DNA from: Candidatus Gastranaerophilales bacterium | GTDB lineage: Bacteria > Cyanobacteriota > Vampirovibrionia > Gastranaerophilales > Gastranaerophilaceae | NCBI GenBank assembly: GCA_944323145.1 | Contig: CALURJ010000010.1 | Span: 1 to 64,000 of the forward strand | DNA length: 64,000 nucleotides | Direction: 5' to 3' | In this document: in pieces, positions 1 to 64,000 of the stretch | How the letters are laid out: every line of letters begins with the position of its first letter | Numbering within the stretch: the first letter of the stretch is position 1 | Notes under the pieces: generated by a model | What the model was told of the DNA's origin: nothing | Databases searched by the model: none | The model's input: only the letters and a program-made list of their open reading frames with translations | Made by a program: the position numbers and the translations under genes

Positions 1-74
1 TAGCAAGGGAGAGATTCGAACTCTCGACCTCACGGGTATGAGCCGTGCGCTCTCACCAGCTGAGCTACCTTGCC
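1..74 (-). tRNA. tRNA-Met (CAT), elongator type
   Basis: Read on the minus strand it folds as a full cloverleaf: acceptor GGCAAGG with CCTTGCT (a G-U closing pair), D arm, anticodon loop CTCATAC, five-base variable loop, and T loop TTCGAAT. The anticodon is CAT. The body, with loop context GGCTCATACCCG, resembles bacterial elongator Met tRNAs more than initiator or lysidine-type Ile tRNAs. The discriminator A is base 1 of the window, so any encoded CCA lies outside. Confidence 0.93.
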
Positions 75-246
75 ATATTTTTATATTCAATTTGTTAGAA
101 ACGATGTGTTAAAATTTGTATTTCACAATCGCCGAGTTAAATCTTCTCATAAAAGTTTTTAAATTTCAAGCTTTTATTTATTTCTCTTTTTTTATTTTTT
201 TATTTATAATATTTATCAGAGTTTGTCAAAAAAGGTTATTTTTTTT

Positions 247-1629
247 ATGATTACCGACATGACCAAGGGTGACCCCTTAAAACATATCCTTGTTTTTTCA
301 GTACCGTTGCTTATAGGCAACATTTTCCAGCAATTATACAACATTGCTGACCTTGTAATTGTAGGAAGAACACTAGGTGTAGAATCCTTTGCGGCAGTTG
401 GAGCTGTTGCGCCGGTGTTTTTTCTTATAACTTTTATTATTGTAGGTTTAACTAACGGATTTGCGGTAATAACAGGACAAAGATACGGTGCCAAAGATAT
501 ACATGGTGTTAAAAATTCTTTTATTGTTTCTACAATTCTGAGTACCATTGTTACACTTGTTTTTTCTGTAGCGTGCAGTATTTTTATTAATCCGATTTTG
601 CACTGGATGAATGTACCGGATAACATTTATCATAACGCTTTTTGGTATGTGGAAATAATTATTATAGGTTTAATTATTACAACATTATACAATATGTTAT
701 CAAGCATAATAAGGGCATTGGGGGATAGCAAAACGCCTTTATATTTCCTTATTGTTGCATCATTAATTAATATTGTACTTGCTTTAATATTCATACAGAT
801 ATTTCATTTGGGGGTTCCGGGCTCTGCAATTGCGGTAATTCTATCTCAAGCTGTATCTGTAATCCTTTGTATATTCTTTATAAAATACAAATTTCCTATT
901 CTGCATATAAGAAGAACAGAATGGTTTATAAAATTAGACAAAAACTTTTACGAATCAGCATACGAACATTTGAGAGTCGGAGTACCGATGGCTGTTCAAT
1001 TTTCAATTATCGGGATAAGTATTCTGATTATTCAAAGTGTATGCAACACTTTCGGTTCAAACGTAATAGCCGCTTTGACAGCAGCCCTAAGAATCGAGCA
1101 GATAGCGACACTACCTATGATGTCATTCGGAGTCGCACTGGCTGCTTATGTCGCTCAAAACTTCGGGGCAAGAAAATTTAAAAGGATAAGATTGGGTGTC
1201 ATAAAAACTTCTACAATAAATATAGTGTTGAGTATTCTTATGGCATTTGTAATGAGAATATGGGGAACCGATGTTATTGAGGCATTTATCGGGACAACCA
1301 CAAAAGAAATAATTGACATTGCGCACAAATATTTATTAATAAGCACATTATTCTATTTCTTTCTCGGGCAAATATTCATTTACAGGAATGCACTGCAAGG
1401 TATGGGAGAAACTTTATTCCCTCTGCTGGCCTGTATAGCAGAACTTGTAATGAGGGCATTCGCTGCTGTATATTTGGCGATTAAATTCGGTTATATCGGA
1501 ATGTTTTATGCGGGGCCTATTGCTTGGGTAAGTGCTTCTACAATAATGTTTTTTGGATATTTCGGCAGTATAAAGCATATTATTTATAAAGTTAAAAGTA
1601 AACTTCACAGTTATTTGTCAGATAATTAA
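247..1629 (+). CDS. MATE family multidrug/Na+ efflux transporter
   Basis: A twelve-helix MATE protein of 460 residues in the inner membrane, expected to export organic cations or other toxic compounds in exchange for Na+ or H+. The N-terminus has the family's MTKGDPLKHIL opening followed by PLLIGNIFQQLYN, and two homologous halves of six hydrophobic segments follow. An in-frame TTG at 223 would add eight residues. I prefer ATG 247 because AAGG lies about 11 nt upstream and MATE proteins usually begin just before this motif. ATG 259 is also possible. The gene stands alone and ends in a rho-independent terminator. The substrate cannot be told from sequence. Confidence 0.92.
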   Translation: MITDMTKGDPLKHILVFSVPLLIGNIFQQLYNIADLVIVGRTLGVESFAAVGAVAPVFFLITFIIVGLTNGFAVITGQRYGAKDIHGVKNSFIVSTILSTIVTLVFSVACSIFINPILHWMNVPDNIYHNAFWYVEIIIIGLIITTLYNMLSSIIRALGDSKTPLYFLIVASLINIVLALIFIQIFHLGVPGSAIAVILSQAVSVILCIFFIKYKFPILHIRRTEWFIKLDKNFYESAYEHLRVGVPMAVQFSIIGISILIIQSVCNTFGSNVIAALTAALRIEQIATLPMMSFGVALAAYVAQNFGARKFKRIRLGVIKTSTINIVLSILMAFVMRIWGTDVIEAFIGTTTKEIIDIAHKYLLISTLFYFFLGQIFIYRNALQGMGETLFPLLACIAELVMRAFAAVYLAIKFGYIGMFYAGPIAWVSASTIMFFGYFGSIKHIIYKVKSKLHSYLSDN

Positions 1630-1663
1630 AAAACCTTCCGGCGTGAGCTGAAAGGTTTTTTTA
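1629..1663. terminator. Bidirectional rho-independent terminator
   Basis: Hairpin with arms CTTCCGGC and GCTGAAAG around loop GTGA (one mismatch, one G-U pair), flanked by A-runs on the left and a T-run on the right. It serves the MATE gene on the plus strand and the lemA-like gene on the minus strand. Confidence 0.8.
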
Positions 1664-1684
1664 ATTATATCTTTTATATTTTTG

Positions 1685-2233
1685 TTATAGAATGTCTGCA
1701 GCATTTATAGATTTTCTTTCGCTTTCCTGAACTTCAAAGAACGGTTTGGCTTTGATATTCAGCATACCTGCAATAACAGATGAGGGGAAGATTTCGACAG
1801 CGTTATTCAAATCATTCACTGCACTGTTATAAAATCTTCTTGCCGCTGCAATATGTTCTTCAACTTCGGCGTAAGTCTGCATTGCCTGAACCATGGTTGC
1901 ATCTGATTTCAATTGCGGATAATTTTCCACATTTACCATTAATTGATCCATTTTACCTTTAATTGTATTGTCGAGTTTTATTTTTTCTGACATATCCTGA
2001 GCTGATGCCGCTCTCATTCTGAGTTTTGTAATATCTTCAATCAAAGATTTTTCATGTTCCATAAATTTTTTGGCAATAGTCAAAATATTAGGGATTAAAT
2101 CGTAACGTTTTTTTAGCTGGACATCAATACTTCCTTCAGCTTCTTTAACTTTATTTTTCTTTTGGATAAGCTGAATATAAACCAAATAAGGTCCGATAAC
2201 TGCAACTGCAACAATTAAAAGTAAAATTTCCAT
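1685..2233 (-). CDS. lemA: LemA family protein
   Basis: A 182-residue LemA protein with one N-terminal membrane helix (residues about 2-22) followed by the family's helical domain, which carries the signature KKRYDLIPNI around residues 41-50. The bulk is expected to lie outside the inner membrane. LemA's biochemical role is unsettled; it is often encoded next to HtpX-type peptidases or DUF3137 proteins. Here it is the second gene of a two-gene operon, 14 nt behind a DUF3137-type membrane protein. AGGAATTT lies just ahead of the ATG. An M48 peptidase and YbjQ proteins, the other usual LemA companions, are encoded together near 38.6-40.2 kb. Confidence 0.92.
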   Translation of the reverse strand: MEILLLIVAVAVIGPYLVYIQLIQKKNKVKEAEGSIDVQLKKRYDLIPNILTIAKKFMEHEKSLIEDITKLRMRAASAQDMSEKIKLDNTIKGKMDQLMVNVENYPQLKSDATMVQAMQTYAEVEEHIAAARRFYNSAVNDLNNAVEIFPSSVIAGMLNIKAKPFFEVQESERKSINAADIL

Positions 2234-2247
2234 TTTAAATTCCTTTC

Positions 2248-3375
2248 TTATAAGCCTAGTTTTTTATCCAATTTAAAGTAATGAATGAGATTAAATATTG
2301 AAATTAATTGTATAAATACTTTTTCGTAAATTTGCTTATTATCAAGCGGTACTGATACATCGCCTACTTCAAAGAAATTTACCGGTGTTGAGATAAATAA
2401 AGTAATGTATTTATCTTCTATCATACAATGGACATCAAATCCTCCGATAACTTCTCTTATGTTTTTTAATCTTTCCATAAATGTTGGTGTAATGATGTAT
2501 CTGGCTTCTACCTGATCATCTGAATACACATCATACATTTGATTAAATTCCGGATCTTCAAGGGTGACTTCTTTTAGTTTTCTGTCAATATTAGTTTCTT
2601 TTTCTCTTCCAAAATCGAACGAAAGCCCGTCTGATGACAACTTCACATTTTTTACCGGAATTTTTTCCGCGAATGACAAAACTCCGGTTACGACATCAAC
2701 AACCTTTGAGTTAGCTATTTTATCAGCCTTTTCATCCCCAAAATCTTCTGACAAAAATGACTTGATTGCCTGTTTTTGTCCGGTTTGCCCGATAGCTTTT
2801 TGATGTAAAAGAGTTTTCCCTTTGTAAGGTTTATTTAAAACTGTTTTTACAATTAAGCCTTTAAAATCAATGGCTTCGTTTTCGTTAATGTTTTTTTGAT
2901 AATTATTACTGCGTTTTTCTGCATGGGTTAACTTTGTTTCAACAAGCATTACATCCATGCCCTTGTAATTACCGGTAATTCGGTCATCATCTGTTTTATG
3001 CCTGAAATAGCGGAATAATCCTGTTTTACGAATTTCTTTTTCGGTAATAAGTTCTTTATCACTGTAATTAAATTGTCCGAATAATGAAAAAATCTCCATT
3101 AAAAGCTGGTGTTTTATTTTACGTCTGAAATCATTCTGCTTTTTCCCTACAATTAAGAATATAATGAAAGCGGGAATAACAAGGATTAATATATTAGCTT
3201 TTTTGAATAATAAAAATCCCCCGATAGAAATTAAAAATAAAAGACAAGCAATCCAGCCCCAGGTATTTAATACGTTGGAAGATCCTTTCCTTTCCTGTTC
3301 CAGCGGTATAATCTTAGGTTCCAGTTTTTGAGAATAAATTTGTTCAAACTTTTTATGTAATTCTGTTTTATCCAT
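2248..3375 (-). CDS. DUF3137-type membrane protein, LemA partner
   Basis: About 375 residues. After a charged N-terminal stretch (MDKTELHKKFEQIY) come two adjacent hydrophobic segments (roughly residues 45-85), then a long soluble domain with the DUF3137 pattern, including GNYKGMDVMLVE and a YIITPTFMERL segment. The function is unknown; the family commonly sits beside LemA, as here. Two starts are possible: ATG at 3375, used here because the conserved-looking sequence begins there, and ATG at 3393, which adds six residues. Neither has a convincing ribosome-binding site. It is transcribed divergently from eno. Confidence 0.78.
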   Translation of the reverse strand: MDKTELHKKFEQIYSQKLEPKIIPLEQERKGSSNVLNTWGWIACLLFLISIGGFLLFKKANILILVIPAFIIFLIVGKKQNDFRRKIKHQLLMEIFSLFGQFNYSDKELITEKEIRKTGLFRYFRHKTDDDRITGNYKGMDVMLVETKLTHAEKRSNNYQKNINENEAIDFKGLIVKTVLNKPYKGKTLLHQKAIGQTGQKQAIKSFLSEDFGDEKADKIANSKVVDVVTGVLSFAEKIPVKNVKLSSDGLSFDFGREKETNIDRKLKEVTLEDPEFNQMYDVYSDDQVEARYIITPTFMERLKNIREVIGGFDVHCMIEDKYITLFISTPVNFFEVGDVSVPLDNKQIYEKVFIQLISIFNLIHYFKLDKKLGL

Positions 3376-3488
3376 AATTAAGAAGTTTATCATATGTTGT
3401 TACGATGAACATCAAATATTTAAACCAGATAACCTACTTGCAAAGTTGAAAGTTTTATGACAGAATTGCATGAAAAATGGTATTATAA

Positions 3489-4784
<1,296 letters not shown>

Positions 4785-4814
4785 ACTTATTATATCGATT
4801 TCAATATTAAAATA

Positions 4815-4846
4815 AAATGACTCCTTACCGGGAGTCATTTCCTTTC
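4815..4846 (+). terminator. Rho-independent terminator after eno
   Basis: Ten-base perfect stem AAATGACTCC / GGAGTCATTT with loop TTACCG, followed by a pyrimidine-rich CCTTTCC tail. The A-run on the left allows weaker function on the other strand. Confidence 0.85.
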
Positions 4847-4874
4847 CAAAACGTTACTAAGTTAAGTGTGTATA

Positions 4875-5423
4875 TTAATCGTTATTTGATTTGTATTTGT
4901 AGCTTAAAAGACTGTAAGTATCAGAAGAAGAGGATGAACTGTCGCCGTAAAATACAGACATATCAGTTGCACGTTTATTATTAAATTCATCTTCCATTTC
5001 CATTCTCGCACAATTTATGTCGTAAGCAGAAATTTCGGCACTCGTAATTCTTCCGTCATGGTTTGTATCCATTTCATCAAAATGTTCAAGAATTTTTGAC
5101 ATTGTGCTTTCTGAAAGTCCAGAGCAGCCTGACGCATACAATTGGGTTAATTCAGCTCTCGTAAGTCCTTGGGTTGATATTCTGTTTGAAAGATTGCTCA
5201 TTTCGTCAGAAGTAATAATGCCATCTCCGTCATCGTCTATAGAGGCAAAGTTGTTTTGCAGATATGATGCAAATGTTTGGTTTAAAACCCCGAGATTGGA
5301 TGTGTTGGTTCTTGCTTCTGTTAAATTTTCCAGTGTTAAACCGTTCGGGTACTGTGAAGCAAGATAAGAATATGTATTTGTTAATCCGGCATAAACACCG
5401 GCAAGAAGATTATTATTAGCCAT
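4875..5423 (-). CDS. EF-hand domain protein
   Basis: A 182-residue protein without a signal peptide or membrane segment. It has two canonical 12-residue EF-hand loops, DDDGDGIITSDE (about residue 63) and DTNHDGRITSAE (about residue 119), with Asp/Asn at positions 1, 3 and 5, Gly at 6 and Glu at 12, so Ca2+ binding is expected. The tail is Ser-rich. GAGGG lies upstream of the ATG. The gene is alone between eno and small unknown genes. A Ca2+ sensor or buffer is the likely role, but no partner is evident. Confidence 0.85.
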   Translation of the reverse strand: MANNNLLAGVYAGLTNTYSYLASQYPNGLTLENLTEARTNTSNLGVLNQTFASYLQNNFASIDDDGDGIITSDEMSNLSNRISTQGLTRAELTQLYASGCSGLSESTMSKILEHFDEMDTNHDGRITSAEISAYDINCARMEMEDEFNNKRATDMSVFYGDSSSSSSDTYSLLSYKYKSNND

Positions 5424-5534
5424 ACTACGCCCTCAATTTCTACCTTGTACTGTCATGTTAATGATTTTAGATTAAAAGTCAAACCTCTAAATGAATGATT
5501 TGTAAAAATATGTAACAAAGCCACTAAAAAGTTT

Positions 5535-5554
5535 AAAGTTTTTCGAAAACCTTT
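5535..5554. promoter_or_regulatory. Palindrome upstream of two small genes
   Basis: A 20-bp near-palindrome with core TTTTCGAAAA flanked by AAAG and CTTT (one mismatched pair), 45 nt before the ATG at 5599. It could be an operator; no binding protein can be named. Confidence 0.3.
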
Positions 5555-5598
5555 CCGATATACACTTTGTTGACAGATTTTATAAGGAGTGTGTACTC

Positions 5599-5823
5599 AT
5601 GGATGAAAAAAAATTTACTGATATGGAAGATTTGATGGTAGATTACGGTGAAATGACAAGTTTTGATTTTAATTCACTTGACTATCAGCAGGTTAGGGAT
5701 TTGCAAAGAATAACAGAAAGCGAATATTCAAATAAGCCTTATGCGTTTAAATACGGGAATTTTGATCTTGTGGATATGATTCATGCTTTTATCACACAGT
5801 ATCAGAAGAAAGAAAATGCATAA
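5599..5823 (+). CDS. Small acidic protein of unknown function
   Basis: A 74-residue, acidic, soluble protein that I do not recognise. It has a strong ribosome-binding site, AAGGAG, nine bases before the ATG. The same AAGGAGTGTG string precedes the next gene 24 nt downstream, so the two look co-transcribed and co-expressed. Predicted mostly helical; no motif, signal peptide or cysteine is visible. Confidence 0.7.
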   Translation: MDEKKFTDMEDLMVDYGEMTSFDFNSLDYQQVRDLQRITESEYSNKPYAFKYGNFDLVDMIHAFITQYQKKENA

Positions 5824-5847
5824 TTTCAACTAACTAAGGAGTGTGCA

Positions 5848-6060
5848 ATGAATAACAAAGAACTTTTTGAAAACAATTGTTTTCCTATTTCGTGGTGCGA
5901 AGATGAGGAGCATTTTGCACCTCAGGTTCCGCAGCGCAAAGATTTGACAACATTGTTAGCAGAACTTGAAGATATAAAAAACAGAATAGATGAACTGGAT
6001 GCAAGAGAATGGCATCTTGCAAAGCTTGTGAAGTTTCACAAAGAAGGTTTTACTAAATAG
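5848..6060 (+). CDS. Small coiled-coil-like protein of unknown function
   Basis: A 70-residue protein, unrecognised. The second half (from about residue 31) has a heptad-like pattern with LLAELEDIKNRIDELDA, suggesting a short coiled coil and perhaps oligomerisation. It follows the 74-residue gene by 24 nt and has the same AAGGAGTGTG leader directly upstream of its ATG. A rho-independent terminator follows at 6142-6165, closing this two-gene unit. Confidence 0.7.
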   Translation: MNNKELFENNCFPISWCEDEEHFAPQVPQRKDLTTLLAELEDIKNRIDELDAREWHLAKLVKFHKEGFTK

Positions 6061-6141
6061 CAGACTCTGCTGTTAAGAAGAACAGCTGCCGAGATTTGGG
6101 ATAGTAAAAATTTATAACAATACATATTTATACATTTACGC

Positions 6142-6165
6142 CGCCGAAAATCGGCGTTTTTTTTT
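6142..6165 (+). terminator. Rho-independent terminator
   Basis: Perfect six-base GC-rich stem CGCCGA / TCGGCG with loop AAA, followed by nine T residues. Confidence 0.9.
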
Positions 6166-6186
6166 GCGCTGCGCACGTAGAAACAT

Positions 6187-6219
6187 AAAAAAATAAGACG
6201 GATTTAGAAAAATCCGTCT
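6187..6219 (-). terminator. Rho-independent terminator, minus strand
   Basis: Nine-base stem AGACGGATT / AATCCGTCT with a 6-nt loop. Read on the minus strand it is followed by TTATTTTTTT and ends the small Cys-containing gene at 6260-6472. Confidence 0.85.
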
Positions 6220-6259
6220 GAGAATTACATTTTGTCTTTAAAATAAAAGGAGCTGTACA

Positions 6260-6472
6260 TTATGCGGGGTTGATGCGCGGTTTTCCGACAGAACCGATTA
6301 GTATATCAATTACTTTCGGCATCTGGCATTTGAAAGAATAGTTTCCGTTTTTAAGAGAACATTTTGAGCAGTCGCATTTTATTGAATAGCATTCTAATGC
6401 CTGTTCTGTCCAACTCTGGGTAATAGAATTTGAGATTTCGCCGTTATTTTGCGGATAAAAAATTTCCTCCAT
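6260..6472 (-). CDS. Small cysteine-containing protein of unknown function
   Basis: A 70-residue protein with five cysteines, four in a compact cluster: CYSIKCDCSKC followed by a fifth in FKCQMPKV. Zn2+ or another metal may be bound, but no named family is recognised. The ATG at 6472 is chosen over the in-frame GTG at 6479-6481 because AGGAG lies 8 nt upstream of the ATG and directly abuts the GTG. Its own terminator follows. Confidence 0.72.
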   Translation of the reverse strand: MEEIFYPQNNGEISNSITQSWTEQALECYSIKCDCSKCSLKNGNYSFKCQMPKVIDILIGSVGKPRINPA

Positions 6473-6624
6473 AAAAGCCACTCCTAAAAGATATTACTTA
6501 ACCCATTTATATTTTAACCTGCAATAAAGTCATTTTAATCCTTTATTTAATGTATTTTTATATGTTTATTTTGACTAATATTATGATTTACTATATGATA
6601 TTTAAAATCAAAATGGAGTTAAGT

Positions 6625-7320
6625 ATGAAAAAATATATAATTATCTTTGCGGGTTTATTTCTGTTAACCTCTGCGGCTTTTGCGGTTACTGATGAAGAAA
6701 TTATAAAGGAACACAGTATTCAAAGCAGAATTAACAAAGTCGGAACTGAAATTTTAAATGCAAATAAAATTGAGGGCAGAATAATTTTTGTTTATGACAA
6801 AGATGCGAAAGATTCGCTTTTAAAAATGGATACAACTGTTACAAGCAGACAGATTGTAATGTTTAATGAATATTACAAATATATTGAAGATGATAATGAA
6901 CTTGCAGCATATCTTGCAAGACAAATCTCAAATGCTTCAAGAACTTTTGACGGAATGGGCAATGGATGGCTTACGGCACTTCAAATAAAAGCAGCTCCCA
7001 AAAAATTTGAACTTGTTGCGGACAAAAGAGCCGTAGATTATATGGTAAAAGCCGGATATAACCCGCTTGCACTCATCACATTTATAAATAAGGCTTTCCC
7101 GCAGCACTATCAGGATCTTATTTCAAATAAAAATTTGACCTCTAAAAGACTGGCACGTATTTACGAATATATTTTTACAAAATACCCTTCTTATCTTGCG
7201 GATAATGAATATTTAGAAAATCCGGATTATCAAAATTTTTTACTGACTTCCGTAAATAACAGAAAGTTACTTGAAGAAAAAATCAAAAGCGGTTCTAAGG
7301 AAAAATTAAAATATGAATAA
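6625..7320 (+). CDS. Secreted M48-like peptidase homologue lacking HExxH
   Basis: 231 residues. The start at 6625 is set by GGAG six bases upstream and by the signal peptide that follows (MKKYIIIFAGLFLL, cleavage after AFA). The mature part follows the layout of periplasmic M48 peptidases: DDNELAAYLA matches the segment leading into the active-site helix, and ADKRAVDYMVKAGYNPLAL matches the third-ligand region. However, the zinc motif HExxH is replaced by RQISN and the Glu of the third-ligand motif is altered, so the protein is probably not a zinc peptidase. It overlaps the next secreted protein by 8 nt, suggesting joint function in the envelope. Confidence 0.72.
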   Translation: MKKYIIIFAGLFLLTSAAFAVTDEEIIKEHSIQSRINKVGTEILNANKIEGRIIFVYDKDAKDSLLKMDTTVTSRQIVMFNEYYKYIEDDNELAAYLARQISNASRTFDGMGNGWLTALQIKAAPKKFELVADKRAVDYMVKAGYNPLALITFINKAFPQHYQDLISNKNLTSKRLARIYEYIFTKYPSYLADNEYLENPDYQNFLLTSVNNRKLLEEKIKSGSKEKLKYE

Positions 7321-7882
7321 ATTTATTGTTACGGCTATACTTTTGTTTTCCATATCACTTCCTTGTTTTTCGGAAGTTGTGAAGGATGAATTTGCTGATG
7401 TGTATTTTAAAGATGTTCATGTGGAAAAACCTGCAGCACACCTGAATTACAATTACGAAAGCACTGCAAAAATCCCTATACGACTGCATATTACGGAAGA
7501 TATCAAAGACGAAAACCACATATATGAAGGTCAGCCTGTAACATTTCGTGTTGTAAGCGATGTTGTCTACAACGGAAAAATAATTATCCCGAAAGGAACA
7601 ACAGTACCGGCCAGAATTGAAACAATAATAGCAAGCGGAATGAACGGTATTCCTGCAAGTATAATTTTCGGGGATTTTAAATTTGAAAATATAGATGTGA
7701 ATAAGATTGATTATACCTATGAACGTTTCGGGCAGGACAGAAGCCTCTGGGTATTTCCTTTAAAATGGGCGCTCACTATTCTTCCCCCGACAGGTTCGCT
7801 TACAAACTTTATAAAAGGCGGGCATGCAAGGTTAAAGACTAATAAAATAATAGAGATTAATTATTATCCTGAGTGGATATAA
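7313..7882 (+). CDS. Secreted protein of unknown function
   Basis: 189 residues with a clear signal peptide (cleavage near CFS). The mature part is predicted beta-rich. It contains EGQPVTFRVVSDV followed by IIIPKGTTVPARIE, a pattern that also appears in the C-terminal part of the SLH protein at 13758-15806, so both may share an unnamed envelope domain. It is translationally coupled to the degenerate M48 homologue by an 8-nt overlap. No catalytic residues are recognised. Confidence 0.75.
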   Translation: MNKFIVTAILLFSISLPCFSEVVKDEFADVYFKDVHVEKPAAHLNYNYESTAKIPIRLHITEDIKDENHIYEGQPVTFRVVSDVVYNGKIIIPKGTTVPARIETIIASGMNGIPASIIFGDFKFENIDVNKIDYTYERFGQDRSLWVFPLKWALTILPPTGSLTNFIKGGHARLKTNKIIEINYYPEWI

Positions 7883-7889
7883 TAATTAG

Positions 7890-8102
7890 TTAGTCAAAAT
7901 CAAATAAGTCTTTCATATCAACACCAAGGTTATCGGCTATACATTTTAATTTTGAAACAGTTATATCTGTTCTTGCAGTTTCTAACAGGCTTATCATTCC
8001 TCTTGATACACATTCTGAGGCTAAATCGTCCTGAGTCAATCCTTGTTTTGCCCGAAGCTCCTTTATGCGATTTGCTAATTTTTGTAAATAAGCCTTGTTC
8101 AT
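7890..8102 (-). CDS. XRE-family HTH transcriptional regulator
   Basis: A 70-residue single-domain Cro/CI-type regulator. The HTH lies at about residues 14-58, with GLTQDDLASECVSRGMISLLE as helices 2-3. A perfect 21-bp inverted repeat begins 7 nt upstream of its ATG, in the promoter position, so autoregulation is likely. There is no Shine-Dalgarno sequence. It is head-to-head with a small helical-protein gene at 8170, now interrupted by a stop; the same arrangement occurs intact at 43078-43571. Confidence 0.88.
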   Translation of the reverse strand: MNKAYLQKLANRIKELRAKQGLTQDDLASECVSRGMISLLETARTDITVSKLKCIADNLGVDMKDLFDFD

Positions 8103-8108
8103 TTAATT

Positions 8109-8129
8109 ATTGTTAGCTATACTAACAAT
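8109..8129. promoter_or_regulatory. Perfect inverted repeat, probable XRE operator
   Basis: ATTGTTAG and CTAACAAT, an 8-bp perfect inverted repeat with 5-nt spacer CTATA, lies between the two divergent genes and directly ahead of the XRE start. This is the expected place and size for a Cro/CI-type dimer operator. Confidence 0.65.
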
Positions 8130-8169
8130 ATGCACAATTAGTCCCACTAGCAAAAGAGGATTAATAATA

Positions 8170-8322
8170 ATGGAAATTAATAAAAAACGAATTTTAAGAG
8201 AAATTGAAATATGTAAAGAAGCGGCAAAAAACAATTTTGATGTCTGTTGTTAAACTTATACGGAACTTAACAGCAGATTAGACATGATTATGTATCTGTT
8301 AATAGGTGATAAAGATGACTAA
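8170..8322 (+). pseudogene. Small helical protein gene with in-frame stop
   Basis: The reading frame starts at ATG 8170 after an AGAGGA ribosome-binding site, runs 27 codons, meets TAA at 8251-8253, then continues in the same frame for 22 more codons to TAA at 8320-8322. The part after the stop ends in SRLDMIMYLL followed by a short acidic tail. It matches the C-terminal segment SKLDYIKYLL of the intact 54-residue protein at 43078-43242, which is also head-to-head with an XRE gene. In the alignment the stop replaces a Glu or Ala, so a single GAA-to-TAA change could explain it. The end overlaps engB by 4 nt. Confidence 0.6.
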
Positions 8323-8894
8323 TCACCCAAATTCAAAATATGTTCAAATATCCCTTCATTATACCTGTGATCTTCTGCACTGAAAGGTAAAACAATTCCG
8401 CCAAATTGTTTTTCAACATTTTTTATAACATTCAATGTTTTTGATTTCGGGACGTAATCCATTTTTGTCACAATAGTGAATATCGGAAGGTTATAAGCCT
8501 CAACCCATTCTCTCATCTGAAAATCGTTTTTTTGAATTTCATGTCTGCCGTCAATAAGCTGAATTAATGAAGATATTTGTTCCCGTTTAAGTAAATATTC
8601 TTCCAGATATTTCTGCCACCTGTTTTGTGCTTCTTTGGACACTTTTGCATAGCCGTAACCGGGCAAGTCTGCTATCATAAATTTATCAGAGAACTGGAAA
8701 AAGTTTATTAATCTGGTTTTCCCGGGAGTATTGGAAGTTTTTGCCAGTTTTTTCTGGTTTGCAAGCGCGTTTATAAACGAGGATTTTCCCACATTTGAAC
8801 GTCCTAAAAGCGGGAATTCGGGCAGTGTATAAGGAGGACACTGCGAGAGTTTTTCAGCGCTTATTAAAAATTTTGCCTGCATATATTTTATCAT
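8319..8894 (-). CDS. engB: Ribosome biogenesis GTPase YsxC/EngB
   Basis: A 191-residue TrmE-Era-EngA-like GTPase that acts in late assembly of the large ribosomal subunit. All G motifs are visible: GRSNVGKSS (G1), the conserved T in TPGKTR (G2), DLPGYGYA (G3), TKMD (G4) and SAE (G5). It overlaps the upstream 84-residue gene by 4 nt (ATGA), so translation is coupled. A second in-frame ATG four codons in is an alternative start. Confidence 0.96.
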   Translation of the reverse strand: MIKYMQAKFLISAEKLSQCPPYTLPEFPLLGRSNVGKSSFINALANQKKLAKTSNTPGKTRLINFFQFSDKFMIADLPGYGYAKVSKEAQNRWQKYLEEYLLKREQISSLIQLIDGRHEIQKNDFQMREWVEAYNLPIFTIVTKMDYVPKSKTLNVIKNVEKQFGGIVLPFSAEDHRYNEGIFEHILNLGD

Positions 8895-9145
8895 TTACCT
8901 GCAGCCTTTTCTTTCTGCTTTTTCAACTTGTTTTTAAACAAAACTTTTTGAAATAGGTTATACATTTTTTCGCTGTTAACAACCGTTATTTGAGTTTTTT
9001 TGTTGACAAAATCAACATTTACATAAGGTTTCTGGTTAAATATATTGTTCTCAATGCTCACAAGTTGAAACAGCCCTTCAGTTAATACACTGATGGGCTC
9101 TCTCAAAAATATTTCAAATGTTTTTCTTATATCGAACTTTTTCAT
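8891..9145 (-). CDS. Small basic protein upstream of engB, unknown function
   Basis: 84 residues, unrecognised. It has a mixed N-terminal domain and a Lys-rich C-terminal tail (KNKLKKQKEKAAGK), which would suit RNA or ribosome binding; that is inference from composition and from the coupling to engB (4-nt overlap). Only GGGAT precedes the ATG. It follows the TPR gene by 30 nt on the same strand and may be part of that transcript. Confidence 0.65.
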   Translation of the reverse strand: MKKFDIRKTFEIFLREPISVLTEGLFQLVSIENNIFNQKPYVNVDFVNKKTQITVVNSEKMYNLFQKVLFKNKLKKQKEKAAGK

Positions 9146-9175
9146 ATCCCGGTCTGGTAGTAGTTGAATTATTTA

Positions 9176-11029
9176 TTATTGAGCTTTTACTTTATATTTT
9201 TCTATTTTCTTTTGAATTTCAACTTTATCAGAAGCGTTAGGATTCATTGCCAGATACTGTTGATAGTATTTAACAGCGCCTCTGTAGTTGAGTTCTTTTT
9301 CATACGACATAGCCTTAAGTTTAGCAATCTGTGAGCTGTTGTGGTAGAAATCTATAGCACGATTGCAGTATTCAATAGCTGATGCGTAATTCTTTTCCTG
9401 ATATTGTCTTTGTGCAATATCAAAGAATTCGTTTGACTTGATTTCGCAAAGATTAATATATGCAATACCGTTTTTGGCAATAACATTGTTCGGATCTTTC
9501 ATTAAAGCTTTTTGCAAAGCCTGTCTTGCTGTTCTGAACTGTTTATTATGTACAAGAATTTCGGCAAGGTATAAGTCATCGTCAACGGAAGTTGAGAAAT
9601 TGATTGCGTTTTCAAATGTATAAACGGCATCTTTTTCTCTGCCCATTGCAAGATATGCTTCTCCTTTGATTACACTGTCCATAAGGTTGTTGCCTGCAGC
9701 CTGAATAATATAGTTAAGACTGTCTTTTGCAAGCGGAGCCTGATGGACAAGTCTTGCAAGTTTCAATTTTGCAAGATGAAGTTTTAAATCATCCGGACAC
9801 TGTTCAATAGCCTTGTTTACGTAGTCGTAAGCGAGATAAACTTCTTTATTTGTTGTAATACCTTCGTTTCCGCCTCTTTCTTTAGCCATTTCGTAGTATG
9901 TGTTGGCAAGTCCGATTATTGCATCATCATTGTAGTTTTCATCACCTACGAGTTTTGAATAGTAATCAAGCGCCTGATCGTATTTTTTAATATGAAGCGC
10001 CATATTTGCAATTTTCAAACGTCCTTCTGTATAGCCTGGGTTAATTGCAATAGCGGTTTTTAACTGTTCCATTGCAAATTCTTCATCTGCACGGTTTTCG
10101 TAAATTGTAGCCAAGTTCAAATAAGGTCTTGCGTTTTCCGGTTTTACAATCTGTGCTTTTTTGAAAGAATTTATTGCAGCAGCCTGATTGCCTTGTTTCA
10201 AGTATAATTCACCCTGTAAAGTAAGAGCCGGTGATGAATTCGGATTAACATGAACAGAGTGGTTAACCCATGTTAAAGCTTTTGAATAATTTCCTCTGCG
10301 TGTTTCAACCTGCGCCATATGATACCATGCTGTCGGGTTGTGGGAATTGTATTTCATGGCTTTCATAAAATAATTTTCGGCAGAATCCAAATTGCCGTTC
10401 ATCATTTCTACAACACCGATATTGTCGTAGGCAGTTGCAAAAGAGGGATTAATTTTTATCGCAGTATTAAACAAATCCATTGCATCGTTTGTATTGCCAA
10501 GTTTTAACGTTGCAACGCCCATTGCATTGTAAGCTTCATAGTATTTGCTGTTTAAATTAACTGCATTAACAAATTCTCTCAATGAAGAATTTATAAGTTC
10601 TCTTGTATTTTTAATATAGTCAACATCTGATGATGTGGTTCTTTGCAGGTAAACAAGCCCCTGAGCATAATGAAGCGTAGGGTTTTTGGGGTATTGTTTC
10701 AGCAGTTTATCGAGTTCTTTTTGTGCAGGATCAAGTTTGTGCTGCTTTGCCATAGAAACTGTTCTTAAGGCAAGGAGATTAATATCATTCGGTTTTAAGT
10801 TAAGGTATTCGCGTATTTTGTTATCGGCTTCCGCACAGTGATTGTATTCAATCAATCTTGCAATCTCAGGATAAATTTGTGTCGCGGATTTTGCAGGTGC
10901 GGCAGCAGTTTGTTTAGTTGCATTTGCGGTATTTTTTTGAACCTGAGCCTGAAGTTCTTTTGCACAAACTTGTGTAGATAACGCAGTCATAACGACGATA
11001 GATGATATTAATAATTTTTTATAATTCAT
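9176..11029 (-). CDS. Secreted TPR-repeat protein
   Basis: 617 residues. A signal peptide (MNYKKLLISSIVVM, cleavage after VCA) is followed by a short Ala/Lys/Gln-rich linker and then tandem tetratricopeptide repeats through to the C-terminus. Clear examples include YYEAYNAMGVATLKLGNT and TAWYHMAQVETRRGNYSKAL. I count roughly a dozen repeats by eye. It is expected in the periplasm or facing it, acting as a protein-binding scaffold; the partner is unknown. AGGAG precedes the ATG. It is divergent from the Xer recombinase gene. Confidence 0.9.
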   Translation of the reverse strand: MNYKKLLISSIVVMTALSTQVCAKELQAQVQKNTANATKQTAAAPAKSATQIYPEIARLIEYNHCAEADNKIREYLNLKPNDINLLALRTVSMAKQHKLDPAQKELDKLLKQYPKNPTLHYAQGLVYLQRTTSSDVDYIKNTRELINSSLREFVNAVNLNSKYYEAYNAMGVATLKLGNTNDAMDLFNTAIKINPSFATAYDNIGVVEMMNGNLDSAENYFMKAMKYNSHNPTAWYHMAQVETRRGNYSKALTWVNHSVHVNPNSSPALTLQGELYLKQGNQAAAINSFKKAQIVKPENARPYLNLATIYENRADEEFAMEQLKTAIAINPGYTEGRLKIANMALHIKKYDQALDYYSKLVGDENYNDDAIIGLANTYYEMAKERGGNEGITTNKEVYLAYDYVNKAIEQCPDDLKLHLAKLKLARLVHQAPLAKDSLNYIIQAAGNNLMDSVIKGEAYLAMGREKDAVYTFENAINFSTSVDDDLYLAEILVHNKQFRTARQALQKALMKDPNNVIAKNGIAYINLCEIKSNEFFDIAQRQYQEKNYASAIEYCNRAIDFYHNSSQIAKLKAMSYEKELNYRGAVKYYQQYLAMNPNASDKVEIQKKIEKYKVKAQ

Positions 11030-11131
11030 GTTTTCTCCTGCAACCGGTTATAAGTTGACTATTTTACTTATTCTAAAAATATTGTATAATAGTATTCATA
11101 AAAAAGCAATAATGTAAACGGTGTAGAAAAC

Positions 11132-12046
11132 ATGGGGATTAACACAACATCAAAACAGGATCTGGAAGATTTTAAATCGTATATAATTGCGGAAAAAAAT
11201 TTTTCTAAACATACGGCAAAAGCTTATTGTTCGGATATTTTAAGCTTTCTTGTCTGGATGGATGAAGTTTCCTGCGAAGATATTGATCTGCCTAAAATCA
11301 GGGAATATTTGCATTTTATCCAAAAGTTCAATTATAAAAAAACGACCTTAGCGCGAAAAATCGCATCATTAAGAACTTTTTACAAATACCTTTACCGTGA
11401 GCGTAAAGTCGAATCAAATCCTGCAATGAGTCTTACTAATCCCAAGCGCCCAAAATCCCTGCCGAAATTTTTGACTCCGGATGAGGTCGAGCAGATTTTG
11501 AACAATACAAAAATTGAAACTCCCGCAGGATACCGCAACAGAACGATTTTGGAATTGTTGTGGGCAACAGGTATGCGTATATCCGAATTATCAGGGTTGA
11601 ATTTCGGAGATTTAAACTTAGAAAATAATGAAATCAGAGTTTTCGGAAAGGGTTCAAAAGAACGCATAATTCTTGTTACAGACAGGGCAAAAAATTATCT
11701 CGAACGTTATATTGAAACTGCAAGAGCGCTTGTCCCGAAAGGTTTCCCTGCCCCGCCCGAGGATGAAAATTCTCCAGTTTTTATAAACAACACAGGATAC
11801 AGACTTCAAACGAAAACAATAAGAAACGTGATAAACGACGTTGTGGAAAAAATAAATCTCCCGAAACACGTTACTCCCCACGTGTTCCGTCACAGTTTTG
11901 CAACCCATTTGATAGAAAACGGAGCGGATTTAAGAGTTGTGCAGGAGCTTCTGGGGCATGCAAGCATTTCAAACACGCAAATTTATACCCATGTTTCAAC
12001 ACAGCATTTAAAAGAAGTTTATAACGAAGCCCACCCGAGAGCTTAG
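11132..12046 (+). CDS. xerD: Tyrosine recombinase XerC/XerD
   Basis: 304 residues, the usual length for Xer recombinases, which resolve chromosome dimers at dif. The N-terminal SAM-like core-binding domain (residues about 8-95) contains FSKHTAKAYCSDI. The catalytic domain shows the pentad: Arg in TGMRISEL, Lys in GKGSKER, HxxR in HVFRHSFATHL, His in LGHASI and Tyr in TQIYTHV. A -10 box TATAAT lies at 11085-11090. The ribosome-binding site is weak. It is not an obvious mobile-element integrase, since no phage or island genes surround it. XerC or XerD cannot be decided from one sequence. Confidence 0.94.
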   Translation: MGINTTSKQDLEDFKSYIIAEKNFSKHTAKAYCSDILSFLVWMDEVSCEDIDLPKIREYLHFIQKFNYKKTTLARKIASLRTFYKYLYRERKVESNPAMSLTNPKRPKSLPKFLTPDEVEQILNNTKIETPAGYRNRTILELLWATGMRISELSGLNFGDLNLENNEIRVFGKGSKERIILVTDRAKNYLERYIETARALVPKGFPAPPEDENSPVFINNTGYRLQTKTIRNVINDVVEKINLPKHVTPHVFRHSFATHLIENGADLRVVQELLGHASISNTQIYTHVSTQHLKEVYNEAHPRA

Positions 12047-12088
12047 GAACGTGCCGTTCCATCCGCCACTCAGTTTTGCATTAGTGGC
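12046..12088. repeat. Two-hairpin palindromic element after xerD
   Basis: Directly on the stop codon is a perfect 6-bp hairpin, GGAACG-TGC-CGTTCC, followed by a second stem GCCACT / AGTGGC. The segment 12053-12068 is 15/16 identical to 34274-34289, placed in the same way directly after the dciA stop codon. There is no T-run, so it is not a standard terminator. Confidence 0.5.
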
Positions 12089-12177
12089 TTCTGTCATTAC
12101 TAAAGTTCTTATCATTCTAACTTTCTATCTACCAATTTTTTCTTGCACAAAATTCAAAAATCGGCTAAACTCATTTT

Positions 12178-12975
12178 ATGGATGAAGTAATTGAAAAATT
12201 AAAAGAAATCGGGCTTAATGAATACCAGTCAAAGGTCTACGTTGCGCTTTTGAAAAAGTTTCCTGCAACGGGTTATGAGGTCAGCAAACTTGCAAATATT
12301 CCGCAGTCAAGAACTTACGATACCCTAAAAGTTCTCGAAACAATGCATATTGTAATTCCTTCCAACACAAAACCAGTGACATATACCCCGATAAAACCGA
12401 AAGAATTAACAAAGCGTTATAAAAGAAGGCTCGATTCAACAATTAACTTTCTTGAAAAGAAATTGCCCGACTTAAAAGAAGAAAGCTATACCGAACCTGT
12501 TTTAACGGTTTCGGGCACGATTAAGATTTACGACAAATTAATTGAAATTGTTAAAACCGCAAGGGATAATATTTTTGTTGCACTATGGTCGCACGATTTT
12601 AAATATCTCGAACAGCATCTTCTTGACGCTTATAACAGAGGACTTGATATTAAAATTGTTAAATACGACAATTTTATCTGTAATTTCGGAACTGTGTTTG
12701 AACATTCCGGAATTTCAATGCTTGACCATTATAAAAATGACAAATTTATCTTTCTGACGGCGGATAACAATGAAGGTATTTTCGGGATAACAAAACCTTT
12801 TAAAAATATGCAGCCGAAAGTTACCTGGACAAAAAATACCGAAATTGTTTTTCTTATCAAAGCTTTCAGCGTTTTCAGCATGTATCTTGTGGATATTGAA
12901 AACAACTTCCCTGAACAGCTGCGATATTTCTATGGCGCCGGCTTAAAAAAACTGCGTGATAAAATTTTACATTAA
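12178..12975 (+). CDS. TrmB family transcriptional regulator
   Basis: 265 residues. The N-terminal winged HTH of TrmB type (residues about 5-75) contains LNEYQSKVYVALLK and SRTYDTLKVLE. The C-terminal part has a phospholipase-D-like effector-binding fold, with ARDNIFVALWSHDFKYLE. TrmB regulators control sugar uptake and metabolism, mostly in archaea, but occur in bacteria. No sugar transporter lies nearby, so the target is unknown. No Shine-Dalgarno is visible; TAAACT sits 6 nt before the ATG, which would give a leaderless or nearly leaderless mRNA. Confidence 0.85.
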   Translation: MDEVIEKLKEIGLNEYQSKVYVALLKKFPATGYEVSKLANIPQSRTYDTLKVLETMHIVIPSNTKPVTYTPIKPKELTKRYKRRLDSTINFLEKKLPDLKEESYTEPVLTVSGTIKIYDKLIEIVKTARDNIFVALWSHDFKYLEQHLLDAYNRGLDIKIVKYDNFICNFGTVFEHSGISMLDHYKNDKFIFLTADNNEGIFGITKPFKNMQPKVTWTKNTEIVFLIKAFSVFSMYLVDIENNFPEQLRYFYGAGLKKLRDKILH

Positions 12976-13029
12976 TTTACTTTCAAATAATTTATAAAAG
13001 ATGTATAATTTTTTTGTAAGGAGATAGTG

Positions 13030-13650
13030 ATGTACGGGTATAGTTTTGAATTAATCACAGGTCCTATGAGCTGCGGTAAAACAGAGGAGCTTTTGCGCAG
13101 AATAAGACGTTCAATTATTGCAAAGAAAAAAGTAAAAGTAATTTCCCCTGATATTGATACGAGAGCAAAAGGCGATTATATAGAATCAAGAAACGGTCTA
13201 TGGCTGGATGCAATAAAGGTTAAGCATGCAATTCAGATTATGAGTGTTGTAAAACCTGAAGATGAGGTAATCGCAATTGATGAACTCCAATTTTTTGACA
13301 GCAATATCGTAAAAGTTATTTCAAAATTGATGGATGAAGGTAAAAAAGTAATCGGTACAGGCCTGGAACTTGACTTTAAAGGCGAACCTTTCGGAAGTAT
13401 GCCTGAATTAATGTGTATAGCAACAACAGTGGACAAGCTTCATGCCGTGTGTATGAAATGCGGATGTGAAAATGCAACACGCACCCAGCGCCTTATTGAC
13501 GGTAAACCTGCTGACAAAAATTCACCTCTGATTATGATAGGCGGGGATGAAACTTATGAAGCACGCTGCATAAAATGTTACGAGCTTCCTGACGTTGAAC
13601 TTGAAAAGAAAAAACGCGGTTTTAAGCTGTTAAATTTTGACAGAGTTTAA
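13030..13650 (+). CDS. tdk: Thymidine kinase, type II
   Basis: About 206 residues. Phosphorylates thymidine for salvage. It shows Walker A GPMSCGKTEELL, the DELQFF Walker B-like motif, the lasso region and two Cys pairs (CMKCGC and CIKC) that bind structural Zn2+. ATG 13030 is preferred over GTG 13027 because AAGGAG lies 6 nt upstream of it. A TATAAT box lies at 13004-13009. A hairpin terminator follows. Confidence 0.97.
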   Translation: MYGYSFELITGPMSCGKTEELLRRIRRSIIAKKKVKVISPDIDTRAKGDYIESRNGLWLDAIKVKHAIQIMSVVKPEDEVIAIDELQFFDSNIVKVISKLMDEGKKVIGTGLELDFKGEPFGSMPELMCIATTVDKLHAVCMKCGCENATRTQRLIDGKPADKNSPLIMIGGDETYEARCIKCYELPDVELEKKKRGFKLLNFDRV

Positions 13651-13661
13651 TTTTGCATAAA

Positions 13662-13691
13662 GAAACCGGCATCTTATAAGATACCGGTTTC
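13662..13691. terminator. Hairpin between convergent tdk and SLH genes
   Basis: Stem GAAACCGG / CCGGTTTC enclosing the palindrome ATCTTATAAGAT. The flanking T-runs are weak on both strands, but its place between convergent genes fits a terminator. Confidence 0.6.
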
Positions 13692-13757
13692 CCCAGGCTT
13701 AGAATAAATTAATTACTGTTTTTAATGGAATTGACTGTTATGTTTTGTCAGCTTACG

Positions 13758-15806
13758 CTATTCTGAACAGCCAAAAGCAATAGTAATGTGTTCTCTTGGG
13801 TTAACAGCGGAGATTTTGTATCCGCGCGGGTCAACAAGGTAAGCAAATTCGTCGCCTGTAGTCTGGAATAAGCCCATTGTACCTGACAGAGCAGTTCTTG
13901 TAACATCAACCGGAGCTTTAACTGTTTCCCATAAGCCGTCGCCTAAGTTACGCGCAGCAGCACCGAATTGTCCCTGGAATACGTGTCCTAACATATAACC
14001 TGCGTCGTTAGATACGTTTTCAACAGCGTTACCGAGGTTAGTTACAACACCGCCGACTGTTCTGCCTGCTACACCAACAAGTGAACCTGCAAGTGTGAAC
14101 GGCATTTCAACCAGTCTTGCAACAGGGTTAACCTGTTTTGATTTGTTAACCTGTGCCTGCAAGATTTGTTTAGGCAATTTAGTTTTGCAGTCGCCGTTTT
14201 TGATTTCGGTAAATGACAATTTCAAAGCACCTTTGTCACATCCTGAAGGTCTGATAACTTCTACTACCTGACCTGTTACGGTTGAACCGCAAGGATATGT
14301 TACACCGTTAATTGTTACGTCTTCAAGAGTGTTTGCTCTGAAGTATTGGCCTACGTGAGATGATTTTGCGGTTAACTGGTCAATCATTTTTACTTTTAAA
14401 GTAGGAATTTTAACGATTTCTTCCTGTTCAACGAAAGCATTTTTGTTTACAGGGCAGGCAGGGCAGATGTTGTTAGCTGTTTTCGGGTTAGTGTCATAGC
14501 CTAATGCAACTCTGACTGTCTGCATCATAGAAGCAACTTCTGCGCGGGTAGCTTCTTTGTTCGGCATAATCATGTTCGGGTTTGGTGAATCTTTCAAAGC
14601 ACCGTTTTCAAGTGATTTTGCAACCGGAATTTTTGCCCAGTTAGGAATAGAAGCACCGTCTGCGTATTTGCTTAAGATTTCATCAGCTTTACACTGGTCA
14701 ATGTCGCAGGTCATACCTTTAGCAATTGTTGTTAAAGCTTCAACCCTTGTTACAGGATGGTTTGGTTTAAAGTTACCGTCGGGGTAGCCCTTTAACAAGT
14801 CTTCATCAACAGCCTTGGCAATTGCAGCGTTAGCCCAGTTGCTCATAGGAACGTCTTTGAATAAGCCTTCTCTCGGCATATCGCATTTGTCAAGGTTGAA
14901 ACCTTTAACAAGTATTGTAGCAAATTCTGCACGTGAAATATTTCTGTTAGGTTTGAAATATCCGTCTGGGTAACCTACTACAACATCGTTAATAGCTAAT
15001 TTATCAATGTCGCATGCTGCCCAGAAACCGTTCGGGACATCGGGAAACTGGCATCCGCCCAAGTTTGCGGCAGCACCTGTAGTTTGCATTATCTGATTTG
15101 GAATTTCATACGGTACAAAAGATTTTCTGACCGCATCAATTGAGTTTGTAGACTGGAAGTCTATAGGGCAGTTGTTGCCGTCCATTAAGCGTTCATTTCT
15201 GTCAATCGGAATACCGTTATGACGTGTAGGTGCTTCGTTAAGGCAGGGCATTTCGGTTGCGGCACCTGTAACCTGTCCTTGTGAAGAGATAGTTGTACCG
15301 TTAACGTTTGAAGAAAGTACACGCGGTGTAGACGCAATCGGTGTATCTGTTGAGAAGATAGAGTTTGCAGGTTGGCCTACATAGTTGTTAGTACCGTAGA
15401 TTGCGTTAGGATAACCGTAAACCTGTTTCATATCTTTTCTGTCGGGTTTGCCTGTCTGCGGACATATTGCGCAAGCCGGTTCTGCCGGTTCATCGCAGCT
15501 GATTTCATCAGGACAGCCGCAGTCAGATTTTTTTTCGCAAGGATCACAAGGGTCTTTGCAAGGATCTTCACACGGATCCGGTTTCTGACAGTCGCAATCA
15601 GGCATAGCTTTTTTGCATTTTGAGCACGTGTTTGGTTTTGTGGTTTCACATGGACATGCAGGACCTGTAACTACAGGTAAAGGTTCTGCGCACGGAGCCG
15701 GAGTTTCCGGAGCTGCGCAAGGACAAGCCGCCATTGCCTGATTCAAGGAACACGTTGCTATTCCAACGGCAATTGCAGCTGCCACAGTAAGTTTTTTAAT
15801 AGTCAT
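13758..15806 (-). CDS. Cys-rich SLH-domain envelope protein
   Basis: 682 residues. The start at 15806 is fixed by AAGGAGGT six bases upstream and a signal peptide (cleavage after QAMA). After it comes a Pro/Cys-rich stretch of about 100 residues with more than 20 Cys, many as CPC, CDC or DPC units. Three SLH repeats follow in the middle of the protein: VVVGYPDGYFKPNRNISRAE, a second with LLKGYPDGNFKPN, and a more divergent third. SLH domains bind peptidoglycan-linked polymers, so this probably anchors at the cell wall. The C-terminal part has Gly/Val-rich repeats and a segment resembling the secreted protein at 7313. A leader hairpin lies at 15826-15845. Confidence 0.9.
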   Translation of the reverse strand: MTIKKLTVAAAIAVGIATCSLNQAMAACPCAAPETPAPCAEPLPVVTGPACPCETTKPNTCSKCKKAMPDCDCQKPDPCEDPCKDPCDPCEKKSDCGCPDEISCDEPAEPACAICPQTGKPDRKDMKQVYGYPNAIYGTNNYVGQPANSIFSTDTPIASTPRVLSSNVNGTTISSQGQVTGAATEMPCLNEAPTRHNGIPIDRNERLMDGNNCPIDFQSTNSIDAVRKSFVPYEIPNQIMQTTGAAANLGGCQFPDVPNGFWAACDIDKLAINDVVVGYPDGYFKPNRNISRAEFATILVKGFNLDKCDMPREGLFKDVPMSNWANAAIAKAVDEDLLKGYPDGNFKPNHPVTRVEALTTIAKGMTCDIDQCKADEILSKYADGASIPNWAKIPVAKSLENGALKDSPNPNMIMPNKEATRAEVASMMQTVRVALGYDTNPKTANNICPACPVNKNAFVEQEEIVKIPTLKVKMIDQLTAKSSHVGQYFRANTLEDVTINGVTYPCGSTVTGQVVEVIRPSGCDKGALKLSFTEIKNGDCKTKLPKQILQAQVNKSKQVNPVARLVEMPFTLAGSLVGVAGRTVGGVVTNLGNAVENVSNDAGYMLGHVFQGQFGAAARNLGDGLWETVKAPVDVTRTALSGTMGLFQTTGDEFAYLVDPRGYKISAVNPREHITIAFGCSE

Positions 15807-16004
15807 TTTTACCTCCTTGTGTTGCGGGCTTTTTTCGAAAAACCCCAAAAATATTTTTTTTAAAAAACAAACTAATACTAGATTATGTACTTCATTTGTT
15901 ATAAGAAACATTGCCAAAAGCGGTTATCCACGCAGGCTATTTGAATATCGTCAGGGCTTTTTGTAATTGACTTTCAGCATTTGTTCGGATATCATTTTCT
16001 TATT

Positions 16005-16787
16005 ATGAAGAAGATTTTTTTAGTTATTTTGTTTTTATGTTTTATATTCTGCGGCTGCGGGAAAAAACAGCCAAAATCAGATGTATTGTCTGAAATATAT
16101 AAAAGGGATAAGATTATTGTCGGGGTGAGAGAAGACGCTGCACCTTTCGGTTACAGGGACGAAAAAGGTAATCTTCTGGGATTTGATATTGAACTTGCAC
16201 GAACAATTGCTAAATCACTTCTCGGAAATGAAACAAAGGTGGAATTTGTTCCTGTCACGGCTTCAAACCGTATAATGAAACTCGCCTCGGGGGAAGTTGA
16301 TATGCTTGTGGCTGCAATGTCAATTACGCGGCAAAGACAACAGATATTAAATTTTTCAATTCCTTACTATATTGCGGGTCAGGCAATAATGGTTAACAGC
16401 GACAGCAAGGCTACAAGCCTTAGCGATTTTGAAAATCAAAGACTTATTATAGTATTTGGCTCAACCAGTGAAAGAAATCTCCGCTCAAACGTTCCGGGGA
16501 TATCTGTTTTAGGTTTTAAAGGTTATGATGAGGCATACAAAGCGCTGAAAGCAAAACAGGCAAACGGAATGATTGCTGATGATACAATACTTTTACGTTA
16601 TATAATACGTGATAAATCTGTCAGACTTCTGAAAAAACGCTATTCAAAAGAACCTTATGCAGTTGTTTTCAGAAAAGAACCTGAGTCTGAAAGACTTTTA
16701 CAGCAGGTTGATTATATAATGGATAATCTTAAAAAAACGGGCAAACTTGACAAAATGCTCGAAAAATGGCAGATAACATCTGATTAG
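16005..16787 (+). CDS. Amino-acid-type ABC substrate-binding lipoprotein
   Basis: 260 residues from ATG 16005. The N-terminus MKKIFLVILFLCFIFCGC resembles a lipoprotein signal with Cys at the end (noncanonical box FCGC). The mature part is a family-3 solute-binding domain: APFGYRDEKGNLLGFDIELA, the membrane-proximal DMLVAAMSIT, and PYYIAGQAI. It should bind a polar amino acid in the periplasm. No permease or ATPase gene is adjacent; the next gene 12 nt downstream is a DNA-repair-type fusion. An in-frame upstream start would disrupt the signal peptide and is rejected. Confidence 0.88.
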   Translation: MKKIFLVILFLCFIFCGCGKKQPKSDVLSEIYKRDKIIVGVREDAAPFGYRDEKGNLLGFDIELARTIAKSLLGNETKVEFVPVTASNRIMKLASGEVDMLVAAMSITRQRQQILNFSIPYYIAGQAIMVNSDSKATSLSDFENQRLIIVFGSTSERNLRSNVPGISVLGFKGYDEAYKALKAKQANGMIADDTILLRYIIRDKSVRLLKKRYSKEPYAVVFRKEPESERLLQQVDYIMDNLKKTGKLDKMLEKWQITSD

Positions 16788-16798
16788 GGGTATAAAAT

Positions 16799-19705
16799 AT
16801 GGTTTTCTATTCCGATTTACATATACATTCAAAATATTCACGTGCAACAAGCAAAGACTGTGATTTGGAACATCTTGCAATGTGGGCGCAGAAAAAAGGA
16901 CTGGACTTGATTGCAACGGGGGATTTTACGCATCCTGCATGGTTTAATGAAATTAAAGAAAAACTTGTTCCTGACGGACAGGGCGCCTACAGACTTAAAC
17001 CCGAAATAGAAAAACAAATTTTTACAACCTCAAATCCTGTAAGGTTTATTCTTTCGGTTGAAATTTCAACAATTTACAAAAAAGGTGACAAAACAAGAAA
17101 AGTTCACCATGTAGTTTTTGCACCTGATATTGACACCGCGCAAAATTTCAGACAAAAACTCGATGCAATAGGTAATATAAATTCTGACGGGCGTCCGATA
17201 TTAGGTTTGGATTCAAGAAATCTTCTTGAAACGGCTCTTGAATCCGGAGAAGGCACTTTTATAATCCCTGCACATATCTGGACTCCATGGTTTTCTGTTC
17301 TTGGCTCAAAATCCGGCTTTGATTCAATCGAAGAATGTTACGGGGATTTATCCGAACATATTTTTGCCGTAGAAACAGGTCTTTCATCCGACCCCGAAAT
17401 GAATTGGCGGGTGTCAAAACTTGATAAATTCAGACTTGTATCAAACTCTGACGCGCATTCGCCTTCCAAACTTGCCCGCGAAGCAACTGTATTTGACACA
17501 AACCCTGATTATTACAGTATTATGAACGCCTTAAAAACAGGAAAAGGATACGTCGGCACAGTCGAATTTTTCCCCGAAGAAGGTAAATATCACGAAGACG
17601 GACACCGAAAATGCAATGTCTGTATGACACCCGAAGAAACTAAAAAACTAAACGGTATCTGTCCTGTTTGCGGAAAACCGATGACAATAGGGGTTTTAAA
17701 TAGAGTTTGTGAACTCGCTGACAGAGGTTGCAATAATACTTTCAAACCTGATACGGCGGGGGAAGTTTACAGCCTTGTTCCTCTGCCTGAAATTATTTCG
17801 GAAATCTTAGGCGTCGGCCCGTCTGCGAAATCCGTTACAAAAGAATATGAGCGTTTAATTTCAAAATTCGGTTCTGAATTTTCTATATTAAGAGATGTTC
17901 CGGCAGAAGACCTTTCAAAAGATTTTCCGCTCCTTGGAGAAGGAATTTCGCGCCTGCGCAAAGGTCAGGTTATAAAACACGCGGGATATGACGGAGAATA
18001 TGGTGTCATAAGACTTTTTGAAGAAAATGAACTTGTAAAAAAAAACTTTGTAAACCTTAAATTTGATATTGATATCCCGAAAACTCCTTTAAAAACAGTT
18101 GAGAATTATACTGTTTCTCATAAGGAATTTAATATTCCGCAGGTTAAAGATACTCATTCGGAAGCTGAAACAGAGAAGCATTATGGTCTGGATGAATTTC
18201 AGCAGGCGGCTGTTGAAAATACAAATAATCAGCTTTTAATAATCGCAGGCCCGGGTTCGGGTAAGACAACTGTGTTGACACGACGTATCGCACATTTGAT
18301 TGAAAACGGAGCAGTACCTCAGCAGTGTCTTGCAATAACTTTTACGCGCCGCGCCTCACAAGAGATGTATGAAAGGCTTCAAAAGCTTTTGAAGGACAGA
18401 GCCGAAAAAATTAATATTCATACTTTCCATTCACTCTGCCTTGCAATATTAAAAGAAAATTATGATAAAGCGGGATTAAGTGAAGATTTTAATGTAATCA
18501 GCGAACAGGAAAAAGCTCTATACAGTGTGATACCCGAAAACATGATTGAGTTTGACGACCTTATAAAGCTTACGGTAAAACTTTTTGAAGAATATCCCGA
18601 TGTAAAAGAAAGTTATCAATCACGCTATAAATACGTTTCGGTCGACGAATATCAAGACATTGACGAAAATCAGTATAAACTTATAAAACTTCTTGTTCCC
18701 GAAAACGGTAATATTTGTGCAATCGGCGATCCTAATCAGGCAATTTACGGTTTCCGCGGGGGTAATTCAAAATTCTTTAATAATTTTAAAGAAGATTATA
18801 AAAATGTTCAAATAATTAACCTTAAAAATAATTATCGTTCAACAGAAAATATTGTTAATGCTTCAAACCAGATGATTGATGCATACAATACGATTTCGCA
18901 CAACAACAAGCTGCATGATAAAATTACAATTCATACAGCCCCTACAGATAATGCAGAAGCTGAATTTGTTGTAAGCAATATTGAAAATCTTATCGGCGGA
19001 CACAGCTTTTTCTCAATTGATTCTGACAGATCTGACGGAGCAAGAGAGGATTACACTTTTTCTGATTTTGCAATTCTTTACAGAACATCAGCACAGTTAA
19101 AACCGATTTTAAACGCTCTTGAACGATCCGGAATGCCTTTTGTAAAACTTTCCGACGATATGCTCTGCGACAGACAGCCCGTAAAGAAACTTCTTAAAAA
19201 CCTTACGGATGACAAACCCATTACAGAACAATTAAAAGAAAATTTTACTGATGAAATTGAAGATTATGTTCAAAAATACCTTCTCGGGATTGCAGAAAAA
19301 TTCCCAGATAAAAAAGACTTTATCCATGAGGTTTCTCTCTTAAAAGAATCCGATACTCTTGACAGGCGTGCTGACAGAATTGCTTTGATGACGCTTCATT
19401 CTTCAAAGGGGCTTGAATTCAACTGTGTATTTATAACAGGTTTGGAAAACGGAATTTTACCGCTTTACCGCGCACAAACGCCCGAAGAAATTGAAGAAGA
19501 ACGCAGACTTTTGTATGTAGGTATGACAAGAGCAAAAGAACGTTTATTCTTAAGCAGGGCAGTTAAGCGAACTGTTTACGGAAAATCGGAAAATCTTGAA
19601 ATATCTCCGTTTCTGGCAAAAATTGAAAAAGATTTGCTTGAATATTCCAGATTTGAAAAGGAACAGAAAGAACAGGAAAAATCAGCTCAATTAAGTTTAT
19701 TTTAA
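16799..19705 (+). CDS. EndoQ-like PHP nuclease fused to UvrD-type helicase
   Basis: 968 residues in two parts. Residues 1 to about 400 resemble endonuclease Q (TIGR00375 type): PHP motifs DLHIHSKYSRA, GDFTHP, PAHIWTP and SNSDAHSPSKLAREAT, then a Zn-ribbon (CNVC near 271, CPVC near 287) and a helix-hairpin-helix-like segment ILGVGPSAKSV. Residues about 460-968 are a superfamily-1 helicase: Walker A AGPGSGKTT (near 482), DEYQD (near 616), GDPNQAIYGFRG, NYRSTENI, LHSSKGLEF and the final GMTRAKERLFLS. EndoQ nicks 5' of deaminated bases; a UvrD motor could then unwind the nicked strand. The helicase half is shorter than free UvrD/PcrA (about 510 versus 720). AGGGG precedes the ATG. Confidence 0.9.
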   Translation: MVFYSDLHIHSKYSRATSKDCDLEHLAMWAQKKGLDLIATGDFTHPAWFNEIKEKLVPDGQGAYRLKPEIEKQIFTTSNPVRFILSVEISTIYKKGDKTRKVHHVVFAPDIDTAQNFRQKLDAIGNINSDGRPILGLDSRNLLETALESGEGTFIIPAHIWTPWFSVLGSKSGFDSIEECYGDLSEHIFAVETGLSSDPEMNWRVSKLDKFRLVSNSDAHSPSKLAREATVFDTNPDYYSIMNALKTGKGYVGTVEFFPEEGKYHEDGHRKCNVCMTPEETKKLNGICPVCGKPMTIGVLNRVCELADRGCNNTFKPDTAGEVYSLVPLPEIISEILGVGPSAKSVTKEYERLISKFGSEFSILRDVPAEDLSKDFPLLGEGISRLRKGQVIKHAGYDGEYGVIRLFEENELVKKNFVNLKFDIDIPKTPLKTVENYTVSHKEFNIPQVKDTHSEAETEKHYGLDEFQQAAVENTNNQLLIIAGPGSGKTTVLTRRIAHLIENGAVPQQCLAITFTRRASQEMYERLQKLLKDRAEKINIHTFHSLCLAILKENYDKAGLSEDFNVISEQEKALYSVIPENMIEFDDLIKLTVKLFEEYPDVKESYQSRYKYVSVDEYQDIDENQYKLIKLLVPENGNICAIGDPNQAIYGFRGGNSKFFNNFKEDYKNVQIINLKNNYRSTENIVNASNQMIDAYNTISHNNKLHDKITIHTAPTDNAEAEFVVSNIENLIGGHSFFSIDSDRSDGAREDYTFSDFAILYRTSAQLKPILNALERSGMPFVKLSDDMLCDRQPVKKLLKNLTDDKPITEQLKENFTDEIEDYVQKYLLGIAEKFPDKKDFIHEVSLLKESDTLDRRADRIALMTLHSSKGLEFNCVFITGLENGILPLYRAQTPEEIEEERRLLYVGMTRAKERLFLSRAVKRTVYGKSENLEISPFLAKIEKDLLEYSRFEKEQKEQEKSAQLSLF

Positions 19706-19716
19706 GTGTAATAAAA

Positions 19717-19746
19717 AAAAGCCCTGTAAATTATCAGGGCTTTTCA
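19717..19746. terminator. Bidirectional rho-independent terminator
   Basis: Ten-base stem AAAAGCCCTG / CAGGGCTTTT with 8-nt loop, between the convergent helicase-fusion and cupin genes, with A/T runs on both sides. Confidence 0.88.
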
Positions 19747-19758
19747 GTTAAATTTGGT

Positions 19759-20220
19759 TTATTTATATTCCTTATCAGTTACAGGATCAAGCCATGTTGT
19801 CTGGTTGTTCGGAATATTCGGTTCTATTGAAATATGAGCAAATTCGCTGTCAGGTGCTGCACCGTGCCAGTGTTCAACATTTGGCGGAATTTTTACAACA
19901 TCGCCTTTTTTAAGTATCCGGATTTCTTTGCCTTTTTCCTGATATCTTCCTTCACCTGCGGTAACAAGCAGAATTTGCCCGCCTGAATGTTTATGCCAGT
20001 TGGTTCTTGCACCTTTATCAAATGTCACGTTGCCGATTGATGAGTTAAATACATCATCACGGGTTACGAGCATGTTGAGATGTGTTGTTCCCGTAAAAAA
20101 TTTGCTGTACGGATTAATTTCTCCTTTTGCAAACGGCTGGTTTAATTCTTCTGCCATAACTGAAATTCCTCCTATAGTTAAAATAGACAATAATAACAAA
20201 CCGTATAATATCTTTTTCAT
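19759..20220 (-). CDS. Secreted single-domain cupin
   Basis: 153 residues with a signal peptide (cleavage after VMA). The cupin core is visible: GARTNWHKHSGGQILLV supplies two metal His, and PPNVEHWHGAAPDS completes motif 2. The pattern is that of the cupin family that includes manganese-dependent hydroxynitrile lyases and many uncharacterised oxidative-stress or carboxymuconolactone-linked cupins. The start overlaps the stop of the upstream hydrolase by one base (TAATG), so the two secreted proteins are co-translated. Substrate unknown. Confidence 0.88.
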   Translation of the reverse strand: MKKILYGLLLLSILTIGGISVMAEELNQPFAKGEINPYSKFFTGTTHLNMLVTRDDVFNSSIGNVTFDKGARTNWHKHSGGQILLVTAGEGRYQEKGKEIRILKKGDVVKIPPNVEHWHGAAPDSEFAHISIEPNIPNNQTTWLDPVTDKEYK

Positions 20221-21251
20221 TATTTATTCTCCTTTAAGTAAGTTCTAAAGAATTGTTCAATTTTATCAAACGGAATTTTTTCAAGATTGTCATATAAATC
20301 AACGTGATTAGCACCTTCAACAATCAGGAGTTCTTTGTTATCTCCTTTGAGTTTTTTAAAAGCATCCTCTGAAAAATATCTGCTGTGCGCTTTTTCGCCG
20401 TGTATCATTAATACAGCGTTATGAATTTCGTCACTGTATGCAAGTATAGGCATATTAATCAAAGCCAGAGAAGCTGTTGTATTCCAGTTTCCGTTAGAAT
20501 TTATAGAACGTTTGTGAAAACCGCGCGGAGTTTTGTAGTACCCGTAATAGTCTTTTACAAACTGCGGTTCTTCACCTGTAAGTTTTTCAGGCAGACCCAG
20601 CGCTTTTGCATAAGTTCCGTTTTTAAAATCTTCTGTTCTCTGTTTGTTTAAAGATTCTTTCAGAGCATATCGTGCCTTTTCATCCATTGCGTCAAAATAG
20701 CCGTTGGCGGTAACTCTTGTCATATCATACATTGTGACTGTAACGGTTCCTTTTATTCTTGTATCAATTGCCGCAGCGTTTAGACCGAAACCGCCGAAAC
20801 CGCAAATTCCGATAATGCCTATTTCTTCAGGATTAACATCTTTTTGACTGCTTAAAAAATCAACGGCAGCGCTGAAATCTTCCGTATTGATTTCCGGTGA
20901 TGATACATTTCTCGGTTCTCCTGAGCTTTCACCGGTATAAGAAGGATCAAAAGCTAAAGTTACGAATCCGCGTTCTGCCATTGTCTGGGCATACAAGCCT
21001 GATGCCTGTTCTTTAACAGCACCGAACGGCCCTGCAACGGCGATTGCAGCCATTTTTTCAGACGGTTTGTTTTTCGGCGTATATAAATCGCCTGTTAAGG
21101 TTATGCCGTATCTGTTTTTAAAATTTACTTTTTTAACATCCACTTTGTCGCTTTTGGCGAAAGTTTTGTCCCAATCATTTGCCATACAAATATTTGTACC
21201 TCCAATTATTAATATAAACGTTACTATAAATACAAAAAACTTTTTAACCAT
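20220..21251 (-). CDS. Secreted alpha/beta hydrolase with Cys in the nucleophile elbow
   Basis: 343 residues with a signal peptide (cleavage near CMA). An alpha/beta-hydrolase fold of the dienelactone-hydrolase-like type. The nucleophile elbow reads GICGFGGFG, so the nucleophile would be Cys rather than Ser, as in dienelactone hydrolase. The C-terminal NHVDLYD supplies the His. VAGPFGAVKEQASGLYAQ forms the oxyanion-loop region. It is the first gene of a two-gene operon with the secreted cupin. AAAGGT precedes the ATG. Substrate unknown. Confidence 0.87.
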   Translation of the reverse strand: MVKKFFVFIVTFILIIGGTNICMANDWDKTFAKSDKVDVKKVNFKNRYGITLTGDLYTPKNKPSEKMAAIAVAGPFGAVKEQASGLYAQTMAERGFVTLAFDPSYTGESSGEPRNVSSPEINTEDFSAAVDFLSSQKDVNPEEIGIIGICGFGGFGLNAAAIDTRIKGTVTVTMYDMTRVTANGYFDAMDEKARYALKESLNKQRTEDFKNGTYAKALGLPEKLTGEEPQFVKDYYGYYKTPRGFHKRSINSNGNWNTTASLALINMPILAYSDEIHNAVLMIHGEKAHSRYFSEDAFKKLKGDNKELLIVEGANHVDLYDNLEKIPFDKIEQFFRTYLKENK

Positions 21252-21391
21252 AAATTACCTTTCATAACATGTTCTATTTTATTATTATTTACGTTTTTTG
21301 ATAAAATAGCAAATACTTATATTCTATATATAAAAATACCTGCAGGGCATAGTACGTAATCTTTTTGTTTTTCTCAAAATCCGGTTATTTG

Positions 21392-21400
21392 TGATAAAAT
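21392..21400 (+). promoter_or_regulatory. Extended -10 promoter of the receiver-domain gene
   Basis: TGATAAAAT (TGn plus TAAAAT) ends 6 nt before ATG 21407. Transcription would start at or next to the start codon, giving a leaderless mRNA. No Shine-Dalgarno is present. Confidence 0.55.
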
Positions 21401-21406
21401 CAAATT

Positions 21407-21796
21407 ATGAAAAAGAGAGTTTTAATTGTCGATGATTCATCTAAGTGGGTTCTGTATCATAAAGATGCCATAAGGGAGATTTTTAAAGACGGGGCGGAAA
21501 TTGATACTGCTTCGTCCGCTCAGGAAGGTGTTGAGAAAATTACGTCTTCAATTGATGCTCCTTATGATTTTATTTTGACTGATATGCAGATGGAGTCTGA
21601 TTTTCTCCCTCTTTATGCAGGGGAATGGTTTATAAAACAGATACAATTTTTTAATGAATATAAAAATACAAAAATTATAATAATTTCGGCAACGAGTAAT
21701 ATACGTCAGATTGCGGAAAAATATTCTGTTGATTACATTCCCAAATACAGATGTAATGATTTGAACGAATATTGTAACAAATTATTAAATTCTTAG
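21407..21796 (+). CDS. Single-domain response regulator (CheY-like receiver)
   Basis: 129 residues, receiver domain only. Visible are the acidic pair in LIVDDSS, the phosphorylated Asp in ILTDMQMESD, the Thr/Ser position in IISATS and the conserved Lys in YIPKYR. There is no output domain and no adjacent kinase gene, so it must pass phosphate or a signal to another protein. It probably has a leaderless mRNA. Confidence 0.92.
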   Translation: MKKRVLIVDDSSKWVLYHKDAIREIFKDGAEIDTASSAQEGVEKITSSIDAPYDFILTDMQMESDFLPLYAGEWFIKQIQFFNEYKNTKIIIISATSNIRQIAEKYSVDYIPKYRCNDLNEYCNKLLNS

Positions 21797-21900
21797 TTAA
21801 ATCTTTAAAGTTTTACGCATTAATTTCCGATACATAAATTGTTGAAAGGTTAGGGCGCAAGCCTTGGGTAATCAGATTTGAAATGAAAAGGAGAACAGTT

Positions 21901-22035
21901 ATGTACGGATATATATCCTGGCCCGGAGTATACAGTTTTAAACAAGAAATCGGAATGTTCATGGAATATTTACGTGAACAGATTGACGAAGTTATGAAAA
22001 AGATTGAAGAGACAGAAGATGCAATCGCAAAATAG
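21901..22035 (+). CDS. 44-residue helical protein of unknown function
   Basis: Starts at ATG 21901 with AAGGAG 8 nt upstream. The protein begins MYGYISWPGVYSFKQEIGMF and continues as an amphipathic charged helix (EQIDEVMKKIEETEDAIAK). It stops at TAG 22033-22035, ahead of a good terminator. Strong translation signals and an own terminator argue that it is real despite its size. Not recognised; a small coiled-coil protein or antitoxin-like partner are guesses only. A minus-strand frame covering the same place is a shadow. Confidence 0.7.
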   Translation: MYGYISWPGVYSFKQEIGMFMEYLREQIDEVMKKIEETEDAIAK

Positions 22036-22070
22036 CGTTTGCAAAGCATAGAAGTTGATTAGGATTTGTA

Positions 22071-22104
22071 AAGCCGGTATATTTAAATACCGGCTTTTTG
22101 TTTT
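22071..22104 (+). terminator. Rho-independent terminator
   Basis: Ten-base perfect stem AAGCCGGTAT / ATACCGGCTT with loop ATTTAA and a TTTGTTTTT tail, ending the 44-residue gene unit. Confidence 0.9.
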
Positions 22105-24764
22105 TAAATTTTATTAAATATCAATTGGTTGTTTTCTGTGTCAGCTTTAATCTTGTCGCCTTTTTTAAATTCTCCTTCAAGAATTTTCATGGAAAGCGGA
22201 ATTTCAACAAGCTGTCTTATAGCCCTTTTTAAAGGTCTTGCGCCGAACAGCGGTTCATAGCCTTCGTTCGCAAGAAAATCTTTTGCACTGTCGGTCAATT
22301 CAAGTTCGATGTCCTGATCAAGCAGGCGTTGTTTCAGAGAATTTGTCTGAATATCAACAATTCCTTTTAATTCTTCAAGGGTTAACGCTTTAAACATTAT
22401 GATTTCATCAATACGGTTTAAAAATTCCGGTTTAAATTTTTCTTTGAGGGCCTTGTTTATTTCTTCTTTTTTCTCATCTTCCGATAGATGTTCGTCAAGA
22501 ATAATACTGCTTCCCAGATTGCTTGTCATAATTATAACTGTATTTTTAAAGTCAATAAGTCTTCCCTGTCCGTCCGTAAGTCTTCCGTCATCAAACATCT
22601 GGAGCATAAGGTTGAAGATATCTGGATGTGCTTTTTCCGCCTCATCAAATAAAACGACGGAATAGGGTTTTCGTCTGACGGCTTCTGTAAGCTGTCCCCC
22701 TTCTTCATAACCGACATAACCTGCAGTTGCTCCGATTAATCTTGATATGGCGGATTTTTCCATAAATTCTGACATATCAATACGAACAAGTGCATCTTCA
22801 TCGTTAAACAGTATATAAGCAAGGGTTTTTCCGAGTTCTGTTTTCCCCACCCCTGTTGGCCCTAAGAAAAGGAAAGTTCCTATCGGGCGTTTCGGATCTC
22901 TGAGGCCTGAACGTGAAAGACGGATTGCGTTTGCGATTTTTGTAACAGCTTCATCCTGCCCTACAACACGTTTGTGCATTACTTCTTCCATTCCGATTAA
23001 TTTTTTTGATTCGTCTTCCATAAGGCGATTGACAGGAATGCCTGTCCATTTTGCAACAATTGCGGCAATATCATCCTCATCAACTTCTTCTTTTATCAAT
23101 CGTTTTTTTGTAGACTGACTCTGAATAGTTTTAAGTTTCTTTTCCATATCAAGCATCTGGCTGTATTTGACTTCCAGAGAGGCTGTCATTGTAGGATTTT
23201 TCTTGGAAATTTCAATTTGAGATTTTAGTTTTTCTATATTTCTTTTTACGGCTGCTGCGGAATCTATTACTTTTTTTTCATTAAGCCACTGTTCTTTTAA
23301 GTTGTTTATTTTTGTTTCAAGATCTGTAATTTTTTTAGCTAATTTTTCTGCTTTTTTCAGTGCTTCTTCGGAGCCGTCTTTTTCAAGAGCTTTTTTATTC
23401 ATTTCAAGCTGCATTTTTTCGCGGATAAAAATATCTATTTCTTCGGGCATTGTATCAATTTCTATTCTTAAAGCTGATGCGGCTTCGTCAAGAAGGTCGA
23501 TTGCTTTGTCCGGAAGATGTCTGTCTGCGATGTATCTGTGGGATAGTTTTACGGCTGCAACTATTGCATTGTCCATAATTTTAATCCCGTGATATCCTTC
23601 GTATTTGTCTTTCAAGCCTCTAAGTATACTTATTGTAGTTTCAACCGAAGGTTCGTCGGCAACTACCGGTTGAAAACGGCGTTCCATTGCTTTGTCTTTT
23701 TCAATATACTGTCTGTATTCATCTATTGTAGTTGCGCCTATAACTCTTATTCCGCCTCTGGCAAGCATTGGTTTTAAAAGGTTTCCTGCATCTGCTCCCC
23801 CTTCCGATGAACCGCCTGCGCCCATAATAGTGTGAATTTCATCTATAAACAGAATTAAGTCGTCTGATTTTTCTTCTATGGCTTTTAAGACTGATTTAAG
23901 CCTTTCTTCAAATTCGCCCCTGTATGAGGCTCCTGCAAGCATTGCTCCTAAATCAAGCGCCATAATTTTATCATTTTTAAGACTTTCAGGAACATCACCC
24001 GATACAATACGCTGTGCAAGTCCTTCTATAATTGCGGTTTTACCGACGCCCGGTTCACCGATTATTACAGGGTTATTTTTTGAACGTCTGTTTAAAATCT
24101 GGATTGTACGTCTGATTTCATCATCTCTTCCGATTACCGGATCGAGTTTGTTTTGCTTTGCTGCTTCTGTCAAATCTGTTGTGTATTTTTCTAATGCATC
24201 ATTTTTTTTGCTGTTTTGTATATCTGATTTAACGTTTTTTGATGAGTTTGAAACAGAAGCTGTTTCTTTTGCTGAAGTTGTGTTTGCAGATTGATTTTCT
24301 TCTGTTTGCGTTTCTTCCACATTGATAATGTTGTTGACTTCTTCGGTCATTTTTTCATATAGTTCGAGCCTGTTTATACCGCTTTGCTCCCATAAAAAGT
24401 TTAATGTTTTATTGTCAATTCTGAACAGGGCAAGTAAAAGATGTTCAATACTAACCTGTTCATCATTTCTTTTTTCTGCTTCGTCACTTGCAACATTCAT
24501 CATTGCAATTGTTTCTGCGGAAAATCTGACATCGGAAAATCTTCCTCTCGCATAATATGAGCGTTTTGACAGATAATTGTTTAATCTGTCGACAATTTGC
24601 GGATTATCTGCTCCGACGCGTTCAAGTAAAATTTTGGGCAGGTCATTTTTATCAAGCATTAAAGCGAGCATTATGTGTTCAGGGGCAAGTTCTGCAAAAT
24701 TTCTTGCAACAACGATTGATTTTGCTGATTTGATAATTGCCTGAACGTGGTCGGTTAAAAGCAT
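22104..24764 (-). CDS. clpB: ATP-dependent chaperone ClpB
   Basis: An 886-residue Hsp100 disaggregase working with DnaK. The N-terminal Clp_N double repeat (1-145) is followed by an Asn/Ser/Thr/Glu-rich low-complexity linker (about 150-190), AAA1 with Walker A GEPGVGKT and Walker B FIDEIHT, the coiled-coil M domain (about 410-530) typical of ClpB rather than ClpC, and AAA2 with GPTGVGKTELGKTLA and LFDEAEKAHPD. The C-terminal D2-small domain contains GARPLKRAI. The linker is longer than in most ClpB proteins. AAGGGA precedes the ATG. No CIRCE-type element is seen upstream. Confidence 0.96.
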   Translation of the reverse strand: MLLTDHVQAIIKSAKSIVVARNFAELAPEHIMLALMLDKNDLPKILLERVGADNPQIVDRLNNYLSKRSYYARGRFSDVRFSAETIAMMNVASDEAEKRNDEQVSIEHLLLALFRIDNKTLNFLWEQSGINRLELYEKMTEEVNNIINVEETQTEENQSANTTSAKETASVSNSSKNVKSDIQNSKKNDALEKYTTDLTEAAKQNKLDPVIGRDDEIRRTIQILNRRSKNNPVIIGEPGVGKTAIIEGLAQRIVSGDVPESLKNDKIMALDLGAMLAGASYRGEFEERLKSVLKAIEEKSDDLILFIDEIHTIMGAGGSSEGGADAGNLLKPMLARGGIRVIGATTIDEYRQYIEKDKAMERRFQPVVADEPSVETTISILRGLKDKYEGYHGIKIMDNAIVAAVKLSHRYIADRHLPDKAIDLLDEAASALRIEIDTMPEEIDIFIREKMQLEMNKKALEKDGSEEALKKAEKLAKKITDLETKINNLKEQWLNEKKVIDSAAAVKRNIEKLKSQIEISKKNPTMTASLEVKYSQMLDMEKKLKTIQSQSTKKRLIKEEVDEDDIAAIVAKWTGIPVNRLMEDESKKLIGMEEVMHKRVVGQDEAVTKIANAIRLSRSGLRDPKRPIGTFLFLGPTGVGKTELGKTLAYILFNDEDALVRIDMSEFMEKSAISRLIGATAGYVGYEEGGQLTEAVRRKPYSVVLFDEAEKAHPDIFNLMLQMFDDGRLTDGQGRLIDFKNTVIIMTSNLGSSIILDEHLSEDEKKEEINKALKEKFKPEFLNRIDEIIMFKALTLEELKGIVDIQTNSLKQRLLDQDIELELTDSAKDFLANEGYEPLFGARPLKRAIRQLVEIPLSMKILEGEFKKGDKIKADTENNQLIFNKI

Positions 24765-24858
24765 TTTTATATCCCTTCTCGTACGTGATTACAAAGTTAA
24801 TTACAATATTTACAATTATATTATTTAACCAAAATAAAATCAAAATTGTTTCAATAAT

Positions 24859-25080
24859 TTAAAATGAAAAAGTAAACAGTTCTCTGATTTCTACACCGAG
24901 AGCATCAGCAATAGCTATTAATTTTTCTAAAGTAGGATTTGCTTCGCCTCTTTCAATTTGTCCCATATAGATTTCACTTATGTCTGTTTTTTCTGCTAAC
25001 TTTTCCTGAGAATACCGTTTACTTTTTCTTAGATACGCTATTTTCGCACCAAGTTTTTTATAAGCGTTGTTATTCATCAT
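24859..25080 (-). CDS. XRE-family HTH transcriptional regulator
   Basis: A 73-residue Cro/CI-type single domain, with RYSQEKLAEKTDISEIYMG as the HTH core and GEANPTLEKLIAIADALGV after it. It is divergent from a LuxR-type HTH gene; direct repeats of ACTAAA in the shared intergenic region may be binding sites. Two adjacent ATGs are possible starts. TATAAT lies 9 nt upstream of the first, and there is no Shine-Dalgarno. Confidence 0.88.
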   Translation of the reverse strand: MMNNNAYKKLGAKIAYLRKSKRYSQEKLAEKTDISEIYMGQIERGEANPTLEKLIAIADALGVEIRELFTFSF

Positions 25081-25103
25081 GATTAACTTATTATAAATTC
25101 TTG

Positions 25104-25130
25104 ACTAAACAATTACTAAATGGTACTAAT
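25104..25130. promoter_or_regulatory. Phased direct repeats ACTAAA, with plus-strand promoter
   Basis: ACTAAAC, ACTAAAT and ACTAATA begin at 25104, 25115 and 25125, spaced 11 and 10 bp, that is, on one face of the helix. They overlap a candidate promoter for the gene at 25182: TTGACT (25102-25107), 17-nt spacer, TACTAA. Confidence 0.4.
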
Positions 25131-25181
25131 ATGGTTATGTATGTTGTCAGTATATTTTTATAAATTAAAAGGAAGTAATTA

Positions 25182-25403
25182 ATGGTCTATAGTAAAGATA
25201 TTAAATTTACAGAAGTCGAGAAAAAAATCATTGAACAGTTGAAATACGGTTATACAAATCCAGAAATCGGAAATATTTTGCACATAAGCCGTCACACGGT
25301 AAAGTATTATCTTTCTTCTATTATGAACAAACTCGGAGCGGTTAACAGGATAAATGCGGTATTTTTGCTTGCATCAGGCGGATATTTTAAAGAGATTGAA
25401 TAA
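25182..25403 (+). CDS. LuxR/GerE-type single-domain HTH regulator
   Basis: A 73-residue protein consisting only of a LuxR C-terminal HTH: TEVEKKIIEQLKYGYTNPEI, then HISRHTVKYYLSSIMNKLGA. There is no receiver or ligand-binding domain, as in GerE. It may read out the lone receiver protein at 21407, but that is only a guess from proximity. AAGGAAG precedes the ATG. The 3' end overlaps the convergent LdpA-like gene by 17 nt. Confidence 0.9.
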   Translation: MVYSKDIKFTEVEKKIIEQLKYGYTNPEIGNILHISRHTVKYYLSSIMNKLGAVNRINAVFLLASGGYFKEIE

Positions 25404-26316
25404 GATTTTTTGCAATATTGACGGCTTCGTCAAAAATGTATTTATTTCTTAAAAAGTCTTCTCTTTCTATATACCTGCTTACAATTTTTCTTGCGAAGCT
25501 TCCGATGGCAATTCCGTTATAGTTTATCCCGCACATTCGGGCAAGTTCTGATGTTTTTGAATTAGTTCCGCCTGAAAGCATTATATAAACAGGTAATTTT
25601 GCATTTTGAACTATTTCCGCCGTTGCAACGGCCTGAAGAGTTGTTTTGTAATCATCTTTACCCCCGCTCATTGGAAAACCGTCCGCCTGAACTATTGTGG
25701 AATAAGGTTTGCGGTTTCCAACAGTATGTTTTATAAGTTGAAGCATTTTCTCTTCGCTCAAATGTCCGCGTGCGGTGCAGATACTTAGCATTCCGTCATA
25801 AATTTTATTTATATCGTTCCATTTATTCAATGCTTCTTCAATATTTTCACCCATTGCGTGAAGCTCGATACAGTCAATCCCTTTTTCTATTAACGGCAAA
25901 AGAATGGTATTTAAATCCATATCTTCTTCAATAAAAGAGATTGCTCCGTGTCTGCATACGGAATAACACCTTCCGCAGCCGATACAACGAGCTGCGAGCA
26001 CTTTACAGTGTCTGATGGTTTTTTGCGGGCAGATTTCTTCGCACTTATGACAGCCAACACATTTTTCGTAATCAATTTGAGCTTTTCTTATATGCGGGTC
26101 GCCTTTAATCCCGACACTTACGCACAAATATCCTTCTCTGTCCCCTAAACCGCGTTTTGCGGCATCGACAATTTCAGGCTTTGCTGACAGATCAAAAAAT
26201 TTACATCCGGCAGCAGAATAGAGTGCAACAAGTTTCTCGACCTCTAAAGCGTCCTCGTTTCCTGCTCCGCAGACCAATTTGAAACATTTACGGCTGTCAA
26301 GAAGTTCTTTTAACAT
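25387..26316 (-). CDS. ldpA: LdpA-like 4Fe-4S protein
   Basis: 309 residues. The N-terminus FKLVCGAGNEDALEVEKLV, then LYSAAGCKFFDLSA, matches cyanobacterial LdpA, a redox-sensing iron-sulfur protein that affects circadian period in Synechococcus. Two ferredoxin-type clusters follow, CVGCHKCEEICP and CIGCGRCYSVCRHG (about residues 86-122), each suited to 4Fe-4S binding. The C-terminal half is TIM-barrel-like, with MLSGGTNSKTSELA. The start codon directly follows the stop of the upstream serine hydrolase gene, so the two are coupled. In a non-photosynthetic organism its role would have to be redox sensing or an unknown enzyme reaction. Family assignment is from recalled pattern. Confidence 0.75.
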   Translation of the reverse strand: MLKELLDSRKCFKLVCGAGNEDALEVEKLVALYSAAGCKFFDLSAKPEIVDAAKRGLGDREGYLCVSVGIKGDPHIRKAQIDYEKCVGCHKCEEICPQKTIRHCKVLAARCIGCGRCYSVCRHGAISFIEEDMDLNTILLPLIEKGIDCIELHAMGENIEEALNKWNDINKIYDGMLSICTARGHLSEEKMLQLIKHTVGNRKPYSTIVQADGFPMSGGKDDYKTTLQAVATAEIVQNAKLPVYIMLSGGTNSKTSELARMCGINYNGIAIGSFARKIVSRYIEREDFLRNKYIFDEAVNIAKNLIQSL

Positions 26317-27495
26317 CTAGTACACCATATTGTTATAAATGATTTCAGACGCTTTTACAATAAATTCTTTCCCCAGAGGAGAATTATGCGGACGATGTGC
26401 AAAAATTACCACAATATATTTCTTTCCGTTCGGGGCATAAACTATTCCCGCATCCCCGAGCATTTTCCCTATGTCGCCTGTTTTGTGAAGGAAAGTTGCA
26501 CCGGACGGCAGACCTGCCGCTATAAGGCGGTTGTTATGAACATGCCCCATATAATCAAATATTTTTTCGCGTGATGATGTACTTAAAAAATTAGGATTAT
26601 CAATGTTATAAAGAATAGTTGCCATATCACGCGCCGTTGAATGGTTTGTTCCGCCTAAATCAGGAAGCCACGTTTGTACGTAAGTGTGTTTTAACCCCCA
26701 TTCTCTTATACCGGAATTGATATCAGTCATAGAGCCGAGTTTTGCCATAAGCATATTAGTTGCGGAATTATCGGATTCCGTTATCATCATTCTGGCAAGA
26801 GTGTCTATTGAATATTTTGAATTTGCGGCCTTAAATTGTAAACTTCCGGAACCTTCTGTTCTGTAGTATTCAGTAAGGGGCATTTCATCATAAATTGTAA
26901 GCTGATTTTTTTCGATTGAGCGGAAAAGCTGTACAAGAACAGGGAGTTTTATAATACTTGCTGTCGGGAAGATTTCGTCAGCGTTTACATCTGCATAATT
27001 ACCGGTTTCATAATCCCAGACGTATACAGACGGATGAATTGAAGGGTACATTGAAGCAAGATTTTTTAGTTGGTTTTCCAGTCCAGTGAGTTTTGAACCT
27101 TCTTTTAATGAGGTCATCTGCGGTTTTTTAGCTTCGGCTCCCTGTAAATATCTTTCTCCCAAAAACCAGTGGTTTGCAATATAGTTGGATGTCGGAAATA
27201 AAATCTGATGGAAATCCGCTTTAACTTCTTTATAAGGGGTCGGATTAAGCATAAATCTTGTTACTTTGTTAAACCCGTACGGAAGAACTGAAAATCCGAG
27301 CAAAGCAACTACTGCGATAGAAACAATTCTATGAATAAAGTAGTTTCTTTCGATTTTTTTTCGGTTAGCCTTGTGCCTTATATGTAACGGTTGTGCAGCT
27401 GTTTGAGTACGTCTTGGTGTATGGTAAATGCCTTGACGCGGGTAAGTGTATTCCGTATAGCGATTATTATATTGCTGTCTTGCTAATTCCGGCAT
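26317..27495 (-). CDS. Membrane-anchored class A beta-lactamase-fold serine hydrolase
   Basis: 392 residues. A basic cytoplasmic N-terminus (about 60 residues), one membrane helix (FIHRIVSIAVVALLGFSVL), then a periplasmic serine-hydrolase domain. The SxxK motif is ASIIK, SxN is ESDNSA and KTG is HKTGD. The ExxLN motif that deacylates beta-lactams in class A enzymes is not recognisable, so this is more likely a peptidoglycan-acting or unknown hydrolase than a resistance enzyme. Coupled to the downstream LdpA-like gene. Confidence 0.85.
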   Translation of the reverse strand: MPELARQQYNNRYTEYTYPRQGIYHTPRRTQTAAQPLHIRHKANRKKIERNYFIHRIVSIAVVALLGFSVLPYGFNKVTRFMLNPTPYKEVKADFHQILFPTSNYIANHWFLGERYLQGAEAKKPQMTSLKEGSKLTGLENQLKNLASMYPSIHPSVYVWDYETGNYADVNADEIFPTASIIKLPVLVQLFRSIEKNQLTIYDEMPLTEYYRTEGSGSLQFKAANSKYSIDTLARMMITESDNSATNMLMAKLGSMTDINSGIREWGLKHTYVQTWLPDLGGTNHSTARDMATILYNIDNPNFLSTSSREKIFDYMGHVHNNRLIAAGLPSGATFLHKTGDIGKMLGDAGIVYAPNGKKYIVVIFAHRPHNSPLGKEFIVKASEIIYNNMVY

Positions 27496-27639
27496 AAATA
27501 TCTAATTCCTCCCCAAAGGATTTTCTCCTGTAATATTTATTCTACTTTACATAAAATAAAATGGCAAGTCAGTTTACATTTTTTTAAGATATAATAAATA
27601 AAAGATAAGAAGTTAAGAAGATAGGAGGGTATGCTGTTT

Positions 27640-27951
27640 ATGTCAGAAGACTGCATTTTTTGTAAAATAATCAATGGAGAATTTAATACCGAATTTGTGT
27701 ATGAAAACGAATATGTCGTTGTGTTTAAAGATATTAATCCGAAAGCTCCGGTACATCTTCTTGTTGTACCGAAAGTTCATGTTGCCTCTTTAAACGAACT
27801 CGAGGACAAAAATCTTATGGGGGAATTGTTGATGGCTGTTAAAGAAACAACTAAAAAAATCGGATTAAAGTCCTACAAAACTTTGATTAATACGGGCAAG
27901 GAAGCAGGGCAGGAAGTTTTTCACCTGCATTTGCATATATTGGGTTCATAG
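27640..27951 (+). CDS. HIT family nucleotide-binding protein
   Basis: 103 residues from ATG 27640. It has the Hint-type CIFCKIINGE start with its Cys pair, and the histidine-triad motif VFHLHLHILGS at the C-terminus. It hydrolyses nucleoside phosphoramidates or similar nucleotides. An ATG at 27631 is only one base from GGAGGG, so 27640 is preferred. The 3' end overlaps a convergent gene by 6 nt. Confidence 0.94.
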   Translation: MSEDCIFCKIINGEFNTEFVYENEYVVVFKDINPKAPVHLLVVPKVHVASLNELEDKNLMGELLMAVKETTKKIGLKSYKTLINTGKEAGQEVFHLHLHILGS

Positions 27952-28629
27952 TTTGCTGAAATAATTAACAGCTTCATCGGCTCTAACAAAATTAACATCA
28001 GGGAATTTTCTTTGTAAATCACTGATGATATTGTAATATGCATCGTTTACAATGACATGTTTTATCCCGTCATCCACAAGTTTTTTCCCTTTATCGCCTA
28101 CCAGAATAAAAGAACCGTCGCGGTAGGCACTTCCTGATGTTCCAAGTCCTGAACCTACGCCTTTGGGTGCAACAAGAGGGGCTGTGCAAAATGTTCTTGT
28201 TTTATCAATTCCGTTTGTTAATAAATTATTTAACTGTTTTAACTGGTCAGTAACACTCATTTTGGCAAGACCGTGTGCATCAAACTTTGAACCTATGCTT
28301 TCTGGCAGCGAACCTAAATATACCATAGCATCGCAATTTACATCAGTCGGGACTTTTATATTCGGAAAAGCTTTTTTGTACAAAGCCTGCAGTTCTCCAC
28401 TGTCAAAACCTTTCCTTATCTGCCTGTTATCAAGTGCTTCACAGACAGTTGTTAAATCTTTACCGTCAAATTTTACGAATTCATCAATTTTTTGTTCCGG
28501 TAATGCTTCCAGTATATACGGATTTTTTAGGTCGAATTTTGTGCTTTTTGGCATTTTTGAAACACCGTCAGCGCTCACTGCATAACTTTTTTTTACTGCA
28601 TTAAAAATTATTTTTCCCAAATTCCCCAT
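27946..28629 (-). CDS. Protein of unknown function, 227 residues
   Basis: Soluble and without a signal peptide; I do not recognise it. The C-terminal third has a Gly/Ser-rich turn (VGSGLGTSGSAYRDGSF) followed by alternating strand-helix segments (FILVGDKGKK, HVIVNDAYYNII), suggesting an alpha/beta domain. AAGGGG lies 6 nt upstream of the ATG. It stands alone, converging on the HIT gene. May be lineage-specific. Confidence 0.72.
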   Translation of the reverse strand: MGNLGKIIFNAVKKSYAVSADGVSKMPKSTKFDLKNPYILEALPEQKIDEFVKFDGKDLTTVCEALDNRQIRKGFDSGELQALYKKAFPNIKVPTDVNCDAMVYLGSLPESIGSKFDAHGLAKMSVTDQLKQLNNLLTNGIDKTRTFCTAPLVAPKGVGSGLGTSGSAYRDGSFILVGDKGKKLVDDGIKHVIVNDAYYNIISDLQRKFPDVNFVRADEAVNYFSKL

Positions 28630-28682
28630 TTATTTTCCCCTTATGGAATATAAAAATTTTTACAAAACAAAATTGCTATTTA

Positions 28683-28691
28683 TGTTATAAT
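28683..28691 (+). promoter_or_regulatory. Extended -10 promoter of speE
   Basis: Perfect TGnTATAAT (TGTTATAAT). The leader to ATG 28727 is about 30 nt and contains AAGGAGA. The -35 is poor, as is common with extended -10 promoters. Confidence 0.6.
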
Positions 28692-28726
28692 TTCATAAAA
28701 AATAATTAATAAATAAAGGAGAGAAA

Positions 28727-29578
28727 ATGAAAAACGGAATAGAAAACGGATATTATCATGAGATTACACCATCAGGCTTCGGGATTGCTATAAAAGCCGG
28801 AAAGGTTTTATTTTCAAAACAGTCAGACTTCCAGAAAGTCGAAGTTTTTGAAACAGAAAGTGCTCTCGGGCGCGTTTTGACACTTGATGATTTGATGATG
28901 ACAACAGAAGGCGACGAATATCATTATCACGAAATGATTGCACATATTCCGATGATGCATCATAAAAATCCTGAAAGCGTTCTTGTAATCGGCGGCGGCG
29001 ACGGCGGTACGGTTAGAGAAGTTTTGAAACACAAAACCGTTAAAAAAGTTGTTCTCTGTGAAATCGACGGAATGGTAATTGATGCCTGCAAAGAATTTTT
29101 ACCGACAATTTCCTGCGCTTTGACAGATCCGCGTGTTGAAATAAAAGTCGAAGACGCGATAGAATTTATCAAAGATAAAAAGAACGAATACGATATAATT
29201 TTAATTGATTCTACTGACCCGATAGGTCCGGGAGAAGGTTTGTTTACAGAAGAATTTTACACAAATATAAAAAATTCTCTGAAAAAGGGCGGGATTATGG
29301 TTGCTCAATCAGAATCACCTTTTGCACAGAAAGACGCGGTTAAAAAGATGTATAACCTGCTGAAAAAGGTATTCCCGATTTGTTCAACTTACACTTCAAA
29401 TATTCCGACATACCCGGGCGGCTACTGGGCATGGGCATTCTGTTCGGAAGATGTTGAACCGTTATCATACTTTGCTGATGACAGATATGAAGATATTGTA
29501 AAAACATGCAAAATTTATAATAAAGATTATCACAATGCACGTTTTGCTCTTCCAAACTATCTGAAAGAATTGCTGTAA
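28727..29578 (+). CDS. speE: Spermidine synthase
   Basis: 283 residues. Transfers the aminopropyl group from decarboxylated SAM to putrescine (or a related diamine). Visible motifs are YHYHEMIAHIPMMHH, the nucleotide-binding loop VLVIGGGDGGTVREVLKH, and the catalytic-acid segment LIDSTDPIGPGEGLF. AAGGAGAG precedes the ATG. A PLP decarboxylase that could make the diamine or its precursor lies at 40261-41712. The next gene starts 1 nt after its stop. Confidence 0.96.
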   Translation: MKNGIENGYYHEITPSGFGIAIKAGKVLFSKQSDFQKVEVFETESALGRVLTLDDLMMTTEGDEYHYHEMIAHIPMMHHKNPESVLVIGGGDGGTVREVLKHKTVKKVVLCEIDGMVIDACKEFLPTISCALTDPRVEIKVEDAIEFIKDKKNEYDIILIDSTDPIGPGEGLFTEEFYTNIKNSLKKGGIMVAQSESPFAQKDAVKKMYNLLKKVFPICSTYTSNIPTYPGGYWAWAFCSEDVEPLSYFADDRYEDIVKTCKIYNKDYHNARFALPNYLKELL

Positions 29579-29579
29579 A

Positions 29580-30482
29580 ATGAAAATTGTAATAAAGTTT
29601 GTTTTGATATTACTTGTTCTGACGGGTTTAGTATTTTTTTATGCCGGATATATTGAACCTAACAGAATTGTGATAGCAAGGCAAACTTTATTTTTGCCAA
29701 ATTGGAATGAGAATTTAAACGGGTTTAAAATTGCCGTCATATCTGACATACATATAGGTACGGGTAGTATTGATTTAAAAAAACTCAATAGGATTGTTCA
29801 AAAAACCAATACTCAAAATCCTGATTTGATATTACTTTTAGGAGATTTTGATGCAAAATATATTCAGCTGTCTGGTATCTCAGTAAATCAAATCAGTGAA
29901 ACGCTAAAACACTTTAAATCAAAATACGGAGTTATTGCAATACTCGGCAACCATGATTATAAACCTGAGGGTATTGTAAAAAATATACTTAAAAATGCAC
30001 AAATTCCCGTGCTTGAAAATGAAAGCATATTTATATATCCTGATAGGCAAAAAGTAAAAATAATCGGCTTTAAAGACTTATGGCATTACAAATTAAACCC
30101 TGAAAAAGTAATCGGGCATATTGAAACTCCGTCAATTGTTCTGGTACACAATCCCGACATATTCCCGCAAATTCCGGACAGTATCAGTTTAACATTGAGC
30201 GGGCATACACATGGCGGTGAAATATATCTTCCGTTTATCGGTGCACCTTTTATTCCTTCTAAATTTAATGCGAAATACAGAAAGGGTTATGTTGTTGAAA
30301 ATAACAAACATCTTTATGTAACAGGAGGGATAGGAACTTTAAGCGGGTTTAGAACATTTAATCCGCCTGAAATAGTAATTTTGACAATTAATAAACAAAC
30401 TGAAAGAAACAAAATTGTTAATACTCCTGTGAAAAAAAATTATTTAAACAATCGTTTTGTTGTGCCGCAAAGTTTAAAATAA
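29580..30482 (+). CDS. Membrane-anchored metallophosphoesterase
   Basis: 300 residues. An N-terminal membrane helix (about residues 5-25) precedes a calcineurin-like phosphoesterase domain: SDIHIG, LLGDFD, LGNHDY and SGHTHGGEI. This is the YaeI/YkuE-like family, which includes lipid-A-modification (LpxG-type) and phospholipid phosphodiesterases. The exact substrate is unknown. The start lies directly after the speE stop, so translation is probably coupled. Confidence 0.9.
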   Translation: MKIVIKFVLILLVLTGLVFFYAGYIEPNRIVIARQTLFLPNWNENLNGFKIAVISDIHIGTGSIDLKKLNRIVQKTNTQNPDLILLLGDFDAKYIQLSGISVNQISETLKHFKSKYGVIAILGNHDYKPEGIVKNILKNAQIPVLENESIFIYPDRQKVKIIGFKDLWHYKLNPEKVIGHIETPSIVLVHNPDIFPQIPDSISLTLSGHTHGGEIYLPFIGAPFIPSKFNAKYRKGYVVENNKHLYVTGGIGTLSGFRTFNPPEIVILTINKQTERNKIVNTPVKKNYLNNRFVVPQSLK

Positions 30483-30549
30483 TAATTTCAAAAAATTTCA
30501 TGGTAAAATATTTATACTGTTTTATAAATATTTTGAGAGGGATAATAAA

Positions 30550-31926
30550 ATGTCAGTCATCATAATGATTTTACTAATAGGACTTTTAATTCTTGTCCAT
30601 GAACTCGGACATCTCGGTGCTGCTTTACTTTTTAAGGTTAAAGTTGACAAATTCGGTATAGGCTTGCCAATCGGGCCTACATTGTGGGAAAAGAAAGTCG
30701 GAGGTATAACTTTAGTCATACACGCCTTTTTATTCGGCGGTTACGTTTCATTCCCTGATGATGACAAGGAATCAGATATTCCTCAGGATTCTCCCGACAG
30801 ATTGATGAACAAACCTGCATGGCAGCGTGCAATTATCTTTTCGGCAGGTGTAATTGCGAATGTTATTTGTGCGTATGTACTTGTTCTTTTAACTGCTTTT
30901 ATGTGGGGAAATTTGCCTTCAGGAAAGTTTGATACTTACGTAAACGATATTGTTGCGGAAAAAACTCAGTCTGTTTGGCAATCCGGCATGCAAAAAGGCG
31001 ATAAAATTATTGAAATTAACTCCTCGCCGATTGACTCTAAATATGCAATAAATCTTTATGCAATGTACAGCGCGGCGGATGACGGAAAAGTTAATACTGC
31101 GAACGCTGAACAGAATTATGAAAAATTGAAAAAACTTAATCCTGCGTTTGAAGAAGATGAAGTTATACCGCAGGGTGTAGTTGTAAAACTTCCTTCTATA
31201 CCTTATGAAAGCAAAATTATTTTAAGTCAAAATGTATTGAATGCGGTTGAACTTTTTAAACCTGTCGAAGTAAAATTGACTGATACTCAAATAAAACTGC
31301 GTGATGAAATAAAAGGTAAAAAATTTATTGAAACAACAGGCGGCTATACACTTAAAGATGTTGCTTACGCTATAACAGACGGGGTTAAACCGCTTGAAAT
31401 AACTGTTTTACGAAGCGGAAAAGAAGTTAAGTTAAAAACTATTTACCCTGACAAAGACGGTCTTATCGGCATAACGCTTGACAGAAAAGAAATTCTTGTT
31501 CCCGTAACAGGTATAAAATCCGCATTCAGCGCAAGCTATACCTATCTTTATAACGAAACAAAATCAATGCTTATTGTTTTAAAACAGTTATTTACGGGTA
31601 AAATCCCGCTCAAAAATATGCATGGTGTTGTCTTAATTACAAAAATGGGCGGTGATATTATAAGTTCTGACGGTATTTTCTACGGTTTGCTTTTGACTGC
31701 AGTAATTTCAATGAACCTTGCAATCTTAAATATTTTGCCGATACCGGCACTTGACGGCGGACATCTGCTTTTCCTTTTGATTGAAAAAATTCAGGGAAAA
31801 CCGGTTGACGAAGAAATTATGAATAAAGTGATAACGGTATTTTTTGCACTTTTAATACTGCTGCTTGTATTTGTGCTGTTTAATGATGTATATGTGCTTG
31901 TACAGCCGTTATTTGCAGGAAAGTAG
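30550..31926 (+). CDS. rseP: Site-2 protease RseP-like zinc metalloprotease
   Basis: A 458-residue intramembrane protease. Zinc motif HELGH in helix 1 (ILVHELGHLGAALLF), a periplasmic stretch with PDZ-like segments (about residues 140-310), and the conserved NILPIPALDGGHLLF near the C-terminus. It cleaves membrane anti-sigma factors or remnant signal peptides. GAGAGG precedes the ATG. It follows the phosphoesterase gene by 67 nt and is closed by a terminator. Confidence 0.95.
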   Translation: MSVIIMILLIGLLILVHELGHLGAALLFKVKVDKFGIGLPIGPTLWEKKVGGITLVIHAFLFGGYVSFPDDDKESDIPQDSPDRLMNKPAWQRAIIFSAGVIANVICAYVLVLLTAFMWGNLPSGKFDTYVNDIVAEKTQSVWQSGMQKGDKIIEINSSPIDSKYAINLYAMYSAADDGKVNTANAEQNYEKLKKLNPAFEEDEVIPQGVVVKLPSIPYESKIILSQNVLNAVELFKPVEVKLTDTQIKLRDEIKGKKFIETTGGYTLKDVAYAITDGVKPLEITVLRSGKEVKLKTIYPDKDGLIGITLDRKEILVPVTGIKSAFSASYTYLYNETKSMLIVLKQLFTGKIPLKNMHGVVLITKMGGDIISSDGIFYGLLLTAVISMNLAILNILPIPALDGGHLLFLLIEKIQGKPVDEEIMNKVITVFFALLILLLVFVLFNDVYVLVQPLFAGK

Positions 31927-31953
31927 CTTTTTATATAATATTGTTACAACGGA

Positions 31954-31989
31954 AAACAGGGAGATTTATCTAAACTCCCTGTTTTTTTA
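31954..31989. terminator. Rho-independent terminator
   Basis: Ten-base stem AAACAGGGAG / CTCCCTGTTT followed by TTTT, between the convergent rseP and yihY-like genes. An A-run on the left side gives partial function on the minus strand. Confidence 0.88.
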
Positions 31990-32880
31990 TTTAACCTTTT
32001 TCAATGCTTCAAAATCATCCCTGATTTCTTGAGCTTTTCTCTCGAGTTTGTTGTAAACCTGCGAATTTATTTCCCCGCCTATTAAAATCAAAACTGATGT
32101 ATAATAAAGCCATACCATCAAAACTGCAAATGCCCCGATTGTTCCGTAAACCATGTTATAAGTTTTCAGGTTGTTTACATATATAGAAAAACCCCATGAA
32201 CCGATTAACCAAAATGTTGTAAAAAACCAGGTGCCGGGGATTGCACTTTTGCGTTTAAATTTTTCATTCCCTCGCAGGTCGGGCAGAATGTAATAACTTA
32301 AAAATGACATCAGGAATAACGCGGCAAAGGCAACAGGCCAGCGGAGAGTTAAAAGCGTAATCGCTGTTCCCTGCGCCATGTGGAAATGATTAACCATAAG
32401 ATTTATAATTGCCTTGCCGAATACTATCAGGTTTATGCTTAAAAACATTACCATTGTGTCTACAAAAACCATTAATAGAGAAAGTGCACGCGTATAAATA
32501 AAACTTCTTGTTTCATTAACTTTATATGCTCTGTTTAAACCTTTTAATACAACGGCAATAGCGTTAGTGGAAAGCACCAGTGTTACGCAAAAACCGATTA
32601 TTGCCATCAGTTTTCCGTGTGAAAAAATCATTGCTTCCGACAGAACCGTTAAAATCAAATCCATTGCCTGTTCCGGCATAAATGTGGCCAAAAAACGTAA
32701 TATAGGCGTCATAAGAGCTTTGTTTCCCATCCATCCGAAAATTGATGTTAACAAAAGCATAAAAGGAAAAATCCCTATAACCATCATAAATCCCATTTCC
32801 GCCGCCATTCCGTAGAAGTCGTTTTTTATGACAGATATGATTAATCTTTTTACACCTCTTACAAATCCTTTAAAACTCAC
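31987..32880 (-). CDS. YihY/BrkB family inner-membrane protein
   Basis: 297 residues with about six hydrophobic segments and the family pattern: AAEMGFMMVIGIFPFMLLL near the N-terminus, then RAYKVNETRS and the Gly-rich YNMVYGTIGAFAVLMVWLY near the C-terminus. The function of the family is unproven. It starts with GTG, three bases after the nrnA stop, with GAGAGA upstream, so it is coupled to nrnA. Confidence 0.9.
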   Translation of the reverse strand: MSFKGFVRGVKRLIISVIKNDFYGMAAEMGFMMVIGIFPFMLLLTSIFGWMGNKALMTPILRFLATFMPEQAMDLILTVLSEAMIFSHGKLMAIIGFCVTLVLSTNAIAVVLKGLNRAYKVNETRSFIYTRALSLLMVFVDTMVMFLSINLIVFGKAIINLMVNHFHMAQGTAITLLTLRWPVAFAALFLMSFLSYYILPDLRGNEKFKRKSAIPGTWFFTTFWLIGSWGFSIYVNNLKTYNMVYGTIGAFAVLMVWLYYTSVLILIGGEINSQVYNKLERKAQEIRDDFEALKKVK

Positions 32881-32883
32881 TTT

Positions 32884-33849
32884 TTAAATCTCTCTTAATT
32901 TGATTTCAGCAAGAATTTTTTCCACTGCCTGCTCAACAGGTGCTTTTATTGTACAGCCTGAAGCAAATTTATGCCCGCCTCCGCCGAATACTTCACAGAT
33001 TTCGGCAACATCTGCAAATTTACTCCTCATGGAAATCTTAGTTCCGCCTGATTTCATTTCTTTTGCTACAAAGGCAATCCGTGTTGATACTATTGCACGC
33101 AGTTTTTCAGTCAAACCTTCCATGCACTCATCGTTTGCCGAAAACTTTTCCATATCCTTTTTATAAACAGTTGTATAAGCTATTTTATCATTGTCAAGAA
33201 ATTTTGCTTTGCTTACACAATATGCCTGAAACATAACAAGGGTTTTGGAATCCGACTCATAAACCCTTTTGTATATATCAGAAGGATTTACTCCGATTTC
33301 AACAAGTTTTGATGCGCATTCAAAAGTTGACGGCTTTGTATTATCAAACCTGAAAGAGCCCGTATCCGTTAAAATTGCCGTATAAAGACAAATTGCGGCA
33401 TCAAGATTGACATTCAATTCCATTTCCTTAAAACACCCGAATAAAACTTCGCCCGTAGAGCTTGCATCGGGGTTTATAAAATTCAAGTCGGCATAAGCGG
33501 TATTTGTTTTGTGATGGTCAATATTTACCGTTGATTTAGCTTTATTAAATAAAATTTGCCCGTCGCAAATTCTCTCAATTGCTGCAACATCCACATTTAT
33601 CACAAGGTCGTATTCTCTTGATTTATCTATATCATCAATATGCTTAACATCATTTATGTGAGACAGAAACGAATAAACATCGGGAATTTTAGAAAGCGAT
33701 ACCATGTCGCACTTTTTCTTATAGTTATCTAAAATTACGGAATACAGTGCGCACATAGAGCCTAAAGTATCGCCGTCAGGGTTAATATGGGAAAATATCA
33801 ATATATTTTTAGAGGATTTTATGATATTATTTAATTTAGAGTAATCCAT
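32884..33849 (-). CDS. nrnA: DHH/DHHA1 phosphoesterase NrnA-like
   Basis: 321 residues. Degrades nanoRNA and often 3'-phosphoadenosine 5'-phosphate. Motifs: SHINPDGDTLGSMCAL (motif I), VNIDHHKTN (the DHH), GSFRFDN, and the DHHA1 end with GGGGHKFASGC. TACCAT six bases before the ATG and only a closely abutting AAGGA suggest that its mRNA, too, may be leaderless. It is the first gene of a two-gene operon with the YihY-like gene. Confidence 0.93.
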   Translation of the reverse strand: MDYSKLNNIIKSSKNILIFSHINPDGDTLGSMCALYSVILDNYKKKCDMVSLSKIPDVYSFLSHINDVKHIDDIDKSREYDLVINVDVAAIERICDGQILFNKAKSTVNIDHHKTNTAYADLNFINPDASSTGEVLFGCFKEMELNVNLDAAICLYTAILTDTGSFRFDNTKPSTFECASKLVEIGVNPSDIYKRVYESDSKTLVMFQAYCVSKAKFLDNDKIAYTTVYKKDMEKFSANDECMEGLTEKLRAIVSTRIAFVAKEMKSGGTKISMRSKFADVAEICEVFGGGGHKFASGCTIKAPVEQAVEKILAEIKLREI

Positions 33850-33884
33850 TCCTTAATGGTAACACAAAAAAAATATAAATCTAC

Positions 33885-33925
33885 TTCCCCTTCATTGAGG
33901 GAGGGGAATATAAGGGGTGGGCGAA
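33885..33925. repeat. G-rich hairpin repeat upstream of dciA
   Basis: Perfect 7-bp stem TTCCCCT / AGGGGAA (33885-33908) followed by a further GGGGTGGGCG. It is similar in type to the element at 34351-34382 on the other side of dciA. Confidence 0.5.
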
Positions 33926-33947
33926 ACCTACGGGAAATGATAAAACT

Positions 33948-34274
33948 ATGAAAAAGGTTCTCTATACTGATTTTGTAACAACCGAATCACTTGTCGAAGA
34001 ATTGCTTGAAAAAAAAGAGATTAAAAAAGCAATTACACGCAGCAATCTGTATAAATTTTGGGAGAAGGCTGCGGGTGCAAAATTTGGTAAAAAGTCAAAG
34101 CCGTATTCGATGCTTTCAGGCGGTGTAATGGTAATCGCCTGTGAAAATGCCATAGTAGCGCAGGAATTAGCTTTGCGAAAAACGCAGATATTAGTTAAAT
34201 TTGAGCCGTATTTAAAATCCCTTAAAATGACTGTAAAAGATTTACGTTTTGACCCCAAAAAATGGGAAGCGTAG
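33948..34274 (+). CDS. dciA: DUF721/DciA-like protein
   Basis: 108 residues. The layout follows DUF721: FWEKAAGAKFGKKSKPYSML, then GGVMVIACENAIVAQELALR, then a final VKDLRFDP. DciA is the ancestral loader/partner of the replicative helicase DnaB in bacteria without DnaC or DnaI. Short DUF721 proteins like this are less well tested, so the helicase-loader role is family-based inference. It is bracketed by palindromic repeats on both sides, which is unusual for this window. Confidence 0.75.
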   Translation: MKKVLYTDFVTTESLVEELLEKKEIKKAITRSNLYKFWEKAAGAKFGKKSKPYSMLSGGVMVIACENAIVAQELALRKTQILVKFEPYLKSLKMTVKDLRFDPKKWEA

Positions 34275-34297
34275 CCGTTCCACCCGCCAATCGGGTG
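34274..34297. repeat. Palindromic element on the dciA stop codon
   Basis: 34274-34289 is 15/16 identical to 12053-12068 after xerD. It is followed by a perfect hairpin CACCCG-CCAAT-CGGGTG (34281-34297). Two copies in 22 kb, both starting at a stop codon, suggest a dispersed repeat. Confidence 0.5.
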
Positions 34298-34350
34298 ATG
34301 AATAAACTTATACAGCCCGCCTGCCTTCTGCCCCTTCAATTTCCTGCATT

Positions 34351-34382
34351 CCCTCTCTTGGGAGAGGGGCTGGGGAGAGGGT
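34351..34382. repeat. G-rich hairpin repeat upstream of dapF
   Basis: Perfect stem CCCTCTC-TTGG-GAGAGGG, then GCTGGG and a second GAGAGGGT that can pair with the same left arm. This CCCTCTC/GAGAGGG type occurs as an intergenic repeat in many unrelated bacterial genomes. Confidence 0.55.
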
Positions 34383-34441
34383 AAAAAATATTTCTTATCA
34401 ATTTTGTGTTTAATGTATAATATTTTCAAAGAGGAAAAATC

Positions 34442-35281
34442 ATGAAAACTATAAAATTAACGAAAATGCACGGCTGCGGTAATGACTTCGTGATTATTGA
34501 TTATCATGAATACGAAAAAGCTGGAATGAAAATGGATGAACTTGCAAAAAAAGTCTGTGACAGGCATTTTGGCGTTGGAGCGGATGGGATGATAATTCCG
34601 AATTGCGAGCAGCACGATAAAACAGCAGATATCAGTTGGTATTTTTATAATTCTGATGGTTCAACAGCCCAGATGTGCGGAAATGGAATGAGATGCTTTG
34701 CAAAATACGCCTATGATAATAAACTTATCAATAAGAAATCTTTTAGTGTTCAAACCCTCGCAGGGATTATTAAACCGGAGTTGTTGGATAACGGCCTTAT
34801 AAAAGTTAATATGGGCAAACCAATTCTTGAAGATAAAAAAATTCCATTCTGGGGTGAAAGAAAGATTAATGTTATAGACAGGGAATTTGATATTACTCCT
34901 GTTTCAATGGGAAACCCGCATTGCGTAATTATTACGGAAGATGACCCGATGGAGCTTGCTCTGAAATACGGCCCTGCGATAGAAAAACATGAGTATTTCC
35001 CTGAAAAAACAAATACAGAGTTTGTTAAAATAAAATCACGTATGGAAATTGATATGCGGGTTTATGAACGCGGCTGCGGAATTACATTGGCCTGCGGGAC
35101 CGGTGCATGCGCAAGTGTTGTCGCATGTGTTTTAAATAACTTAACAGAAAATAAGGTTAAAGTTAATTTGCTTGGCGGCCCTGTATTTGTTGAATGGCAA
35201 GGGTCTAAGGATGATACAAATCAGGATATATTTTTGATAGGGTCTGCAAATTACAGCTTTTTTGCGGACTATCTATTGTAA
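34442..35281 (+). CDS. dapF: Diaminopimelate epimerase
   Basis: 279 residues. Converts LL- to meso-diaminopimelate for lysine and peptidoglycan. The two catalytic Cys are in MCGNGMRCFAKY and ACGTGACASVVA; the N-terminus MHGCGNDFVI is typical. A TATAAT box lies at 34416-34421 and GAGGAA just ahead of the ATG. Its presence implies meso-DAP-type peptidoglycan. Confidence 0.97.
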   Translation: MKTIKLTKMHGCGNDFVIIDYHEYEKAGMKMDELAKKVCDRHFGVGADGMIIPNCEQHDKTADISWYFYNSDGSTAQMCGNGMRCFAKYAYDNKLINKKSFSVQTLAGIIKPELLDNGLIKVNMGKPILEDKKIPFWGERKINVIDREFDITPVSMGNPHCVIITEDDPMELALKYGPAIEKHEYFPEKTNTEFVKIKSRMEIDMRVYERGCGITLACGTGACASVVACVLNNLTENKVKVNLLGGPVFVEWQGSKDDTNQDIFLIGSANYSFFADYLL

Positions 35282-35338
35282 AATATCGTATTTCCATGAT
35301 ATTATTATCTCATACACTAAAAACGAAGGAGAATAGTA

Positions 35339-35635
35339 ATGAAAACTTATGAATTATTAACTGTATTTAAACCAAATTTAGATGCAGAAGAAGTAGATAA
35401 AGCTCTTGAAAGACTTAACGCATTTGTAACAGAAGCAGGCGGTAAAGTTGAATCTACAGACAAATCAGGCAGAAAAAAATTGGCTTATGATATCCAGAAT
35501 TTCAGAGATGGTTTTTTTGTAACTTCATTAATCAGCCTTCCTGCTGACAAAGTTGCAGAATTCAAACGCCAATTGAGATTAAGCGACAATATTTTAAGAA
35601 CAATGTTTTTAGAAGCTTCTAAAGCTTCTGTATAA
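35339..35635 (+). CDS. rpsF: 30S ribosomal protein bS6
   Basis: 98 residues, with the bS6 pattern MKTYELLTVFKPNLDAEEV, then RKKLAYDIQNFRDGFFV and LRLSDNILRTMFL. AAGGAG precedes the ATG. First gene of the conserved rpsF-ssb-rpsR cluster. Confidence 0.96.
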   Translation: MKTYELLTVFKPNLDAEEVDKALERLNAFVTEAGGKVESTDKSGRKKLAYDIQNFRDGFFVTSLISLPADKVAEFKRQLRLSDNILRTMFLEASKASV

Positions 35636-35651
35636 ACAGAAAGAAGCGATA

Positions 35652-36047
35652 ATGAGTTTAGCAAAAGCAGTAGTAACAGGAACAGTATACAGAACACCGG
35701 AAAAACGTTTTACTCAAAATAACGTTGCGGTGTCTGCATTTGTTATGAACATAGGCGAAAGAGAAGAAACTCTTATAAGAGTTCTTTCAAAAAGGAATGC
35801 ACTTGATGAGATTGTGTCAGCTTTGAATAAAGGCGACAGAGTTCTTGTTGAAGGCAGATTACAAACAGCTGCCGTAAAAATGGATGACGGTGCGGAAAGA
35901 AGAATTTATGAAATTGATGCAAACACAATTGAAAAATTAGGTGAAAGCGCTGTTTCAAATTCAAATTTTGGAACTGAAGAAATCGTTAAATTTGAATCGG
36001 ATGATGTTGCAAACGAACTGATTAACGAAGACGAAATTCCTTTTTAA
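35652..36047 (+). CDS. ssb: Single-stranded DNA-binding protein
   Basis: 131 residues with an OB fold: GTVYRTPEKRF, VSAFVMNIGERE, and GDRVLVEGRLQT. It ends in NEDEIPF, the acidic tip that recruits partner proteins. It starts 17 nt after rpsF with AAAGAAG upstream. The usual Gly-rich linker is short here. Confidence 0.95.
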   Translation: MSLAKAVVTGTVYRTPEKRFTQNNVAVSAFVMNIGEREETLIRVLSKRNALDEIVSALNKGDRVLVEGRLQTAAVKMDDGAERRIYEIDANTIEKLGESAVSNSNFGTEEIVKFESDDVANELINEDEIPF

Positions 36048-36126
36048 TGCGGTTTACGACTTGCATGAAACGTTTTAATTGATATTTTTAATGTTGCTTT
36101 TGCAGGTCAATGCACTTTGGGATTAC

Positions 36127-36156
36127 CGTCATTCCGAACTTGTTTCGGAATCTATG
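36127..36156. repeat. Palindromic repeat inside the rpsF-ssb-rpsR operon
   Basis: Hairpin ATTCCGAA-CTTGT-TTCGGAAT preceded by CGTC and followed by CTATG. This CGTCATTCCGAA/TTCGGAATCT form is known as a dispersed palindromic repeat in many genomes. Here it lengthens the ssb-rpsR gap to 168 nt. Confidence 0.6.
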
Positions 36157-36215
36157 ACCCTCAAATTTTAAAACAGTACAATATAACAACCGGCTAGAAA
36201 GGCTAAATAAGAAAA

Positions 36216-36449
36216 ATGGCAAGACAAAACAACGACGAAAAGAAAAAACGTAAAAATTGCGGTCTTTGCGGAGATAAAGTTGAAGCAATCGACTACAAAG
36301 ATGCTGCAAAGTTGAAAAGATACCTGACTGAAGCAGGAAAAATTATTCCTCGCAGAATTACAGGCAACTGCGCAAAACACCAGAGAATGGTTGCTAAAGC
36401 AATTAAACGTGCAAGAGAAGCTGCTATTATTGATTACGTTTTTGACTAA
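36216..36449 (+). CDS. rpsR: 30S ribosomal protein bS18
   Basis: 77 residues. Pattern [20 protein letters not shown], then [18 protein letters not shown] and the basic end. The CxxC pair in CGLC marks a Zn-binding (C+) form of bS18. The Shine-Dalgarno is weak (AAAGG, 14 nt upstream). A 12-bp terminator follows. Confidence 0.96.
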
Positions 36450-36466
36450 TCACAACAAAAAAACTG

Positions 36467-36500
36467 ACAGCCCGTCTTTTATAAGACGGGCTGTTTTTTA
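36467..36500. terminator. Strong bidirectional rho-independent terminator
   Basis: Perfect 12-bp stem ACAGCCCGTCTT / AAGACGGGCTGT with loop TTAT, T-run on the right and A-run on the left. It ends the ribosomal operon and the convergent five-gene operon. Confidence 0.95.
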
Positions 36501-37751
36501 TTCATCCAATATTATCCTGTAATACATATCGGCTTTCATATATTGGTTTGCCGGTCGTTTCTTCCAGAGTTTCATATTAATCTCTGCCGGAAGTTTGTAA
36601 ACAGTAAATATTTTGTCATATTGCATAGGAGAAATATTGTTGCAACCGTCTTTATATTTACAGCTTCCGCCAAGATGAATGTAATCGGTAAAATTTCTTA
36701 TCCCTTCGGTTATGTTGTTATTTTGTTCAAACATGGTTATATTTTTTGAATCATATATATAAACGTAGTCATAACCGAAATCCCGAGCATTCAGCCCTGA
36801 TAATTGAATCGGATATCTGGTCATTTTTCCGTTTACGCTTGAACGATATTTGAGAAATCTTTTTGTAAGCTTATATTTAGAAACTATCAGATTATCTTTT
36901 TTGTCATATTGAATTGATACAGGTAAAAATCTGCCGTAATCAGATGTGCAGAATTCCTGATTATAATCATATTCCCATGGAATAAACGGAAGGCTCAAAC
37001 CTACAAGAGCGTTTGGATTGTTCATTTGTGCGCTTACTTTCGAAGGCCCTTCAATTCTTTCATGATAATCGCCTTTATAATCTAACTGGTTGCAGGTAAT
37101 TGTTCCCCACCACGGTTTGTTATCCACTATAGAGCCGAAAACAGAATTGTCAGGTTCGTAATTTTCTTTTGCAAAAAGTGAATTTTTTACATGTTCTTTT
37201 CTTATATCAAAAATTTGTTGTTTGGTTAAATTATCGTATTCACTCAACGGATTGACCTTTATCGTCTGAAAACGCGATGGGTCTTTTATATTCAAAATTT
37301 TATTATCGTTGAAAGACAAGATTAATGCCGGACAGCAAAACCAGATTACGGCGGCAAGAATAATTATTTTAGCTGTTACAAGAAAACTTACCGGAACTTT
37401 TTCGAGTAAATCCGATTCACTGTGGCTGCAGTAGCTTCTAGATGAAGACTGAATTTCTGTCTGGAGTTCTTTTAATTTTTCACAGTCTTCTATGGTTTCT
37501 TTTGCCATCAGGTCATTTGGATCAATTTTTAAAATTTCCTTACAAGTAAGTATTGTATTATCATAGTCTTCAATTGTCATGTAATAAATTGCTTTCCATG
37601 ACAATACATTTGTATTCTGAGGTGCAAGTCCGAGAACATAATTTATGTGTTCTAAAACTTTTTGTTTTTCTTCGTCACTTGAATGTGGCGTAATGTTTGG
37701 TACAATGTTGTCAAGATTTTCTATAAGTTTTTCTATTTCTTTATTGTCCAT
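36498..37751 (-). CDS. TPR-like membrane protein of unknown function
   Basis: 417 residues from ATG 37751 (GAGGT five bases upstream). The N-terminal cytoplasmic part (about 1-110) has TPR-like helices with TNVLSWKAIYYMTIEDYDNT. One membrane helix follows (LVTAKIIILAAVIWFCCPAL), then a large extracytoplasmic domain with FIPWEYDYNQEF and several Cys, not recognised. Last gene of a five-gene operon and overlapping the previous gene by 11 nt. No function is proposed. Confidence 0.75.
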   Translation of the reverse strand: MDNKEIEKLIENLDNIVPNITPHSSDEEKQKVLEHINYVLGLAPQNTNVLSWKAIYYMTIEDYDNTILTCKEILKIDPNDLMAKETIEDCEKLKELQTEIQSSSRSYCSHSESDLLEKVPVSFLVTAKIIILAAVIWFCCPALILSFNDNKILNIKDPSRFQTIKVNPLSEYDNLTKQQIFDIRKEHVKNSLFAKENYEPDNSVFGSIVDNKPWWGTITCNQLDYKGDYHERIEGPSKVSAQMNNPNALVGLSLPFIPWEYDYNQEFCTSDYGRFLPVSIQYDKKDNLIVSKYKLTKRFLKYRSSVNGKMTRYPIQLSGLNARDFGYDYVYIYDSKNITMFEQNNNITEGIRNFTDYIHLGGSCKYKDGCNNISPMQYDKIFTVYKLPAEINMKLWKKRPANQYMKADMYYRIILDE

Positions 37752-38631
37752 TGTAACCTCTGCAAATTTTTTCTTGAATTTTGTCAACAATCAAAATTAT
37801 GTCAAAAATAAATGAAACTCCTATAAATGCTGCGACAGGCAGCCCGGGAAGTAAAAGCCCCGTAAAGTCTTTGGTTAAAAAATAATTTATGTCATCTTTA
37901 AATGCTATAAGAAAAACCAGTCCGATAATAAAAAATAATACGGAAAACCACTTAACAGGACCTTCTGCAGCACTTGTTAAGATAGATACTACGCCTGTTT
38001 GCAGGTAATCTTCTATTTTTTCGTTGATATCCGGCTGTGTTCCTGCACCTTCAAATTTGTATGAAAAATGATTTACCATTTTGCCGTAATCAATTATTTT
38101 ATAAATAAAATTCATGGGTCTTACAGGAGTATTTTTCAGGGAAAAGCTTTTATTATTCAAAACTGTAAAATCCAGTTCTATTTCATTTAATACAATCATT
38201 CTGCCTCCCTTTGTATATACTAGCGTTGTATTCAAAATCATTTCTAAATTCTTTATTTCTCCATACCCGCATACAAAATTGTATTGAGGGCGGTTAAAAT
38301 TAAATTTTACTCTGTCCGGCAGAAAGTCAACGGATTTGAGATTTAGTGATGAAGCAAGTTTTTTTAGTCCTAAATATCTTTGTACTATTGCAATTATCAG
38401 GCCAGTGTAGAATATTACCGGTAAAGAAATAAGCAACAATACATCTGCAATGCTTTCCTGCGAACTCAAAGAAGCTAAAGCCCAGGAGAAAAATCCGGAA
38501 ATTGTTTTTTGTACATCCGCAGAAAGATATATATAAGCCAGAATTGTTCCGGCTGTGTACAGCCCTGCAAATAATGTAAAAATTAATATAAATTTTATTG
38601 AAGTTTTTGCGGAAACATTGTTTATATGCAT
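37741..38631 (-). CDS. Four-helix membrane protein of unknown function
   Basis: 296 residues. Two membrane helices near the N-terminus (about 12-35 and 62-85), a soluble middle domain with beta character (YNFVCGYGEIKNLEMILNTT), and two helices near the C-terminus. Unrecognised. Coupled to the M48 peptidase gene upstream (5-nt gap, AAGG just ahead of the ATG) and to the TPR gene downstream, so it may be a peptidase partner. Confidence 0.75.
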   Translation of the reverse strand: MHINNVSAKTSIKFILIFTLFAGLYTAGTILAYIYLSADVQKTISGFFSWALASLSSQESIADVLLLISLPVIFYTGLIIAIVQRYLGLKKLASSLNLKSVDFLPDRVKFNFNRPQYNFVCGYGEIKNLEMILNTTLVYTKGGRMIVLNEIELDFTVLNNKSFSLKNTPVRPMNFIYKIIDYGKMVNHFSYKFEGAGTQPDINEKIEDYLQTGVVSILTSAAEGPVKWFSVLFFIIGLVFLIAFKDDINYFLTKDFTGLLLPGLPVAAFIGVSFIFDIILIVDKIQEKICRGYNGQ

Positions 38632-38636
38632 AAAAA

Positions 38637-39422
38637 TTACCTTTCCTGTTGTATTAACTTAAGTCTCTGTATTGTTGACGGATGGGTAGAAAAATATTGT
38701 AAAAATTCGGGATATTTTTCTTTCTCCTCAAGCATTTTAAAAAATTTGACAGCACCCTCATTGTTTCCATACAACTTAAAAACAATTTTATTAGCATACA
38801 GGTCTGCTTCCCGTTCCTGTTTTCTGGAGTATGTAAGGCCATTTAAATCTGAAATACTGCCTAGTGTAAGATTTATATCATTGTTGCCGGAAGCAAAGAT
38901 TGACGTAATGACAGCAGCAATGAGCTGCCTGCTCATGCTTTTTAAATGATCTCTGTGTGCGTAATGCCCGAGTTCGTGTGCAAGAACAAACGTCAGCATT
39001 TCTTCATCTTTTACCTCATTTAAAAGACCTTCAGTGAAAAATATAGTGCCGTTTGGAGTAATAAAGGCATTAATCTGTTTTTCAGGAACTTCATAAATCG
39101 GAAATTTGGATTTCCCCTGCAAATTTTTATCAAGCGGTATAATTCTATTTCTTATATTTTCAAGTTTTATAATATTTTCATTTTTAGATGAAACTTTAGG
39201 CTTAGTACCGAAGGAAAAAGCATTTTCTATCTTTATTTGAGTTTCATTAGACATTCTGTCAATAAAGAAACTTCCAATGCTGTCTGCAAAAATATATATT
39301 AGAAAACAGATTGCGGCAATACCTGCAAGTAAAATTACAAATTCAATGCCGGCATTTGATTTCCCGACGTTAACATTATCTTCTATTACGTTTAAATATT
39401 TTTCTTCCAAGTTTTTATTCAT
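38637..39422 (-). CDS. Membrane-bound M48 zinc metallopeptidase
   Basis: 261 residues. One N-terminal membrane helix (EFVILLAGIAAICFLIYIF) and an intact M48 core: FVLAHELGHYAHRDH gives HExxH, and RKQEREADLYA gives the third ligand Glu, followed by the FSTHPSTIQRL end motif common to these peptidases. A quality-control protease of the envelope is the likely role. It overlaps the YbjQ-type gene upstream by 8 nt. Contrast with the degenerate homologue at 6625. Confidence 0.92.
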   Translation of the reverse strand: MNKNLEEKYLNVIEDNVNVGKSNAGIEFVILLAGIAAICFLIYIFADSIGSFFIDRMSNETQIKIENAFSFGTKPKVSSKNENIIKLENIRNRIIPLDKNLQGKSKFPIYEVPEKQINAFITPNGTIFFTEGLLNEVKDEEMLTFVLAHELGHYAHRDHLKSMSRQLIAAVITSIFASGNNDINLTLGSISDLNGLTYSRKQEREADLYANKIVFKLYGNNEGAVKFFKMLEEKEKYPEFLQYFSTHPSTIQRLKLIQQER

Positions 39423-39864
39423 AAGTAACAGCGGTTCCGTAGGCTATTATTGCACATTGAGGAACTGTTTCTTGTCCGTAAGTATCATTTATCATCACAG
39501 ATTCTATGCGGGCGTTTACTATAAAATTTGCTCCGCGTGCTTTTTCACGCATTCTTAAGATTGCTTCACGTCTGCCTCTGTCTATTACTGACTCAAAAGT
39601 TGTAAGTCTTCCGCCAAACAAATTTTTCAGGCCTGCAACAAAATTCTTAAAATAATCTCCGCTTATAACACATTCGCCTGTTACAAGTTCAATTTTTTTA
39701 ATTTTTTTGTTTGTATGCCATGTTTTTGCGCCAAAATTTATAATAGGTTTTCTAATAAGCGCAATTTCCCGCTTTTTAATATTTTCAAAATGCCGTTTTT
39801 CAATAATCGAGCCGGTAAAAAAAGTAAAACCGAGAATAATCAGCAGTAATAATATATCACCCAT
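39415..39864 (-). CDS. Membrane-anchored YbjQ-type protein
   Basis: 149 residues. A short N-terminal membrane helix (ILLLLIILGFTFFTG) followed by a YbjQ/UPF0145 domain: VTGECVISGDYFKNF, LKNLFGGRLTTFESV, then RGRREAILRMREKA and YGTAVTYE at the end. It is a divergent copy of the next gene upstream, so the pair arose by duplication. AAAGGAT lies upstream of the ATG. Confidence 0.83.
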   Translation of the reverse strand: MGDILLLLIILGFTFFTGSIIEKRHFENIKKREIALIRKPIINFGAKTWHTNKKIKKIELVTGECVISGDYFKNFVAGLKNLFGGRLTTFESVIDRGRREAILRMREKARGANFIVNARIESVMINDTYGQETVPQCAIIAYGTAVTYE

Positions 39865-39870
39865 GGCAAA

Positions 39871-40194
39871 TTATCCTTTCGGTTCGACTTTTACGGCTGT
39901 TCCGTAAGCGTAAACTTCTGCTGCGCCAACTGTAACGGAAGATGTTGCAAGTCTTACGTTAATAACAGCATTTGCTCCCATTCTCTGCGCTTGCTGTTCC
40001 ATACGTGATATAGCTTCTTTACGGGCTTCTGTTAATAGTTCAGTGTAGCTTTTTAATTCGCCGCCAACCATGTTTTTTAAGCCGGCTCCAAAATCTTTAA
40101 TCGCATTTTTAGCTCTGACAGTGCTCCCTGTCACAAGCCCGTATTGTGCGGTAATAACCATTCCAGGAACAGATTCTATGTTTGTCAAAATCAT
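39871..40194 (-). CDS. YbjQ/UPF0145 family protein
   Basis: 107 residues from ATG 40194, chosen because GGAGG lies 8 nt upstream and because the family begins at this point (MILTNIESVPG). The core GLVTGSTVRAKNAIKD, LKNMVGGELKSYTELL and NAVINVRLATSS is typical of YbjQ, which forms pentamers and is annotated as heavy-metal-binding without firm proof. First gene of the five-gene operon. A candidate promoter, TTACAA then TAAAAT with a 16-nt spacer, lies just upstream. Confidence 0.9.
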   Translation of the reverse strand: MILTNIESVPGMVITAQYGLVTGSTVRAKNAIKDFGAGLKNMVGGELKSYTELLTEARKEAISRMEQQAQRMGANAVINVRLATSSVTVGAAEVYAYGTAVKVEPKG

Positions 40195-40260
40195 ATTCAT
40201 AACCTCCGTCATTATTTTATGCGAATGCAGAGGTTTTGTAATCATATATATAATGTAGAG

Positions 40261-41712
40261 TTACTTAATAACCTCTATTGTGTCATAATCCACAAGATAC
40301 GGCAGATGTTCTTCGGTTATCAATTCACCCGGAAGCAGAACTGCAATCCCCGGAGGGCATTCTGCAATCACTTCTGCGGCAATACGTCCGATGGCATGTT
40401 CTTTTGGTATAACTTCTTTATGAGAGTAAAAAGCTTCTCTGAGAGTCATTTTTATAATCGGTTCAAGCATCGGCATGTGTTTTTTCTTCTCAAGGTAACA
40501 GATATCTGTGTAATTTGTCTTATCAATCTGCTGTAAACATTTTACAAGATACTGCATATCAGCTCTTGTGTTGCCGATATTTGAAAGAATTAAAAGCCCC
40601 GCATCTGATGCGCTTTCAACTTCTATATTAAAATCAATTTCCAAAATAGATTCAAGACGTTTGCCTGACAATCTGTCGTCACGGATAAACACTTTTGTAA
40701 TATCTGTTTTATACCCGAAATCAGGTTGAAGATGGTGAATGTGTTCAAGTTTATCGATTTCGCGCCTTAAATATTTTGCATTTTGTACAGCCCGTTCAAG
40801 CTGTTTTCTTCCTCTGGGGCTGTCTAAATTTGCACGAGCAGCGTCTAAACTTGCTAGAAGCATCAATGAAGGGCTTGTTGTATGTAGTAATTTAAGTGCT
40901 TTTTCAACTGCATCAGCGTCTATCATAGAATTTTCGGCAATATGAAGCATGGAACTCTGGCTCATACTTCCGCCGGTTTTGTGAAGCGAATGAACAACCG
41001 CATCAGCCCCGAGTTTTAATGCAGATGTTGGAAGATGATTGTTGAAATTCCACAGGCATGCGTGCGCCTCATCAACAATAAGAGGTACATTGTGTTTTTT
41101 ACAAATTTCCGATATAGATTTTATATCAGACACAACCCCTTCATAAGTCGGATTTGTAATCCACACCATTGATGCATCGGGATTTTGGGTGAGCATTTCT
41201 TCAACGCTTTCTGGTGTAACATTGCCCCAAATACCCCATTCATCAAATTTTTTCGGGATAAGCCACAAAGGTTCCGCACCTGAAATTATCATACCTGTTA
41301 AAATTGAGCGGTGGCAGTTGCGGTTTGTAATAATTTTCTTGCCTTTACCTGTTAAAGACATTGCAAGTGCAAGGTTTCCGGCAGTTGAACCGTTAATTAA
41401 GAAAAAAGTTTTTTTAGCGCCGAAAGCCTGCGCTGCAAGCTCCTGAGCCTCTTTTATCGGGCCTGTTGCGGGATGAAGAGTGCCGAGTCCGTCAAATTCA
41501 TCAGTTGTATCAATGCACAAAGCTTTTTTACCGATAAGTTTTTTAAATTCCGGCAGAGAACCGTTCCCTCTTGTATGTCCGGGGATATGAAACTGGTAAG
41601 ACGGAGTTTCATAAGCTTGTTTAAGAGCTTCTACAATCGGGGCTTTTACTTTAACTTTTGTATATTTATTTTCGGCTGTTTTATTCATAATTTTTTTTGT
41701 TACACTTGTCAT
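40261..41712 (-). CDS. Orn/Lys/Arg decarboxylase family PLP enzyme
   Basis: 483 residues; aminotransferase-fold decarboxylase of the SpeA/LdcC-like group. FHIPGHTRGNG marks the N-terminal domain, LIVDEAHACLW the PLP-site Asp, and VVHSLHKTGGSMSQSS the PLP Lys. The smaller C-terminal domain ends with CPPGIAVLLPGELI. It makes agmatine, cadaverine or putrescine; arginine is the most common substrate in bacteria with speE, as here, but cannot be proven. TATATT lies 7 nt before the ATG with no Shine-Dalgarno. Divergent from the outer-membrane barrel gene. Confidence 0.92.
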   Translation of the reverse strand: MTSVTKKIMNKTAENKYTKVKVKAPIVEALKQAYETPSYQFHIPGHTRGNGSLPEFKKLIGKKALCIDTTDEFDGLGTLHPATGPIKEAQELAAQAFGAKKTFFLINGSTAGNLALAMSLTGKGKKIITNRNCHRSILTGMIISGAEPLWLIPKKFDEWGIWGNVTPESVEEMLTQNPDASMVWITNPTYEGVVSDIKSISEICKKHNVPLIVDEAHACLWNFNNHLPTSALKLGADAVVHSLHKTGGSMSQSSMLHIAENSMIDADAVEKALKLLHTTSPSLMLLASLDAARANLDSPRGRKQLERAVQNAKYLRREIDKLEHIHHLQPDFGYKTDITKVFIRDDRLSGKRLESILEIDFNIEVESASDAGLLILSNIGNTRADMQYLVKCLQQIDKTNYTDICYLEKKKHMPMLEPIIKMTLREAFYSHKEVIPKEHAIGRIAAEVIAECPPGIAVLLPGELITEEHLPYLVDYDTIEVIK

Positions 41713-41773
41713 AATAATTAATATACACTAAAAAAATTTTTTTTTGCATATATTTTGTGATACATTAATATTT

Positions 41774-43075
41774 GTGAACTATTTTTTAAGAATAGCTATA
41801 ATATCTCTTTTAATTTTATCAGCCCCGCCTGTTTTTGCATTCGGAAAATTAAAGCATGAAAAAGTTAAAACAGAAACAGCGCAGGAAGTAATTCAGCTTG
41901 ATGTTACAAAAACAGAACCGGAAAATTCCGCGCCTGTGCAGCCTAAAAAATCTGATGACTGGGTTCAAAAAGATATTATAAGAGATAACGTAGATACAGA
42001 GTTTTCGATTTTTGATCATTTGTTTGATACAGACAAGGATTTTGATCATCCTTTTAAGTTCGAAGAAGAATCTTTGTTCGGCAGAATTTATAAGAAAAAA
42101 ATTGAGAGAACTTCAATACCATCTTATCTTTTGCAGGATGAGCTGACTTTTAAATACAAAAAAGGCCCGATAGACAGAGTTCAGTTTTATGGTGCTTATC
42201 AGGGAAATTTCGGTTTTGATTTTGAGGGAGCCGATTACGATACCGACTATGGTTTCGGATTTATGGAAGCCGGTGTTGTCGGGGATTTCAAAGATAAAAA
42301 TACAGATTTTAAACTGCAATTTAATTTCCGTCCGGGAGAAAACAGAACGTATCTTCAAGGGCTGGTCACAGACGCTTACATAATGAACACCCGCATCCCG
42401 CATCATAAAATTATTGTCGGGAACTCGCGAAATCAGGTTGGTTTTGAAGGCGGTATGGGTTCATACGTTCTGCCGTTTGCAATGCGCTCACAAATTTCAA
42501 GAACCTTTGGAAACACAAGGGCTCTCGGTGTCAGGGTTGTCGGAGATTATGATTTGATTGACTACAGTTTGGCTCTCAACAGTTCCGACAGGTTTTTTAA
42601 GGAATTTTTCCCCGGGGCTGAATTCACAGGCTGGGTAAACTTTAAACCTTTGGGCAAAACTGACGGCAGATACGGAACACTTGTTCTCGGGGGCGGTTTG
42701 AATGCAGGGCATAATGATACAAGTTATACAGTCGGCGGAGCTTACGCAAGCTACAGATATAAAAAGTTTATGGCAAACTTTGAATATGCGATTGCTGACG
42801 GTTATAACGGAACTTACAGAAGTACTGATAAAGCAACTGGTTTTTATACAACGATAGCTTACAGAATTACCCAGAAACTTCATATTTTAGCCCGTTATGA
42901 TCAGTTTGACCCGAATAGGGATATTGCGGATAACAAAAGGAGAGAATATTCTATTGGTTTAAACTATTTTATCAAAGGTCAGGCATTAAGGTTAATTTTA
43001 AACTATGTATTTTGCGACAACGAAGATACAGAGGACAGCCACAGAATTATTTTAGGAACGCAGATACTTTTGTAA
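41774..43075 (+). CDS. Outer-membrane beta-barrel protein, porin-like
   Basis: About 433 residues. From GTG 41774 the protein begins with a signal peptide (cleavage after PPVFA). A charged periplasmic-like stretch (about 20-120) precedes a long series of alternating amphipathic strands, such as FDFEGADYDTDYGFGFMEA and YKKFMANFEYAIADG. The C-terminal strand is RIILGTQILL. The pattern is like phosphate-selective (OprO/P-type) porins. A TTG 30 bases upstream is less likely because it puts charged residues ahead of the signal peptide. It shows that the cell has an outer membrane. Confidence 0.82.
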   Translation: MNYFLRIAIISLLILSAPPVFAFGKLKHEKVKTETAQEVIQLDVTKTEPENSAPVQPKKSDDWVQKDIIRDNVDTEFSIFDHLFDTDKDFDHPFKFEEESLFGRIYKKKIERTSIPSYLLQDELTFKYKKGPIDRVQFYGAYQGNFGFDFEGADYDTDYGFGFMEAGVVGDFKDKNTDFKLQFNFRPGENRTYLQGLVTDAYIMNTRIPHHKIIVGNSRNQVGFEGGMGSYVLPFAMRSQISRTFGNTRALGVRVVGDYDLIDYSLALNSSDRFFKEFFPGAEFTGWVNFKPLGKTDGRYGTLVLGGGLNAGHNDTSYTVGGAYASYRYKKFMANFEYAIADGYNGTYRSTDKATGFYTTIAYRITQKLHILARYDQFDPNRDIADNKRREYSIGLNYFIKGQALRLILNYVFCDNEDTEDSHRIILGTQILL

Positions 43076-43077
43076 AT

Positions 43078-43242
43078 TTACTCATTTTCTCCGTCATATT
43101 TTAGTAAGTATTTTATATAATCCAATTTTGAGCGTATTTCAATAAAAGCTTCACTATTTATTTCAACTACATTGCTTAATGCTTCTTGAATTATGTTAAT
43201 ACTTTTTTCAATTTCTTTGTATTTGTCTTTTGTTGTTGCCAT
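43078..43242 (-). CDS. 54-residue helical protein paired with XRE regulator
   Basis: Starts at ATG 43242 with AAGGAG 7 nt upstream and ends at TAA 43078-43080. The protein is charged and helical, with KYKEIEKSINIIQEAL and a C-terminal SKLDYIKYLLKYDGENE. The same C-terminal pattern (S-K/R-L-D-x-I-x-Y-L-L) occurs in the interrupted gene at 8170-8322. Both are head-to-head with an XRE gene, so this is a recurring two-gene module. Possible roles, all unproven: regulator-binding antirepressor, antitoxin-like partner, or DNA-binding co-factor. Confidence 0.75.
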   Translation of the reverse strand: MATTKDKYKEIEKSINIIQEALSNVVEINSEAFIEIRSKLDYIKYLLKYDGENE

Positions 43243-43274
43243 CTCATCTCCTTAATTGCCTGATAGTATTTTTT

Positions 43275-43293
43275 ATTTGATTATTAGTCAAAT
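43275..43293. promoter_or_regulatory. Inverted repeat between XRE gene and small gene
   Basis: ATTTGA and TCAAAT with a 7-nt spacer, in the 107-nt region shared by the two divergent genes. A plausible XRE operator. Confidence 0.4.
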
Positions 43294-43349
43294 TTATACA
43301 TACTATAGCAGAGTTAAAATAAACTGTCAAATATATTAAATTTTTAATA

Positions 43350-43571
43350 ATGAATTTTGACGATTTTAAAAAACATATAGGATTAAAAATAAAATTTTAT
43401 AGAAATTTGAGAGATTTAACTCAAGAAGTATTGTCTGAAAAAATAGGTTGTTCTGTTAACTATTTGAGTTTAATTGAAAACGGACGTAAAAACATCAGTC
43501 TGAAAATGATTCATAAAATTTGCTCCGCACTGAACATAAGTGCTTCAAAAATTTTTGATGTTGAAGAGTAA
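43350..43571 (+). CDS. XRE-family HTH transcriptional regulator
   Basis: 73 residues, Cro/CI-type. HTH core DLTQEVLSEKIGCSVNYLSL with IENGRKNISLKMIHKICSAL after it. Head-to-head with the 54-residue helical protein. No Shine-Dalgarno precedes the ATG, as for the XRE gene at 7890-8102. It is the intact version of the module that is broken at 8.1 kb. Confidence 0.9.
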   Translation: MNFDDFKKHIGLKIKFYRNLRDLTQEVLSEKIGCSVNYLSLIENGRKNISLKMIHKICSALNISASKIFDVEE

Positions 43572-43624
43572 TTTTTTCTGTTTTTTTTTACTCTGCTTGT
43601 TAAAAAATGGACAAAATAAACTTG

Positions 43625-43649
43625 CATTGCCGTTGAACTCCGAGCAATG
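43625..43649. repeat. Short inverted repeat CATTGC/GCAATG
   Basis: CATTGC and GCAATG separated by 13 nt, in the gap between convergent genes. Its reverse complement begins GTCATTGC, like widespread dispersed palindromic repeats; only one copy is seen here. Confidence 0.3.
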
Positions 43650-43691
43650 ACATATAAAATTAATGTGAAATCCGAACTGCGGGTGAAGCGG

Positions 43692-43895
43692 CTATGCTTC
43701 TTCTTTATGGTGTTTTACGTCTTCTTTAATAACAATGAGGTTATTAATAATTTTCATTGCACAGGTCGGAAGAACAACATCATTTAAGCCTGTTGCAATA
43801 CCGATAATTTTTCCGGCGCCTAAGATTACTTCTTCGCCCTTGTAATAAAATTTGTAATCGTCTTTTCTGTCTGAACGGATTGTTACTTTTTCCAT
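43692..43895 (-). CDS. Small protein of unknown function in hisS operon
   Basis: 67 residues, unrecognised. Beta-rich start (MEKVTIRSDRKDDYKFYYKG) and a His/Glu-rich tail (DVKHHKEEA). AAGGAG lies upstream. Third gene after hisS and the nucleotidyltransferase-like gene, 15 nt behind the latter. No function is proposed. Confidence 0.7.
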   Translation of the reverse strand: MEKVTIRSDRKDDYKFYYKGEEVILGAGKIIGIATGLNDVVLPTCAMKIINNLIVIKEDVKHHKEEA

Positions 43896-43910
43896 TTTCA
43901 GTTCTCCTTT

Positions 43911-44249
43911 TTATTTCGTACTTATTCTTTTTCCGTTTTTATCAAAGAATATACCGTTTTCCATAACCTCTTGATATATTTCTTCATCCTGTTTGAAGCT
44001 TTCCTGTGTATAAGGGTAAAAGTCTATACATACATCCATTTCTGTTTCAATTTTCCCTACAATCGGCCAAATTTGTTCGCGTTTTGATTTATCTTCGATA
44101 TCAAAAATTCCTGCAAGTTCAATATCTTCCCCTTCGTGCATATTGCCGTCTGTGTGAATTCCGAAAAGATACACTCCTTTAAAATCGTTAAAAATACGAT
44201 TAAAACCTGCAGATAATTTTACAATAACTTCATCAACCGAATTTGCCAT
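43911..44249 (-). CDS. Minimal nucleotidyltransferase-fold protein with altered active site
   Basis: 112 residues. The layout is that of MNT-type minimal nucleotidyltransferases: VYLFGIHTDGNMHEGEDIEL stands where active enzymes have FGS...G...SDIDL, followed by the VCIDFYPYTQESF strand and the REG-like end VMENGIFFDKNG. The Ser of GS is Ile, and both Asp of DxD are Glu. Catalysis is therefore doubtful, though Glu may still bind metal. In MNT-HEPN systems the partner follows directly; here the neighbours are hisS (5-nt gap) and a 67-residue unknown. Confidence 0.7.
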   Translation of the reverse strand: MANSVDEVIVKLSAGFNRIFNDFKGVYLFGIHTDGNMHEGEDIELAGIFDIEDKSKREQIWPIVGKIETEMDVCIDFYPYTQESFKQDEEIYQEVMENGIFFDKNGKRISTK

Positions 44250-44254
44250 AACAA

Positions 44255-45493
44255 TTATCCTATATGATTTGTAACATCATTTCTGTCTACGCTGATTTGT
44301 TCGGATGTTGCCAGATTTTTTACGGCAACTTTATTTGACTTAATTTCGTCTTCGCCTAAAATAAGTGCATATTTTGCAACTTTTGAAGCTTTTTCAAGCT
44401 GTTTAGTAAACTTTTTGTTCGCAAGATCAAATTCAACTTTAACGTTTTTATCTCTGAGTTCCTGTGCAAGTTCAAGCGCATCAGCAGATGAATTGCAAAC
44501 TATGTATGCATCAAGTTTTTCAGGTTCTACATCGGGAAGAAGCGAGTTTAACCTTTCCATACCCATTGCCCAGCCTATAGCAGGTGTGTCTTCTCCGCCT
44601 AAATTTTTGACAAGGCTGTCATAGCGTCCGCCTCCGCACACTGCATTTTGTGAGCCGAGATTATTTGATTTAATTTCAAAAACGGTTCTGTTATAATAAT
44701 CCAATCCTCTGACTAAAAGTTTATTTTCAACATATTTAATTTTTAATTTGTCTAAATAGTATTTTAATTCTTTATAATGTTCGGCGCATTCTTCACAGAT
44801 AAAATCTGATTGAATAACTTTTTGAATTTCCGGTTTTGCAAAAATTTCTTTGCATGATTCAACCTTGCAGTCTAAAAGTCTCAGAGGATTTTTTTCGTAT
44901 CTGTTCCGGCAGTCCTCGCATAGATTGTCAAATTCGGGTTTTAAAACTTCTTTAATTCTTTTTTTGTATTCTTCGCGGCATTTGGGGCAGCCAAGAGAAT
45001 TTATTTCAACTTCCAAATCGTTTAGTCCGAGCGATTTAAGATAATCAACGGCGAGCATTATGACTTCCGCATCTGCTGTCGGTTCTTTAATTCCGAACAT
45101 TTCAACTCCGACCTGATGGAATTGTCTTTGTCTGCCTGCCTGCGGGCGTTCGTACCTGAACATCGGACCTTTGTACCAGAGTTTTACGGGGGCTGATAAT
45201 CTTGCCATTCCGTTTTCAATAAATGAACGTACAACACCTGCTGTGTTTTCCGGACGTAAAGTTATTGAGCGGTCGCTTTTTTCAAAGGTATACATTTCTT
45301 TGTTGACAATATCTGTTGTATCGCCGACTCCGCGTGCAAAAAGTTCCGTTACCTCAAAAATAGGAGTTCTGATTTCTTTATAACCGTATTTTGTAAAAAT
45401 CTCAAGTGCTTTTTGCTCAAGTCTTTGCCACTGTCCGGCTTCATGAGGTAAAATGTCTTTTGTCCCTTTGAGTACTTTAATCATTTTGGTCAT
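44255..45493 (-). CDS. hisS: Histidyl-tRNA synthetase
   Basis: 412 residues, class II. Motif 1 region FEVTELFARGVGDTTDIVNK, motif 2 KGPMFRYERPQAGRQRQFHQ, the His-binding RGLDYYNRTVFE and motif 3 AIGWAMGMERL are all visible. A Cys-rich insertion (CPKC, CEDC, CEEC) is like that of other bacterial HisRS. ATG 45493 is preferred over 45484: TATAAT lies exactly 6 nt upstream of it and no Shine-Dalgarno serves either, so the mRNA is probably leaderless. First gene of a three-gene operon. Confidence 0.96.
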   Translation of the reverse strand: MTKMIKVLKGTKDILPHEAGQWQRLEQKALEIFTKYGYKEIRTPIFEVTELFARGVGDTTDIVNKEMYTFEKSDRSITLRPENTAGVVRSFIENGMARLSAPVKLWYKGPMFRYERPQAGRQRQFHQVGVEMFGIKEPTADAEVIMLAVDYLKSLGLNDLEVEINSLGCPKCREEYKKRIKEVLKPEFDNLCEDCRNRYEKNPLRLLDCKVESCKEIFAKPEIQKVIQSDFICEECAEHYKELKYYLDKLKIKYVENKLLVRGLDYYNRTVFEIKSNNLGSQNAVCGGGRYDSLVKNLGGEDTPAIGWAMGMERLNSLLPDVEPEKLDAYIVCNSSADALELAQELRDKNVKVEFDLANKKFTKQLEKASKVAKYALILGEDEIKSNKVAVKNLATSEQISVDRNDVTNHIG

Positions 45494-45499
45494 AAAGTT

Positions 45500-45505
45500 A
45501 TTATA
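45500..45505 (-). promoter_or_regulatory. -10 box of hisS, leaderless arrangement
   Basis: A perfect TATAAT on the minus strand, separated by six bases (AACTTT) from the hisS ATG. Confidence 0.55.
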
Positions 45506-45570
45506 TAAATTTGAGGCGCAATTGTCAAATTTAATTTGGCGAAAATTGCACTATGTAAAATGTTAACTAT

Positions 45571-45924
45571 TTAATAGTCGTCCTGCTTTAAAAGTTTTTC
45601 AAACTCTGTTAAAACATATTCGGCTATTTCACAGTCCTGTTTTTCAGTCCCTCCGCCAACACCTATGCCGCCTGCGATTTTATCGTTTACAAATAAAGGA
45701 TAGCCTCCGGCAACAAGAGTAATTTTAGGGTCATTTGACTGAATTGCCATTAATGAGTTTCCTTCTTTGGCCCATTCTGCAACGTCTTTTGTTTTGCTTT
45801 GGGTTATTGCAGCGGTTTCGTTATTTATGAGTTCAAGTGACATTGAATATAAAGCTTGTTGACTTATTTTTATGGTCTTCTGGCAAATCCACAAATAAGT
45901 TTTGATAAAAGGAATATTGTTCAA
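45571..45924 (-). pseudogene. Truncated GlcG/HbpS-type (DUF336) gene
   Basis: The frame from 45924 has only a TTG start and no ribosome-binding site. Its C-terminal 90 residues match the GlcG/HbpS family (SMSLELINNETAAIT, AGGYPLFVNDKIAGGIGVGG), but the first strand-helix part and the usual RMDGA motif are missing or unrecognisable. I see no frame upstream that restores them, so it is probably a decayed remnant. A short functional form cannot be excluded. Confidence 0.5.
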
Positions 45925-46045
45925 GATTTAGGAGAATATCTTGTATCTTGCAATGCTTTTTTTATAAATAGATTATAGCATATTGTGAATTAAAGATAAC
46001 AGACATTTGTACTGAATAATTAAAAATACTTATGAGGCATAATTG

Positions 46046-47170
46046 TTAAAATTTAATATCATAAAACTTTTTCTTTATAATATTTTTTAAATCATAATTT
46101 TTTAAAATTTCAATGATTTTATCAGCACTATTTATACCTTCATACGGATTAATAATATTCTTTTTTTTGAATTTAAATGCGGTGTTTAATGCATTTAATA
46201 TTTCATCCTTTAATGGTTGGCAGTTAATTATGCTTTGAGCTTGAATACGTCCTTTTTGTCTATCTCCGATATTAACTGTCGGAATATTAAAACTGGGAAC
46301 TTCAATAATTCCGCTGGAAGAATTCCCGACAACCGCATCAACAAATTGCAATGCAGATAAATATCTCAATACCCCTAATGATTTATATGCTTTTGAATTT
46401 ATATGAGTATTTGTAAATTCATTTATAAGTTCAAATATATAATTATTTCCACTGTCAGAATTGGGCATTGTAAAAATTATATTTGTATTTTTTAATTCAT
46501 CAAAGGCAGAAAGAAGCTCAGAAAATTGTTTTTTTGCGGAGTCTTTTTCAAGTGTTACGGGATGAAATGTTACCAGAAGATTTTTTTCGCCGAATTGAAA
46601 ATCTATAGATTTTTCTAATTCTTTTTTAGATAGTAATTTCATCTGTTTTATATTTTCAACTCCAAGAGCACCAACATTAAATACTCTTTCGGGATTTTCT
46701 CCAAGCTGGATTACACGATGTCTGTAAGATTCACAGGATGTAAAATGCAGGTGGCTCATTTTTGTTATTGCGTGGCGTATTGCCTCATCAATAGCTCCTT
46801 CAGTTGTTTCGCCTCCGTAAAGATGGGCTGTCGGAATATTATTTAACATTGCAGCAATTGCAACAGCCATAATTTCATATCTGTCTCCCAGAATTACAAG
46901 AATATCAGGCTGAATGTCATTAAATAACACTGAAAATTTTTCAATAGCCAGAGCTATAGAATGTGATGCTTCCTGTTCAATATCAATATTGATTTTGTAG
47001 TTAACTGGAATATTAATTTCGTCAATCGTATTGCCGAATTTTTCAGACAAATGCATCCCTGATGCTACCAGTATCAAATCAATATCCGGATCAGAATACA
47101 TTTTATCCAGCATTCGCGACATTATTCCATATTCAGCTCTTGTTGTTGTAACTACACAAATCCGCCTCAT
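46046..47170 (-). CDS. neuC: Hydrolysing NDP-GlcNAc 2-epimerase, NeuC/LegG type
   Basis: 374 residues. RRICVVTTTRAEYGIM start, ILVILGDRYEIMAVAIAA, HLYGGETTEGAIDEAIRHA and the end region GNSSSGIIEVPSFNIPTVNI are typical. It would release ManNAc or its 6-deoxy-4-amino version (2,4-diacetamido form) from an NDP-sugar for NeuB. The start overlaps neuB's stop by 4 nt (ATGA). Last gene of the 13-gene sugar operon; no CMP transferase follows. Confidence 0.9.
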   Translation of the reverse strand: MRRICVVTTTRAEYGIMSRMLDKMYSDPDIDLILVASGMHLSEKFGNTIDEINIPVNYKINIDIEQEASHSIALAIEKFSVLFNDIQPDILVILGDRYEIMAVAIAAMLNNIPTAHLYGGETTEGAIDEAIRHAITKMSHLHFTSCESYRHRVIQLGENPERVFNVGALGVENIKQMKLLSKKELEKSIDFQFGEKNLLVTFHPVTLEKDSAKKQFSELLSAFDELKNTNIIFTMPNSDSGNNYIFELINEFTNTHINSKAYKSLGVLRYLSALQFVDAVVGNSSSGIIEVPSFNIPTVNIGDRQKGRIQAQSIINCQPLKDEILNALNTAFKFKKKNIINPYEGINSADKIIEILKNYDLKNIIKKKFYDIKF

Positions 47171-48150
47171 ATTAAATCGTCCTCTTCATAATCTTTTTGT
47201 GCAGCAGTGCCTATAATTTCATCCCATTTCATAGGTGATATTCCATTTCCCGGGCGTTTGACACATAAATTATTTTCCGTAAAAATTTCCCCTTTTTTAA
47301 TAGGAATTTTGGCTATTATAGATTTTCGGGCTATGCTCATATTTTTCAGCTCGGATTGGGAAGGCTTTTTTATACCGTTACCGAGCATTAATTCTGTTTT
47401 TCTTATTGCATTTACCATTGTTTTCAATTCATCGGGTTCTAAAGATGCTTTGTGATCGGGACCGGACATATTTTTATCAAGTGTAAAATGTTTTTCAATA
47501 ATTTCAGCCCCGAGAGCAACTGCTGCAATAGGCGCTTCTATTCCTAAAGTATGGTCGGAATAACCGATAGGGAGGTTAAATTCTTCTTTTAAAGTGGTGA
47601 TTGCAGACAAGTTTGCATCACAAGGAGGTGTTGGATATTCAGTATTTGCATGAAGAAGAGAGACTTTACAATCTTTTAAAATTGCCAATGCATCTTTTAT
47701 TTCATCAATTGTTGACATTCCGGTTGATAAAATAACCTCTTTTTTATAAGAATTAATTTTTCTTAAATAAGGTAAGTTTGTAATTTCACCTGAAGGGATT
47801 TTAAAAAGCGGCACACCTAAATCAGCCAGAAAATCAATACTTTCTAAATCAAAGGGGGTTGAAATAAACAGTATACCTATATTATCACAATATTGTTTCA
47901 ATTCAGTGAATTGATTAAAAGAAAGTTCCAAACTTTTAAGCATTTCAAGTTGTGATTCATCCGAATTAGTAGTTTCTTTTTGATACTTAGCTTTTTCTGC
48001 AGATCTCCCTGCAAGATTTACCGCTTTAAAAGTCTGAAATTTAATATAATCACAACCTGCTTGCTTTGCGATGTCAGCCATTCTTTTGGCAAGTCCAATT
48101 GAGCCGTTATGATTAACTCCTGCTTCTGCTATTAAAGTAGTTTTCCTCAT
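47167..48150 (-). CDS. neuB: Nonulosonate synthase, NeuB/LegI type
   Basis: 327 residues. Condenses a mannosamine-type hexose with PEP to give a nine-carbon nonulosonic acid. TIM-barrel motifs IAEAGVNHNGS, YIKFQTFKA, PSGEITNLPYL, YPTPPCDANLSA, GYSDHTLGIEAPIAAVALGA, IEKHFTLDKNMSGPDHK; C-terminal SAF-type domain (KKGEIFTENNLCVKRPG). Whether sialic, legionaminic or a related acid is made cannot be proven; the neighbours favour a legionaminic-type route. Overlaps both neighbours by 4 nt. Confidence 0.94.
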   Translation of the reverse strand: MRKTTLIAEAGVNHNGSIGLAKRMADIAKQAGCDYIKFQTFKAVNLAGRSAEKAKYQKETTNSDESQLEMLKSLELSFNQFTELKQYCDNIGILFISTPFDLESIDFLADLGVPLFKIPSGEITNLPYLRKINSYKKEVILSTGMSTIDEIKDALAILKDCKVSLLHANTEYPTPPCDANLSAITTLKEEFNLPIGYSDHTLGIEAPIAAVALGAEIIEKHFTLDKNMSGPDHKASLEPDELKTMVNAIRKTELMLGNGIKKPSQSELKNMSIARKSIIAKIPIKKGEIFTENNLCVKRPGNGISPMKWDEIIGTAAQKDYEEDDLI

Positions 48151-48743
48151 TTTATATTTTTCTCCGGTTTTGCTAATTTTTGAGCTTTGATGAAAGAATT
48201 TTGATGTATATTTGTATATTGAACAACTACTGAATTGCTTCCGACAAATGTATTATTTTCTATTACTGTTCCACCGTTTATTACTGCAGATGTTGAAATA
48301 TGACAATTGTCCTTAATAACAGCATCGTGTTCAATTAAAGCTTTTGAATTCACTATACAATTATTTCCTATACGTGCGTTAGCGTTAACAAGTGCGTGAT
48401 GCATTATGATTGTACCCTCACCTATTATGGCATGCTTTGATACATAAGCCAGCGGTGAAATAATTGTTGCAAGATTTGCTTTTAAATTTTTCAACAGATC
48501 ATAGAGTTCTATGCGTTTAACAGGTGAATGGATTTGACCTATTGTGATTAGAAAATTGTTTTCAGGTGTTACATATTTATTTATATTATCATCGGAATCT
48601 ATAATTTTGTACCCTAAAACATTTTCCCCGATTTTTTCTTTTAAATCAATTAAACCGATAATGTTATATTTTTTTTCTTGCTCTATAACGTCAATACAAG
48701 ATCTGCAATGTCCGCCTGCGCCTATTAAAATTAAATTTCTCAT
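48147..48743 (-). CDS. NeuD-family sugar O/N-acetyltransferase
   Basis: 198 residues. NeuD/PglD type: N-terminal Rossmann-like part (RNLILIGAGGHCRSCIDVIE) and C-terminal left-handed beta-helix hexapeptide repeats (AIIGEGTIIMHHALVNANAR, GNNCIVNSKALIEHDAVIKD). It would N-acetylate the C4 amino group made by the LegC-type aminotransferase, or O-acetylate the acid. Overlaps both neighbours by 4 nt. Confidence 0.88.
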   Translation of the reverse strand: MRNLILIGAGGHCRSCIDVIEQEKKYNIIGLIDLKEKIGENVLGYKIIDSDDNINKYVTPENNFLITIGQIHSPVKRIELYDLLKNLKANLATIISPLAYVSKHAIIGEGTIIMHHALVNANARIGNNCIVNSKALIEHDAVIKDNCHISTSAVINGGTVIENNTFVGSNSVVVQYTNIHQNSFIKAQKLAKPEKNIK

Positions 48744-49876
48744 TTTGCCTCATCAAAATTTTTGATTGTTTTTATTACTCTTTCAATTTCTTTATCCGTC
48801 AAATTTGTAGAGCAAGGAATATTTACAATATGGTCATAATATTTTTTTGCTCTTTCAATTTTATAACTTTGAGCGTTTAAATATGGTTTTAATGTATTAA
48901 TAAGTTTCCAAATTGGTCTTGTCTGAATTTGATTTTCATTCATATATTTTATAAGTTCATCTCTTTTATCTGTAACTAAAGAATAGAACCATCTGTTTGA
49001 ACGGATATTTTTATCAAACGGGAGTAAGTTTAACCCTGCATCAAGATATTTATTATAATTAATTTCCTTGATTTTTATAAATTCTTCCAACTGTTCAAAT
49101 TGAGCTAATCCTAGTGCTGCCTGTAAATTGGTCATTCTGTAATTATAACCGATTTCATTATGAACAAAATAAACTAAATCATCTTTAGCCTGTGTTGAAA
49201 GGTATTTTGCATGTTTTACATCATCAGGATTGTTTGCAACAAGCATTCCCCCTCCGCCGGTTGTAATGATTTTGTTGCCGTTGAAGGAATATACTCCGAA
49301 ATCTCCTATAGTTCCGGCAAATTTACCGGTAGATTTTTCATAAGTTCCTAAAGCTTCTGTTGCATCTTCTATAATCTTGAAATTATATTGTTTGCCAAGT
49401 GTTATTAAAGAATCCATATCAACCATATTGCCGAAAATATGAACGGCAACAACGGCCTTAATATGACGATGTGATTTTTTATTAATCAATTTATCATCAA
49501 TGAAATCACATTCTTCTTTAATAAACTCTTCCAATTTATTTACATCCAAACACAAAAAATCATTGCAATCCATAAATACAGGTTCTGCACCGCAATATTT
49601 GACGGGATTAACCGCGGCAATAAAAGTCAATGCCGGAACAATAACCTCATCCCCGTAAGTGACCCCTGCCAATATCATAGCAAGATGTAAACCGGCAGTT
49701 CCTGATTGAACTGCGCAGGCAAGGTCCGTTTTTACATATTTGGCAAACACTTCTTCAAATTTTTGAATTTCTGCACCGCCTGTTGAAACCCAGGCATCTT
49801 TTACAACATTTGTAACATATTCAAGTTCTTTTCCATTAAAATTGGGAATTGATAACGGTATAAATTTTTCTTTCAT
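48740..49876 (-). CDS. LegC-type aminotransferase (DegT/DnrJ/EryC1)
   Basis: 378 residues. Installs an amino group at C4 of an NDP-4-keto-6-deoxy sugar, using PLP. The LegC-family start is visible (FIPLSIPNFNGKELEYVTNV, DAWVSTGGAEIQKFE). The PLP Lys is in VYSFNGNKIITTGGGGMLV, and IIEDATEALG carries the PLP Asp. A stretch with several Lys and His (about residues 115-140) is typical of LegC. The substrate-making 4,6-dehydratase (LegB) is absent from this window. Confidence 0.87.
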   Translation of the reverse strand: MKEKFIPLSIPNFNGKELEYVTNVVKDAWVSTGGAEIQKFEEVFAKYVKTDLACAVQSGTAGLHLAMILAGVTYGDEVIVPALTFIAAVNPVKYCGAEPVFMDCNDFLCLDVNKLEEFIKEECDFIDDKLINKKSHRHIKAVVAVHIFGNMVDMDSLITLGKQYNFKIIEDATEALGTYEKSTGKFAGTIGDFGVYSFNGNKIITTGGGGMLVANNPDDVKHAKYLSTQAKDDLVYFVHNEIGYNYRMTNLQAALGLAQFEQLEEFIKIKEINYNKYLDAGLNLLPFDKNIRSNRWFYSLVTDKRDELIKYMNENQIQTRPIWKLINTLKPYLNAQSYKIERAKKYYDHIVNIPCSTNLTDKEIERVIKTIKNFDEAK

Positions 49877-49877
49877 T

Positions 49878-50948
49878 TTAATCCTTTAAACATTTATCTT
49901 TTAGTTTTTGTGACATATTTTCCATTTCTTTTAACTGCCCCATATCAAGCCAGTTGCCTGAAGATATAGGAAATACTCCGACCTTTTTATGCTCATTGAT
50001 ATATTTTTGGGCTAAGTCCGTCATGTGAATAAATTCTCCGTTCAAATTTTCTATAACTTCAGGTTCAATCAGATATACACCTACATTTATAAGAAAAGAA
50101 AAAGCAGGCTTTTCTTCAATATTCTGTATAGCTCCATTTGAATCAGAATTAATTACGCCGTAAGGAATTTGTACTTCTTTAATAGCACAAACTAAAGTAA
50201 TAAGATTATTTTCTTTTTTATGCCATTTATAAATACATGAAAAATCCGCATCAACAAGAATATCACAGTTTGAAACAAAACATGTATCATTTATCTTTTC
50301 TTTTAGTAGAGATAAACCGCCTGCGGTTCCCAAAAATTTCGGCTCAACTTCATAATGTAAGTTGAAATCCTTTTCAATATCATTATAATAGGCTTTAATC
50401 ATATTGCTTTTATGATTTAAGATAAGATGAAAATTTTTGCATCCAAATTTTTTAAAACTGTTTATAACATGTGTACAAACCGGCAAATCTCCTATCGGTA
50501 TGAGTGGTTTGGGTAGAACTTTTGTATAAGGATAAAGTCTTGTACCTTCTCCGCCTGCCATAATAATGACTGAAACATTTTCCGGTAATTTCTGTGTAGG
50601 ATGAATAATGGCATTTTTATCATTCCAGTATACAATATTTATAATTTGTCCATTATCATTTACTATCGGATAAACAAGAAGGCTTCTTTCCTGAATTTGT
50701 TTATTCAATTCCTCAGTTTGATTTTCCTTAAATACAATGGGGTTTTTATTCATTGCAACAGAGATTTTCGCGTTTAAATCCCCATTTTTAAGAACATACC
50801 TGCGCATATCGCCGTCTGTAAAAATTCCCAAAAGCCTTTTGTTGCTATCAACAATAAATGCCGTCTTTTTTCCGGTATTTTCAATCTTTTGAATAGCTTC
50901 TTTTACCGTAATATCAGGTGATATGAGATATTTATCTATATTTTCCAT
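49878..50948 (-). CDS. CBS-domain sugar nucleotidyltransferase, PtmE-like
   Basis: 356 residues from ATG 50948 (AAAGGA just ahead). Two CBS domains (residues about 8-120) come first, then a sugar-nucleotidyltransferase domain beginning VSVIIMAGGEGTRLYPYTKV with KPLIPIGDLPVCTHVI. In Campylobacter, PtmE has this order and makes GDP-GlcN for the legionaminic route. It is therefore the likely nucleotide-activating step here, though base specificity (GTP, CTP or UTP) is not visible. Confidence 0.83.
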   Translation of the reverse strand: MENIDKYLISPDITVKEAIQKIENTGKKTAFIVDSNKRLLGIFTDGDMRRYVLKNGDLNAKISVAMNKNPIVFKENQTEELNKQIQERSLLVYPIVNDNGQIINIVYWNDKNAIIHPTQKLPENVSVIIMAGGEGTRLYPYTKVLPKPLIPIGDLPVCTHVINSFKKFGCKNFHLILNHKSNMIKAYYNDIEKDFNLHYEVEPKFLGTAGGLSLLKEKINDTCFVSNCDILVDADFSCIYKWHKKENNLITLVCAIKEVQIPYGVINSDSNGAIQNIEEKPAFSFLINVGVYLIEPEVIENLNGEFIHMTDLAQKYINEHKKVGVFPISSGNWLDMGQLKEMENMSQKLKDKCLKD

Positions 50949-50958
50949 AAATTTTCCT

Positions 50959-52047
50959 TTATACGAAACTGTCATTCGGACAGTTTGGAAGTTCTTTAGA
51001 TTTTAAGTATTCATAAATTTTTATATTATGTGAAATAGAACGACAATCGATACAATGACCGGTTACAAACCTTTCATTTAATTTTTGAATAACGGAATTA
51101 TGACGTTCACTATTCCAAATTTTACTAAACGGTTGTTCATTAATGTTTCCTATAGAAAATTCTTCCTGACCTATTAACGGCTGGCAAAGGTAAACATTAC
51201 CATCGTAATTTATAAAAGCATTTGCCCTGATTTCAGCACAGCTGCAACATTTATAATCTTTGAACTTATCTCCGTTATGGTGTTTGTAATGTTGAATACC
51301 TTTTTCTCCTAAGCCTAAGAGATTAGTTTTTTTAGGGTCAATATCACCTGCATTCTGATTAATTAATTCTTGTACCATGAGTTTTATATCATCTGAAAGA
51401 TCAATTTTCTTTTGTTCATAATCAACTGCAGGAATAAAAATAATATAATCAAATCCTTCTTCAATTGCTTTTTTATAATTTGAAATGATAGTATTATAAT
51501 TTATACTGTTAATTACGCATCTTGCTCCTACAATTACATTTTCGTTTTTAGATTGCAGTATTTTGGGCAGAGCAAATTGTCTGTCGAAGTTATCAGCTCC
51601 AGTAATCTTTTTATACTCATCTTCATTTGTTGAATATACGGATACTGCAATATAGTTGAATTTTTTCAGTAAGTTCAGATCTTTATCCTGAATTGGAACC
51701 GAATTTGTAATTAAAGCTGTTTCTATACCATTATCCAGAAATTTTTTTGCATATTTGTCCCAGTTTTTGTATGTTGTTGGTTCCCCTCCGCCGCTAAAAT
51801 ATACTGCTTTGACGCCTAAATTAATCAAATCTTTAACAGTTTGTTCAACAACTTCCTGAGAAAGAACTTTGAAATTTTTTCTTCTTTGTGCATAAGAGCA
51901 GTGAACACAATTGTAATTACAGGTAGTACACCAATGAAATTCCACTGCTACAGGACCTAATATATTTTTATTCTGACTGTTTCTTTCAATAAAATGCGGT
52001 AATATTTTTAACGGATTCAATAATTCTTTTAAATCAACATTTTTCAT
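50959..52047 (-). CDS. Radical SAM enzyme with SPASM-like C-terminus
   Basis: 362 residues. The 4Fe-4S/SAM motif is CNYNCVHC (about residues 43-50), followed by the GGEP motif in YFSGGGEPTTY. The C-terminal part has a SPASM/twitch-like Cys set: YKCCSCAEIRANAFINYDG, then VYLCQP and HCIDCRS. Such enzymes do radical dehydrogenation, epimerisation or peptide modification. Inside a sugar operon, a C-H modification of a hexose or of a carrier is conceivable, but the substrate is unknown. GAGG lies before the ATG; 2-nt gap to the ThDP gene. Confidence 0.85.
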   Translation of the reverse strand: MKNVDLKELLNPLKILPHFIERNSQNKNILGPVAVEFHWCTTCNYNCVHCSYAQRRKNFKVLSQEVVEQTVKDLINLGVKAVYFSGGGEPTTYKNWDKYAKKFLDNGIETALITNSVPIQDKDLNLLKKFNYIAVSVYSTNEDEYKKITGADNFDRQFALPKILQSKNENVIVGARCVINSINYNTIISNYKKAIEEGFDYIIFIPAVDYEQKKIDLSDDIKLMVQELINQNAGDIDPKKTNLLGLGEKGIQHYKHHNGDKFKDYKCCSCAEIRANAFINYDGNVYLCQPLIGQEEFSIGNINEQPFSKIWNSERHNSVIQKLNERFVTGHCIDCRSISHNIKIYEYLKSKELPNCPNDSFV

Positions 52048-52049
52048 TT

Positions 52050-53831
52050 TTAGCCTCGATTATATTTCAATTTTTCTAATTCTACTCTATCCATAAACGG
52101 ATACATATCACTTAAATGAACTTTTTGAGATTTCCCGTCTTTGGTTAATCTTGATTTAACACATGGAGATGCCGGGTTGTCATATTGTTGTTTTATTTCC
52201 AGTAATGCTCTTTCTTTTTGTGTAAATAACCAGTTTAATTTAGCATCAAGCTGCCCGTTTGTTTCACAAACATTATATTTGAAATCAAAAGTCTTTGCAA
52301 TCATTTCAAATGACGGAAAACTTATACCTGTATCATAAGTACAGCCGAAATTTTTTCCGTTGAAATAATTTTTGCACGTTTGAACAATTCCGCAATAACC
52401 GTCATTTGAAAATATAACAATTTTAATTGGTAAATTATTATGTTTTATAGTTTGTAATTCTTGCAAATTCATCATAAAGCTGCCGTCGCCTGTAACAAGA
52501 AATACCTCTTTATTTGCGGCGGCACAGGCTCCTATCGCCGCAGGAATATCATATCCCATAGATCCGCAGTTCATATTAGTCAAAGTTCTTTGCCCATAAT
52601 GAAGATTGCCGTTTTGAATTCTTCCTGACATTGATGAACTGTTTCCTAATACAGTAATATTATTTTCAGGCTCTAAAATTTGATATTTTTTCCAGAAATT
52701 ATATGCATTAACCCTTTCGCTATCAGCTCCGACAGCATTTTCAAATTTATCAAATTTTTTCTTTATTTTGTTACAATAATTCACCCAATTCACGGGGGCT
52801 TCAATATATGATTTTTCTTCAACTATTTTATCAAATAAATCCTCCAGATCTGAATGAATAAATTTGTGAATATATAATCCTGATTTTTTAGATTCATCTT
52901 CATTAACATCAATCATAACTATTTTAGCATTTTTTGCGAACGTGTCTTGAGAGAAGCTTGTTTGTTTAAATCCCAAACTACATCCTAAAACGACTAATAA
53001 ATCACAATTATCAAGAATTAAATTTCCGCATCTTGTTCCGACATTACCGGATGTTCCAAAATATAATTCGTTTTCATCTGGGAGTACATCGGATACAATA
53101 CATGCGGAAACAGACGGAATTTTCCAAATGTCCATAACTTTATATAATTTCTTAGTAAGGCTCGCACTTCGGACAGCACTTCCAAGTAAAAATACGGGAG
53201 CTTTTGCATTTTTGATCAATGTTTTTAGTTCTTCAAAATCGTTTGCCGAGCATTTAATCATCTCCGGTTTTGGTAAAACAGGAAGTAAGTCGTCTTCTTC
53301 AACGATAGCCGATTGAACATCAAGCGGTATATCCAGCCATACCGGCCCGCGTCTGCTTGACATTGCTATATCAATAGCTTTTTGTACTTCTTGTTTTATT
53401 GAAAGCGGATCGATTATCATTTTTGCATATTTAGTCATATTTTTAACGGAGTTTACTATATCAAATTCCTGTTCTCCCCGTCTGCGTAAATTTAACCCGC
53501 TTTCTGCAACTGTTGTGTTATATCTAACCTGACCGGATATTACAATCATTGGAATACTATCCTGATAAGCCCCCATGACTCCTGTTAGTGTATTTGTTCC
53601 GCCGGGACCGGATGTTACCAGACACAGAGCCATTTTATTTTTAATTCTTGCATAACCATCGCAAGCCATAGCACAAGCCTGTTCGTGATGATTAAAAATT
53701 ACGTTTATATCGGGATTAATAGCAGCAGCGTTATCTAAAAACATTGAACCTCCGCCAACTACGCAAAATGCATCGGTAATACCATTTTCCACAAGTGTTT
53801 CCATAATTATATCAGCTGCACGTTTTTTCAT
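52050..53831 (-). CDS. ThDP-dependent acetolactate-synthase-like enzyme, YerE-like role
   Basis: 593 residues. N-terminal ThDP Pyr domain with the catalytic Glu in IFNHHEQACAMACDGYARI, central domain, and C-terminal PP domain with GDGSFMMNLQELQTI and the Mg/ThDP loop ending in NDGYCGI. Biosynthetic acetolactate synthases look similar, but the setting beside rfbF, rfbG and rfbH suggests YerE, a ThDP flavoprotein that adds a two-carbon unit from pyruvate to CDP-3,6-dideoxy-4-ketohexose in yersiniose formation. It overlaps the acyltransferase gene by 20 nt. Confidence 0.82.
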   Translation of the reverse strand: MKKRAADIIMETLVENGITDAFCVVGGGSMFLDNAAAINPDINVIFNHHEQACAMACDGYARIKNKMALCLVTSGPGGTNTLTGVMGAYQDSIPMIVISGQVRYNTTVAESGLNLRRRGEQEFDIVNSVKNMTKYAKMIIDPLSIKQEVQKAIDIAMSSRRGPVWLDIPLDVQSAIVEEDDLLPVLPKPEMIKCSANDFEELKTLIKNAKAPVFLLGSAVRSASLTKKLYKVMDIWKIPSVSACIVSDVLPDENELYFGTSGNVGTRCGNLILDNCDLLVVLGCSLGFKQTSFSQDTFAKNAKIVMIDVNEDESKKSGLYIHKFIHSDLEDLFDKIVEEKSYIEAPVNWVNYCNKIKKKFDKFENAVGADSERVNAYNFWKKYQILEPENNITVLGNSSSMSGRIQNGNLHYGQRTLTNMNCGSMGYDIPAAIGACAAANKEVFLVTGDGSFMMNLQELQTIKHNNLPIKIVIFSNDGYCGIVQTCKNYFNGKNFGCTYDTGISFPSFEMIAKTFDFKYNVCETNGQLDAKLNWLFTQKERALLEIKQQYDNPASPCVKSRLTKDGKSQKVHLSDMYPFMDRVELEKLKYNRG

Positions 53832-55062
53832 ATTCTTTTTCTCTCCCTATTTTACCATTTGTATCTATATTAAAAAGGTTATATAAAAAATATTTTGTTT
53901 TTTTTCTCATTGGCATCTCAAAATATTTATATGATAACCAGGCAATTATATAAGTAAACAAAATAAATGCACATATATTTAATAAGTAGGAAGAAATATG
54001 ATGCCCGTTGTTCTTGAAAATCAGAATAAAAATTATATGCAGTAAGTATGATGAATAACTTATCTCTCCCAACCAAACTATCTGTTTCACTCGTAAAAAT
54101 GCTGCTCCGCCTAATGTAATAGAAAATACAAACACTGAGCATAATAATGAAAAAACTATAAAGCTAAACATATATGCAGTTGTGTGTGAAATATTTTCGT
54201 TAGCAATAGTTGACATCCAGCCGGAATTCATCATGCACAAAAATATTGCAATAATACTGAAATAAGATAATACTTTATAAATATTTTTATTAAATTTATC
54301 TTTTGCACAAATATAAAATTGTGCAATAGCACATCCTGACATGAATTGGAACATTCTGCCTCCAAGAGGAAACATATTTATAACCCAGTTTTGTGGAGTT
54401 ATGGACTTGTTAAAACCGAATAAATTTGTTAACAGCGGGTTAATAATATTACATTTGTACAAGAAAATAGCAAGAGCAGCATAAGCTGTTATAGAAAAGA
54501 TGAACAATGCGAGCGATGATTTTATAGTTCTTTTTTTGAACATATAAATTACAAATGGTATGAAAAATAAATAGAGTCCGAATTCCGTTGAAATTGACCA
54601 TGAAATATTGGCAGAACCTTGTAAATGAACAACAGGAATATTATATAAAAATGCATAAATCCAACTTTGTACACCCAATAAAAAAGCTGGTAAAGTTGCA
54701 AAATTTGCATTTACCATATTTGTATTATGATAACCTGTTATTAAATTATAAATAAAAAATCCGATTATAAAAACAAAATACAACGGATATAATCTTGCAA
54801 AACGGGCAATTAAAAATTTTAATATACCATCTTTAGCCGACTCTCTTATTTTGTCAGCATAATTATAATAAATAACAAAACCGCTTAGAATAAAAAATAA
54901 ATCCATTCCTATTATGCCACAGCAAATGAAATAATGTTTAAAAGCAAAGTTATAATTAAAAAATGAGTGGTACAATAACTGAATATGGTTGAGTATAATA
55001 AATAATGCCGCGATGCCGCGCAAGCCTGTTAACTCATCAATCATTACGCGTTTTACACTCAT
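53812..55062 (-). CDS. Membrane acyltransferase (acyltransferase 3/OafA family)
   Basis: 416 residues from ATG 55062, set by GGAGG 5 nt upstream and by a 4-nt ATGA overlap with the epimerase stop. About ten membrane helices. Family motifs ELTGLRGIAALFIILNHI (with the catalytic-type His), GIIGMDLFFILSGFVIYYNY and ARFARLYPLYFVF. It would transfer acetyl or another acyl group to a lipid-linked glycan at the membrane. Confidence 0.9.
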   Translation of the reverse strand: MSVKRVMIDELTGLRGIAALFIILNHIQLLYHSFFNYNFAFKHYFICCGIIGMDLFFILSGFVIYYNYADKIRESAKDGILKFLIARFARLYPLYFVFIIGFFIYNLITGYHNTNMVNANFATLPAFLLGVQSWIYAFLYNIPVVHLQGSANISWSISTEFGLYLFFIPFVIYMFKKRTIKSSLALFIFSITAYAALAIFLYKCNIINPLLTNLFGFNKSITPQNWVINMFPLGGRMFQFMSGCAIAQFYICAKDKFNKNIYKVLSYFSIIAIFLCMMNSGWMSTIANENISHTTAYMFSFIVFSLLCSVFVFSITLGGAAFLRVKQIVWLGEISYSSYLLHIIFILIFKNNGHHISSYLLNICAFILFTYIIAWLSYKYFEMPMRKKTKYFLYNLFNIDTNGKIGREKEYEKTCS

Positions 55063-55916
55063 ACTAACCTCCGATAATTCCTTTGCCATTCTATTTGTTT
55101 TACTATTCCCTGTTCTATAGGAGTGAAATAAAAATTCCCCATTTCTGCCAAAAGTCTGGTATTACTGGCTGTATATTCTTTGTTTAAGCCTTCTTTTGCA
55201 ATAATAATGCCGTTTTTATTCTCCATTTTTTCTGCAACTATCTTAGCTATAGAATACAAATCTATAGGTTTACCGCTTACAACATTGTAATCATGATATT
55301 TTGGGTTGTTGTCAATAAACCAGCTTATAATTTTTGCAAGGTCATCAACATAAATATAGTCAAAATAACAATTTTGACGGATTGTTATTGCTCTGTTATC
55401 AAGACAACAGTCGATTGCATCCCTGATAAATTTGCTTTTGGCATCGGTCGGTCCGTAACAGCCAAAAATTCTCAAATTATATATATTTTTGGACTTTCTG
55501 ATTTTTTCATTTATGAAATACTTAGCTCTGCCGTATGGACTGTCAGGAATACTACGTCCGATTTCAGTTTCTTTTGCCATTTTAATATCAAAATTTTTAT
55601 CGTATTCAGCCCCGGAACCTAGATGTAGTATTTTTTCTACTTTGTCTGAATATTCAGCAAGATTATCAAACGCAGAAATGATATCGGACTCCATTGTTTG
55701 TTCTGAATCAAGAGAATTTTTAGAAGGATTTGCAGCGGCACAATTTACAATTATATTAAAATTATTTTGAAAAAAATAATTTCTAACGGATTCTTTGTCA
55801 ATTAAATTTAATTCTGTTCTTTTAGGAGCCAAAATGTCATATTTTTCCGACAATAAAGGAATAATATTTTGTCCGATAAAACCCGTTCCGCCGGTAAGAA
55901 GTATACGTTTTTTCAC
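55059..55916 (-). CDS. NAD-dependent epimerase/dehydratase (sugar reductase)
   Basis: 285 residues of the extended SDR family: GGTGFIGQNIIPLLSEK gives the nucleotide-binding loop, SPYGRAKYFINE the YxxxK pair, and DYIYVDDLAKII the later conserved segment. In the yersiniose-type pathway a reductase of this class (YerF) acts after the ThDP step; an epimerase or 4-ketoreductase is equally possible. GTG start sharing one base with the rfbH stop; AAAGGAG upstream. Confidence 0.85.
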   Translation of the reverse strand: MKKRILLTGGTGFIGQNIIPLLSEKYDILAPKRTELNLIDKESVRNYFFQNNFNIIVNCAAANPSKNSLDSEQTMESDIISAFDNLAEYSDKVEKILHLGSGAEYDKNFDIKMAKETEIGRSIPDSPYGRAKYFINEKIRKSKNIYNLRIFGCYGPTDAKSKFIRDAIDCCLDNRAITIRQNCYFDYIYVDDLAKIISWFIDNNPKYHDYNVVSGKPIDLYSIAKIVAEKMENKNGIIIAKEGLNKEYTASNTRLLAEMGNFYFTPIEQGIVKQIEWQRNYRRLV

Positions 55917-57268
55917 TATTTATGCTCCTTTATGAACTTGTGAACGGTCTCGGATATCCTTCTTATTTCATTTTCGCCCAGTGCGGGAAATGTGCCGACC
56001 CAGAAGGTATTGTTCATTATAAATTCAGTATTAGGAAGAAGTTTATAGTGAGCTTCCGTCAACTCTTTCGAATTTATGATTTTTGAATTTCCTATTCTAA
56101 AATCTACATCGTTATCGACTATCATCGGCTGTCTTAATATATTGCCTGCAAACAGCTGGCGTGTACCGATTTTATGATTTTCTAAGTATTCTACCATTTG
56201 CTGTTTTGTAAATGGAGCTGTTTCTTTAACTGATATTAAATATCCGAACCATGAGGGTTTTACCCCTTCTTTTACCACAGGCAAAATTAAGTAGTCTTTC
56301 AAATCCGAAAGTAATTCTGTTAATAATTCCGCATTTCTGCGGCGGATTTCCAAGAAACCGTCTAATTTATCTATTTGGGAACAGCCTAAGGCAGCCTGCC
56401 AGTCAGTGATTTTCAGATTGTAACCGACATGTGAATAGGTATATTTATGATCATAACCAAATGGGAGATTACCAAGCTTTTGCGAAAATCTTTTTCCGCA
56501 GACTCCGTCTTTACCGGGCGGACAACAGCAATCTCTTCCCCAATCCCTGAATGACATAATTATTTTGTATAATAACGGGTCGTTTGTAATAACTGCTCCG
56601 CCTTCACCCATAGTTAAGTGGTGGGCCGGATAAAAACTGAATGTTCCTATATGACCGATTGTGCCGATTTTTTTACCTTTATATTCTCCGCCTAAGGCAT
56701 CACAGCTGTCTTCTATAACCCAGAGGTTATATTTTTCGGCAAGCTGCATAATCTTATCAAGGTCATAGCTGTTGCCGAGTGTATGTGCAAGAAATATTGC
56801 TTTAGTTTTCGGGGTAATTGCTTCTTCTATTTTATCGGCATCAATGTTGTATGTCCCGACCTCACAATCAATAAACACAGGTACCATACCATTTTGTATA
56901 ATCGGGTTGATTGTCGTGGGAAATCCGGCGGCAACTGAGATAACTTCATCTCCTTTTTTTAACCCTCTTTCACCGAGTTTATGCGAGGTTAAAGCAGAAA
57001 ATGCCAGCAGATTGGCACTTGAACCGGAATTAGTAGACAGTGCGTATTTTACTCCCATATATTTCGCAAATTTGCTTTCAAATTTCCTGTTAAATCTTCC
57101 TGCTGTCAGCCACATGTCAAGCGAGGCATCAATCATGTTCAAAAGTTCTTCTTCTCCGAGCAATTTCCCGCTTGGAGGTATATAATCAAATACTCTTTTT
57201 TTACCGTAAACTTCTTTATAATATTCTCGTGCGGCGTCTTTTACTTTACGACGAAGTTCTTGTTCCAC
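55916..57268 (-). CDS. rfbH: CDP-4-keto-6-deoxy-D-glucose-3-dehydrase (E1)
   Basis: 450 residues. PMP-dependent 3-dehydrase that removes the C3 hydroxyl. The hallmark is visible: the PLP Lys of aminotransferases is replaced by His in FSFYPAHHLTMGEGGAVI. The 2Fe-2S cysteines are in DWGRDCCCPPGKDGVCGKRF. A dedicated reductase (E3, RfbI/DdhD type) is not encoded in the operon, so another flavoprotein must supply electrons. GTG start at 57268 with AAAGGGA upstream; 28-nt overlap with rfbG. Confidence 0.95.
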   Translation of the reverse strand: MEQELRRKVKDAAREYYKEVYGKKRVFDYIPPSGKLLGEEELLNMIDASLDMWLTAGRFNRKFESKFAKYMGVKYALSTNSGSSANLLAFSALTSHKLGERGLKKGDEVISVAAGFPTTINPIIQNGMVPVFIDCEVGTYNIDADKIEEAITPKTKAIFLAHTLGNSYDLDKIMQLAEKYNLWVIEDSCDALGGEYKGKKIGTIGHIGTFSFYPAHHLTMGEGGAVITNDPLLYKIIMSFRDWGRDCCCPPGKDGVCGKRFSQKLGNLPFGYDHKYTYSHVGYNLKITDWQAALGCSQIDKLDGFLEIRRRNAELLTELLSDLKDYLILPVVKEGVKPSWFGYLISVKETAPFTKQQMVEYLENHKIGTRQLFAGNILRQPMIVDNDVDFRIGNSKIINSKELTEAHYKLLPNTEFIMNNTFWVGTFPALGENEIRRISETVHKFIKEHK

Positions 57269-58338
57269 TTTATATCCCTTTCATACATCTTGATTTGAGT
57301 ACAGGTAAATTCATACATATTTGTGTTTTTAGCATAAAAATATTTATACCATTCAACTGTTTTTTCCAAAGCTTGATGTGCGGAGTAAGAAGGAGTCCAC
57401 CCCAAGACTTTTTTTGCTTTTTCTATATTAAGCATTAAAAGGCCTGCCTCATGCAAAGGACTTTTTTCTCCGACAACAACTCTGCCCCTGCCGTAAAGTT
57501 CAGTAAGTTTTTTAGCAACCTCCGCAACTGTAAGGACACTTTCTTCATCAGGCCCGAAATTAAATCCGTCGGCATATTTTTTACCTTCTGTTAAAAGTTT
57601 TTCACCGAGCAGAAGATAACCGGATAAAGGTTCAAGTACATGCTGCCAGGGTCTTACAGCAATCGGGTTTCTAATTTCAATATCAATACCTTTGTTAATT
57701 CCTCTTATACAATCGGGAATAAGCCTGTCAAGCGCCCAATCGCCTCCGCCTATCACATTCCCTGCCCTTGCTGTTGCCATAGCATAAGTATTTTCTTCCT
57801 GTAAAAATGACCTCCGATAGGATGATGACATAATTTCTACACATCCTTTAGAGGATGAATACATATCATAACCGCCCATCGGGTCATCTTCCGTGTAACC
57901 TCTTTTGACTTCTTTGTTTTCATAGCATTTGTCAGTTGTTACATTTACAAAAGCTTTAACAGAAGGTATTTTTCTGGCTGCTTCAAGTACATTTAATGTT
58001 CCTATAACATTTGTTTGATAGGTGATAACAGGTTCGGAATATGAAAGTCTGACAAGCGGTTGTGCTGCAAGGTGAAAAACAATATCAGGTTCAAATTCCC
58101 GCATGGTTTTTTCTAAGTTTTTTGCATCAAGAATATCACCGATAACTGATTTTTCAATTTTATCCGAAATATTTAATTCTTCAAACATTGAAGGATTTGT
58201 ATTCGGTTCAAGAGAATATCCGCAAACTTTTGCCCCGAGTTGTGTAAGCCAGATTGCAAGCCAGCTGCCTTTAAAACCTGTGTGGCCTGTTAAAAATACT
58301 TTTTTATTTTTATATATTTGATTGTACTGATTGTACAT
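57241..58338 (-). CDS. rfbG: CDP-glucose 4,6-dehydratase
   Basis: 365 residues. Extended SDR: FLTGHTGFKGSWLAIWLTQL (nucleotide loop), VTTDKCYEN, DMYSSSKGCVE (YxxxK-like), and RAGNVIGGGDWALDRLIPD, which is the RfbG signature. It converts CDP-glucose to CDP-4-keto-6-deoxyglucose. GAGGAAG upstream; the start shares one base with the stop of the upstream glycosyltransferase (TAATG). Confidence 0.95.
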   Translation of the reverse strand: MYNQYNQIYKNKKVFLTGHTGFKGSWLAIWLTQLGAKVCGYSLEPNTNPSMFEELNISDKIEKSVIGDILDAKNLEKTMREFEPDIVFHLAAQPLVRLSYSEPVITYQTNVIGTLNVLEAARKIPSVKAFVNVTTDKCYENKEVKRGYTEDDPMGGYDMYSSSKGCVEIMSSSYRRSFLQEENTYAMATARAGNVIGGGDWALDRLIPDCIRGINKGIDIEIRNPIAVRPWQHVLEPLSGYLLLGEKLLTEGKKYADGFNFGPDEESVLTVAEVAKKLTELYGRGRVVVGEKSPLHEAGLLMLNIEKAKKVLGWTPSYSAHQALEKTVEWYKYFYAKNTNMYEFTCTQIKMYERDIKWNKNFVVK

Positions 58339-59906
58339 TATACTTCCTCAAATTCTTTTAAAAGACTGTCAACGTTGTCTTTATTAATCCCTCTATAGAG
58401 TTTTAATCCTAATTTTTTAATTTTTTCTTCCGTAAGTTTTGAGTAATCAAATTTTACAAGTTTTTCTATAATTTCCGGTTCAAAACGATACTTAATAACT
58501 TTCGCGGGATTTCCTGCAACTATTGCATAAGGCGGTACATCTTTTGTAACAACAGCTCCGGCTCCTATGACTGCACCCTGCCCTATTGTTACTCCGGATA
58601 AAATTAATGAATTTGTAGCTATCCATACATCATCTTTTACTATAATGTCACCTTTTGATTTAGCTTCTTTTGCTTCTGTTTTAAATGCCATAACTTTGAA
58701 AGGATAAGTTGACAGAGTGTGATAATCATGTTCTGAGGCTAAAATAAATTTTACTCCCGAGGCTATTGAACAAAATCTGCCGATTTTAAGTTTGTATGGA
58801 CAAACGCTGTCGCAGTAAGCAAGAATCTGTCCGTAAGAATATTCTCCTGTCTCAATAAATTTAGCGGTATTCGGGTCAACAATACTTATAAATTTATTTT
58901 TATTTGAATTTAACGTATTTTTATTTTTTCGTTTTTTTGAAATGTTAATACGTCCGCAAATTTTTATAATTTTTTTGTTATTAGTCTTTTCTATTGTGAT
59001 GACTTTATAAAAACATATTTTACAAAGGGCTTTAATGTAATTAACATAAAAATACGGTTTTGTTTTGTAATATTTATACAAATATTTTAAATATCCGCCT
59101 TTTATAAAATTAAAGCATTTTTTGTAATCAAAATAATAGTGATTAATATGTTTTAATAAAAGTTCTTTTAGAGTTTTTTCATAAGTCCTGTTTGAAAGCA
59201 GACCTTCTTGTTTTAATATTTGTAATATCGAAATAAAGTTTTCTCCGAAAATTTGTGGGATATTATAGCCGCCTTTTTTATATATATTGATAGCTTCCAT
59301 TAGGTGTTTTTCTATAATTATAGCCGACCCGTCTTTCATAAGTTTGGCGAAAATATCAATTTGGCCGAAACACAAATCCGAAAATCTTATTGGAGAATCA
59401 ATCATTTTATATTTTGAAGTGTTTACGCATAAACCGCCTATCCATGTGCAGGAATATGTTATTTGAGAAATAAGTTCATCAAAACTGTTTACGTTTATAA
59501 TGGATTTTTCCGGATTTTTTAAATCTCTGTTAGTGAAAAATATGATATTATCATTTGAATTTTCAAGTAGAGATACAATTTCTCCCAGCGTATCTTTTTT
59601 GAAATAAATATTGTCATTATTTAATTTAGCAAATTTTCCGTTTGCAAGTTTTAATACTTCAATAAAATTTTTGTCTTTTATATTTTCCTGCTGTCGTTTA
59701 TAAATAATTTTATCAGGGAATTTTTGCTGATATTTTCTGCATAAATTTTCAGTGTCATCATCAGAACAATTATCGGATATAACAATTTCGATTTTATTAG
59801 TATTTTGAAAAGTTATATCATCAGTTATTTCTCTTAAAGTATGTTCAAGATACATACTCCTGTCTCTTGTCGGAATACAAATAGATAAAACAGGTTTTTC
59901 AGCCAT
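58338..59906 (-). CDS. Family-2 glycosyltransferase fused to hexapeptide acetyltransferase
   Basis: 522 residues. The N-terminal GT2 domain (about 1-260) opens [18 protein letters not shown] and has [10 protein letters not shown], resembling abequosyl- and related dideoxyhexosyltransferases. A helical linker rich in Tyr, Phe and Lys (about 260-345) leads to a CatB/Vat-like left-handed beta-helix acetyltransferase: [16 protein letters not shown] and [20 protein letters not shown]. It probably transfers the deoxysugar and acetylates sugar or acceptor. One continuous frame, so a true fusion in this sequence. Confidence 0.88.
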
Positions 59907-60694
59907 TATAAACTCCTCTTATTCCATATTGCCCACGGAGCATTATCTTCTTTCCACATTTCAGTCAGGTCATTTTTGTCTTTTAGTGTGTCCATCGGAC
60001 GCCAAAATCCGCCGTGTTTATAAGCATTCAGCTTTTTGTCTCTGGCGAGGTTTTCTAATGGCCCGCGTTCAAAAATTATATTATCTCCTTGAGGTATGTA
60101 ATCAAAAATTTCAGGTTCGCAAACAAAAAAACCTCCGTTTATCCAGGATTCATCTCCTGCAGGTTTTTCTTTAAACGAAGTTATAATGTTATCCTCTTTT
60201 ATCACTAGAGCTCCAAATCTGCCTGAAGGCTGAACCGCTGTGATTGTAACAGATTTTTTGGACGCTTCATGTGAAGATATTAGTTTATTTATATCAATAT
60301 CAGCAACACCGTCGCCGTAGGTTAGTAAAAATCGTTCGTTTCCGATGTATTCCTGTGCTTTTTTTATTCTTCCGCCTGTCATTGTGTCCTGACCGGTATA
60401 AAGTATGGTAACTTTCCAGGGTTCTGTTTGCATTCTGTGGATGTCAACTATATTGTTAAGCAAATCAACAGTAATATCGGAATATTGCTGGTAGTAGTGT
60501 ACAAAATAATCTTTTATAATATGCGACTTATATCCGGTAAGAATTATAAAATCATTAAATCCGTAATAGGAATAAATCTTCATAATATGCCATAAAATCG
60601 GTTTCCCTCCGATTTCGACCATTGGTTTTGGCACCAATTTTGTCTCTTCACTTAAGCGTGTTCCCAATCCGCCGGCTAAAATTACAACTTTCAT
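59906..60694 (-). CDS. rfbF: Glucose-1-phosphate cytidylyltransferase
   Basis: About 262 residues. [20 protein letters not shown] is the nucleotidyltransferase start; [20 protein letters not shown] and the later [13 protein letters not shown] fit RfbF. It makes CDP-glucose from CTP and glucose-1-phosphate and so opens the CDP-sugar route. ATG 60694 is preferred over the adjacent TTG 60697 (AAGGG upstream). First gene of the operon; the promoter must lie in the roughly 70 nt between here and the tRNA-Ser terminator. Confidence 0.95.
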
Positions 60695-60765
60695 CAAATT
60701 ACCCTTATACTCTAAATTAATATAATATTTAGCACAGAAATGATTAAATTACAATTAACAAAGAA

Positions 60766-60794
60766 ACAAAAAATCTTCGCATTGCGAAGATTTT
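60766..60794 (-). terminator. Terminator of tRNA-Ser
   Basis: Eleven-base perfect stem AAAATCTTCGC / GCGAAGATTTT with a 3-nt loop. On the minus strand it is followed by T residues, directly after the tRNA. Confidence 0.88.
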
Positions 60795-60797
60795 AAA

Positions 60798-60887
60798 TGG
60801 AGGAGGAGGTGGGATTCGAACCCACGGTACGCGTGAACGTACGACAGTTTTCAAGACTGCTCCAATCAACCGCTCTGGCACTCCTCC
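60798..60887 (-). tRNA. tRNA-Ser (TGA)
   Basis: On the minus strand: acceptor GGAGGAG with CTCCTCC, anticodon loop CTTGAAA giving TGA, a long variable arm with stem GTACG / CGTAC, T loop TTCGAAT, then T and an encoded CCA. The long variable arm marks a class II tRNA. If the seven-base acceptor is right, the discriminator is U rather than the usual G. Confidence 0.93.
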
Positions 60888-60966
60888 AGTAAGTTGTATG
60901 GATGTAGCTTTATTGTATTATATCAAAATATTTTGTCAAGAGAAGTTATTCCTGAAATAAAAGAAA

Positions 60967-60992
60967 AGCTATGTACATTGAAGTGCATAGCT
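60967..60992. other. Isolated hairpin between tRNA-Ser and ffh
   Basis: Ten-base stem AGCTATGTAC / GTGCATAGCT with a 6-nt loop, and a smaller hairpin CTTAG-TTCT-CTAAG at 61014-61027. No gene ends here. Read on the minus strand a T-rich tail follows, so it could end an unannotated small transcript. It is not the SRP RNA: the conserved GGAAG-type tetraloop segment is absent. Confidence 0.35.
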
Positions 60993-61097
60993 GTTGATTA
61001 GGGATATGTGTATCTTAGTTCTCTAAGGAGTATGGTTATATATTAGCAGACGAAATTTGAAATGAAATCATAAATTTGTATGATGTTTTAAAATTTG

Positions 61098-61106
61098 TGC
61101 TATAAT
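61098..61106 (+). promoter_or_regulatory. Extended -10 promoter of ffh
   Basis: Perfect TGnTATAAT (TGCTATAAT) ending exactly 6 nt before ATG 61113, giving a leaderless ffh mRNA. Confidence 0.65.
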
Positions 61107-61112
61107 TACATT

Positions 61113-62546
61113 ATGTTTGACAGTTTAAGCGAGAAATTACAAGGGATTATAAGCAGGACGCGTAATCAGGAACTTACGCAGGATAATATGCAGGAAGCTT
61201 TACGCGAAATCAGGCGTGCACTCTTGGAAGCTGATGTTAATTTAAGGGTTGTAAAATCTTTTATTTCCTCAATCAAGGATAAGGCTGAAGGTGAAAAGGT
61301 TCTTGAAGGTGTTGATCCTTCACAGCAGTTAGTAAAAATTGTTCATGATGAACTTGTTAACTTACTTGGCAAAGAACAAAAACCGCTGGATTTTTCTGGA
61401 AATCCTAACCTTATTATGATGCTAGGGCTTCAAGGTTCGGGGAAAACAACATCATCTGCAAAATTGGCGGTTAAGCTGAAAAAAGAAGGACGCAAACCGC
61501 TTCTTGTCGCATGTGACGTATACAGGCCTGCTGCAATTTCTCAATTACAGACGCTCGGAAAAGAAATTGAAACGGAAGTGTTTACAATTCCTGATTGCAC
61601 TGATGTTCAAAAAATTGTTCGGGGAGCAATTGATTATGCAAATTCTAACGGATTTAGTACTGTTATTTTAGATACGGCGGGACGTCTGCAGATTGATACT
61701 GATATGATGGCAGAACTTCTTTTGATTGACAGAGTCTTTCACCCCGCGGAAAAACTTCTTGTAATTGACGCTATGACCGGGCAGGAAGCCGTTAATGTCG
61801 CAGAAAATTTTGATGCACAGTTAGGTTTAACGGGGCTTGTATTAACAAAGCTTGACGGGGATAGCAGGGGCGGTTCTGCGTTGAGTGTATCTTACTGTAC
61901 GGGAAAACCTATTAAATTAACCGGTACGGGTGAAAAACTTAATGCGTTGGAAGATTTTTATCCTGAGAGAATGGCAACACGTATCTTAGGTATGGGTGAT
62001 ATTGTATCTCTTGTTGAACGTGCGCAGGAAGTTTTTGATGAAAAGCAGGCACTTGAACTTGAAGAAAAAATGAGCAAGAATAATTTTTCTTTCAATGATT
62101 TTCTGAAAATGCAAAAACAAATGCAGGCTTTCGGTTCAATGGGAAATCTGCTCGGGATGATTCCCGGACTTAATATAGGAAAAGATGACAGGGATAAGAT
62201 TTCTCACGAGGGGGATAAGCAGTTTAAGAAAATGGAGGTTTTTATATCAAGCATGACTCCTGAAGAACGTGCAAATCCGGATATAATTGACACAAGCCGT
62301 AAAAAACGTATTGCAAAAGGCTGCGGTATGGATTATGCGGAAGTTAATGCGTTTATTAAACAATTTGAACAAATGCGCGTCATGATGAAGGGCATGAGTG
62401 ATATGAAAGGTTTGTTTGGCAAAATGGGCGGCGGAATGCCGGATTTAAGCAGGATGGGAAATCTCGGCGGACTCGGCGGTTATAAAGGTAAAATGGGTAA
62501 ACATGCCATGAACAAGGCCATGAAAATGATGCGCAGGTTTAAGTAA
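61113..62546 (+). CDS. ffh: Signal recognition particle protein Ffh
   Basis: 477 residues. Binds SRP RNA and signal peptides of membrane proteins. MFDSLSEKLQGIISR is the standard Ffh start, so ATG 61113 is used rather than the in-frame TTG 61095. NG domain: GLQGSGKTTSSAKLA (G1), DTAGRLQ (G3), TKLDGDSRGG (G4). The C-terminal M domain is Met-rich, with MRVMMKGMSDMKGLFGKMGG, ending in a basic Met-rich tail. No Shine-Dalgarno; leaderless promoter. Confidence 0.98.
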   Translation: MFDSLSEKLQGIISRTRNQELTQDNMQEALREIRRALLEADVNLRVVKSFISSIKDKAEGEKVLEGVDPSQQLVKIVHDELVNLLGKEQKPLDFSGNPNLIMMLGLQGSGKTTSSAKLAVKLKKEGRKPLLVACDVYRPAAISQLQTLGKEIETEVFTIPDCTDVQKIVRGAIDYANSNGFSTVILDTAGRLQIDTDMMAELLLIDRVFHPAEKLLVIDAMTGQEAVNVAENFDAQLGLTGLVLTKLDGDSRGGSALSVSYCTGKPIKLTGTGEKLNALEDFYPERMATRILGMGDIVSLVERAQEVFDEKQALELEEKMSKNNFSFNDFLKMQKQMQAFGSMGNLLGMIPGLNIGKDDRDKISHEGDKQFKKMEVFISSMTPEERANPDIIDTSRKKRIAKGCGMDYAEVNAFIKQFEQMRVMMKGMSDMKGLFGKMGGGMPDLSRMGNLGGLGGYKGKMGKHAMNKAMKMMRRFK

Positions 62547-62590
62547 TTGCTATATTTTATTTTTTTAGTGTTGAAATTTGAGGTTGATGT

Positions 62591-63292
62591 ATGAAAAAGT
62601 GGTTTATTATTTTAGTAACTTTATTATTGTTATCTGCTAGTTCAGTGTTTGCTGATTTAGCTAATCAAAGTATTACTGAATACAATCAATATTTGCGAGA
62701 TACAATAAGCTCAAATTTGAACTATGAAGTGAAAGGCAATGCAAATGCTGCAATATCATTTACCCTAAACAAAGACGGCTCCGTTGAAAATATAAAGGTA
62801 ACGTCATCGGGAGATGATAATTTAAATAATAAATTAATTGAAGCCGTTCAAAAATCTGCTCCGTTTAAACCGTTTCCGTCCGATTTTAAATATGACAGTA
62901 TAGATGTAAACTATAACTACGATTTTAGCAGTACATACAGCTTAAATAATAATGTACAAGTCAGACATACTCCGGCGTCTCAGCAGCCGGATTATCAATA
63001 TTATTATAAGGTCAGGGAGCTTATCAGAAAGCGTTTCCCTACTTCATACTCCTGGCTGACAGACAGCATGGTTTTTGAAATAACTATTCTGCCGAGCGGA
63101 GCAATTAAAAAAGTGGATATACTATCTTCTTCCGGATCAAAAAGATATGATAATAATGTAATAAAAGCATTGACAGGCTACAGATTGCCTAAACCGCCTG
63201 AGACCTTAAGAAACACTGAAATTAAATACACATTTGATATGAATAAAAATACCAGAATTTATCCTCCGATTTTTATTCCTGTTAATTGGTAA
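62591..63292 (+). CDS. Secreted protein with two TonB-C-like domains
   Basis: 233 residues. Signal peptide (cleavage after VFA), then two copies of a TonB-C-terminal-like fold: AAISFTLNKDGSVENIKVTS with LIEAVQKSAPFKPFP, and VFEITILPSGAIKKVDILSS with VIKALTGYRLPKPP. There is no membrane anchor of the TonB type and no Pro-rich rod, so it is not a classical energy transducer; a periplasmic scaffold is more likely. GAGGT precedes the ATG. 44 nt after ffh. Confidence 0.82.
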   Translation: MKKWFIILVTLLLLSASSVFADLANQSITEYNQYLRDTISSNLNYEVKGNANAAISFTLNKDGSVENIKVTSSGDDNLNNKLIEAVQKSAPFKPFPSDFKYDSIDVNYNYDFSSTYSLNNNVQVRHTPASQQPDYQYYYKVRELIRKRFPTSYSWLTDSMVFEITILPSGAIKKVDILSSSGSKRYDNNVIKALTGYRLPKPPETLRNTEIKYTFDMNKNTRIYPPIFIPVNW

Positions 63293-63302
63293 TTATTATT
63301 TA

Positions 63303-63341
63303 ATTAAAAACTAAGCGGCGACAGTATGTAGCCGCTTAGTT
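63303..63341. terminator. Bidirectional rho-independent terminator
   Basis: Eleven-base perfect stem AACTAAGCGGC / GCCGCTTAGTT with an 11-nt loop. The T-run is better on the minus strand, where it ends the Hsp20-like gene. Confidence 0.85.
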
Positions 63342-63359
63342 TAAAGTTTTATAATTTAA

Positions 63360-63929
63360 TTAATCTTCTAAAGGAATAGTTATAATATATTTATCGCCTT
63401 CTCTGACTTTTGTTATTGCGGATGCGTCAATATTTTCTGAGAACGCAAATGCCTGACTGTATTTAACAATTTCTTGTCTGTGATGGCTGTTTTTTTCGCC
63501 TGCGGCATTTATAATTACAGTGTTTCCGTCCGTTCTGACCTCAACATTTTTTTCATTGTTGTCAAATGGTTTTAAATCAATGACAATTTTGTAAGCGTCA
63601 TCGGCTTTTTCAACATGAATAAATTGGGATGCCTGATCTGCCATTTTCTGCTGCATTTTCATTGCTCTTTTGTCAATCCATTCCTGCTGTTTTAGTGCTC
63701 TGCGTTCCATTTTATCAAAGTTCTTTTCTCTTTGCATAACGGCTCTGTCCATTCTTCTCATATAAAAAGACGGATCTAATATTCTTTTAAAATGCCAGTC
63801 AGCAACTACATAAAATGCAAGAAACGCTCCTAAAAATACCAAAAGACCTGTTAAAACATGCCTTAATGCGGGATGTTTGCAAAGAAAACAATCATCAAAG
63901 TCTTCGTGTCTATAGTTGTTGTCTTCCAT
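63360..63929 (-). CDS. Membrane-anchored Hsp20-like protein
   Basis: 189 residues. A His/Asp/Cys-containing N-terminus (EDFDDCFLCKHPALRHV), one membrane helix (LTGLLVFLGAFLAFYVV), a charged helical segment of about 55 residues likely to form a coiled coil (REKNFDKMERRALKQQEWI), then a C-terminal alpha-crystallin-like beta-sandwich (DAYKIVIDLKPFDNNEKNVE, AFAFSENIDASAI, KYIITIPL). Unlike cytosolic Hsp20, it would place the chaperone-like domain at the membrane. A good sigma70 promoter precedes it. Confidence 0.8.
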   Translation of the reverse strand: MEDNNYRHEDFDDCFLCKHPALRHVLTGLLVFLGAFLAFYVVADWHFKRILDPSFYMRRMDRAVMQREKNFDKMERRALKQQEWIDKRAMKMQQKMADQASQFIHVEKADDAYKIVIDLKPFDNNEKNVEVRTDGNTVIINAAGEKNSHHRQEIVKYSQAFAFSENIDASAITKVREGDKYIITIPLED

Positions 63930-63964
63930 AAATTAAAACTCCTTTCGTTATAATTACACATATA

Positions 63965-63992
63965 AGTATAAAAATTTATGTTTTTATGTCAA
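63965..63992 (-). promoter_or_regulatory. Sigma70-type promoter of the Hsp20-like gene
   Basis: On the minus strand: perfect TTGACA (63987-63992), 16-nt spacer, TATACT (63965-63970). The predicted start near 63958 gives a leader of about 28 nt with AAAGGAG. Confidence 0.75.
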
Positions 63993-64000
63993 CTGCACAT

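Follow-up and report, generated by a model that had tools for sequence, protein, structure and literature searches.

A gene on the minus strand of the analysed DNA (positions 50959–52047; 362 amino acids, ATG start) encodes a radical SAM enzyme that stands in the slot of the dehydratase LegB within a nonulosonate gene cluster, and a close homologue holds the same slot in a second genus of the family. The DNA, referred to below as the window, is a 64,000-nucleotide stretch from a Candidatus Gastranaerophilales genome that is 99.95% complete (G000). The best reading of the evidence, held tentatively, is that the enzyme is a Twitch-type radical SAM dehydrogenase that stands in for LegB and oxidises C4 of an NDP-linked GlcNAc, and that the product of the pathway is the nonulosonate Neu5Ac7NAc. 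We infer three parts of this reading, namely the supply of a ketone to the aminotransferase LegC, C4 as the site of oxidation, and the survival of the 6-hydroxyl, and the support is limited to two examples from one family. The broader claim that a radical SAM dehydrogenase displaced the SDR dehydratase LegB, and that gut Gastranaerophilales thereby produce Neu5Ac7NAc naturally as a surface sugar, is more doubtful.

The original prediction placed the gene in a surface-sugar operon, and this is borne out by a cluster of 13 genes, all on the minus strand. From position 60697 downwards the operon contains RfbF (glucose-1-phosphate cytidylyltransferase, 59906–60697; TIGR02623, 387.6 bits, cut-off 300.25), a GT2 glycosyltransferase fused to a hexapeptide acetyltransferase (58338–59906), RfbG (CDP-glucose 4,6-dehydratase, 57241–58338; TIGR02622, 492.6 bits, cut-off 278.45), RfbH (CDP-4-keto-6-deoxyglucose 3-dehydrase, 55916–57268; PRK15407, 666 bits, cut-off 423), an NAD-dependent epimerase/reductase of the SDR type (55059–55916; PF01370), an acyltransferase-3 membrane protein (53812–55089; PF01757) and a ThDP enzyme of the acetolactate-synthase type (52050–53831), which we take from its context to be YerE-like. 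The radical SAM gene follows, and after it come a CBS-domain nucleotidyltransferase (49878–50975; PF00483 and PF00571), a LegC-family aminotransferase of the DegT/DnrJ/EryC1/StrS type (48740–49876; TIGR04181, 449.6 bits, cut-off 420), a NeuD/LegH-type sugar N-acetyltransferase (48147–48743; TIGR03570, 175.4 bits, cut-off 160.8), the nonulosonate synthase NeuB/LegI (47167–48150; TIGR03569, 492.3 bits, cut-off 399.65) and the hydrolysing 2-epimerase NeuC/LegG (46046–47170; TIGR03568, 448.3 bits, cut-off 235.9). The half from RfbF to the ThDP gene fits a CDP-linked branched sugar, presumably of the yersiniose kind, and the other half fits a 5,7-diamino nonulosonate. The CBS-domain nucleotidyltransferase, which we assume to be PtmE-like, probably activates GlcNAc-phosphate, and its position beside the radical SAM gene is compatible with either a UDP- or a GDP-linked substrate.

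A tRNA-Ser gene (tga, 60798–60887) lies directly upstream of the operon and hisS lies beyond NeuC after a gap; these two genes bracket the operon, which may be a variable island. The hexapeptide acetyltransferase part of the GT2 fusion is Vat/CatB-like and forms one polypeptide with the glycosyltransferase. No partner reductase (E3) for RfbH, the E1 component, is present among those operon genes that were scanned.

The assignment to the radical SAM superfamily rests on a CX3CX2C motif (C43, C47 and C50, within CTTCNYNCVHC, residues 40–50) whose cysteines are kept in all 39 aligned relatives, on a GGGEP motif (residues 86–90) and on a match to the Pfam Radical_SAM model (PF04055, 73.7 bits, cut-off 29.5), and thus confirms the identity first given to the gene. 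The Pfam SPASM model (PF13186) matches the C-terminal part at 42.6 bits (cut-off 21.5). Among the best 25 of 55 NCBIfam matches the SPASM domain model (TIGR04085; 32.6 bits, cut-off 27) is the only one above its threshold, and the three best enzyme-level matches, AhbC, the W-cofactor maturase and the anaerobic sulfatase maturase, score 69–74 bits against cut-offs of 349–650; the model for the deaminase DesII (TIGR04426) gives 31.5 bits against 450. No second copy of the protein was found in the window's genome at an E-value of 1e-3. The gene overlaps that of the CBS-domain nucleotidyltransferase by 17 nt and is separated from the ThDP gene by 2 nt (gene end at 52050, gene start at 52047).

A single close homologue was found. 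It is 79% identical over residues 1–362 and lies at a locus (L002) on a 7.9-kb contig of a Gastranaerophilales MAG (G459, 88% complete) that belongs to the window's family (f1) but to another genus; G945 is the same MAG (identical over the 10.9 kb compared). At the nucleotide level (79.2% amino-acid identity, 361 codons) the protein is conserved while the fourfold sites have diverged (only 35 of 84 identical), which shows a real gene under constraint. Searches with the protein or with an alignment of the two yielded no additional close homologue. Matches came from 1 of 146 relatives (E 1e-30) and, where scoring was limited to the top five or six candidates per genome, from 1 of 386 genomes of the phylum (1e-25), from 2 of the 333 genomes in the MAG's family (1e-20; one of these matches has just 29% identity) and from 2 of the 383 in the window's family (1e-40). 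The genome sets overlap, and every count includes either the MAG or the genome of the window. None was found in plasmids searched with the protein at 1e-20, in E. coli genomes searched by blastn with the DNA of the radical SAM and nucleotidyltransferase genes, or in viral contigs searched with the protein alone or with an alignment, and phages and plasmids at 1e-5 gave weak matches only (22–32% identity).

The C-terminal part of the enzyme carries four cysteines, C270, C288, C332 and C335, that are kept in 38, 38, 39 and 39 of the 39 aligned relatives, respectively. The alignment (A3) consists of 35 viral-contig loci, two extra radical SAM genes (L105 and L131) and the two close homologues; it drew on 44 viral-contig loci, nine of which (L108, L115, L116, L117, L123, L130, L133, L134 and L135) were left out as short, fused, redundant or odd. 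Cysteines on both sides of a hairpin together with a CX2C pair indicate, as far as the sequence goes, a Twitch domain with one auxiliary cluster. A full SPASM domain with two auxiliary clusters is described as a seven-cysteine motif, CX9-15GX4C-CX2CX5CX3C-C (PMC6231123), and beyond C332 and C335 the enzyme has only C356, which is absent from L002. The expectation of a SPASM-like, cysteine-rich C-terminus therefore stands with regard to the SPASM models and the four cysteines, but the domain is of the Twitch type rather than a full SPASM.

LegC requires a 4-keto sugar that is normally supplied by LegB (PMC6137143). The window's genome contains six matches to the LegB model (TIGR04180; cut-off 475 bits). 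The best of them reaches 177 bits and is in fact RmlB, which scores 508 bits with the RmlB model and lies beside RmlC and RmlD. A search with PF02719 found no LegB- or CapD-type dehydratase in this genome (best match RfbG, 62.1 bits) and, in the MAG, only GalE-, RmlD- and RmlB-like genes; the model presumably covers other UDP-GlcNAc 4,6-dehydratases as well. The gene order at L002 is FkbM methyltransferase, radical SAM gene, LegC (451 bits, cut-off 420) and NeuD, and the MAG carries NeuC and the end of NeuB (at a contig edge) on another contig. Both genomes with the radical SAM gene thus keep LegC, NeuD, NeuB and NeuC, which argues that the ketone is still needed.

The LegC model was run over 240 relatives, 19 of which gave a match at 1e-100 and eight, including the window's genome, a match over the cut-off. 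Together these represent 21 LegC places, and the 20 outside the window are all covered by 19 examined stretches. LegB is present in all seven of the other genomes with LegC over the cut-off (441–527 bits to TIGR04180, the top model in every case; four of the seven pass 475), where it adjoins LegC or, in L062 and L063, lies one gene away. A further locus under the LegC cut-off (L068) also carries LegB (466 bits). The lack of a recognised LegB in both radical SAM genomes compared with its presence in seven of seven comparable relatives corresponds to p = 1/36 (calculated by hand). No homologue of the radical SAM enzyme was found in four of the LegB genomes (G048, G102, G110 and G226) or in the LegC stretch, the part compared, of the other three (G792, G829 and G834). 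The absence of a nearby LegB is not unique to the radical SAM clusters, since three stretches (L066, L067 and L072) contain a LegC-like gene under the cut-off with NeuB and NeuC and, within the stretch, neither LegB nor such a radical SAM gene. The other eight LegC-like stretches contain no NeuB and probably represent other aminotransferases.

The gene between LegB and LegC in L062 (10586–11692, also present in L063) encodes 368 amino acids with a cysteine-rich N-terminus and has no Pfam match at 1e-3; no NeuB was seen on the 7.7-kb contig of L063. L067 and L072 (genomes G813 and G819) contain a cytidylyltransferase (by Pfam in L067, by eye in L072), NeuD, NeuB and NeuC, with Gfo/Idh-like genes nearby (by eye), and the CBS-domain nucleotidyltransferase occurs in L067 and not in L072.

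A tree of 22 LegC-like proteins places those of the window, L002 and L064 (genome G792) in one clade (support 100/100) whose members are about 70% identical and far from the rest; the pairing of L002 with L064 inside the clade (91/90) is below the starred level. In L064, where the LegC is 69% identical to the window's, LegB lies directly before LegC, in the place that the radical SAM gene takes in L002. The window's NeuB and NeuC are 65–68% identical to those of the LegB clusters L062 and L064. The occurrence of the same type of LegC beside either LegB or the radical SAM gene suggests a 4-keto sugar of the GlcNAc type as the product of both.

Of the two halves of the operon, the enzyme most likely forms part of the nonulosonate one, because at L002 it adjoins LegC and NeuD on a contig without ThDP or CDP-sugar genes. 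It is also the best conserved of the three genes common to the window and L002 (79%, with 72% for LegC and 59% for NeuD). Close homologues of known unrelated substrate outside glycan clusters would have spoken against a role in glycan synthesis; the only one found lies beside LegC and NeuD.

In the proposed pathway, SAM would be reductively cleaved at the cluster held by C43, C47 and C50, and the resulting 5'-deoxyadenosyl radical would take the C4 hydrogen of UDP- or GDP-GlcNAc. The hydroxyalkyl radical would lose a proton and pass its electron to the auxiliary cluster at C270, C288, C332 and C335, giving NDP-4-keto-GlcNAc. LegC would aminate the C4 ketone, NeuD would acetylate the amine, NeuC would epimerise the sugar and release 2,4-diacetamido-2,4-dideoxy-mannose, and NeuB would condense the latter with PEP. 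LegB takes off the 6-hydroxyl while it forms the ketone, which a dehydrogenase would not do; the retained 6-hydroxyl would become the C9 hydroxyl of the nonulosonate, and the product would be 5,7-diacetamido-3,5,7-trideoxy-nonulosonate (Neu5Ac7NAc), that is, legionaminic acid with a C9 hydroxyl. Neu5Ac7NAc and Leg5,7Ac2 are described as one oxygen apart, at C9 (PMC11356810), and the former as a synthetic probe made chemoenzymatically (PMC11356810, PMC9840695). Neu5Ac7NAc is in effect a hybrid between sialic acid and legionaminic acid. The radical enzyme may thus make the same kind of keto-sugar as LegB by other chemistry and so give rise to an unusual sugar. Of the reactions initially suggested for it, C–H oxidation is the one in line with the favoured reading. 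Loss of oxygen at C3 was set aside on chemical grounds, as the nonulosonate ring closes through O3. An 8-epimerisation of the EpaA/EpaB type known from Acinetobacter was set aside as well; it is attributed to a short-chain dehydrogenase together with a protein in which a cytidylyltransferase is fused to an aldo-keto reductase (PMC12053666).

One functional parallel concerns BtrN, whose product goes to the DegT-family aminotransferase BtrS, as that of the window's enzyme would go to LegC. BtrN is described as a Twitch dehydrogenase with a four-cysteine auxiliary cluster that converts an alcohol to a ketone (PMC9012708), and it thus shares with the window's enzyme the single auxiliary cluster and the proposed reaction, but the sequence match is weak (phmmer E 9e-4), the substrate is a cyclitol rather than a nucleotide sugar and the protein is shorter (246 residues in 4m7t). 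DesII, the best PDB match by sequence (E 1.5e-5), acts on a nucleotide-linked hexose and dehydrogenates TDP-quinovose (PMC11434129), whereas its physiological reaction is a deamination and the protein is longer. The legionaminic acid pathway shares LegC, NeuD/LegH, NeuC/LegG and NeuB/LegI with the window, but in the window's genome LegB was not found, the radical SAM gene occupies its place and no LegF is recognised.

The latter result follows from a search with PF02348 for the CMP-nonulosonate synthetase (LegF/NeuA), which yielded only KdsB (222.5 bits, cut-off 155.2), IspD and GlmU in the window's genome. In the MAG the search gave IspD, GlmU, a match whose 197 bits are typical of KdsB, and one more that stays under the cut-off; none of them was recognised as a CMP-nonulosonate synthetase. 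A further cytidylyltransferase, with PseF as the best model or a location within the nonulosonate cluster, is present in all four LegB genomes searched (G792, two genes with 67 and 127 bits to the PseF model; G226, 66; G048, 188; G102, 170); all of these scores are below the cut-off of 205.7 and may well be compatible with legionaminate synthetases. The lack of a recognised synthetase in both radical SAM genomes argues against a plain legionaminate-like pathway, or else KdsB or another family activates the sugar. The end of the pathway may therefore differ in these genomes, with a product that is not an ordinary CMP-activated nonulosonate, or KdsB or a synthetase of another family might activate an unusual sugar.

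A different end product is also what would be expected if the enzyme acted elsewhere on the sugar, by epimerisation, deoxygenation or C–H oxidation after LegC, and either the ketone came from an unrecognised dehydratase or the pathway made another sugar altogether. Radical SAM enzymes perform such reactions on sugars, and DesII acts downstream of the DegT-family aminotransferase DesI. The reaction of DesII itself is described in PMC11434129. Distant homologues (24–27% identity) occur near NeuB-family genes, with no LegC in the stretch, on a Solidesulfovibrio plasmid and in the phage contig L131. We nevertheless consider this alternative unlikely, although it deserves serious weight, given that no LegB- or CapD-type dehydratase was recognised in the nearly complete genome and that loss of O3 would prevent formation of the nonulosonate pyranose ring.

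The Solidesulfovibrio plasmid pDCAR1 (L079, NZ_CP026539.1, 73864–90826) carries three radical SAM genes, one of them 24% identical to the window's, adjoining pseF, a NeuB-family gene, a PfkB kinase and a SIS-domain gene. The phage contig L131 (2680–9281) contains a short NeuB-family gene (PF03102, 206 bits) with two distant radical SAM relatives, and the phage contig L128 contains NeuB with one. These arrangements hint at a possibly wider occurrence of radical SAM enzymes in nonulosonate-like clusters than the original prediction, which called them rare in such operons, had supposed. No report joining radical SAM enzymes with legionaminic or nonulosonic acids was found in the open-licence PMC literature, and none on radical SAM enzymes with nucleotide sugar, lipopolysaccharide and SPASM together.

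If the enzyme instead replaced LegB in full, by taking off the C6 oxygen too or by some other way of delivering the same 4-keto-6-deoxy sugar, the end product would be ordinary legionaminic acid. The shared slot and the mutual exclusion with LegB speak for such a replacement too, and the window's LegC, NeuB and NeuC are 66–69% identical to those of the LegB cluster L064, so that the substrates may match. The four-cysteine Twitch pattern fits a net oxidation better, and we know of no precedent for a 4,6-dehydration by a radical SAM enzyme, which makes this explanation improbable.

It is very unlikely that the enzyme acts with the ThDP gene on the CDP-linked branched sugar, as the original prediction inclined to think: the 2-nt gap between the two genes is confirmed, but a functional link is not supported by L002, where tblastn found none of RfbF, RfbG, RfbH and the ThDP gene (the RfbH query merely touches LegC, at 26% identity) on a contig of only 7.9 kb, from which the CBS-domain nucleotidyltransferase is also absent.

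The fold predicted by AlphaFold from the A3 alignment (pLDDT 83.7, pTM 0.86) matches BlsE best by Z-score (24.1 over 298 residues at 3.2 Å, with the C-terminus covered), followed by SuiB (23.8), SkfB (23.6), DesII (21.5), viperin (20.8) and anSME (20.5), whereas BtrN (16.5) ranks under BlsE, SuiB, DesII and anSME; a model from a two-sequence input (pLDDT 37.6) was set aside. By Foldseek E-value SkfB and SuiB lead, BlsE is ninth and BtrN thirty-first. BlsE, DesII and viperin use nucleoside or nucleotide sugars and SuiB and SkfB use peptides, so the fold alone is not decisive, and the predicted model does not point specifically to dehydrogenases. Similarity within the Twitch/SPASM group is itself described as no guide to function (PMC6231123). 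BlsE, a cytosylglucuronate decarboxylase within one Z unit of SuiB and SkfB, resembles the window's enzyme in using a sugar nucleoside but catalyses a C5 decarboxylation, and the motif proposed for its auxiliary cluster, CXCXXC (PMC3715490), is unlike that of the window's enzyme. That the enzyme is a peptide or protein maturase (SuiB-, SkfB- or anSME-like) present in the operon by chance would agree with SuiB and SkfB among the best fold matches and with maturases among the best 25 of 55 NCBIfam matches, all far under their cut-offs, but is highly improbable in view of the tight packing of the window's genes, which leaves no room for a precursor on either side, the absence of a PqqD/RRE domain in the Pfam scan and the conservation of the gene next to LegC, or one gene off, in two genera.

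Every route to 7-amino nonulosonates known to us begins with an SDR 4,6-dehydratase, an enzyme that couples the 7-amino group to the loss of the 9-hydroxyl. If the reading as a C4 dehydrogenase is true, a radical dehydrogenase would break this link, and 7-amino sialic acids could then arise by a natural pathway. Chemoenzymatically made glycans with a sugar of the Neu5Ac7NAc type are reported to have withstood both of the bacterial sialidases tried and, unlike legionaminic acid, to have been poorly bound by pooled human IgG (PMC11356810), and influenza neuraminidases are reported to have cleaved such glycans (PMC9840695). A gut commensal that makes a 7-amino sialic acid would, if the reading holds, bear on the recognition of self-like glycans.
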